Source of the DNA: Bdellovibrionales bacterium
GTDB lineage: Bacteria > Bdellovibrionota > Bdellovibrionia > Bdellovibrionales > UBA1609
NCBI GenBank assembly: GCA_013216195.1
Contig: JABSOQ010000026.1
Location: 1-33,685, forward strand
Reading direction: 5' to 3'
DNA: 33,685 bases
A model generated the notes under the pieces. That model was not told where the DNA came from. It saw nothing but the letters and a program-made list of their open reading frames with translations, and made no database searches. The position numbers and the translations under genes were made by a program. This document shows, piece by piece, positions 1 through 33,685 of this stretch (position 1 is its first letter; the number at the start of each line of letters is the position of its first letter).

Positions 1-2
1 CA

Positions 3-593
3 CTTGAACTCGACTGCGCGAACATCCAAGAGATCGAAGAATCAAAGGTTCAGCTAGAAAACAAGATCATACTTCTTGAACGAAAATCGAGCGACAGTAA
101 ATCAGATTTTGAAAAACAACTTCATGAAATCCAACTTCAAATGCGCACTTTTAGAGAAGAAGCCAAAGAGAGAACCTTCGAAAATCAGCAATTGATAAAT
201 GACAAGGCTGAGCTCGACGAGGCCCTAACAAAGGCCGAAGCACGATGTGAGGACCTCAACAATCAGGTGGAGTCGCTACAGGTTGTTTGGTCTAAAAACA
301 ACTCTTTGCTTGAGCAAGAAAAAGAAAAAAACAATTCTCTTCAAAAACTCAACCAACAAGTAAGTCTGTCACTGAATGAGGCCAGACAAGACATAAAAAG
401 ACTCAAAGAGGCCCAAGAGACGGCTCGCCTCAAGAATGCAGACCTGATTCGGTCTCTAGAAAGTCAAATTCGCGGCTTGGTGAAAAAGAACAGCGATTCT
501 GCAGATTCTGAATCTGCCACTGTTGATCCCCAGAGTTTAGCCAGAATCGAGAGTCTTATTGCAGAGGTGCAGTCAGGAATGACTGACTGCTGA
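3..593 (+). CDS. Coiled-coil protein, C-terminal fragment (5' end outside window)
   Basis: The frame is open from the first bases of the window to a TGA at 591-593, so the methionine at 141 is internal and the gene is partial at its 5' end. The visible ~196 residues are almost entirely charged heptad-like sequence rich in Glu, Lys, Gln, Asn and Leu, typical of a long coiled coil. The last ~40 residues (Ser/Asp/Glu-rich, then a short amphipathic helix) end in DC. No enzymatic motif, membrane segment or signal peptide is visible in this part. Structural or scaffold roles are common for such proteins, but family membership cannot be assigned from the coiled coil alone. It is followed directly by an intrinsic terminator, so it ends its transcript. 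Confidence 0.8.
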   Translation, partial: LELDCANIQEIEESKVQLENKIILLERKSSDSKSDFEKQLHEIQLQMRTFREEAKERTFENQQLINDKAELDEALTKAEARCEDLNNQVESLQVVWSKNNSLLEQEKEKNNSLQKLNQQVSLSLNEARQDIKRLKEAQETARLKNADLIRSLESQIRGLVKKNSDSADSESATVDPQSLARIESLIAEVQSGMTDC

Positions 594-621
594 AGCTGAT
601 AAAGATTTTCAAGAGAGCATT

Positions 622-650
622 AAGACGCCCAACAGGACGTCTTTATTTTT
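622..650 (+). terminator. Intrinsic terminator of the coiled-coil gene
   Basis: AAGACG (622-627) pairs with CGTCTT (638-643), with a possible extra CC/GG pair inside, followed by TATTTTT. The T-tract is on the + strand, about 30 bp after the coiled-coil stop codon. It overlaps the last codons of the convergent bioY gene. Confidence 0.7.
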
Positions 651-1233
651 GCAGACTCGATGCAATCGATGCTGCTGCTACATTCTTGATCAAGTCGCCC
701 AACAAAAACGGATAGAGGCCTGCTGCAAGAAGCGCTTCTCCACTTACAAAAAATGATAAAGCGATCAAACCAAAACTGAATATCAAGATTGACCCAACGT
801 AGGCCGAAATCAAGTTTCTAACAAAACCCTTTGCAAAACCTGAGTCGGAGAGACTCCCAACGACACCAACGGCTGCAAACATACCAATTAGATAACCAGA
901 GGTTGGACCCATCGCCAGACCCGACCCTCCAGAAGCCAAGACGGGCAAACCCAGATAAGACAATGAGAGATAAGTTGAGAAAACAGCAAGCCCGTGCTTT
1001 CTTCCCCACAACAAACCAATAAGTGCCACACCAAAGGTCTGACCAGTGATCGGCACAGGAGTCCAAGGAAGAGGTATCGCCACCTGAGCCAAGGCTGATA
1101 AACCAACTACGCCGAACACCACTACAAGTATAGAGCGCAGGCCCTTATTCTCAACGCCCACAAGCCATTTCAGCACTTGAGCATCATCAGTTGTCACTTC
1201 GAAATAGTTTGACCCACCTGAAGCCTTTGCCAT
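643..1233 (-). CDS. bioY: BioY-family biotin transporter (ECF S component)
   Basis: BioY is the substrate-binding integral membrane protein for biotin uptake. It works alone or with the BioM/BioN energising module. The 196-aa length and about six hydrophobic segments fit the family. Diagnostic stretches are visible: QVAIPLPWTPVPITGQTF near residues 50-68, the following G-rich helix, the PTSGYLIG motif near residue 111, and a C-terminal FLLGDLIKN matching the family's PGDLIK element. The start has an excellent ribosome site (AGGAGG at 1241-1246). A hydrophilic N-terminal extension of about 30 residues precedes the first membrane helix. The STAS gene lies 62 bp upstream on the same strand, so the two may share a transcript. 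No bioM or bioN is in the window. I saw no BirA-type operator in the 62-bp gap. Confidence 0.93.
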   Translation of the reverse strand: MAKASGGSNYFEVTTDDAQVLKWLVGVENKGLRSILVVVFGVVGLSALAQVAIPLPWTPVPITGQTFGVALIGLLWGRKHGLAVFSTYLSLSYLGLPVLASGGSGLAMGPTSGYLIGMFAAVGVVGSLSDSGFAKGFVRNLISAYVGSILIFSFGLIALSFFVSGEALLAAGLYPFLLGDLIKNVAAASIASSLQK

Positions 1234-1295
1234 TTGCCAACCTCCTAAAAAGTAGAGGTTTTAGCTTCTTCGCCAAAGAAAAGCAAACCGCTCTT

Positions 1296-1868
1296 TTATT
1301 CAGATACGGGCGGAAGATCGCCGGGAACTTTTATCGCGGCAGGTTCAGTGTAGCTTTCTTGAGCGACTGGTTGCTGATCCGCCTGAACAACCCCGACAGG
1401 CCTAGCCTGCTGCACAGGCGCCTGGTCTGCTGCAATTTGTTGAGATGAGACGACAGCTCGCTGAATGCCCTCTACCGGGCACGGAGCTATGGTTGCCCCT
1501 GGCTTATCTTGAAAATCTGGCATGGTTTGGACGGGAATCGAATACAGCGAATTCACAGCCGAAGCCTCGTCTTGAAAATTGTACCCGAAAGCCACTTCAT
1601 TTGCTTCGAAGATTCTAACGAACTCAGAGCTCAAATGACAAAACCGAACCAAGGCCGTAGAGCCCTGAAGCAAATCTTTAATTGTTTGAACAAAAGGTGT
1701 AATGCCATTTGAACCAACAAAGTCTAGGCCTTGCATATTGAACACGACATTACTGCCCTTAACATGATTTAGAAGAGTGGTGCGAAAAGGTTCCGAAGAG
1801 TCGAAATCAACCTTACCGCTCAGATGAATCACAAAAGCATCTCGTTCTTTTTTAATCTTGGCCTGCAT
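1296..1868 (-). CDS. STAS-domain protein with proline/glutamine-rich tail
   Basis: Residues 1-105 read as a STAS (anti-sigma-factor antagonist-like) domain: an N-terminal strand pair (KKERDAFVIHLSGKVDF), a central strand NVVFNMQGLDFVGSNG carrying the Ser at the usual phosphorylation position, and the helix ITPFVQTIKDLLQ. The remaining ~85 residues are low-complexity and rich in Pro, Gln, Ala and Val, probably disordered. STAS proteins normally act in partner-switching with anti-sigma or serine-kinase proteins in the cytoplasm. No kinase or sigma factor lies beside it, so the partner is unknown. The canonical DSSG is here GSNG, with the serine kept. An upstream AGAGGAG supports the start. It precedes bioY on the same strand. 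Confidence 0.8.
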   Translation of the reverse strand: MQAKIKKERDAFVIHLSGKVDFDSSEPFRTTLLNHVKGSNVVFNMQGLDFVGSNGITPFVQTIKDLLQGSTALVRFCHLSSEFVRIFEANEVAFGYNFQDEASAVNSLYSIPVQTMPDFQDKPGATIAPCPVEGIQRAVVSSQQIAADQAPVQQARPVGVVQADQQPVAQESYTEPAAIKVPGDLPPVSE

Positions 1869-2096
1869 TGACTCTCCTCTAGAAAATTGAAAATCACTAC
1901 TACTCTATATGTTACACAAGGGCTAAGGCGCCCCCTAGGTCTTCAGTCTTTTTCTTGACCAAAACTGGACATTTCCTGGCAAGACATCGAGCCTTCAACA
2001 TCTACTAGCCTTACATCTGGCTAACAAAAGAATGCAAGATTCTATTAACTGAGTACGTTAAGCTTGAGAGCAAAACCACACCGTGAGTTAATGCCC

Positions 2097-4811
2097 ATGA
2101 AGATCCTCAACGATTTTTTGAAGTACCTGATTGCCCCATTCTCTATCGGCATCTACGTCTCTTTAGCTGTGTCATTTGTGTCTTGGCAGTACTACCTTCA
2201 CAAAAACCATGAAGACTTCTCTGAGCTTTCTCAAACCAATCAACTGCTCTCGACTATCGATCAAAAGTCAATCGACTTCAGACTTCTTGCCAGAGGCCCA
2301 CGCCCTGGCAGCAAAGATGTTGCACTATTAACGGTCGACGAAAAAGCAGTCGCCACTGTCGGCAGATGGCCATGGCCCAGAGAAGTTATTGGTCAAGCCT
2401 ACGCAAACGCCTTAAATCACGGAGCGAAAGTGGTCGCTCTCGATACCGTTTTCTCCGAAGACTCAGTGCAAGCTGGTCGTGAAATTTTCAACAGCGTATC
2501 CAACAGCTCTGAGATCTCACCTTCACTTCGCCAGAAGTTTGAGATCGAGCTTGCTAAACGAGACTCCGATTCACTTTTCGCAGATGTCATCAGGCAGAAT
2601 CAAAGCAAGATCGTGGTAGGTACTTTTTTCGAAAGCGAAGAGAAGATCCAATCTACCCCAGCACATATTGACCGCTGCCTGGGCCTTCTTTTCGATAGAA
2701 CGAGAGCCTCCACAATTTGGCGAGATGACGACATCTGGACAATTGAAAAAGAACAAGAGGGAGAAGAGAGACCTCTGATACCAGACCTATTGGTTCAGAT
2801 TTACAATCAACAATTTGACACAATTGAAGAAAGCATAAGGTCAGACAACCCAGAACCAAAAAACGCTCAAGAATTTCTTGAGATCAACAACAAAATTCTT
2901 GGCGCACAACAAAACTACTGCTTTAACTTTTTAGACCCTGAGAGCGATGAATTATTTACGGTGATCTCCGATGCTTGGCCTCAAATTAAAGAACAAGAAG
3001 AGCTCGAGTTTGCCTCTTACCAAGAGTGGATAGACTATTTTTTAGATAGGTCTCGTCAATTGAGCATGTCGGTTGCGAGCGACTGGGTAATGAATATCGA
3101 TCAAATTTCTGACTCGGCTGTGCACACGGCTTTTTTCAATGCACTACAGGATCACGATGGCAGCATCAGAAGAGCTCGCCTTCTAATACGAAGCTCAGAC
3201 TTCTTTATGCCAGCGCTGGCACTCAAAGCCTTCTCAGTAGCCCGCAACATGAACCCCGAGCTCGAGGTTGAGTACGAACCATCAACGGGCCGCAAAGTGG
3301 TCAAGTCACTCACCTTCTCGAATTCAGAGACAGAGAAAAGTGGCCTCAACCCCTTGCCGGTAGATCGCTTCGGAAACCTCATCATCAATTACGCTGGCCC
3401 CCAAAAAATGTTTCCCTACATCTCAATGGCAGACATGCTCACCGACTCAGAGACGATGCCAATTGAACAACGACAGCTTGATAAAGAAACAGGCAAGTGG
3501 GTCGAAAAAAAGATCACTGTGAACAAAAACGAATTCTTAAAAGACAAGATCCTTCTCTTTGGAGCCACCGCAACAGCAATTTATGATTTGCGAGTCACAC
3601 CTTTTGATGAGAACTTCCCTGGAGCTGAAACACACGTTAATATTGTCGACAACCTCGTAAGAAACGACTTTCTCTTCGTATCGAGAGACGAAGAGCAAAG
3701 AATGCCAATCTTTCTGCTTTGTTTGGGCATTGTACTTAGTCTACTGCTCACCCAGTTAGGTGCAGTTTCAGGCCTTCTGCTTACGGCCTCACTAGCGACT
3801 GCCACCATTACAGTGGATCAAATCTACTTTTTCCAGAATGGTATGGTTCTGGCTATTATGTTCCCAATCTTCTTGATCGGTAGCGTTTACGTCAGCCTCA
3901 CATTTTACAAGTACTTCACTGAGGAGAGGGGCAAAAAGGAGCTCAAACAGACTTTTCAGAAATACGTCTCCCCCGCCGTTGTCGACGAGATCTTATCAGA
4001 CCCTGAAAACATCGAACTCGGCGGCAAAAAAATGAACATGACCGTTTTCTTCTCAGATGTTCGAGGGTTCACAACCATCTCTGAGCAACTTGACCCCAGA
4101 GCCCTGAGTGATCTTTTGAATTTTTACCTGACCCCAATGACTGAATTGGTGTTTAAAAACAAAGGCACACTCGACAAGTATATGGGCGACGCAGTAATGG
4201 CTTTCTTTGGCGCCCCAATCTCCTACAAAGATCACGCAAAGCACGGTTGCCGCTGTGCACTTCAAAGTCTAGAGAAACTTTCAGAGCTTCAGCTAGAGCT
4301 TGAAAAACGCAATTTACCACTAATCGATATCGGTATTGGGCTCAACACTGGCGAAATGAGCGTTGGCAACATGGGCTCTGAAACAGTCAGAAGCTACACC
4401 GTAATGGGCGACGCCGTAAACCTTGGCTCACGCCTTGAGGGCATCAACAAACAGTACGGAACTCGAATTATCATTTCTGAGTTTACCTATGCGGACGTAA
4501 AAGATGATTTTGTGTGCAGAGAAATCGACCTGGTAAGAGTAAAAGGCAAAGTCGAACCAGTAAAAATCTATGAATTGGTTGGAGAAGGCTCTGTGCCTAA
4601 AGAAAAGGCAGATTTAGTAAAGAAATTTGCTGAGGGCTATGCGCTCTACCACAGCATGAAGTTCTCAGAGGCTATAGACACCTTCAATCAGGCTCTAAGC
4701 ATCGAACCCGATGACGAGTGCAGCAAGCTCTACATAAAGCGTAGTGAAGACTTCATCGCCTCTCCCCCTCCTGAAGATTGGGATGGCGTATTCGTGATGA
4801 CCTCCAAGTAG
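2097..4811 (+). CDS. CHASE2-domain class III adenylate/guanylate cyclase, membrane-bound
   Basis: A sensor-type nucleotidyl cyclase making a cyclic nucleotide from NTP at the inner membrane. The order is: N-terminal membrane helix (~10-33); a periplasmic CHASE2 domain opening with DFRLLARGPRPGS and WPWPRE; two or three membrane helices (~540-610); and a cyclase domain (~635-815). Catalytic residues are intact: metal-binding Asp654 (FSDVRGFT) and Asp698 (DKYMGDAV), substrate-specifying Lys694 and Asp772, and transition-state Asn775 and Arg779 (GDAVNLGSRLE). The Lys/Asp pair predicts ATP as substrate. About 70 C-terminal residues form a TPR-like helical pair (YALYHSMKFSEAIDTFNQAL). The CHASE2 domain carries an unusually long acidic insertion (roughly residues 180-340). 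Start codon: TTG 2064, ATG 2091 and ATG 2097 are all in frame. I prefer 2097 (GTGAG 9 bp upstream), but none has a strong ribosome site. Confidence 0.92.
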   Translation: MKILNDFLKYLIAPFSIGIYVSLAVSFVSWQYYLHKNHEDFSELSQTNQLLSTIDQKSIDFRLLARGPRPGSKDVALLTVDEKAVATVGRWPWPREVIGQAYANALNHGAKVVALDTVFSEDSVQAGREIFNSVSNSSEISPSLRQKFEIELAKRDSDSLFADVIRQNQSKIVVGTFFESEEKIQSTPAHIDRCLGLLFDRTRASTIWRDDDIWTIEKEQEGEERPLIPDLLVQIYNQQFDTIEESIRSDNPEPKNAQEFLEINNKILGAQQNYCFNFLDPESDELFTVISDAWPQIKEQEELEFASYQEWIDYFLDRSRQLSMSVASDWVMNIDQISDSAVHTAFFNALQDHDGSIRRARLLIRSSDFFMPALALKAFSVARNMNPELEVEYEPSTGRKVVKSLTFSNSETEKSGLNPLPVDRFGNLIINYAGPQKMFPYISMADMLTDSETMPIEQRQLDKETGKWVEKKITVNKNEFLKDKILLFGATATAIYDLRVTPFDENFPGAETHVNIVDNLVRNDFLFVSRDEEQRMPIFLLCLGIVLSLLLTQLGAVSGLLLTASLATATITVDQIYFFQNGMVLAIMFPIFLIGSVYVSLTFYKYFTEERGKKELKQTFQKYVSPAVVDEILSDPENIELGGKKMNMTVFFSDVRGFTTISEQLDPRALSDLLNFYLTPMTELVFKNKGTLDKYMGDAVMAFFGAPISYKDHAKHGCRCALQSLEKLSELQLELEKRNLPLIDIGIGLNTGEMSVGNMGSETVRSYTVMGDAVNLGSRLEGINKQYGTRIIISEFTYADVKDDFVCREIDLVRVKGKVEPVKIYELVGEGSVPKEKADLVKKFAEGYALYHSMKFSEAIDTFNQALSIEPDDECSKLYIKRSEDFIASPPPEDWDGVFVMTSK

Positions 4812-4863
4812 TTGTTCTCTGTCAAACCTGCCTCAATGCCAGAGTGCAGTAGGGCTCACTTTC

Positions 4864-4895
4864 TTGACAAGTTTCGCTCGGCAAGGCCTTATATT
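4864..4895 (+). promoter_or_regulatory. Candidate sigma-70 promoter for lptD
   Basis: A consensus -35 TTGACA (4864-4869) lies 19 bp before TTATAT (4889-4894). It sits in the gap between the cyclase stop and the lptD start, 30 bp upstream of the GTG. The spacer is longer than the ideal 17, so this is a candidate only. Confidence 0.4.
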
Positions 4896-4924
4896 TATTG
4901 AAGTTTTTTATAAGGCTCTGACTC

Positions 4925-7246
4925 GTGCAAACTACCAGATTGTTCAACTTTGGCACCCTTTGTTTTGCAAGCATTTGCACACTTATGCTCGCCTTCGCTT
5001 CTCAAACTGCGCACTCACAACAGAAACTCTCAGGCCTAATTATCAATGCGGATGACTCCGAGTACGACATGGAGAACAAAAGAGCCAGCCTCACAGGCAA
5101 AGTTCAACTGGTCTGGAACGGAAACTACTTAAGCGCAGCAAAAGCCGACGTTGACTTAGCGAACAAAGTCATTGTGGCTGAAGGAGACGTCGTCATACAG
5201 AACTCAAAACTGCACGCAGAGGCCTCGAGGGTCGAGTACAACTACGACACCGAAAGAGGCTACTTCTACAACAGCTTTGTGCAATCTGGCCAAGTCGTTT
5301 TCGAAGGTAAAATTATTGAAAAAACAGGTGAAGACACATTCATTGCATCAAAGGCTGAGTACACGGCTTGCAAAACCTGCCCTGCCGCTTGGTCTTTTTC
5401 AGGAAAACAGATTGAAGCCGAGATGGGTGGCTACGCATGGATCTCAAGACCTATTTTAAGAATCGGCGGGTTCCCGGTTTTGATCCTTCCTGGGCTCATT
5501 GTGCCGCTGAAGAGCAAAAGACAAAGTGGCTTCTTAGTTCCCCAATACAACACCTCAGCCCGAGGTGGTAACACGCTCGGCATGTCTTACTTCTGGGCAA
5601 TTTCTCGCAATAAAGATTTAACCATCACTGGTCGAAACTTTGAAAAGAGAGGCTTTCAAACGGACCTCGAATATCGCTACGTTTTGAATTCAAAAAGCCG
5701 TGGTAAACTCAATTTTGCGCACATTCGAGATCGTCAGTTTCCAAACGAGAGAAAAGTCGATAAAGAAATCGATCGCTGGTACCTCGACTACGCTCACGTC
5801 TATGAAATGCCTGACAATCTCACCCACCGAGTTAAATTAACGAATGTTTCTGATCTACGCTACCCTATCGACTTCCCAAGACAGCTCGGCAACAACACAG
5901 ACCCCTCACTCGAAAATACGATGTCGCTGACAAAAACAACTGACACTCAATTTGCCAGCATTGAGGGCACTTATAACATCAACCTTCTCAAAGAAGACCC
6001 TCTTGCATCTAATACTGACTCTGTCCACCGACTGCCTGAGATCAACTACAACGTGACCAACCAGCGTATTTTCAACACAGGCATCTTAGCCAAACTCGAT
6101 GTCAACTACGTGAACTTCACAAGAAGTGGCTTGTCCTACGATGACATTGAAGCTGATGGCTCTGACTTTAGACGAAAAGAAGGTCGCGACGGCTCCTTCA
6201 ACCCAAACCCAGGTGATGGCAGCGCAAGACAATGGGACTTAATCCGAACCGGCCACAGATTTGATGCTGCACCAACTTTTTCAGCTCCATTTCAACTTGG
6301 CCAGTTCGTCGATGTTCTCCCTCAGGTAACTTACCGAGAGACTCACTACCAGTTTCAAATTGATGATGACGTCCAGTCACTCGAGAACTATGCCCCATCC
6401 GCCAATCGTCGTTACGTGCAGACCGACTTAGCCGCAAGAATGCAATTTAGCCGAGTCTACGGAGACCTTTTAAATGAAAAAGGGGCTCGCTTGAAACACG
6501 AGATCGAGCCTCAAGTCAGTGTGTCTACAATACCCTGGATCAAAAGGCCTGAACCCGGGTTCTTCGGAGACTTTACCGATCAGGCCTTCTCACAGAGCTT
6601 AGAGCCGATTACAGACGAAGATGTGTGCGGCGAGAACCGTTTGCAGTTTGATTACAACGACCGGGTTTTTGACAGGAGCTTGTTCACCTATTCACTTACC
6701 AACAAACTCACTCGCAAGACTTGGAAGTATGGCCAGCCTGTATACACCAATGTCCTACTCGCTCGAATCACACAGAGCTATGACATCAACGAAGCAAACG
6801 ATCGTGAAAAGCCCGAGCCCTGGCTGCCAGTTAATGCTCTTATTAAGATGAAGTTTGCAAACTTCGAAACCTTTACCCAAGCTCAATACTACCCATACGC
6901 AAAGCAAGTTAACTGGTCATCGCGCACAAGAGTTCAAAACAGTAGCGGAGACTACCTACAGGTCATTTACTCTAAATTTATTCGAGTTAGAGAAGACAAC
7001 TCTGTGATTTCAGACACTCAAACAGAGAACATCCGGCCAGGCGTAGGCCTAACAACAAAGTACCTCAACCTTTTTGGAGAGGTCAGCTACTCAAATGTCA
7101 CTTTTGAAGTTTTGCAATGGCGCTACTCAACAATTTTCAAGCCACCTGGCAACTGCATTCAACTTATGTTTTCAAGTGTGTTCACCCCTAACGGGGATGC
7201 CATGTACTACGTTGACGCCAACTTCAACTTTGGCGGAGACATTTAA
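4925..7246 (+). CDS. lptD: LPS-assembly outer-membrane protein LptD (OstA/Imp)
   Basis: LptD is the outer-membrane beta-barrel that, with lipoprotein LptE, inserts lipopolysaccharide into the outer leaflet. The GTG start gives a convincing signal peptide (residues 1-31, ending ASQTAHS) and is preceded by AAGG, so it is preferred over the later ATG. Residues ~35-200 form the LptA/OstA-like beta-jellyroll (INADDSEYDMENKRASLTGKV, with repeated KVIVAEGDVVIQN strands). The mid-region KSKRQSGFLVPQY is the family's GFLxP element. Residues ~230-773 show alternating aromatic/polar strands of a beta-barrel. The 773-aa length is normal. A Cys pair (TACKTCPAAW) sits at the jellyroll/barrel junction and two further Cys lie in the barrel; E. 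coli LptD also uses disulfides, though at other positions. Confidence 0.93.
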   Translation: MQTTRLFNFGTLCFASICTLMLAFASQTAHSQQKLSGLIINADDSEYDMENKRASLTGKVQLVWNGNYLSAAKADVDLANKVIVAEGDVVIQNSKLHAEASRVEYNYDTERGYFYNSFVQSGQVVFEGKIIEKTGEDTFIASKAEYTACKTCPAAWSFSGKQIEAEMGGYAWISRPILRIGGFPVLILPGLIVPLKSKRQSGFLVPQYNTSARGGNTLGMSYFWAISRNKDLTITGRNFEKRGFQTDLEYRYVLNSKSRGKLNFAHIRDRQFPNERKVDKEIDRWYLDYAHVYEMPDNLTHRVKLTNVSDLRYPIDFPRQLGNNTDPSLENTMSLTKTTDTQFASIEGTYNINLLKEDPLASNTDSVHRLPEINYNVTNQRIFNTGILAKLDVNYVNFTRSGLSYDDIEADGSDFRRKEGRDGSFNPNPGDGSARQWDLIRTGHRFDAAPTFSAPFQLGQFVDVLPQVTYRETHYQFQIDDDVQSLENYAPSANRRYVQTDLAARMQFSRVYGDLLNEKGARLKHEIEPQVSVSTIPWIKRPEPGFFGDFTDQAFSQSLEPITDEDVCGENRLQFDYNDRVFDRSLFTYSLTNKLTRKTWKYGQPVYTNVLLARITQSYDINEANDREKPEPWLPVNALIKMKFANFETFTQAQYYPYAKQVNWSSRTRVQNSSGDYLQVIYSKFIRVREDNSVISDTQTENIRPGVGLTTKYLNLFGEVSYSNVTFEVLQWRYSTIFKPPGNCIQLMFSSVFTPNGDAMYYVDANFNFGGDI

Positions 7247-7329
7247 TCAAAGACCAAACCGATAACTTTGAGATAAACCCTTTGATCAGATCTTAAGGCA
7301 GTCGGTATGCATTAAGGCCCTCTCTGCGA

Positions 7330-7764
7330 TCAGAACAGATTCCAGGTCAGAGTTGCAGAAGCCCCATCGATTGCACCAGCACCCAAAACAGGAGCCACTC
7401 CAACCCGAAATTCAGGCTCAGGAGCTCTTAGTCGCTCTTGCAGCAGCTTCGCGCCCTCTTCAGGCGGAAGCCCCTCTTCTATGTACTTGTCATACTCTTC
7501 TGGATCATCATCTCCGACCCCATAAAGCACATACAAGCCAAGCAAAATACCGGAGTAAAGGCCAATCGAGGCTCCCCTTGCCACTTTATTCAAATTCTCT
7601 CCCGGCATCTCTTCGAAAGCCAAAGTAGCAGCCCCAACAAGAGTGCCTGCCAGTACGCCATATGTGCAGCTCATTACAAACTCACGGCCAGAGGCCTCCA
7701 TAGGTTGAGCAATAGCAGAGAATGAGAAAACAAAGGCGAGAGCAATACCGGTTAAGCGAGTCAT
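7330..7764 (-). CDS. Small exported or membrane protein of unknown function
   Basis: 144 aa. It has a signal-peptide-like N-terminus (residues 1-20, ending SFSAIAQPMEA). Two glycine/alanine-rich hydrophobic segments follow (CTYGVLAGTLVGAATLAF and ASIGLYSGILLGLYVLYGV) that look like glycine-zipper membrane helices. An acidic loop (DDDPEEYDKYIEEGLPPEEG) and a hydrophobic glycine-rich C-terminus ending in NLF come next. I do not recognise the family. It is the most distal co-directional gene after yraN, about 90 bp downstream, and may or may not be part of that operon. It converges with lptD. The ribosome site is weak. Glycine-zipper proteins are often envelope-associated, and that is all that can be inferred. 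Confidence 0.7.
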   Translation of the reverse strand: MTRLTGIALAFVFSFSAIAQPMEASGREFVMSCTYGVLAGTLVGAATLAFEEMPGENLNKVARGASIGLYSGILLGLYVLYGVGDDDPEEYDKYIEEGLPPEEGAKLLQERLRAPEPEFRVGVAPVLGAGAIDGASATLTWNLF

Positions 7765-7853
7765 ACTCTAATTGTCAAAAGCCCTTGCCCTGATGTCAAT
7801 CATGGAGCCCTAATAGCCACAAGTCTTATGTTTCACAAGGCGAGAGCAAGACC

Positions 7854-8285
7854 TTAGTCTTCACCCTCACCCCTCTCAAGATGCCAAACCTCACCATTTT
7901 GATCATACAAATCTAAAGACCCAGTACTTGAGTTAAAAAATGCTGACACGATTGACCCATATGAACCGAATCTAGCATTTAGCCATCTTGATACTCTGTA
8001 GAGCCTTTGTTTTTGTCGCTTAGTAATGCGCGTTCCAGAGTAAACCTGATCTTTCAACGTTTTGACCTCTACCAATGCCCATTCTGATCGGTCATTCGTA
8101 GCAACGAAATCAACCTCAACACCTGCGATCTTCTGGTTTCGGAAATAGATCTGCCAACCAGCTTCGGCAAAGCGATTGCTCACTGCCAACTCAGCTATGC
8201 GGCCGAGCTTGTGATGATCAATAACAAAGGCATCTGATAAAGACCCTTGGCGAATTTGAAACTTTGAAGAAGTAAAAAATGACAT
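7854..8285 (-). CDS. yraN: YraN/UPF0102-family nuclease-fold protein
   Basis: 143 aa with the family's core: GRIAELAVSNRFAEAGW, then FRNQKIAGVEVDFVA and LVEVKTL. These correspond to the G-x-x-AE, rN-x-r-x-x-GEiDli and fVEVK elements of a PD-(D/E)xK endonuclease-like fold, with Asp in EVDF and the E-x-K of VEVK retained. Its cellular role is poorly defined; Holliday-junction or DNA-processing functions have been suggested for the fold. The usual GEID is here GVEVD, a mild divergence. The N-terminal ~25 residues extend beyond the typical start. The ATG at 8285 has no clear ribosome site, so a shorter start is possible. Its position directly behind rnhB is the common bacterial arrangement and supports the call. 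Confidence 0.88.
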   Translation of the reverse strand: MSFFTSSKFQIRQGSLSDAFVIDHHKLGRIAELAVSNRFAEAGWQIYFRNQKIAGVEVDFVATNDRSEWALVEVKTLKDQVYSGTRITKRQKQRLYRVSRWLNARFGSYGSIVSAFFNSSTGSLDLYDQNGEVWHLERGEGED

Positions 8286-8334
8286 AAAGCCAAAAGCTGC
8301 AAGAAAGGCAGCCTAACGAAACTGAAGTTGGAGC

Positions 8335-8955
8335 TCAAAGAAACTCTTTAACTCCGGCAAAGCTCTTGCGATGTACGGGTGTTGGACCAAGTTTCTCAAT
8401 CGCCTCTTTATGAACCTTGGTGCTGTAGCCTTTATGTTTTGCAAAGCCATAGCCTGGGTAGATGCCCTCAAGCTCAGAAATCATCTTATCACGAGTCACT
8501 TTGGCCACAATCGAGGCGGCCGCTACTGGCGCCGCTCTGAGATCACCTTTAGTCAGCGTAGTCTGAGAAAAGCTTGTCGCAAGCCCAGGGATCTTAAATG
8601 TTCCATCGACAATAACATGACCAGAAGCTTGGCCGAGCCCTTCAACAGCCCTCTTCATAGCTAGCAATGAGGCCTTCAATATATTGATCTCATCAATCTC
8701 TTCAACCGTGGCCACACCAATGCAAACCTGATGGTTCAGCTGAATCTCTTCGCAGAGCACATCTCTGCGCTTTGGAGTCAGTTTTTTAGAATCTGTGTAA
8801 TGATCGAAAATATGGCTGGTATCTAGAATGCAAGCTGCCGCATAGACGTCGCCGGCTAGGCAACCTCTGCCGACCTCATCGACCCCAATAACGGGCGAGG
8901 GCACTAGAGATTGCCAATCAAAAACTTCAAATTGATCTTGAGAAGACTTTGCCAA
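8335..8955 (-). CDS. rnhB: Ribonuclease HII
   Basis: RNase HII cleaves the RNA strand of RNA:DNA hybrids and removes single ribonucleotides misincorporated into DNA. Diagnostic motifs are in order: VIGVDEVGRGCLAG near residue 22 (catalytic Asp-Glu pair), TDSKKL (~54), VIVDGTF (~113, third acidic residue), TLTKGD, AASIVAKVTRD (~145, fourth Asp) and YGFAKHKGYST (~169). The 206-aa length is typical. The only start giving the usual short N-terminus is a TTG at 8955, with no obvious Shine-Dalgarno, 32 bp behind rplS; it may be translated by coupling. It is part of the rplS-rnhB-yraN run. Confidence 0.96.
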   Translation of the reverse strand: MAKSSQDQFEVFDWQSLVPSPVIGVDEVGRGCLAGDVYAAACILDTSHIFDHYTDSKKLTPKRRDVLCEEIQLNHQVCIGVATVEEIDEINILKASLLAMKRAVEGLGQASGHVIVDGTFKIPGLATSFSQTTLTKGDLRAAPVAAASIVAKVTRDKMISELEGIYPGYGFAKHKGYSTKVHKEAIEKLGPTPVHRKSFAGVKEFL

Positions 8956-8987
8956 GTTGAGCGAGCTTTGTTGCGTATTCTTAGATG

Positions 8988-9452
8988 CTACTCAGCAGAC
9001 TTTGCTTCTGCTTTTTTGGCTTTCTTTTTCTTTTTGCTCTCTTTAGGAGCCTTTGGAACTGGATCTTCACCCAAACGCTCAGCGCCGGTAACCAATTCAG
9101 ACTCGAGACGAGCTGCTCGACCTCTAAGAGCTCTCAAGTAGAACAAGCGTCCTCTTCTCACTTTACCGCGAGAGAGAAGTTCGATCTTTGAAAGAGCTGG
9201 TGAGAAGAACGGAAAAGTTCTTTCAACACCAATGCCGCTAGACATTTTTCTGACTGTAAAAGATCTTCCGATTCCGCTGCCTTGCACTTTGATTACAACG
9301 CCTTGGAAAACCTGAACACGCTCTTTTTCACCTTCTTTGATGTTCACGTGAACAGCTAGAGTATCTCCAGAAGAGAATTTTGGAAATTTTTTCATTTGAT
9401 GACGATCAGTTGTAACTCTCGCAACAAGATCTGTGTTTTTTGCTTCTGCCAT
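8988..9452 (-). CDS. rplS: 50S ribosomal protein L19 with lysine-rich tail
   Basis: L19 sits at the 30S-50S interface of the ribosome. Residues ~18-120 carry the family signature: FSSGDTLAVHVNIKEGEKERVQVFQGVVI, GSGIGRSFTVRKMSSGIGVERTFP and KVRRGRLFYLRALRGRAARL. At 154 residues it is longer than the usual ~115-120. The extra C-terminal ~30 residues are extremely Lys/Ala/Glu-rich (SKKKKKAKKAEAKSAE), likely disordered and RNA-contacting. GGAG upstream of the ATG supports the start. It follows the SPOUT methyltransferase gene by 35 bp. Confidence 0.97.
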   Translation of the reverse strand: MAEAKNTDLVARVTTDRHQMKKFPKFSSGDTLAVHVNIKEGEKERVQVFQGVVIKVQGSGIGRSFTVRKMSSGIGVERTFPFFSPALSKIELLSRGKVRRGRLFYLRALRGRAARLESELVTGAERLGEDPVPKAPKESKKKKKAKKAEAKSAE

Positions 9453-9487
9453 AATTCACTCCAGTCAAAAACGAAGAAAAAGGGTTA

Positions 9488-10075
9488 TCACGCACCTAGT
9501 AAACGGTCAAGAATTATACTCACTGCAGAACGAACACTTAAATGCCTGTAATCATCGGCAGAATCGCCCTTTATTGGGTCTAAAAGTAGGTCACAGTGGC
9601 TGTACACCTCGTCAGCCAACCCAAACCCAGTGCCAAACAACAAAAGCACATCCCTGTCGTCTTTCGGCTCGAAAATGTCGGCCTTCATGTCTTTAAAATT
9701 GATCATCGGGATGGTTTTGCGCTCCTGAGCACTGGTCGCCACCACCAGGGGTGGCTTGTCAAAAGAGGCAAGAGTCGACTCAACCGTCGATTGGGGGTTC
9801 ACAATGCCCAAGGCTGTTTTTCTCATATGATTGTATTTAGCCCCTGAACCCAAGGTCCAATGCTCAACCAACCTTGAGACAAACATCTGCTGCTCTGGCA
9901 CTCGATTGATAATGTGATACTTCTCTACGCCGTAGGTTCTACAGGCCCTTGCGATATCGTGCACATCAAAGTTGGTCACATTGGTGCAAATGATACTTCC
10001 AGCCTTGTCGCGTATAGGCCAATGCACTAACCCGAGATGGACCTGTCTTCGACCTTCAGTAGCGTTTTGTTTCAT
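9488..10075 (-). CDS. SPOUT-class RNA methyltransferase, TM1570-like
   Basis: 195 aa matching the COG4752/TM1570 group of SAM-dependent RNA methyltransferases. The N-terminus VHLGLVHWPIRDKAGSIICT gives the first strand of the trefoil-knot fold. DVLLLFGTGFGLADEVYSHCD (~140-160) is the SAM-binding loop, equivalent to the G-T-G-x-G-L motif of SPOUT enzymes. HLSVRSAVSIILDRLLG is the C-terminal knot helix. The RNA target is not established from sequence. The gene starts within the trmD stop (ATGA overlap), indicating translational coupling. In Thermotoga and several deltaproteobacteria a homologue likewise lies between trmD and rplS, which supports the identification. Confidence 0.85.
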   Translation of the reverse strand: MKQNATEGRRQVHLGLVHWPIRDKAGSIICTNVTNFDVHDIARACRTYGVEKYHIINRVPEQQMFVSRLVEHWTLGSGAKYNHMRKTALGIVNPQSTVESTLASFDKPPLVVATSAQERKTIPMINFKDMKADIFEPKDDRDVLLLFGTGFGLADEVYSHCDLLLDPIKGDSADDYRHLSVRSAVSIILDRLLGA

Positions 10076-10896
10076 GAGTCACCATTCTCTTGAACTCGCG
10101 AAGAGCCATCAGCTCCTGCCTTAATTTCATTTCGTTCTAGCAGATTCTCAAGCCCCAACCCTCGAACCTCATCTACTGACAAGGTGGCTAACCAATCTTT
10201 GGCCTCCGTTAGAGCGGAGTGATGCTGCTCTGTTAACAGGTCTGGTCTTATACCTGCTGTGCGAAGCAAACTCATCCAATATCTTTTATTTTCGATTTTT
10301 GAGTGGTCACCCGAGAGCAAAAAGTCAGGCACCCTTCTACCCTGATACTCCTGTGGCCGAGTGTAGGTTGGGCTCTCTAAAAGGCCCTCAAAGAAGCTGT
10401 CTTGCTCGGCGCTATCAGGGTGACCCAAAACGCCTGGCACCAATCTGGTTACGGCATCTAGAACGCAAAGTGCTGCAGGCTCTCCCCCTGAGACCACGTA
10501 GTCGCCAACTGACACTTCAACAGCACCAGACATGTCGACAAAACGCTGATCAATACCTGCGTAACGACCACATACAATCGTGAGATCTGGCTGCAACGCC
10601 AATTCTTTTGTCAGCTTCGTATCAAAGGGCCTGCCCCCGGGAGACATCACCAAAAGAGGTCCTTTTCGGCCCGAGATCGAACTCACCGATTTCAGCAAGG
10701 GATCAACCTTCATCACCATTCCATCGCCGCCACCAAAGGGTCTGTCATCAACAGTTTGATGGACGTCATCGGTGAAGGCCCTGGGACTAAATGCATTGAG
10801 TGAGATTAGCCCCTTTTGCATGGCCTGCCCAACCACACCAACTTTCATTGGTGATTCAAAGAACTCAGGAAAAATGGTAACCACGTGGAACTTCAC
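10072..10896 (-). CDS. trmD: tRNA (guanine-37-N1)-methyltransferase TrmD
   Basis: TrmD methylates G37 next to the anticodon to prevent +1 frameshifting. Visible motifs are: MKFHVVTIFPEFF at the N-terminus; DDRPFGGGDGMVMK (~50-63); VMSPGGRPFD; LTIVCGRYAGIDQRF (~106-121); VSVGDYVVSGGEPAALCVLDAVTRLVPGVLG (SAM-binding trefoil knot, ~128-158); the HPDSAEQDSF catalytic-Asp region; and PTYTRPQEYQGRRVPDFLLSGDH. The SIGDY neighbourhood lacks the usual acidic pair (here AVEVSVGDY). At 274 residues it is slightly longer than E. coli TrmD, with a polar tail. GTG start, overlapping the rimM stop by 4 bp. Confidence 0.97.
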   Translation of the reverse strand: MKFHVVTIFPEFFESPMKVGVVGQAMQKGLISLNAFSPRAFTDDVHQTVDDRPFGGGDGMVMKVDPLLKSVSSISGRKGPLLVMSPGGRPFDTKLTKELALQPDLTIVCGRYAGIDQRFVDMSGAVEVSVGDYVVSGGEPAALCVLDAVTRLVPGVLGHPDSAEQDSFFEGLLESPTYTRPQEYQGRRVPDFLLSGDHSKIENKRYWMSLLRTAGIRPDLLTEQHHSALTEAKDWLATLSVDEVRGLGLENLLERNEIKAGADGSSRVQENGDS

Positions 10897-11417
10897 TCAA
10901 TTAGCCCCTCAGGTAGATTCATCTCGATCTGCTTCTCTGACCTTTTCACTTCAACTGAAAAAGCATCTACAAATGGGATCAGATGCTTCTGGCCACTTGC
11001 GGCCTGAACCTCAAGTAAGTCTTGAGCTCCATTGTCTACAAAGCCCACGACTTCACCAATTAGACCTAGAGTCTGATCAACAACCTGAAACCCCATAAAT
11101 TCGATCAGATAAGGCGCTTCGTTTTCATCTGACACCAACAAATCTTTAGGAATAGCAAACTCAAAGCCTTTGAGCGCTTCTGATTGATTGCGATTCGTTA
11201 CTCCCTCAATCAAGACGATCAGACCCTGTTTGTGTGGCCGCCACTTCTTTACGCTGTACAGTTCGGCCTCGCCCTCACGACTCAAGATAAACTCTTCTAA
11301 ATCGCCGAGCCATTCTGGGTCCTTCGAAAGCAGCTTCACATAGACCTCACCCTTCAAACCGTGAGCCTCTTTGATCCAGCCGACCTTAAAATAATCATCT
11401 GCATTGATACTCGTCAT
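10893..11417 (-). CDS. rimM: Ribosome maturation factor RimM
   Basis: RimM assists late 30S assembly and binds S19. It has 174 aa with an N-terminal RimM barrel (FKVGWIKEAHGLKGEVYVKLLS, the conserved G-x-I-x-x-x-H-G-L-x-G-E core) and a C-terminal PRC-barrel (YLIEFMGFQVVDQTLGLIGEVVGF, then DLLEVQ and the IPFVDAFSVEVK element). The ATG at 11417 gives the normal N-terminus. The gene lies just downstream of a strong intrinsic hairpin that separates it from khpA, and it overlaps trmD by 4 bp, the classical rimM-trmD pair. Confidence 0.96.
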   Translation of the reverse strand: MTSINADDYFKVGWIKEAHGLKGEVYVKLLSKDPEWLGDLEEFILSREGEAELYSVKKWRPHKQGLIVLIEGVTNRNQSEALKGFEFAIPKDLLVSDENEAPYLIEFMGFQVVDQTLGLIGEVVGFVDNGAQDLLEVQAASGQKHLIPFVDAFSVEVKRSEKQIEMNLPEGLIE

Positions 11418-11447
11418 ATACCTGTCTTTACCTCAAAATCTGGCCAC

Positions 11448-11478
11448 AAAAAAAGCCTCTTACTAAAAGAGGCTTTTT
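11448..11478 (-). terminator. Strong intrinsic terminator/attenuator between khpA and rimM
   Basis: A 12-bp perfect stem: AAAAAGCCTCTT (11450-11461) pairs with AAGAGGCTTTTT (11467-11478) around a 5-nt loop. Read on the - strand it ends in a run of seven Ts and lies 30 bp after the khpA stop and about 30 bp before the rimM start. It would uncouple ffh-rpsP-khpA from rimM-trmD-rplS, or act as a partial read-through point. Confidence 0.8.
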
Positions 11479-11508
11479 ACAGAACTTCTGGTTTGTCGAA
11501 CTTAAAAA

Positions 11509-11754
11509 CTATTCGACAATCTCCAACACACTTCGCTTTTGTAGCTTAGTGCTAGCTGCATTCAAGATCGTTCTCATTGATCTAGCAGTACGGCCTTGCT
11601 TACCGATTACTTTACCCAGATCTTCTTTAGAGACTTTCAACTCTACAACTGTTGTCTGCTCTCCGATAACTTCATTCACATCAACTTCGTCGGGATGATC
11701 CACTAACGACTTTGCCATGAACTCTACTAAATCTCTTAAGCTTGACGGATCCAT
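11509..11754 (-). CDS. khpA: KH-domain RNA-binding protein KhpA
   Basis: 81 aa from the ATG at 11754 (a TTG two codons upstream is the alternative; GAGG lies 9 bp before the ATG). It is a single type II KH domain: [18 protein letters not shown], then the strand [40 protein letters not shown] is the G-x-x-G RNA-binding loop. KhpA (YlqC) is a small global RNA chaperone, often paired with KhpB. Its place between rpsP and rimM is conserved in many bacteria. Confidence 0.93.
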
Positions 11755-11887
11755 CTGCAATATCCTCTCTCTATCTCCACATAACGCGCATCAGACGCAA
11801 CTTACACAACATTTAACTGGTAACCAGAATGCCACACTTCAAAGACCGCCACAATTTCTTATGGCTGAGGTCCTGAAAAACGGGCCC

Positions 11888-12133
11888 TTACTGACCAGCT
11901 ACCTGCTTAAGTAGGCTCTTTACACGCTTTGTAGGCTGAGCACCTTTTGCAATCCAAGCATTCACTTTGTCCATGTCGACGTTCAACTTCACAGCCTTAC
12001 CTTGGGCCGATGGGTTGAAGTGACCGATAACTTCAATGAACTTCTTCTTTGCTGCTCGTCGTTGGTCGGCCACAGTGATTCTGTAACGAGGATCATGCTT
12101 TTGACCGAATCTAGCTAGACGTATTCTTACCAT
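11888..12133 (-). CDS. rpsP: 30S ribosomal protein S16
   Basis: 81 aa beginning MVRIRLARFG, the canonical S16 N-terminus, continuing RYRITVADQRRAAKKKFIEVIGHFNP and a Lys-rich C-terminus. The open frame extends nine codons further upstream, but AAGGAG placed 9-10 bp before the ATG at 12133 and the conserved N-terminus fix the start. It follows ffh by about 105 bp and precedes khpA by about 130 bp on the same strand. Confidence 0.97.
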   Translation of the reverse strand: MVRIRLARFGQKHDPRYRITVADQRRAAKKKFIEVIGHFNPSAQGKAVKLNVDMDKVNAWIAKGAQPTKRVKSLLKQVAGQ

Positions 12134-12239
12134 GCTTTGTTCACTCCTTAACGCAATCAAACAAGGATGCAGTGATAGCGAAATTCCCCAGTAAAAACAA
12201 GAATTTTGTAGGAATTTCTTAAGCCCTGCTCACACTCGA

Positions 12240-13595
12240 TTAAAACGGCATACGGCCGCCGCCAAAGGGGTTTCCACCCATACCGCCGCGCCCGAGACCC
12301 ATTTTCATCATCTTTGACATCATTTTTTTCGCATCTTCAAACTGTTTAACGAACTTGTTCACGTCACGAACCTCAGTGCCCGAACCGTTCGCAATCCTTA
12401 AGCGCCTAGAACCATTCAGGATCTTGTGGTTTTTACGCTCTTGCTGGGTCATAGATTGAATTATGGCCTCAATCTTTTTGACCTCAGAATCTGGCGGAGA
12501 CATGCCCTTCATGCCTTTCATGGCTTGGTTCATGCCAGGAATCATCTTCATGATCGACTCCATGCCGCCAAGCTTCTTCATCATATGTATTTGCTTCAAA
12601 AAGTCTTCGATCGTGAATTCATTCTTCGCAATTTTCTTAGCGCTTGCTTTTGCTTCTTTCTCAGAAATGACCTCTTGAGCCTTCTCTGCCAGAGACAGCA
12701 CATCTCCCATGTCGAGTATTCTGCCCGCCAACCTATCAGGATGAAAGACCTCAAGGCCGGCAACTTTTTCTCCTGTTCCTAGAAACTTAATCGGGATACC
12801 TGTGCTCTCACGAATACTAAGAGCCGCACCACCACGTGCATCACCATCAATCTTGGTGAGCACCAAACCAGTCAAACCTAAGCGACTATGAAAGCCCTCA
12901 GCCACATTTACCGACTGCTGACCTAACATCGCATCTGCCACCAACAAAACCTCAGAAGGCGGCATGGCTTTCTTCATGCCCTCAAGCTCGTCCATTAGCG
13001 CATCATCAATCTGCAAACGCCCAGCCGTATCGATGATCATGATTTCAACCATCTCTTCTTCGGCCCATTTCTTGGCTTTGTTCAAAATGTCAGTCGGCTC
13101 TTGACCCGGCTCGGTTGGAAACACCGGAAAATTATTCTGCTTGGCAAGAGTCTTCAACTGGTCAATCGCAGCCGGCCTGTAAATGTCGGCCGGCACAAGC
13201 CCTGGCTTCTTCTTCATTTTCTGCCTGATATGAAGAGCCAGCTTAGCAGCAGTTGTGGTCTTACCGACACCCTGCAAACCGACTAAAAACACAACGCCTG
13301 GCTTACCCCTTACGTTAAGCTCTTCAGCCTGGCCACCTAAAATAGCAACCAATTCATCGTGAACAATTTTAACGAACTGTTGACCAGCAGAGAGCTGACC
13401 AATGACTTCTTCGCCAAGAGCTTTCGCTTTCACTCTGTCGATGAAGAGTTTCACGACCTTGAAATTGACATCGGCTTCAAGCAAATGAAGACGAATCTCT
13501 TTGATCGTATCTTGAATGTTCTTTTCGCTGATTTTACCTTGCCCACGAACCTTTTTAAGTGTCGAGAGCATTTTATCTTGCAAGTTATCAAACAT
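12240..13595 (-). CDS. ffh: Signal recognition particle protein Ffh (SRP54)
   Basis: Ffh binds 4.5S RNA and signal sequences to target membrane proteins co-translationally. N domain ~1-90 (MFDNLQDKMLSTLKKVRGQG). The G domain starts with FLVGLQGVGKTTTAAKLA (~105-122, P-loop), with the DTAGRLQ (~190) and TKIDGDARGG (~247) GTPase motifs. The M domain (~300-451) has FLKQIHMMKKLGGMESIMKM and the GSRRLRIANGSGT RNA-binding helices, then methionine/glycine-rich sequence ending GGGRMPF. At 451 aa its length is normal. The 4.5S RNA gene is not in this window. The start lies 22 bp behind the ABC-2 permease stop, suggesting a shared transcript. Confidence 0.98.
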   Translation of the reverse strand: MFDNLQDKMLSTLKKVRGQGKISEKNIQDTIKEIRLHLLEADVNFKVVKLFIDRVKAKALGEEVIGQLSAGQQFVKIVHDELVAILGGQAEELNVRGKPGVVFLVGLQGVGKTTTAAKLALHIRQKMKKKPGLVPADIYRPAAIDQLKTLAKQNNFPVFPTEPGQEPTDILNKAKKWAEEEMVEIMIIDTAGRLQIDDALMDELEGMKKAMPPSEVLLVADAMLGQQSVNVAEGFHSRLGLTGLVLTKIDGDARGGAALSIRESTGIPIKFLGTGEKVAGLEVFHPDRLAGRILDMGDVLSLAEKAQEVISEKEAKASAKKIAKNEFTIEDFLKQIHMMKKLGGMESIMKMIPGMNQAMKGMKGMSPPDSEVKKIEAIIQSMTQQERKNHKILNGSRRLRIANGSGTEVRDVNKFVKQFEDAKKMMSKMMKMGLGRGGMGGNPFGGGRMPF

Positions 13596-13617
13596 AGTTC
13601 ATCTGTTCCTTTAACTT

Positions 13618-14409
13618 TTACCAGCGCTGAAATGAGCCCTTAATTAGAGTTCTCAATGCCAGCACAAAAAACACAATGAAGCTCAACACCGATACCAGAG
13701 CAGCCTTTTCAACTGCCACATCACTGACCCCTAAGATGCCGTAGCGAACCCCGTTTATCATGTACAACATCGGGTTCATTTGAGCCAGACCTTTCCAGAA
13801 CGGGTGTAAAGACTCAATAGAGAAAAATACCCCACCCAAATAGAGCAATGGCAACATGATGAAGGCACTCACAGCACTCATTTGATCAAAAGTCTTGGCC
13901 CAGAAGGCCACTGTGATGCCCAAGGTGGCAAACGCCAAACCTCCAATTACCAAAAAGAATAACAAATGCAAAGGGTTAGCCAAGCCAAGAACCGTACCCT
14001 GCTGGACGAAATAAAAAACCTGACCGACACAAAATGTGATGCCTCCTACCATCAAGCCTCTCGCTAGGCCGCCAATTGCGAAAGCCATAACGATTTGCTG
14101 AGGGCTTAGAGGAGAAACCCGGTAATCTTCTAGTTCGCCGTTAAATTTAGAGCTGACAATTGAGCTCGAACTGTTTTGATAAGAATTATTGAGGCAGTTC
14201 ATCATGACTAAACCTGGAATCAAAAACGCCAAGTAAGACAAATCACCAACTGAAATGCTTGCCCCTAAACTCACGCCGAAAATCATCAAGTACAGGGTTG
14301 AGTTTATCAAAGGAGTCATCACGGTTTGCATCAAAACCTTCATAAACCGCCTGACCTCTCTTTCAAGCAAGACTTTGAAAGGTGTCCACGTTAATTCTTT
14401 GCGAATCAC
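13618..14409 (-). CDS. ABC-2 type transporter permease
   Basis: 263 aa with six predicted membrane helices and the ABC-2 permease pattern: an N-terminal amphipathic segment (LLEREVRRFMKVLMQTVMTPLINSTLYLMIFGVSLG), YLAFLIPGLVMMNCLNNSYQNSSSSIVSSKFNGELEDYRVSPLS in the middle, and LLYLGGVFFSIESLHPFWKGLAQMNPMLYMINGVRYGILG near the C-terminus. This is the DrrB/NodJ/YadH-like subgroup. The substrate cannot be told from sequence; drugs, lipids or polysaccharides are typical. It starts at a GTG that overlaps the ATPase stop by 4 bp, so the two subunits are translationally coupled. The downstream neighbour is ffh. Confidence 0.92.
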   Translation of the reverse strand: MIRKELTWTPFKVLLEREVRRFMKVLMQTVMTPLINSTLYLMIFGVSLGASISVGDLSYLAFLIPGLVMMNCLNNSYQNSSSSIVSSKFNGELEDYRVSPLSPQQIVMAFAIGGLARGLMVGGITFCVGQVFYFVQQGTVLGLANPLHLLFFLVIGGLAFATLGITVAFWAKTFDQMSAVSAFIMLPLLYLGGVFFSIESLHPFWKGLAQMNPMLYMINGVRYGILGVSDVAVEKAALVSVLSFIVFFVLALRTLIKGSFQRW

Positions 14410-15347
14410 GACAACTCTCCCCGCGTACCCGACAACACACTTCGAAACGCCTCTTCGAGACTTCCCTCTTCTATTTTCATGTCAACAACGTTAGAGAGAT
14501 CAAGCTGGCTCTCAGCCAACAAGTCTCCAGCCCCAACACCCGAGGGCACCCGAAAATGCAAAGCTGCTCCACTATTGTCGATCAAGTAGGGATGTTGAAA
14601 CTGACTCAATGGGCTCTTTAACTGAATAAGTATGTTTCTTTGGGTAAGACCTTCGATTAGCTGTTTCGTAGGGCCAATCTTTCTCATCTCTCCGTGGTGC
14701 AAAATCGCCACCCGGTCGCAAAGCTGTTCGGCCTCCTCTAGGTAATGAGTCGTCAACAGCACAGTAAGACCCTCTTTTCTCAAGTCAGTCACAAACTCCC
14801 AAAGCGACTCTCGGAGTTCGATATCTACCCCAGCCGTAGGCTCATCGAGCAGTAGAAGCTTAGGCTCATGCACGAGAGCTTTTGCTATCAGCAGCCGTCT
14901 CTTCATACCGCCACTCAGCTGCTTCACTTTTTTCTTTCTGTGTTCCCACAACTGAAGCCGATCTAACAAAAAATCGATTCTGCTCTTGTTCCCAGTTACA
15001 CCAAAGTAGCCAGAGTAGAACTTCAAAACTTCTTCAACATCAAAATAGCCATGATTGATAAGCTCTTGAGGAACCAAGCCCGTGTGAACCTTAGCTTCTC
15101 TAGGGTTGTCAGACACACTTTGCTCAAACACCTCCACATCACCAGAACTCGGCTGGGTCAGGGTGACAATCACCGAGATGATGCTTGTTTTGCCGGCACC
15201 ATTTGGCCCGAGAAGACCAAATATCTCTCCTGGCTCTAGACTGAAGCTAACACCTTTGACAGCCTCAAAATCGCCGTATCTTTTTGTGAGATTGCTCACC
15301 ACCAATGGTTTCAAAAGAGAACTCCTCATCACGCAAAGATGAGACAT
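14406..15347 (-). CDS. ABC transporter ATP-binding protein (ABC-2/DrrA type)
   Basis: The nucleotide-binding subunit for the adjacent permease. Walker A is GPNGAGKT at residues 47-54, followed by the Q-loop (LVPQE), the signature LSGGMKRRL (~142), Walker B KLLLLDEPTAGVD (~162-174) and the H-loop LLTTHYLEEAE. The C-terminal ~90 residues after residue 220 are the divergent accessory domain of DrrA/YadG-type ATPases. An ATG at 15329 is an alternative start, removing six residues; neither has a good ribosome site. It is the first gene of the leftward run and is divergent from the HD-GYP gene across 111 bp. Confidence 0.95.
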   Translation of the reverse strand: MSHLCVMRSSLLKPLVVSNLTKRYGDFEAVKGVSFSLEPGEIFGLLGPNGAGKTSIISVIVTLTQPSSGDVEVFEQSVSDNPREAKVHTGLVPQELINHGYFDVEEVLKFYSGYFGVTGNKSRIDFLLDRLQLWEHRKKKVKQLSGGMKRRLLIAKALVHEPKLLLLDEPTAGVDIELRESLWEFVTDLRKEGLTVLLTTHYLEEAEQLCDRVAILHHGEMRKIGPTKQLIEGLTQRNILIQLKSPLSQFQHPYLIDNSGAALHFRVPSGVGAGDLLAESQLDLSNVVDMKIEEGSLEEAFRSVLSGTRGELS

Positions 15348-15376
15348 TAGCTCTGTTCATCATTGATGGCTAGACC

Positions 15377-15388
15377 AAAGCCGGCTTT
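15377..15388. promoter_or_regulatory. 12-bp perfect palindrome in divergent promoter region
   Basis: AAAGCCGGCTTT lies midway in the 111-bp gap between the divergent ABC ATPase and HD-GYP genes. It is a plausible binding site for a dimeric regulator, but the motif matches nothing I can name and could be chance. Confidence 0.25.
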
Positions 15389-15458
15389 TAACCTGAAAAT
15401 GTCGGTAATTTGAGACCTCTTTCTCAACCAGTAGCCTCTAAAACCCGAAAAGATTTTG

Positions 15459-16442
15459 ATGAGTGAAAAAGACGCACAGGCCATGATACCGATTTCTATC
15501 GATGAGTTCGTTGAGGGCATCTCTGTGCCTGCCGACCTTTATCTTCGGCTAGGCGATAAGAAGTTTGTGATTCTTCAGAAGGCAGGCCAAAAGGCTTCAA
15601 GGGAGCGCCTCGGTTCTTACAAAGACAAAAAAGTGAATTACCTTTGGGTACAAAAAGAAGCCTACTCGAGAATCAGCCAACAAAACATCACCCTTGCAGG
15701 TCTTGTTATAGACAAGTCGACCGTGAACCTCGACAAGAAGTCTACGATTTTGAGCGCAGCTTCAACTTCAATTTTTACAAATCTTGAGCACGTCGGAGCA
15801 AGTCCAGTCATTTTCAATGATGCCAAACAGATTACCGAAGCAACGCTTGGGTTAATAGAAAACCATAATCGGCTTACTCAGCTCATCGAGAGCTTCTCTC
15901 AAAGCAACGATGCCTTTGTGAACCACAGCCTAGCTGTTAGCGCTATCTCGGTCATGATTGGTCAAGCGATGGGCTGGGAGAAACGGGTCACCCTTGAAAA
16001 GCTGTCTCTTGGAGGCCTTCTGCATGACATTGGCCTCAAGACACTGCCCCCTGAGCTGCTTAAAAAACCACTTGCTGAGATGAGCTATGAAGAGACTCAG
16101 ATTTATGAGACTCACCCCTATAAAGGCATGATCTTGCTACAAAGCCTAGGGGTTGTCCCCGACGACATCACCTCTATTGTTTACGAGCACCAAGAGAATC
16201 GAATAGGCCAAGGATATCCTCAAAGAAGCCGAGACGTTAAGCAGCACCCTTTAGGTAAAGTGGTCGCTGTGGCCGATCAGTTTTGCTACTTAACTATGCC
16301 AGGGGTTAACAACCCTGAGCCTCGATCGCCAAGAGAAGCTCTTATGTATATGGAGTTCACCATGGGCCAACCCTTTAATCGCGATGTGTTTCGTGCCTTA
16401 AAGGTCGTGGTCTCTGGACAACCTCTCTCTAACGCTGGATAA
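15459..16442 (+). CDS. HD-GYP domain protein (probable c-di-GMP phosphodiesterase)
   Basis: 327 aa. The N-terminal ~110 residues (ISIDEFVEGISVPADLYLRLGDKKFVIL, YLWVQKE) are a DUF3391/PilZ-like regulatory module. Residues ~145-325 form the HD-GYP domain: the first His in NHSLAV (~155), LLHDIGLKTLP with the HD pair (~189-190), HPYKGMILLQSLG, EHQENRIGQGYP with the GYP signature near 252, and VVAVADQFCYLT. The metal ligands of the family appear intact. The usual HHE is degenerate (YEHQENR, keeping one His). Bdellovibrio Bd1817, a structurally studied relative, lacks the GYP tyrosine; here it is present, so activity is more likely. ATG at 15459 is preferred over the TTG one codon earlier. The MutS-like gene starts 8 bp after its stop. 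Confidence 0.9.
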   Translation: MSEKDAQAMIPISIDEFVEGISVPADLYLRLGDKKFVILQKAGQKASRERLGSYKDKKVNYLWVQKEAYSRISQQNITLAGLVIDKSTVNLDKKSTILSAASTSIFTNLEHVGASPVIFNDAKQITEATLGLIENHNRLTQLIESFSQSNDAFVNHSLAVSAISVMIGQAMGWEKRVTLEKLSLGGLLHDIGLKTLPPELLKKPLAEMSYEETQIYETHPYKGMILLQSLGVVPDDITSIVYEHQENRIGQGYPQRSRDVKQHPLGKVVAVADQFCYLTMPGVNNPEPRSPREALMYMEFTMGQPFNRDVFRALKVVVSGQPLSNAG

Positions 16443-16450
16443 TCTAAAAA

Positions 16451-18265
16451 GTGGAATCAACATGGTCAGCCTCTGAGAATTACCCACACTCTAGCTTTCA
16501 CACCAACAATGTGAGCAGGCTCGCCCGTCGTATTAAGAATTACCAACAGCAGATTGATTTGTTTAGTAGCCGCTTAAATGCTTCTCGAAACCAGCGTTTG
16601 GTTATTGGCCTGATCTGTTTTGGCTTTGCGTTTGCCTTTATGTCGAAAATCAGCTCTTTGATGACCGGACCAGCTTTTCTGATTTCACTAGGCGTTTTTA
16701 TCGTTTGGATAATTCGCACACGAAGACTTGCCTATTTTTTAGACCTTTTAAAGATTCGCCAGCTCTACCTGCGTAGAACCGAAGCTAAAATCAAGGGCGA
16801 ATTCTCAAGCCACCAAGATCTTGTCATCAAAGATGATCCCTACTCTGACTTGCATCTGTTTGGTGAGCGCTCAATTTTTGCCCTAATCGATGAGACCTTC
16901 AGCCTTGAGGCCAAAACTCAACTGCGAGATCAACTCATATTTGGCTTAGCTGATGACAAACAGTTGTCTGAATTTCATAGGCAAACTGAACTGTTGTCGA
17001 ATAGCCTCTTTTCTTGTGAGCGGTTCTTACACCTCGGCCATAGAGAGAGCGATGAGCCCGTTTCTTCAGAAGAGCTAGAAAAAACAATGCAAGAACCTCT
17101 GACTAAACCAGGCTACACTTTAGCTCTTATAGCCCATGCCGTTCTGTTCCCAAGCTACCTCACTGTGTTTTTCATGATAGGCTATGGTCAGATAAAGGCA
17201 CCTTTGAGTCTCCCTGTTGTGCTTTATGCCCTATTCTCACTCTTGACCTTAAAAACAATCTCGGGCTCTTTCCGGCAAAGTGAGATGATGGAGCGCTACC
17301 TAGGTAGGTTTAAACCGACTCTGACTTATCTCGAGAGGCGAAAGGGCTTTTTTGCAGACCTCTACACCTCTCGCGGCGATTCGTTTGCAAATTCAATCGG
17401 CAGACTAAAACTTTGCGTGTCTTTCTTGAGCATTCAGTCGCATGGTTTGGCCTACATAATTGTAAACGGACTAATGCCTCTCTCACTTGTTTTCACTGGT
17501 CTAGCCGAACAGTGGAGACGGCGCCACAAAGACAATTTTTCAAGCCTACTGAAAGAGCTCAGGCACCTCGAAGTCGTTTGCTCAAGTGTGATCGTCTCTC
17601 ACTACCACACCGAAACAAAACCAGAGCTGCATAACGAGAGAGTGGTCGCGGGTGACGAAGTCTATCACCCGATGATTCCAAGAAAAGATGTGGTAGCCAA
17701 CACATTCAAACTCGACAGTGAGCAGACCGTAATACTACTCACTGGCTCAAATATGTCTGGCAAGTCGACTTTTATGAGAGCCGTCGCCGTGAATCAAATT
17801 TTAGCACTCGCAGGCTTTCCTGTATTCGCCAGAAGCTTCTCTAGCAGTCACGCCAAAGTTGTGAGCTGCTTGCAAGTCAAAGACAATTTGGATCAAGGCT
17901 ATTCGTACTTTTACTCCGAGGTCCGCATGGTCAAAGACATCCTTGAAAGAGCCAAGGCCGGTGACGCACTGCTGTTCTTTATCGACGAGATCTTCAAAGG
18001 CACAAACAACCGCGAGCGCTTTCTGGGCTCGAAGGCCGTGATTCAGAGCTTGAGTGCAAGCCCCCTCGCAATGGGCGTAATCTCAACCCACGATCTCGAG
18101 TTGGCTGAGCTTGAAAACTCGGCCCCTACTCTTAAAAACCATCATTTTCGAGATGATGTGGAATCTGACCATCTTGTATTCAACTACAAGATCCAATCAG
18201 GCCCCTGCCCAACTACAAACGCCCTCAAGATTATGGCCATTGAGGGACTTCCTATTGAAAGCTGA
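16451..18265 (+). CDS. Membrane-anchored MutS-like ATPase
   Basis: 604 aa. The C-terminal ~190 residues are the MutS-family ATPase: Walker A LLTGSNMSGKSTFMRA (~431-445), a D-loop region around residues 480-495 (VSCLQVKDNLDQGYSYFYSEV), Walker B LLFFIDEIFKGTNNRER (~507-523) and the STHDLEL switch. The N-terminus has none of the MutS mismatch-recognition domain. Instead there are two membrane helices at ~49-67 and ~73-90, and further hydrophobic pairs at ~222-275 and ~335-355. It belongs to the membrane-bound MutS-like proteins of unknown function rather than to mismatch repair. GTG start, 8 bp after the HD-GYP gene, so the two are almost certainly co-transcribed and perhaps coupled. A role at the membrane linked to c-di-GMP is inference only. 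Confidence 0.85.
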   Translation: MESTWSASENYPHSSFHTNNVSRLARRIKNYQQQIDLFSSRLNASRNQRLVIGLICFGFAFAFMSKISSLMTGPAFLISLGVFIVWIIRTRRLAYFLDLLKIRQLYLRRTEAKIKGEFSSHQDLVIKDDPYSDLHLFGERSIFALIDETFSLEAKTQLRDQLIFGLADDKQLSEFHRQTELLSNSLFSCERFLHLGHRESDEPVSSEELEKTMQEPLTKPGYTLALIAHAVLFPSYLTVFFMIGYGQIKAPLSLPVVLYALFSLLTLKTISGSFRQSEMMERYLGRFKPTLTYLERRKGFFADLYTSRGDSFANSIGRLKLCVSFLSIQSHGLAYIIVNGLMPLSLVFTGLAEQWRRRHKDNFSSLLKELRHLEVVCSSVIVSHYHTETKPELHNERVVAGDEVYHPMIPRKDVVANTFKLDSEQTVILLTGSNMSGKSTFMRAVAVNQILALAGFPVFARSFSSSHAKVVSCLQVKDNLDQGYSYFYSEVRMVKDILERAKAGDALLFFIDEIFKGTNNRERFLGSKAVIQSLSASPLAMGVISTHDLELAELENSAPTLKNHHFRDDVESDHLVFNYKIQSGPCPTTNALKIMAIEGLPIES

Positions 18266-18388
18266 ACTCCTCTCAGATCCCCTTTGAGGCCAACTGCAAA
18301 TGCGCTCTTTTTTACCTGTCACAATACGGCCCAAGATCTGTAATAAATCCACGTTGACTTGCCACAGCAAGAGCCGTATCTCATTGAT

Positions 18389-19348
18389 ATGAGCGAGAAA
18401 AACATAACCGTAACGGTAAGCACCTTCTACCTTTTTAAACCACTTAGCGAGAGCTTTGTCGAAGACCTCAAGACCAGACTTGAAGCCTTGAGTGAAAGAG
18501 AGGCATCATTATGTGGCTTGATTCTATTGGGCTCAGAAGGAATAAACTCGACAGTGGCAGGAAGCAAAGAAGCTGTTACCAAACTCAAACAACTTGTCAG
18601 TCTCGAACTCGATGACAAAATCTGGTTTAAAGATAGTGAGTGTGAGTTTCTGCCGTTTTCTCGCTTCAAAGTGAAAATCAAATCTGAAATTGTGACTCTT
18701 GGAAGGCCCGACCTTGTGCCTTCAGAGACAGTCAATCACCATCTCTCGCCCGATGAATGGGACAAAGCCTTACAAGAAGAAGATGTCGTCTGCATAGACA
18801 CTCGCAACACCTATGAGACTGACATTGGCATTTTCAAGGGGGCCTTAGATTTTCGCATTGATGACTTTCAAGAATTCACAGCGAAAATGAAAGACAGTGG
18901 CATCGACAAAGACAAAAAGATTCTGATTTACTGCACAGGCGGAATCCGTTGCGAAAAGGCGATTCTCGAGCTGCAAGAGCTTGGTTACAACAATGTTCAT
19001 CAGCTTAATGGTGGCATCATAAACTACCTTGCGGAGAAGCCTAACAGCATGTGGGAGGGAGAATGCTTTGTGTTTGATCACCGCGTTGCGCTTGATCAAA
19101 ATCTCAACCCCTCTAAACAGTACTTCTTGTGCCCTCACTGCGGCCAGCCTGGAACAAAGAAGATTGAGTGTCGTCAATGCGGCACCGAACAAGTGGTTTG
19201 TGACACGTGTCTCGAGCTAGGCCCAGAAAAAGAAACCTGCTCTAAGAACTGTGCAAACCACTACAAATTGGGCAACAAGAGCACCCGCATCCATAAGGAC
19301 AGCTTCTCTCAGCGGGCAAAGAAGGCACTTTCAGCCTCGGCGACATAA
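18389..19348 (+). CDS. trhO: tRNA uridine-34 hydroxylase TrhO (YceA family, rhodanese domain)
   Basis: TrhO hydroxylates U34 of certain tRNAs (ho5U) using oxygen. The protein has an N-terminal UPF0176 domain (TVSTFYLFKPL, ILLGSEGINSTVAG matching the family's EGIN motif). A rhodanese domain holds IDTRNTYETDIGIFKGAL and the active-site loop YCTGGIRCEKA (Cys ~181). C-terminally come FVFDHRVA and a Cys-rich zinc-ribbon-like part (CPHCG, CRQCG, CDTC, CSKNC). It is 319 aa from the ATG at 18389. A TTG 30 bp earlier is also in frame and no start has a clear ribosome site. It appears monocistronic, with about 120 bp separating it from the MutS-like gene, and is followed by the candidate RNA. Confidence 0.93.
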   Translation: MSEKNITVTVSTFYLFKPLSESFVEDLKTRLEALSEREASLCGLILLGSEGINSTVAGSKEAVTKLKQLVSLELDDKIWFKDSECEFLPFSRFKVKIKSEIVTLGRPDLVPSETVNHHLSPDEWDKALQEEDVVCIDTRNTYETDIGIFKGALDFRIDDFQEFTAKMKDSGIDKDKKILIYCTGGIRCEKAILELQELGYNNVHQLNGGIINYLAEKPNSMWEGECFVFDHRVALDQNLNPSKQYFLCPHCGQPGTKKIECRQCGTEQVVCDTCLELGPEKETCSKNCANHYKLGNKSTRIHKDSFSQRAKKALSASAT

Positions 19349-19350
19349 AA

Positions 19351-19378
19351 TTGTCTTATGGCTCAACGAAATTAAGAT
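19351..19378 (+). promoter_or_regulatory. Candidate promoter of the structured RNA
   Basis: TTGTCT (19351-19356) and TAAGAT (19373-19378) with a 16-bp spacer lie directly after the trhO stop. Each hexamer matches the sigma-70 consensus at four of six positions. Transcription would begin near 19385. A weak call, supported mainly by what follows. Confidence 0.35.
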
Positions 19379-19384
19379 CATTTT

Positions 19385-19640
19385 CATATTCTCTCATTTC
19401 TTTGTAATTTGAGTTTGTCTTCTGGTTTTGGGGAAAGCGAGAAGGACTCAGAAGCACAAAGTCTTTGGGGGAAGACGAGTATTTCTGGGGTCGCCAAGTG
19501 GGGTTACATTGAGGGGGTCCCTGTGAAGAGGTTCACAGGATCAAGAAAGGTAAGACCTCTTGGCAAAAATAAGTTCATTGTGTGTGTTCTCCTTTAGGGG
19601 AAAGAAAGAGGGTCTCAGAAATGAGGCCCTCTTTTTGTTT
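19385..19640 (+). ncRNA. Candidate structured small RNA of unknown family
   Basis: A ~250-nt stretch with no plausible gene, G-rich on the + strand unlike its neighbours, ending in a perfect intrinsic terminator. Internal stems visible by eye: GTCTTC 19417-19422 with GAAGAC 19471-19476; GACT 19445-19448 with AGTC 19460-19463; GCCAAG 19493-19498 with CTTGGC 19559-19564, enclosing a perfect 8-bp hairpin CCTGTGAA/TTCACAGG (19520-19527 and 19532-19539, loop GAGG). Outer TTTCTTT (19397-19403) can pair with AAAGAAA (19601-19607), giving a long closed rod with a large interior. That shape is reminiscent of 6S RNA, but I see no diagnostic sequence. tmRNA, RNase P RNA, 4.5S RNA and c-di-GMP-I riboswitch signatures are absent. 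Confidence 0.55.
19606..19636 (+). terminator. Intrinsic terminator of the candidate RNA
   Basis: AAGAGGGTCTC (19606-19616) pairs along its full 11 bp (one G-T) with GAGGCCCTCTT (19623-19633) around the 6-nt loop AGAAAT, followed by TTT. Strong stem and U-tract on the + strand. It lies about 260 bp after the trhO stop. Confidence 0.85.
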
Positions 19641-19939
19641 CAAGGCAACGACATTCTTCCAAGCCATCTCTATTTTCACGTCGGCTTGTAACCAACAATT
19701 CGCAATAGCAAAAACCTGCCTTGTGTTCAAAAAATACAACCTTAAACAATTCATCACCACCTGATCAGTTCTTCGACAACAACCAAAGCTGAACATGCGC
19801 CTGATCGCCACCTACCAGAATGGTCGTGGCCTTAATGTTGCTGCTTAGATCTCATATGAGAAATTGTGGCCCCTCTAAAGCAACCATACTCGGGCATTCA
19901 GGCTATCTAAATCTGGCTCTGGCTCTAAGCAGACTCATA

Positions 19940-20662
19940 ATGAGTCTCAGCGTCGCACTTTTTTGTTGTTTATTTTCGACCAAAAGCTTCGCTTGCGTGT
20001 GGAACAGTGCCATTGACCCTGTTTTTCTCAACACCTCGCCGATACCAATTTGCTTAAACGCACCTACAGACGTCGATCAAAGCGATCACTTTGCTCAATT
20101 CCGCGAGACTGAAACACTTGTAAGACAAGCTATTCGGTCAATGGCGGCACAGACTTCACTCAGTTTTGAAATTCAACAGGGCTACTGCGGAACAGATGCC
20201 GAATCTCTCGAAAAACCCATGATGCGAATACTGCTAAACCCAGAGACTAACACTGGTCAGGCTTTTCCTGATGAAGGCTTTGCAAACTACCAGCGCAATC
20301 TCTCTATACCTTTCTTAAACCCAGACGGCTCTGCTAGGAGTTACTCAAACCTGGCATTTATCACTCAACACGAAATTTTGCATTTGCTAGGAATCCAGCA
20401 CGACGACCGCAGTTTTGGCTCACCGGCTGACATTCAAAAGCGCCGCGACGCCCACCCAAACATATTAGACCTCACAAACGAGCATGCAGAGCTCTCTGTA
20501 ATGAACATCATGTCAGACGAACTCACTCCCCTGATGACAGGCCAAAGCTTTAGACAGAATATGGAGATCACACCTGAAGACAACACTTGTATTGATTTGG
20601 TGTTTGAAAGGCATCGACAAAACCGGCCCACTCCCCTTCTGCCAGCCGATGAAACTCGATAG
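19940..20662 (+). CDS. Exported metzincin-type zinc metalloprotease
   Basis: 240 aa from the ATG at 19940. That start places a signal peptide at the N-terminus (MSLSVALFCCLFSTKSFAC). The open frame also extends upstream to 19820, but that extension reads as non-native sequence. The key motif is QHEILHLLGIQHDD (His144 onward), a full HExxHxxGxxHxD zinc-binding site, followed ~45 residues later by SVMNIM, a plausible Met-turn. This combination is diagnostic of the metzincin clan, closest in style to matrixin/pappalysin-like bacterial proteases. The fold is short and no prodomain is obvious. Several Cys (mature Cys1, CLNA, YCGT, NTCID) suggest disulfides and an extracytoplasmic location. The substrate is unknown. 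It precedes the two large secreted proteins on the same strand. Confidence 0.78.
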   Translation: MSLSVALFCCLFSTKSFACVWNSAIDPVFLNTSPIPICLNAPTDVDQSDHFAQFRETETLVRQAIRSMAAQTSLSFEIQQGYCGTDAESLEKPMMRILLNPETNTGQAFPDEGFANYQRNLSIPFLNPDGSARSYSNLAFITQHEILHLLGIQHDDRSFGSPADIQKRRDAHPNILDLTNEHAELSVMNIMSDELTPLMTGQSFRQNMEITPEDNTCIDLVFERHRQNRPTPLLPADETR

Positions 20663-20970
20663 CTAAAGAGGAGCATCAAAGTTTAACCCGCGAAACCTCG
20701 CATTCTCATTTTGATACAGCAAGAACCACGAGGCTGATATCTCTCACCTTGGTACGTCAAAGTTGTAGCAAGCTAGGCTCAGTTAGACACCCTTAGGCTC
20801 CTCAATTCAAACATTTAACTCGTTGCCACCCGGAACAGATTTTGCTTAATCACAGTGTGGTTATGGGGAATTGAGGGTCGAGCGCTGATCGAAATCAGAT
20901 CAACCATCGCGAACAAGTGGTCTCAAAATAAAACCCCAGACCAGAGCTTCGAATGTGTGGTGGGGGATTC
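20663..20970 (+). other. 308-bp intergenic region, no gene recognised
   Basis: Between the metzincin stop and the next start. It contains a small hairpin CTGAT-CGAA-ATCAG near 20886-20899, a direct repeat TAGGCTC around 20774 and 20802, and a G-rich ribosome site (TGGGGGA) at 20961-20967. I see no convincing terminator after the protease gene and no strong promoter hexamers. It probably carries the promoter of the following two-gene unit. Confidence 0.4.
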
Positions 20971-22785
20971 ATGCATCTGTTTAGGTTTTGTTTTTTACTA
21001 GCGTCATATTTAATCGTAGCTGCAGCTTCCGCTGGCACCCTAGAAAACGAATTTGGACCAGGCTCTATCGGGTTTGAAACTGATGAAAATGGCAGCGCTC
21101 AAAAATCATTCGAAAGACATCAGCAGACAAGAGCAATAGGTCAATCGATTGATTATTCTATTTCTCTTGATGAGTACTCAGAGCAGTACTCAAACACCCA
21201 TGGCTCTGATGTTGGAGGCTTCGACTTTGACTCCTGGAGTGAGAACAATGGCGACAAAGAAGATGACAGAAATTCTGGCGGAAGCTACCGAGGCACTGCT
21301 GGAACGCCTGAAGACCCACTCCCCCACAAGGATCCTCAAGACGTGTTACTGGGTTTAAGAATCGCTCCACCAACAAGTAATGGTGAAGAAATTGTTGAAG
21401 ATGAAAGAACTTACGGGCCTCAGTACATTCAGGCTGGTGGCTTTAAAATTGTGGTAGGCCCTGAAATGGAGATCTACGACGTGGGAGGCCCTGTACCTGG
21501 TGACGGTGATGAAATTACTGAAACCGAAAGAGACCCAGACGCTTCGGTTCCTGAAGTTGACTTTGATGATGTGGTCAACAGTGTTAAACAAACTGTAGGA
21601 GCCGTTGTAGATGTGATTCGCACAACAGGTGTAGGCGAGCGGTTCATAGACAAGGTGAATGCTGTAGTAACACCAATGGCTCAAGCGACTCACACTGCCG
21701 TTTCAAACGCAGTAGAAGACTGGAAAGAGTCTCATACCGGTAAGGCCTTTATGAGTGGCATAAATGAAATGGGCCAACCCGCAGGAAACGCCCACCTCAC
21801 CGGGCAAACCCCCGAGCAAATAGCTGAGAGGCAATTTTATAGGGGAGTTAACGAATACCTAGACTCTGTAAACTGCATAGGCTGTGGCAACTATTCTGAC
21901 CCCATCACAGTGCCATTTCCGACAAGCTACATTGAGGCGGCCCTTATGACATCAGGCCTACCACCTGAAGCTTATGCCGATCTCGATATCAATCAAAATC
22001 AAACAGGTCGAGGCGCCAATCAAATTGATAGACTGAATAACGCCTACATGGACCCAGCTTTAGCAAACCAGGCCTCTATCTATGGCCCTTCAGCAGTAGG
22101 TCTTAGTGGCCCACAGGGTACTGACCTGCCAGATCGTATACTCAGCTACGGCAACACACCAACGGTTAACCTTGGCAGAGGTCACTCTTTTATTGTTGAA
22201 ATGCCAGCACAAAAAATGGATGAAGTCTTAGGAATTCAAGATCAAGTCGTTGGCGCAGTTATACCTTTGAACAATGCCGAAGACCGAAGCTATCTCGCAC
22301 CTGGAGGCATCGCCATGGTGCCAAGCACTCTTTCTAACTTCGGCGACGAGCAAAGAGTTTCTGGCGCGATTGAAGAGCTTCATCACGCCGGCGTTGTCGC
22401 AGCGATGCACTACACTGATGCCGCAAACAATGTGAGAGAAGATTTGAACTTAACAGAGGCAGAGGAGCAAGCTCTCGAGGCAATGGCATCGGTAATCAAC
22501 GACGTCAACTCTGCTCCTAGCTACTACCAAAACAACCAATTTCAGGCCGATCTTTATGTTTCACACCCAATGGAGCAAGCTGCAAAGACCGTCGCTCAAA
22601 CCCTTGATCAGCATGTCGAAGAGATTCAAAGCCTTAACCCGGGCATGAGCGACCGTGAGGCCTTACTCACGGCTGTAGAGGCAAGAGCCTATGGCGCGAA
22701 AGTGAACGAAGTTGTCGACAATTTTGCTGAAGTTTTTACTGATGAAAGATTCGAAGAAATCCGAGCATTAAACGAGCGCAGTTAA
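20971..22785 (+). CDS. Secreted protein of unknown function
   Basis: 604 aa from the ATG at 20971, chosen because TGGGGGA sits 3-5 bp upstream and a signal peptide follows at once (MHLFRFCFLLASYLIVAAASAG). An ATG six codons earlier is the alternative. The mature N-terminal ~200 residues are acidic, Gly/Asp/Ser-rich and probably disordered. Residues ~190-260 are helical. A Cys pair (NCIGCGNY) lies near residue 300. The C-terminal ~200 residues look globular, with AIEELHHAG (~470) and later VEARAYGAKVNE (~570). I recognise no family. The EELHH followed by a distal E-A-R is reminiscent of degenerate zincin-like toxin domains, but the first zinc His would be missing. The RTX/DUF4214 lipoprotein gene begins 52 bp downstream, so the two are likely an operon. 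Confidence 0.85.
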   Translation: MHLFRFCFLLASYLIVAAASAGTLENEFGPGSIGFETDENGSAQKSFERHQQTRAIGQSIDYSISLDEYSEQYSNTHGSDVGGFDFDSWSENNGDKEDDRNSGGSYRGTAGTPEDPLPHKDPQDVLLGLRIAPPTSNGEEIVEDERTYGPQYIQAGGFKIVVGPEMEIYDVGGPVPGDGDEITETERDPDASVPEVDFDDVVNSVKQTVGAVVDVIRTTGVGERFIDKVNAVVTPMAQATHTAVSNAVEDWKESHTGKAFMSGINEMGQPAGNAHLTGQTPEQIAERQFYRGVNEYLDSVNCIGCGNYSDPITVPFPTSYIEAALMTSGLPPEAYADLDINQNQTGRGANQIDRLNNAYMDPALANQASIYGPSAVGLSGPQGTDLPDRILSYGNTPTVNLGRGHSFIVEMPAQKMDEVLGIQDQVVGAVIPLNNAEDRSYLAPGGIAMVPSTLSNFGDEQRVSGAIEELHHAGVVAAMHYTDAANNVREDLNLTEAEEQALEAMASVINDVNSAPSYYQNNQFQADLYVSHPMEQAAKTVAQTLDQHVEEIQSLNPGMSDREALLTAVEARAYGAKVNEVVDNFAEVFTDERFEEIRALNERS

Positions 22786-22837
22786 CTAGATATCAATTTG
22801 GTACAAAATCTAATCATCAAGGTTCGGGGGGATAGCG

Positions 22838-25800
22838 GTGATTAAAAGTTCTTGGGCAAGTCTGTGCGTAGCGCTTCTGGCTGTTATCGCTCTCACACAA
22901 AGCTGTGGCCGATTTCAATCTCAAACAGCTCAGCCTGGCCAAGAAAGTACAAGTAGCTCTCGAACGGACGCCTTCCAACCCCTCCTCATGAGCAAATTCG
23001 ATGCGCCCCTAGAGCTTGCTGACATTGCCGAGATATCAGAACAACTAACCCAGATCCCCTCAAATGATATTCGAAGAGTGACTCTTACAAGAACACTTCA
23101 CGCAAAATCAGCTCTATTTGCCATCTACGTAAAAGCAAACAGCTGTGATCAGCTATTTTCGCAAAACCCGCACATGCCGACTGGTGAGTACACCCTCTAC
23201 CAGGGTGATGCTTCAAGCTTGTGGGTGTGCGAAGTCAATAACGGTCAAGTGACAGGCTCTCGCTCTACCTCGCTACCTGATAGAGGCAATATGAACTGTG
23301 TGTCTTCAGGAATTTGCGTTGGGGCACCAAAGGCGCTCATGCTAGACAATTTTGATAAGCGGGTCGAAGGCTCTTCGCGCAATGAGACCTTTAACGGCAC
23401 TCCTGGCAAAGACAAAATACTCGGCAAAGGTGGCAACGATACGATCAATGGTGGTCAAGACGGTGATCACCTAGAGGGCAACGAAGGCAATGACACTCTC
23501 AACGGCGACATGGGTGAAGATGTTTTACTAGGCGGGCCTGGTGATGACATCGTAAGGGGTGGTCGCCACAATGACTTTGTCGGTGGCGGCGAAGGTGACG
23601 ACCGTCTTTTTGGCGAGCATGGCAATGATTACCTACGAGGCGGGGCTGGAAACGACTTTCTCGCAGGAGGCGATGGTAGAGACTACCTTCAAGGGGGAGA
23701 AAACCGAGACATTCTTTACGGCGGTGGTGGCAGTGATTTGCTCGAGGGTAACGAAGGCAATGACGACATACATGCTGGCGAGGGTGATGACTTCACCTTT
23801 GGCGGTAAAGGTGCAGACCTCATATACGGCGAAGACGGCAATGACAGACTTGCCGGCAACCTTGGCCACGACCGTATACATGGCGGGTCCGGTGACGATA
23901 TAATCTGGGGCAACGAAGGCAGTGATCTTCTAGACGGCGGGCCTGGAGAAGACTATCTGGCCGGCAATGATGGCTCTGACGTGCTTCATGGTGGCCCGGG
24001 TAACGATGTTCTGATCGGCCATATGGGCTCAGATGTCTACGTGTTCAACCCCGGTTCAGGCCTCGACTCGGTTTTGGAGTTTGAAGGCGGCATAGACAGA
24101 ATCGACATCCGAACATTCAACTTGAAAAGCTTAAACGCAATCAAGAACCGAACCACTTGTTTTGGCGAATGGACTGGTGACGTCAACACAGCTGACGACT
24201 ACTGCATCATTCACCTCTCCAACACTGATAAAACTGCAATTCTTAGCAGCCCAGGCATCAGTGCCGTTCTCGCTGAGTTCAGCAACATTGAAAATATCTT
24301 TATTTTCAAAATGAGTGATGCTGAAAAGAAAGATCGAGAATTTCTAATTGAGGTCTATGACAAGTACTTCGGCCGACCACCTCAGCTGCAGGCTTATTTT
24401 TACTGGCTAGAGCAAATGGTTGAAAACGAGAATGATAACGAAATCGAAAGAGACATTTTGTTTGGCGCAAGCCTTGAAGACCAAGATCATGTTCTTCAAA
24501 ACACTGCCGATGCAGCAAGGCAGTTTCTAACTGACAACAACTTTGGTTTTCCGGCATGGCTCACTCTAGGCGAGACTGGCGTCTCAGAGGATCTTCTCAA
24601 CCGCATCTACCGAAAGTATTTCGAAAGAGACATCGCAGGGGCTGGCCTTGACTACTGGCTAGAAGAAGGCAAAAGCATGAGTACCCCAGAGCTCGAGAAG
24701 AGTATTATCTACGGCTCAAGAGATTCAGATCGCTCGACACTCGCCTGGAAAAACGCAGTAAAAGCACGCACATTTTTGCGAGAGCAATCTTTCGAACTAC
24801 CTGAATGGCTTACTGTCGCAAAAGAAAACGAACGGAAAGCAGCTGTTCGGCCCTGGTACCAAAAGTACTTCAAGCGAGATGCCGATGGTGACGGTGTTCA
24901 GTATTGGCAGGCTCAACTAACTGTGCTTGAACCTATAGAGGCTGAAAGAGATTTTGTAAAGGGCACCTCTGATAACGACAAAGCTAGAATGAAGAACCAA
25001 GGCACCGACGCTGTGGCAAGGTTGTTCTTCTCAAGTAACAGCTTCACTCTCCCCGACTGGCTAGCCTGCCTACCTGGTGAACTAATGAATTCTCAAGGTG
25101 AATGCGAAGTTGGAGAACAAAAACAAGGCCGCATTGATTACCTTTCAAATATTTACCAAGAGTTCTTCAACAGACCTGCAGATGCTGAGGCTATCAACTA
25201 CTGGGAACCGCAATTGGCAACAAACCCTTGGAGCAACATTAAAGTGTTGATCATTAAAGGTGCAATCAACCAAGCGCCTCATCAAGACCGCACCTACATG
25301 GTGCAAAACAAGGCTGTTGAAGCTAGGCGCTTTTTACGCTCAAAAAACTCAAACATTCCAGACTGGCTAGATTGCCAGAGCCCGGATCGCGCAGCTAACA
25401 ATCAAGGAGTCTGTGTACTGAACTCAGACGCCACGGCTCGTCGTGATTTTATCAAGTCGCTCTACAGCAAGTACCTTAACCGAACAGTTGGCAACAATGC
25501 CTCTGGCCTTGTGTGGTGGGTTGAAGAAACTCGAGGCAAAACCACACTGGTAATCGAGCGAGACTTTATAAACGGAATCACAACTCAGGCTGATCGAACC
25601 ACCGCTCGTACGGGCAACTCAGGCAATCAGGCACGCGAGTTCTTAAACGACAATGACTTCGCAATACCTGCATGGCTTCAGTATTCGTCTGATTTGATCA
25701 TGAACAGCAACGGCGAGTGCGTTGTCAATCAAGCTCGGCTCGACAGAATCGCCTACCTATCAAACATCTACCAAGAGTTCTTCAATAGACCTGCCGACAC

Positions 25801-26608
25801 CGAGTCCGTTAACTTTTGGGAGCCGAAATTGGCCACGAACCCTTGGGTCAACATTAAGGTTTTGATTATCAAAGGTGCGATCAACCAAGCGCCCCATCAA
25901 GACCGCACCTACATGGTACAAAACAAGGCCGTACCAGCAAGACGCTTTCTCAAGGGGCAAACCTCAAGCCTTCCGACTTGGCTGCAGTGCCAAGAACCAG
26001 ACAAAGTTAGCAACAACAATGGCGTGTGCGTACTTAATGCCGATGCGATTTCTAGAAGGGATTTCTTAAAGACTCTTTACACCAAGTATCTTAACCGAAC
26101 CGTTACCAACAATGACTCTGGCCTAATTTACTGGGTCGAAGACACGCGTGGCCTAAAACGAACCCGCATGGAGACCAATTTCATCTTTGGTATCACCTCA
26201 TCAGCCGACCGAAACACAGTGCTTAATAGCACTGCAGACGACAAAGCCCGAAAGCATCTTTATGATGCCAATTGGTCGGTGCCTGGTTGGCTAAGATGCG
26301 AAGAGAACTATGTTGTGAATCGCAACAATGGTCGCTGTGAGATGGATGCCGAATACTCAGCGAATCGAGACTTCATCGTAGGGCTTTACGATAAGTACTT
26401 CAGTAAAACACCAGATGAGGCTGGCATTGACTACTGGATGGGGCGTTTACCGAATTACTCCCGTGTGAACCTAGAGTTCAACTTTATCAACGGAGCCTCC
26501 GGTGCCGACAGAAGAACACTGAGAGAGCAAAACGTGAAAACAGCACTCAGGTTTATTCACAACAACAATAAAGGCTCTCAGATACCTAGCTGGTTGTTGC
26601 CTTATTGA
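22838..26608 (+). CDS. RTX/DUF4214-repeat surface lipoprotein (ends at TGA inside repeat array)
   Basis: 1256 aa, GTG start behind GGGGGGA. The N-terminus ends in a lipobox-like LTQSC (Cys23), predicting a lipoprotein. Residues ~25-185 are an unrecognised domain with Cys pairs. About 20 glycine/aspartate RTX nonapeptides follow at ~186-402 (repeated G-G-x-G-x-D, here mostly G-N-E-G-N-D or G-G-x-G-D-D), forming a calcium-binding beta-roll. A beta-rich cap with DxIDIRTF comes next. From ~498 come eight DUF4214-like units of about 75-110 residues, each with LYxKYFxR, a YW, an F-I-x-G and an end W-L. These repeats are usual in large secreted or S-layer-associated bacterial proteins. No type I secretion genes are nearby. 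The TGA at 26606 falls between units 8 and 9. Confidence 0.9.
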   Translation: MIKSSWASLCVALLAVIALTQSCGRFQSQTAQPGQESTSSSRTDAFQPLLMSKFDAPLELADIAEISEQLTQIPSNDIRRVTLTRTLHAKSALFAIYVKANSCDQLFSQNPHMPTGEYTLYQGDASSLWVCEVNNGQVTGSRSTSLPDRGNMNCVSSGICVGAPKALMLDNFDKRVEGSSRNETFNGTPGKDKILGKGGNDTINGGQDGDHLEGNEGNDTLNGDMGEDVLLGGPGDDIVRGGRHNDFVGGGEGDDRLFGEHGNDYLRGGAGNDFLAGGDGRDYLQGGENRDILYGGGGSDLLEGNEGNDDIHAGEGDDFTFGGKGADLIYGEDGNDRLAGNLGHDRIHGGSGDDIIWGNEGSDLLDGGPGEDYLAGNDGSDVLHGGPGNDVLIGHMGSDVYVFNPGSGLDSVLEFEGGIDRIDIRTFNLKSLNAIKNRTTCFGEWTGDVNTADDYCIIHLSNTDKTAILSSPGISAVLAEFSNIENIFIFKMSDAEKKDREFLIEVYDKYFGRPPQLQAYFYWLEQMVENENDNEIERDILFGASLEDQDHVLQNTADAARQFLTDNNFGFPAWLTLGETGVSEDLLNRIYRKYFERDIAGAGLDYWLEEGKSMSTPELEKSIIYGSRDSDRSTLAWKNAVKARTFLREQSFELPEWLTVAKENERKAAVRPWYQKYFKRDADGDGVQYWQAQLTVLEPIEAERDFVKGTSDNDKARMKNQGTDAVARLFFSSNSFTLPDWLACLPGELMNSQGECEVGEQKQGRIDYLSNIYQEFFNRPADAEAINYWEPQLATNPWSNIKVLIIKGAINQAPHQDRTYMVQNKAVEARRFLRSKNSNIPDWLDCQSPDRAANNQGVCVLNSDATARRDFIKSLYSKYLNRTVGNNASGLVWWVEETRGKTTLVIERDFINGITTQADRTTARTGNSGNQAREFLNDNDFAIPAWLQYSSDLIMNSNGECVVNQARLDRIAYLSNIYQEFFNRPADTESVNFWEPKLATNPWVNIKVLIIKGAINQAPHQDRTYMVQNKAVPARRFLKGQTSSLPTWLQCQEPDKVSNNNGVCVLNADAISRRDFLKTLYTKYLNRTVTNNDSGLIYWVEDTRGLKRTRMETNFIFGITSSADRNTVLNSTADDKARKHLYDANWSVPGWLRCEENYVVNRNNGRCEMDAEYSANRDFIVGLYDKYFSKTPDEAGIDYWMGRLPNYSRVNLEFNFINGASGADRRTLREQNVKTALRFIHNNNKGSQIPSWLLPY
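23395..24045 (+). repeat. RTX nonapeptide repeat tract (27-bp period)
   Basis: Roughly 20 tandem degenerate 27-bp units, each encoding G-G-x-G-x-D-x-U-x, inside the lipoprotein gene. Units differ at the DNA level (no identical neighbours over long stretches), pointing to an old array rather than a recent expansion. The last unit (GHMGSDVYVF) shows the typical RTX end pattern. Confidence 0.9.
25130..26359 (+). repeat. Two-copy 615-bp internal duplication in the DUF4214 array
   Basis: Units 4+5 (25130-25744) and 6+7 (25745-26359) are aligned copies with an exact 615-bp (205-codon) spacing. Unit 4 and unit 6 share LSNIYQEFFNRPAD, NIKVLIIKGAINQAPHQDR and TYMVQNKAV. Unit 5 and unit 7 share YLNRTV and the long insert with GVCVLN. 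The other units are far more divergent, so the duplication of a two-unit module is more recent. Confidence 0.9.
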
Positions 26609-26842
26609 ACAGTCAACCGTATGTACCGCAGATACTTCGGCAAAGATGGTGACCAAGGTGGCTTGAACTATTGGGTTGACGAGTACGAAGACCGCGGCGA
26701 GTACAAAACTGTTGAAAGAGATCTCATATACAACTCTCAAAGTACGGAAAGCGCTATCTTGACCGGCAATACTCAGTACAGAAACAGTGCGCGAAGCTTT
26801 TTGAACAAGAACGGGTTCAGTATCCCGAACTGGCTAAATTAA
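26609..26842 (+). pseudogene. Ninth DUF4214 repeat, in frame behind the TGA
   Basis: Directly after the TGA at 26606-26608 the same reading frame stays open for 77 codons (TVNRMYRRYFGKDGDQGGLN onward) to TAA at 26840. It encodes one complete DUF4214 unit ending FSIPNWLN, just as the array units end in W-L. NRMYRRYFGKD aligns with the unit-2 start NRIYRKYFERD. An internal ATG at 26621 has no ribosome site. The unit is either the lost end of the lipoprotein (nonsense mutation or sequencing error) or a read-through extension. A strong hairpin follows this second stop. Confidence 0.8.
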
Positions 26843-26856
26843 AGGAGAGAAGCGAA

Positions 26857-26883
26857 TCTCGATGGGCCTAACAGCCCTCGAGA
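26857..26883 (+). terminator. Hairpin after the ninth repeat (possible terminator)
   Basis: TCTCGA-t-GGGC (26857-26867) pairs with GCCC-TCGAGA (26874-26883) around a 6-nt loop: ten base pairs with one bulge. It lies 15 bp after the TAA of the repeat-9 frame and has no U-tract, so it may need Rho or only protect the 3' end. Its position fits a gene that once ended at 26842, not at 26608. Confidence 0.5.
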
Positions 26884-26982
26884 CACTCCAATGCTGCTCA
26901 AATGACTGACATTTGCTGGTTCCACTTCGGCATCGCACTAAATTTATTGAATAAATTATTAGAAATATTCAGGTTTTAGACC

Positions 26983-27011
26983 TTGACCCAAGGGCCCCAT
27001 AGCTTTACCTT
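26983..27011 (+). promoter_or_regulatory. Promoter of the initiator tRNA gene
   Basis: TTGACC (26983-26988), a 17-bp spacer and TACCTT (27006-27011), with an A/T-rich tract at 26940-26969 just upstream that resembles an UP element. Predicted start about 27018, 22 bp before the tRNA. The G/C-rich stretch after the -10 would suit stringent control, as is common for stable-RNA promoters. Confidence 0.55.
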
Positions 27012-27039
27012 AAGCGGCCTAGCAAAAGATACACCTTGT

Positions 27040-27116
<77 letters not shown>

Positions 27117-27174
27117 ATGAAAACACCAATTAGCAAAAATGGCCCGAAGATCTCCGGCCCCAACCCCCGAAGGT

Positions 27175-27764
27175 TTAATCAGCAAATTGATCTTTTGGAA
27201 AGACAGGGCTGACAAAGTAGATGTGATCAGTAGCAACAGTATTTGTGACTTTCATGTCAGAGAACGATAAGCCAAGTGTCCAGTCGATCATCACTTGTTT
27301 AACGAACTTTATGCCTTCGCCAGTAGTCGTGTAGTCCAATGCATTCTTGGCATCAGGAAAATTTTATCACTTCCGTCAACTTGGTAAGGGTCTCGTGGCC
27401 AATCGTTTATATCTGTATCAAGCTCGAAAGCACCCAAACAGTTAGTATTTGAAAAGCTGCTAATAAGCTCCATCTCGACATCATCATTAAATGATTTCCC
27501 AAATCCGACCTTTAAATCGACAAAAGCAGAAGAGAAAGCGTCAGCAACCAGAGTTTTTATATCGCCCTCCGGAAAACTAGGGGTAGAGGTTGTCGACTTG
27601 AACTGAGGATACTTTTCGTAGTTTGCCATAGCAGACTTCATGTTTGCAAAAAGATCCGTGTAGGCAGATTCAGCGATTGAGCTAAAATCAAAACGAACCT
27701 GCACCGTTGCTAAAGCTTTGGGTTGAACTTCGTAGATCCAATGTCTTTTGTATGGTACGTCCAC
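27175..27764 (-). pseudogene. Frameshifted gene of unknown function
   Basis: The GTG start at 27764 has an excellent AGGAGG 5 bp away. The first ~136 codons read well (DVPYKRHWIYEVQPKALATV, later LISSFSNTNCLGAFELDTDI and GSDKIF). At 27355-27365 the + strand has AAAATTTT. Without a shift the frame ends quickly in a poor 12-residue tail at 27309. Restoring one base gives PDAKNALDYTTTGEGIKF and a further ~40 protein-like residues to TAA at 27175-27177, for 196 aa in all. The 590 bp plus one base is an exact codon multiple. I do not know the family. It is either a recent inactivation, a homopolymer sequencing error or, less likely, recoding. Confidence 0.7.
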
Positions 27765-27919
27765 GTTTCCCTCCTAGGTTTAGTGAAATAATTTTGGAGC
27801 TCCACCATTAGAGCTAGACAGGGGACTTCTCAACAGAGACCTAAGGCCTTACGGGGAATCGGTACCGAAGTCCAGCGAGCAGAATACACAAACCATATCT
27901 GCTTCCTTACCAAAAAACC

Positions 27920-28648
27920 CTACTCCATTACCAGCCTGAATCGACGCTTAAACTTAAACTGAGCTGTATCGGGAACCTGTATCGACATTTTTTTGATCTT
28001 GTCAGATGGCACGGCTTTGACATCGGTTAAGACCTCAAAACTGTAATCTTGACTATTCACTGAACAAAATACTGAGACTATCTGAGAACCACCGAACAAA
28101 CTCGACATAAATGGCGCATCATCCACACTCAAAACGTTGCCCTGGCATTTCTTCCAATCAGTGGCGTTTTCGTAGCTTTTGTGAATGCCAATTACAAACA
28201 CCACAAAGCTCACAACGCCTACTAACTGAACTCCACTCCAGAAGTTCTCTGGAAAATCTATTTTTCTAGTCACAAAGATTAATGCCAAAACCGAGATGTA
28301 GGCAGCAAGACAACTCCCATAGACAATAAGCGCTGCCGACAAGCTGGCTGAGAAGTTGAGGGGTGACAACTCAGACAAGAACAACTGATACCCCTTGTAC
28401 GCAATGGCAGCAAAAACCAAAGTCTCAAAGGATCCTACTACAGCAATTATCGAAAAGTTCGATAATGCCTCTTTCTTGATCTCACTCTTAATTTCGGCAT
28501 CTTGTCTTTCTAAAACCTTCAAGACATCTGTGGCAACCGCTTCGGTAGCATGGTCGCCTCTTCTCAACAATTCAAACACAGCGACCTTTTGCTCATCCGT
28601 AATATCAAAAAAATAAAGGTTCTGAACGGCCTCTACCAACTCTGGCAC
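27920..28648 (-). CDS. Integral membrane protein of unknown function
   Basis: 242 aa, GTG start. The first ~65 residues are a cytoplasmic acidic/helical region (DEQKVAVFELLRRGDHATEAVATDVL). Three or four hydrophobic segments follow (ALSNFSIIAVVGSFETLVFAAIAY, FSASLSAALIVYGSCLAAYISVLALIFV, SGVQLVGVVSFVVFVIGI). A C-terminal ~75-residue, mostly beta, probably extracytoplasmic domain has two Cys (WKKCQG, VFCSVN) that could pair. No known family recognised. It follows the 107-codon gene by only 18 bp and is certainly co-transcribed with it. Confidence 0.72.
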   Translation of the reverse strand: MPELVEAVQNLYFFDITDEQKVAVFELLRRGDHATEAVATDVLKVLERQDAEIKSEIKKEALSNFSIIAVVGSFETLVFAAIAYKGYQLFLSELSPLNFSASLSAALIVYGSCLAAYISVLALIFVTRKIDFPENFWSGVQLVGVVSFVVFVIGIHKSYENATDWKKCQGNVLSVDDAPFMSSLFGGSQIVSVFCSVNSQDYSFEVLTDVKAVPSDKIKKMSIQVPDTAQFKFKRRFRLVME

Positions 28649-28666
28649 AAGCTCTTTTGTTCGAAG

Positions 28667-28987
28667 CTAAAGAACCTCAATGAAAACATCTTTGTTCAGA
28701 TCAAAAAAAGTTTCGTAATCTTCATCTTTTGACTTGTTAATGATTTTGGCGAACACAACTTGTGACTGATTTGACAGCTGCTGAACCTCGGCCTCATGAT
28801 CAGCCTCGAGATCACTCTCAAAATAGCTTTCAGATTGGTTTGCTGACAGAAATCTAAACACATCATACAAAACATGAGCAGACAAACTATCAGCACCTTC
28901 AAGAATCGACTCTTCAATGGCTGCCTTTGTCTTCAGACATCGAAAACCCAGGGTAAGCCAATATATTTGGCGAATGGTAAACCTCAT
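28667..28987 (-). CDS. Small acidic protein of unknown function
   Basis: 106 aa from ATG 28987 (a TTG precedes it by one codon). The sequence is an N-terminal basic helical stretch (MRFTIRQIYWLTLGFRCLKTK) followed by an acidic, Ser/Gln/Glu-rich helical remainder (LEADHEAEVQQLSNQSQ, KSKDEDYETFFDLNKDV). No membrane helix, signal peptide or motif. First gene of the pair with the membrane protein just downstream; nothing more can be inferred. Confidence 0.6.
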   Translation of the reverse strand: MRFTIRQIYWLTLGFRCLKTKAAIEESILEGADSLSAHVLYDVFRFLSANQSESYFESDLEADHEAEVQQLSNQSQVVFAKIINKSKDEDYETFFDLNKDVFIEVL

Positions 28988-29237
28988 CAATGACCGATAT
29001 CTTTTAACCCATACTCACTCTCCCCTCGCATTCAAGCACTCTAGCTTTCATCATAACCCTTCCATTAGCAAAAGCAATTGAGGGTCTAGAAACAGGCCTG
29101 TGCCAGATCCTACAGACTTAAACTGGCCCAGCCCATAGCCAAACGCCAGAAGGCTAGACCGGCAGAAAAAGTTTTCAACTGTACTGGTCATAGAACCTAG
29201 ACCATCGTAAATTGCCGCTTCTTCGGGAGAGTTTGAA

Positions 29238-29945
29238 GTGTCCAAAACCATCCACAACTTGCGACTGTTGCCGCTTCTCTTTTTTGTCTCTTTGCAGTCT
29301 AATGCCACCCATCTCTCGGCCCGAAGGCTCTTTCGTCAACTCGATCAGTTAGAGGCGACTAGCAGTTATGAAATGGGGGATTTCGAAGGCCGACTGGCTG
29401 AAACCGAAGAAGTGGCTACACCGCACGGAAGAAGACCCTATATTTATTGGCACAGATCTTTTGAAGAATCAGAGGCCAAGGCCCTCAGTCGCTCGCTTAG
29501 GAGCCAAGGCGTCCGGTTTTTCTTTACAGGCCTTGCAGGCACCTCAGAAGGCAAAGCTCTCTTGGTTGCTAAACAAGACCTGTGCAAAACCCCGACAGGC
29601 TTTCGAGTAAACCCTCAAAGACTTGATCCAGATTCTTTCTCATTTGCCGAAGTGACCCCTTTTGCGAGAAGCTGGTGCAGCAAGAGACCTCAGCGAAGAG
29701 CAGATCAATGCCATGAGTACGAGATCAGCGATTTTGTCTACATGAGGGTATTTGAATCAAGCAGATCTCAACTTACTCTCGACAGTCTTCGCCGAAACTT
29801 TGACAGACGGGTCAAAGATGCTGACGGTGACCTCACGAACTGGGAATTCTCAGAGCTTAATCAGCACAGACTGATAAGAGCCGAGGAGATCATAGATCAA
29901 CTTGAGGTCGTTCAAGTGATGCTGCAGTCATGCCAAGAACTTTAA
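29238..29945 (+). CDS. Exported protein of unknown function
   Basis: 235 aa, GTG start with GGGAGA about 7 bp upstream. The signal peptide spans residues 1-~23 (MSKTIHNLRLLPLLFFVSLQSNA). The mature protein is basic/polar, with a compact central part (ALSRSLRSQGVRFFFTGLAGTSEGKALLVAKQD), four Cys (DLCKT, SWCSK, DQCHE, QSCQE) suited to two disulfides, and a C-terminal helical region that includes DADGDLTNWEF, an EF-hand-like acidic loop. No family recognised. Divergent from the 106-aa gene across about 250 bp of empty sequence. Confidence 0.75.
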   Translation: MSKTIHNLRLLPLLFFVSLQSNATHLSARRLFRQLDQLEATSSYEMGDFEGRLAETEEVATPHGRRPYIYWHRSFEESEAKALSRSLRSQGVRFFFTGLAGTSEGKALLVAKQDLCKTPTGFRVNPQRLDPDSFSFAEVTPFARSWCSKRPQRRADQCHEYEISDFVYMRVFESSRSQLTLDSLRRNFDRRVKDADGDLTNWEFSELNQHRLIRAEEIIDQLEVVQVMLQSCQEL

Positions 29946-30036
29946 TAACACGAGTCTAAAAATGACCAGCCACATAAAGTCAGTTTGCAACCTGCCAACA
30001 TAATGTGTTGGAATCATATAAGAGGGGCAAGCAGGC

Positions 30037-30369
30037 ATGGGCACAACGACGCACTACCATTCACACATTTACTTTGAGTCAGAGACACTCAGCCAGGCCG
30101 AAGAACTTTGTGACCGATTGAAGACAAAGTTTGATGTCGAGATCGGTCGTTTTTGGCAAAAGAACGTAGGCCCGCATCCAAGATGGAGCGTGCAGGTGCT
30201 GTATGAGGCTAATAAATTCGGCAGAGTGGTACCTTATCTTATGAAAAACCGCGACGACCTGACCGTCTTCACCCACCCAGTTACAGGTGACGACTATCTC
30301 GATCATACCGCCCACGCACTTTGGATGGGCGAATGTCTTGATTTGAACCTAAATATATTTAATCCTTAA
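30037..30369 (+). CDS. DOPA 4,5-dioxygenase-family protein
   Basis: 110 aa, a full-length single domain of the DOPA-dioxygenase-like (Dopa_dioxygen) family. Signature residues: HYHSHIYF at the N-terminus with the paired His, VGPHPRWSVQVLY in the middle (the PVGPHP-like motif), and FTHPVTGDDYLDHTAHALWMG at the C-terminus, containing HP-x-T-G-D and DHT. In fungi and plants relatives cleave the catechol ring of DOPA. Bacterial copies are mostly uncharacterised and may be ring-cleaving or merely fold-related. Single gene in a stretch of orphans. GAGG lies 11 bp before the ATG. Confidence 0.85.
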   Translation: MGTTTHYHSHIYFESETLSQAEELCDRLKTKFDVEIGRFWQKNVGPHPRWSVQVLYEANKFGRVVPYLMKNRDDLTVFTHPVTGDDYLDHTAHALWMGECLDLNLNIFNP

Positions 30370-30382
30370 GTCGTGAGATTAC

Positions 30383-30413
30383 TAGCAAGTGATTTAAATT
30401 CACTGACTTGCTA
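30383..30413. promoter_or_regulatory. Inverted repeat upstream of the YezG-like gene
   Basis: TAGCAAG (30383-30389) and CTTGCTA (30407-30413) flank a second, nearly palindromic core (TGATTTAAATTCA). It lies between the DOPA-dioxygenase-like stop and the ribosome site of the next gene. It could be an operator or a weak terminator; it has no U-tract. Confidence 0.35.
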
Positions 30414-30437
30414 TCAAACTTTGTTAGGGAGGCAATT

Positions 30438-30845
30438 ATGGAACAAGACAAACAAGAACAAATGGGCGAAGTTATTAACGCCATTGGAAGCATGATCTTG
30501 CAAGACGTGCCACTTGCCAAAGATGAATTTGATGCCGTTTCGACTGTAGCTCACATTGATGAGGACGGTGGCTTCGAACTCTCAGGCTACACTTACAAAG
30601 GCGACAGTTCGACACCTTTTGTACCAGATGAAAACTTTGAAGCGCTGAGACTAGCCTATGCCGACCTACATAATCTTTCGCAGGGAAACACCCCGGAGGA
30701 CACACCTTTCAAAGCCGTCTTGATCACAATCACAAACCCAGACCTCGCGATTGAATTGCATTTTGAATATGACAATGAAGATCGATGGAAGGCAACACCT
30801 GCAAACATTGACACCATTGCTGATGAGCTGAGGCCAAAGTCGTAA
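30438..30845 (+). CDS. YezG/DUF600-like protein (possible immunity protein)
   Basis: 135 aa from ATG 30438, chosen over the ORF's earlier TTG because AGGGAGG lies 5 bp upstream. The layout resembles YezG/DUF600 immunity proteins: an N-terminal helix (MGEVINAIGSMILQDVP), a beta strand with acidic turn (VSTVAHIDEDGGFELSGYTYKGD), a helix (ENFEALRLAYADLH), and the C-terminal VLITITNPDLAIELHFEYDN followed by DRWKATPANIDTIADELRPK. That last Phe-x-Tyr-Asp...Arg-Trp block is the most characteristic. YezG-type proteins neutralise LXG/polymorphic toxins. No toxin gene is adjacent, so this would be an orphan. Family assignment is moderate. It converges with the AgmX-like gene, with only 2 bp between stops. 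Confidence 0.65.
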   Translation: MEQDKQEQMGEVINAIGSMILQDVPLAKDEFDAVSTVAHIDEDGGFELSGYTYKGDSSTPFVPDENFEALRLAYADLHNLSQGNTPEDTPFKAVLITITNPDLAIELHFEYDNEDRWKATPANIDTIADELRPKS

Positions 30846-30847
30846 GA

Positions 30848-31729
30848 TTAAAGCATCAGTAGCTGGAACCTTACAGTGATCACTTTCTCAACTTTTGCAA
30901 ATCGGATTTTGCTAGAGACCTGACTGAGGCAGCCTTTCAGCATCGACTGGCTGCGATCAGAGCCTTTGCCTTTGAAGCGAATATTTGACTGGCTGACTAA
31001 GCCCACAGGGTCAGTCTTCAATTCGAAGTGTGCTTGACCAGCCAACTTCTCGTCGGCCAACAGGGCTTTCTCATAGCAGCTTTGAAAGACGGCATCATGC
31101 TTATTTATGACTTTTAGCAAATCTGTCGACTTCACTGCTGGCGCATTTGACTTCGGAGCAGTAACATTTACCTGCGCCGCACGGTTCATCCGCAACCCGG
31201 CCATACCTTTCGCAAACAAACTGGTCTTAGTAGATGATCCCGATGCCTTACCACTCTTTACGGCCAAAGCTTTTTTAATAGCTTCGCTATCAGACCTGCC
31301 GAGATCATTTACTCGACTCTTTTTCTTTTTTGGCCCTCGCTTTAAGGCCGCCAAAAGCTTTTGGTTGTTCTGTTTAGCAATCACCTCTGTGGCCTGCCTA
31401 GGAGCTGGACCTCGGCTTGAAACCTGCTTCAATTCTGTCTCGCTCACAGCAACAAACTCCACACTGGCCTCGGTAGACCGAGGTTTTTCTAGCTTCAACT
31501 CTGGGGCTTTTGTCGCCATAAGTGTAAGAGCCACAGCCGAGTGAGCCAAGATTGAACCATACAGCACATAACGATCCCTTTGCTTTGGCAGCTCAACCTG
31601 CGCAAGACCACTAAGCAGCGACTTGCAGCACGACACCAAACGGCCAAAAACCCTGATAGCTTTAAAACCCCATTGCCTGGGTGTGGTGTCTAGAAAAGTG
31701 TTAAGAGCGGTCAACAAAAGGGCCTTCAT
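30848..31729 (-). CDS. TonB-like protein with AgmX/PglI C-terminal domain
   Basis: 293 aa. A cytoplasmic N-terminus of ~53 residues precedes one membrane helix (~54-72, YVLYGSILAHSAVALTLMA). A long periplasmic linker rich in Lys, Ser, Pro and Ala follows. The C-terminal domain (~205-293) holds INKHDAVFQSCYEKALLADEKLAG and LKGCLSQVSSKIRF. The paired Cys with CYEKAL and the following G-x-A-x-F-E-L strand are hallmarks of the AgmX/PglI domain. The overall plan is TonB-like energy transduction across the periplasm. Relatives act in Myxococcus gliding motility (Glt/Agl) and other envelope machines. ATGA overlap with the small lipoprotein gene upstream. Confidence 0.82.
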   Translation of the reverse strand: MKALLLTALNTFLDTTPRQWGFKAIRVFGRLVSCCKSLLSGLAQVELPKQRDRYVLYGSILAHSAVALTLMATKAPELKLEKPRSTEASVEFVAVSETELKQVSSRGPAPRQATEVIAKQNNQKLLAALKRGPKKKKSRVNDLGRSDSEAIKKALAVKSGKASGSSTKTSLFAKGMAGLRMNRAAQVNVTAPKSNAPAVKSTDLLKVINKHDAVFQSCYEKALLADEKLAGQAHFELKTDPVGLVSQSNIRFKGKGSDRSQSMLKGCLSQVSSKIRFAKVEKVITVRFQLLML

Positions 31730-32001
31730 TTCTTACTTTCCCCGCTAGCATGCTGATTAGACGCACTCCGCTGCAACAGTGATCGCTCGAATGCATCAAA
31801 CTCCATCTTCAACAAACCTTGGTAGTACTGCTTTCTCGATTTCTTTTTCTCGATCAAATGAACCATGGGGCGGCGAACCTCACCCTCGACTTCTATGCCA
31901 CCAAGGTCAAATACTGAGTCATCAGCCATACAGCCCAACGAAAAGAAAAAAGGCAAGGGTAGTAATAGCAGTATTGATAACGACCTATGTCTCGCAATCA
32001 T
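31726..32001 (-). CDS. Small lipoprotein of a coupled envelope operon
   Basis: 91 aa from ATG 32001, with GGAGG 8 bp upstream. The open frame extends five codons further to 32016. The N-terminal signal ends FFFSLGC, a lipobox-like site with Cys at ~24. The mature part is short and charged (EVEGEVRRPMVHLIEKKKSRKQYYQGLL, ending Ser/Gln-rich). It overlaps both neighbours by 4 bp (ATGA at each side), so it is translationally coupled between the helical-repeat protein and the AgmX-like protein. It likely anchors or bridges their complex; family not recognised. Confidence 0.78.
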   Translation of the reverse strand: MIARHRSLSILLLLPLPFFFSLGCMADDSVFDLGGIEVEGEVRRPMVHLIEKKKSRKQYYQGLLKMEFDAFERSLLQRSASNQHASGESKK

Positions 32002-33685
32002 TGCTTCATCCTCCATCCTTCAAGCTGGGCCACCATCTCAGACCTTTCGTCATCAGACAGAGAACTATCAGACACAATGATCTGTTTTAAAGATGTGAGC
32101 GCCTGATTTGAAAACTCTGCAAAGTAAGCATGAAAGAACTTGAGGTGATTTCGCCTCTCGATGGTTTCAAACAGCTTTATGTAGCCAGCAATTGGCGCCA
32201 AAGCCGAGCCCTTATAACCACGATACTTTTCTAAAAACCTGTCAGTTTTTTGCATTAATACAACTGAGCTGCCAAAACCCGTCGGCAGCTTTTGGTCTCG
32301 AGGAATAGCTTTGGTGGACTTACCCGATGAGAGTGAAGCTCTCATAGACTTTTCATATAGCACCAAGCTCTCCAAAGCTTGAGACAGAGCACCAGCATGA
32401 GAGAATAAGCGAGCCCTGCGAACCTGCTCTAAACCCAGTGCCCAAAGAAAAAACCTTTCCTCAGAGGCAGAGGCTAAACCGAGAACAGATGAGTACTCTG
32501 CCCAATTATCTTCGATTAAAGTCAATTCCCCTACCGAAACAGAGTAATCAAAGGCCTTTCTCTTTTGCTTCTCGCTTTTGGCAAGCTTCAGACCCTTAGC
32601 TGCAAGAAGAACCTTGTCGAGCTGAATCCCACTACCATCTGATAAGCTCAGCAAGGCCCACTGCTGCCAAACCTCAAAGGGCATTTTTTCTGCCCCTACT
32701 GGGTAGAGATTTGAAAGTAGCCTATGCGCCTGTTTGTATTTTCTTTGCTTAAGCCGGGCCGACACCTCCCCTAGCGCGACAGCCACTATGTCAGCTCTGT
32801 GAGACAAACCTTGCAAACTCAACAGCACCTGCCCTCTTCGCTCGGCAGAATCAGCTGACTGTAAGTATTGAACCATCAAAGGGCCATTGTCGAACTCGCT
32901 TGCAAATTCTTTGAGGCTCGTCCAAAGTGGTCTCATACCTGGCTTCAAGAAGTCTAACGCGACCCATGACCTCAAATCTGCATTTGAACTCTTATGTAAC
33001 GACTTCCGGAACTCACTATTTTCAAACTTGGTCTCAAAGCTCTTTAGAACTTGTTGTCTTGAACATAGCTTCACTGTCTCAACAGCGAACTCAAGACTTG
33101 ATTTGTTATCTGACACTTCTAAGAAGCCAGCCCTACTCTCAAGGCAGGCCGTGCCTCTTTTGCCGACTTTCTTAAGGTACAAAACCTTATTGACCCTTTG
33201 CTCTCCTTTTAGCCCGACAAGAGAAAAAGGTTTTTTGAAGTGTTTCGGACTATGTATGAGCTTCTCAGAATCAAGGTTTTTTGCTAAACACTCATTCAGA
33301 CTATTAATCGCATCCACTTCCCCAGCCCTAACAACTTGTTCCGACAAGAAGCCGATAGCTTTGCAAGGATCAGTTGTCTTCAACTGTAAAAAAATATCGC
33401 CCCAATAAGCATGAGAATGTAATGTGGCATCACTATATTTTTTTAAGTCTTTGTGATGCGAGCGTGCTGACTCTTTCAAGACGCCTGAGGCAATCTCAAC
33501 AGAGTAAGTCTTAAGCCTTTCGGTGCTAGAATCACCAGCATTAACTTTTTTACTTCTAACGTTCGCTGCAAACCAAAACCGACCCAGATCTTCAGCAATT
33601 TTCTCTGCCAAGGGTGACCGATTCTCAACTTGCAAAAGAGCCTTAGAGGCGATCAAAAAGGCCTCGCTAGGGTTGTTCTTAGAAA
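31998..33685 (-). CDS. Helical-repeat (TPR-like) protein, 5' end outside window
   Basis: The frame runs from the window's right edge to TGA at 31998-32000. The TTG at 33656 is merely internal, since upstream codons (SKNNPSEAF) continue in frame to the edge. About 560 residues are visible. The sequence is alpha-helical, with recurring A/L/Y spacing such as SEAFLIASKALLQ, VEAINSLNECLAKNL-like and RKYKQAHRLLSNLYPVGAEK, compatible with divergent TPR or Sel1-like repeats. No membrane helix or catalytic motif is seen. Followed by the lipoprotein and AgmX-like genes with ATGA overlaps; in gliding-type clusters a TPR protein, a lipoprotein and AgmX are found together, which is the basis for suspecting a common machine. 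Confidence 0.75.
   Translation of the reverse strand, partial: SKNNPSEAFLIASKALLQVENRSPLAEKIAEDLGRFWFAANVRSKKVNAGDSSTERLKTYSVEIASGVLKESARSHHKDLKKYSDATLHSHAYWGDIFLQLKTTDPCKAIGFLSEQVVRAGEVDAINSLNECLAKNLDSEKLIHSPKHFKKPFSLVGLKGEQRVNKVLYLKKVGKRGTACLESRAGFLEVSDNKSSLEFAVETVKLCSRQQVLKSFETKFENSEFRKSLHKSSNADLRSWVALDFLKPGMRPLWTSLKEFASEFDNGPLMVQYLQSADSAERRGQVLLSLQGLSHRADIVAVALGEVSARLKQRKYKQAHRLLSNLYPVGAEKMPFEVWQQWALLSLSDGSGIQLDKVLLAAKGLKLAKSEKQKRKAFDYSVSVGELTLIEDNWAEYSSVLGLASASEERFFLWALGLEQVRRARLFSHAGALSQALESLVLYEKSMRASLSSGKSTKAIPRDQKLPTGFGSSVVLMQKTDRFLEKYRGYKGSALAPIAGYIKLFETIERRNHLKFFHAYFAEFSNQALTSLKQIIVSDSSLSDDERSEMVAQLEGWRMKQ

Follow-up and report, generated by a model that had tools for sequence, protein, structure and literature searches.

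A candidate lineage-specific small RNA behind trhO in a Bdellovibrionales bacterium

The window analysed here, a stretch of 33,685 nt from contig JABSOQ010000026.1 of a Bdellovibrionales bacterium, contains a structured intergenic region immediately downstream of trhO. The stop codon of trhO lies at 19348; the first real gene after it starts with the ATG at 19940, an arrangement of the gap and its flanking genes that agrees with an earlier, sequence-only reading of this DNA. The gap that follows trhO (19349-19640) is occupied by a proposed RNA gene. The features of the locus are as follows.

18389-19348, + strand: trhO, tRNA uridine hydroxylase with a rhodanese fold, the upstream neighbour (Pfam UPF0176_N, Rhodanese, Rhodanese_C)
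19351-19378, + strand: best sigma-70-like promoter candidate, TTGTCT-16-TAAGAT, predicted start ~19385
19381-19408, + strand: weaker alternative promoter candidate, TTTTCA-16-TGTAAT, predicted start ~19415
19385-19640, + strand: proposed RNA gene, ~225-255 nt according to where the 5' end lies, supported by fold z and the GC-skew maximum
19413-19453, + strand: copy 1 of the direct repeat, GTTTGTCTTCTGGTTTTGGGGAAAGCGAGAAGGACTCAGAA, sharing 78% identity with copy 2
19419-19444, + strand: predicted hairpin 1, stem CUUCU-G-GUUUU/AAAGC-G-AGAAG, loop GGGG
19445-19492, + strand: predicted hairpin 2, a long stem with the inner part GUCUUU/GAAGAC, loop GGGG
19493-19564, + strand: predicted hairpin 3, base GCCAAG/CUUGGC, internal loops (AAGAAAG in one), apex UGUGAA/UUCACA with loop GAGG
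19580-19620, + strand: direct repeat copy 2, containing hairpin 4 and the terminator 5' arm
19587-19602, + strand: predicted small hairpin 4, UUCUCC/GGGGAA with loop UUUA, within repeat copy 2
19603-19642, + strand: intrinsic terminator with a stem of 13-15 bp, a GAAA loop and the tail UUUUUGUUU
19940-20662, + strand: secreted metzincin-type protease, the downstream neighbour (motif HEILHLLGIQH, signal peptide from ATG 19940)

The G-richness of the gap on the + strand, pointed out in the sequence-only reading, is the GC-skew maximum of the window: the skew at 19411-19610 is +0.40, the top value of all 200-nt windows (mean for the window -0.09, sd 0.125). Six runs of at least four G occur within 171 nt, compared to a mean of 2.7 in shuffled sequences, of which 3 in 2000 reached six. 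Three of the six runs are predicted to be fully or mostly unpaired. A G-quadruplex was considered and set aside, as the folding program did not prefer one. The only small protein considered for the region (19409-19597; 62 aa, TTG start) was rejected; it belongs to no family, no Shine-Dalgarno sequence was seen ahead of it, and its codon score reaches only the lowest part of the range of real genes. Judged from its sequence, the candidate region is not convincingly coding.

The + strand of 19410-19642 folds with a computed energy of -92 kcal/mol, which corresponds to a z score of -5.97 and was matched by 0 of 200 shuffles; for 19390-19640, the z score is -6.9. The fold is not merely that of the terminator, because the z scores without it are still -5.4 (19410-19575) and -5.7 (19444-19570). 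These calculations support the structured RNA with internal stems that had been proposed. In a tile scan of both strands, the region ranks third by fold z among 450 tiles, behind an ordinary terminator near 11440 and RTX repeats. The opposite strands of 19410-19642 differ by 32 kcal/mol (-92 for + vs -60 for -), and 11-12 G-U pairs are found in the + strand fold. Because the complementary strand folds worse, in agreement with the U-tract of the terminator, the + strand is likely the RNA strand. A significant fold on the terminator strand, as looked for in an intergenic sRNA, is thus present (z -6.0, with + far better than -).

The region is predicted to fold into separate hairpins arranged in a row. 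Hairpin 1 and the inner stem of hairpin 2 show pair probabilities of 0.95-1.0, in the case of hairpin 1 for a transcript that starts at 19410, whereas with a start at ~19385 the 5' leader is predicted to compete with the outer part of hairpin 2; in the model, therefore, the choice of the 5' end alters the fold of this hairpin and matters. The pair probabilities of hairpin 3 are mostly 0.96-1.0, and this hairpin is retained in the longer transcript. The sequence GGGGAAAG, previously noticed at 19430 and 19597, is indeed found at these two sites only, and is part of a degenerate 41-nt direct repeat (19413-19453/19580-19620) equalled in 0 of 1000 shuffles. Neither this repeat nor the cluster of GGGG runs was described in the sequence-only reading. 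TTTNGGGGAAAG does not stand out as a genome-wide repeat, since its reversed control occurs at least as often. The terminator arms (19605-19617/19622-19634) are followed by the U-tract, so that the claim of an own terminator holds, with a stem of 13-15 bp in place of the 11 bp given originally; a simple terminator scan did not list this hairpin. The closing stem suggested between TTTCTTT (19397) and AAAGAAA (19601) is unsupported because it overlaps and competes with the terminator arm, and it is missing from the minimum-energy folds.

The alternative pairings of the region would allow a cis-acting attenuator in the leader of the genes for the protease, a 610-aa protein and an RTX protein, a reading that we consider doubtful. 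In its detailed form, which is no less doubtful, the 3' strand (19480-19492) of hairpin 2, which can pair physically with the terminator 5' arm (19611-19623) in place of repeat copy 1, would give a terminator/antiterminator switch. In transcripts that end at 19620-19627 (19385 start) or 19623-19625 (19410 start), this 13-bp helix is the alternative of lowest energy, and the region 19600-19940 holds no comparable promoter (best score 5.6). However, the energy of this pairing is at chance level, being reached by 263 of 1000 shuffles, and the full transcript favours the terminator state by 13-19 kcal/mol. Moreover, the protease gene starts ~300 nt beyond the terminator, and riboswitch families are unmatched at the locus. 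That the direct repeat would be the very mechanism of an RNA switch, the 3' strand of hairpin 2 picking copy 1 or copy 2 to control the protease and RTX genes, is highly improbable; such a switch would represent a novel class of attenuator, known to date from a single genome.

The exposed G-rich loops also recall a CsrA-binding decoy like CsrB or RsmZ, in which they would hold CsrA. CsrA is encoded in the genome, and GGGG beside A is predicted to be exposed on hairpins 1 and 2. Yet the 256 nt contain just five GGA and a single ANGGA, located at 19442 outside a loop, where a decoy of this type would carry many ANGGA in loops, and we regard this function as very unlikely.

Known RNA families were searched at the locus with Rfam, and every family scored below threshold. 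Covariance models for tmRNA, RNase P RNA and SRP RNA returned nothing above threshold at the locus, the place to which the SRP RNA search was confined, in keeping with the earlier statement that the region matches none of them. A divergent tmRNA or RNase P RNA was rejected, as the true copies of the same genome sit on contigs C90 and C168, respectively. The sequence-only reading had also entertained a divergent 6S RNA, with which the candidate shares a similar length and an intergenic position. This identity is ruled out: cmscan on 601 nt left 6S RNA (RF00013) unmatched up to E = 10, a full-length 6S RNA of the same genome lies on another contig (G000:C289:6511-6684, 75.4 bits), and the architecture is different. 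6S RNA is a single long bulged rod with a central open bubble that mimics a promoter, whereas the minimum-energy and centroid folds of the candidate are both rows of hairpins. Locating the true housekeeping RNAs elsewhere in the genome is a fast way to exclude such a reading. The best Rfam alignment was to STnc250 (RF01409; 19551-19642), and it was discarded since its 28.5 bits fall under the gathering score of 42 and it consists chiefly of the terminator hairpin and the U tail. STnc250 is described as Hfq-binding, whereas Hfq was not found in the present genome.

Searches for homologues were equally negative. With blastn, relatives, the family (47 genomes) and the phylum (369 genomes) yielded no homologue, and neither did two further genomes of the genus (of which one is only 61% complete); collections of phages and plasmids were likewise without a match. 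A single-sequence covariance model recovered only the source locus among the 141 genomes of the order, with zero matches in trhO neighbourhoods. Short blastn matches were dismissed one after another: L002 and L152 fall within long reading frames, L115 within a dihydrouridine-synthase gene, and L117 has only the terminator core in common. The match L115 (SGVAKWGYIEGV) raised the idea of a decayed dihydrouridine-synthase gene, which we attribute to chance (tblastn E 0.87 for the window, no Pfam match). For the same-genus genome G002, an orthologue of the RNA between trhO and the tRNA gene was likewise rejected, the alignment of the gap being at shuffle level and its fold not significant. With trhO as the query, further genome contigs returned only distant trhO loci, mostly from Acinetobacter.

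The comparison of trhO neighbourhoods reveals a large difference in spacing. The distance from trhO to tRNA-Met is 30-537 nt in five relatives vs 7691 nt here, and an alignment of the sequence just ahead of tRNA-Met with the same-genus gap still reaches a score of 54 vs a shuffle maximum of 46. For these two reasons, ~7.5 kb separates two old neighbours, and the segment (19350-26900) was likely gained; repeats at both of its ends were sought and none was found. It comprises the candidate RNA at its left edge, the metzincin-type protease, the 610-aa protein and an RTX/DUF4214 protein. The protease has no Pfam family match and a single weak homologue among the 141 genomes of the order, and the 610-aa protein has no Pfam match either. 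The RTX/DUF4214 protein (22838-26608) is 1256 aa long and carries DUF4214 behind 14 stretches of RTX calcium-binding repeats. A functionless chance fold in the G-rich sequence of a recently gained segment would account for the restriction to one genome and for the lack of conservation of any kind. It is nonetheless very unlikely, as a z score of -6, an extreme skew, a terminator and a strand asymmetry all coincide.

The start of the putative transcript is less well defined than its end. The weak sigma-70-like promoter reported earlier just after trhO was recovered with a weight matrix at 19351-19378, but a strict promoter scan of the gap found none. The candidate begins 3 nt past the trhO stop codon and scores 8.04, level with the tRNA-Met promoter of the window (7.85), and such scores occur ~1.4 times per kb over both strands; on this sequence evidence, the promoter is plausible but weak. 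The alternative at 19381-19408 scores 6.77, a value expected ~4.6 times per kb by chance. FliA-type promoters were discounted, as none stands out and more than 400 equally good sites exist in the window.

The weakness of all promoter candidates in the gap bears on the main rival to an sRNA, namely that the region is the structured 3'UTR and terminator of trhO, in which the fold would guard the mRNA from 3' exonucleases and no separate RNA gene would exist, with at most a processed 3'UTR fragment being formed. In line with this view, trhO lies directly upstream on the same strand, and the terminator is the first clear one behind it. On the other hand, ~250 nt and three large hairpins exceed what a terminator needs, and trhO of the relatives lacks such a region, with tRNA-Met following at short distance in all five genomes. 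We consider the 3'UTR possible, but on balance unlikely.

The reading that we favour, with a probability of roughly one half, is a lineage-specific, free-standing intergenic sRNA of ~225-255 nt on the + strand. The unassigned structured RNA of the sequence-only reading is upheld by the fold, the terminator, and the absence of a known family and of homologues; its 6S alternative is not. We infer the transcription, 5' end, trans action and targets of the sRNA as follows. RNA polymerase would initiate just after trhO, or the RNA would be cut out of the trhO mRNA, and transcription would stop at the terminator near 19640. The RNA would immediately adopt a series of stable hairpins that expose the G-rich tetraloops GGGG, GGGG and GAGG, its 3' end being shielded by the terminator hairpin and the U tail. 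Action in trans would be most likely, either by pairing of the loops with C-rich target RNAs, as their predicted exposure and G-richness suggest, or by holding a protein. Such action would be Hfq-independent, because Hfq (Pfam PF17209) was not found in the 97.6%-complete assembly; CsrA, as stated above, is encoded. What weighs against an sRNA is that it is homologue-less in the genomes searched, and hence shows neither covariation nor a sign of selection, and that its promoter is weak.

An orphan RNA of this size is of a kind expected in the group, since comparable sRNAs exist in Bdellovibrio bacteriovorus, where RNA-seq revealed eight intergenic sRNAs of 98-655 nt, most of them strongly folding (PMC3627812). 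The APsRNAs of this species have no significant homology in other genomes (PMC3627812), and the candidate resembles the attack-phase sRNAs APsRNA1-7 of strain HD100 in its intergenic position, strong fold, size (about 100-650 nt) and lack of significant homology elsewhere (PMC3627812). The likeness is one of description: the HD100 sRNAs were detected by RNA-seq and have FliA promoters in 3/8 cases (PMC3627812), whereas the present candidate is known from its sequence alone. Under the ranking applied to newly found structured RNAs, so sparsely represented a motif would remain unnamed or low-ranking (PMC11109978). On both grounds, the candidate is a new one of a known, ordinary kind with a putative function, and not a new class. 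The mapping of sRNAs in relatives of predatory bacteria is sparse, and a stable free-standing sRNA at this locus would offer a way into the Hfq-independent regulation of the group.

Further hairpins or stable folds were observed outside the locus. A terminator of the relative G022 (L117; G022:C64:33407-33449) has the same CAGAAATGAGG core as the one described here, which suggests, at the sequence level, a terminator style common to the family. Within the RTX gene, the tile 24151-24316 folds unusually well on the - strand, probably owing to the repeats. The rimM-ffh gap (11430-11480) contains a strong terminator hairpin, AAAAAAAGCCTCTTACTAAAAGAGGCTTTTT, whose tile has the lowest fold z in the scan of the window.
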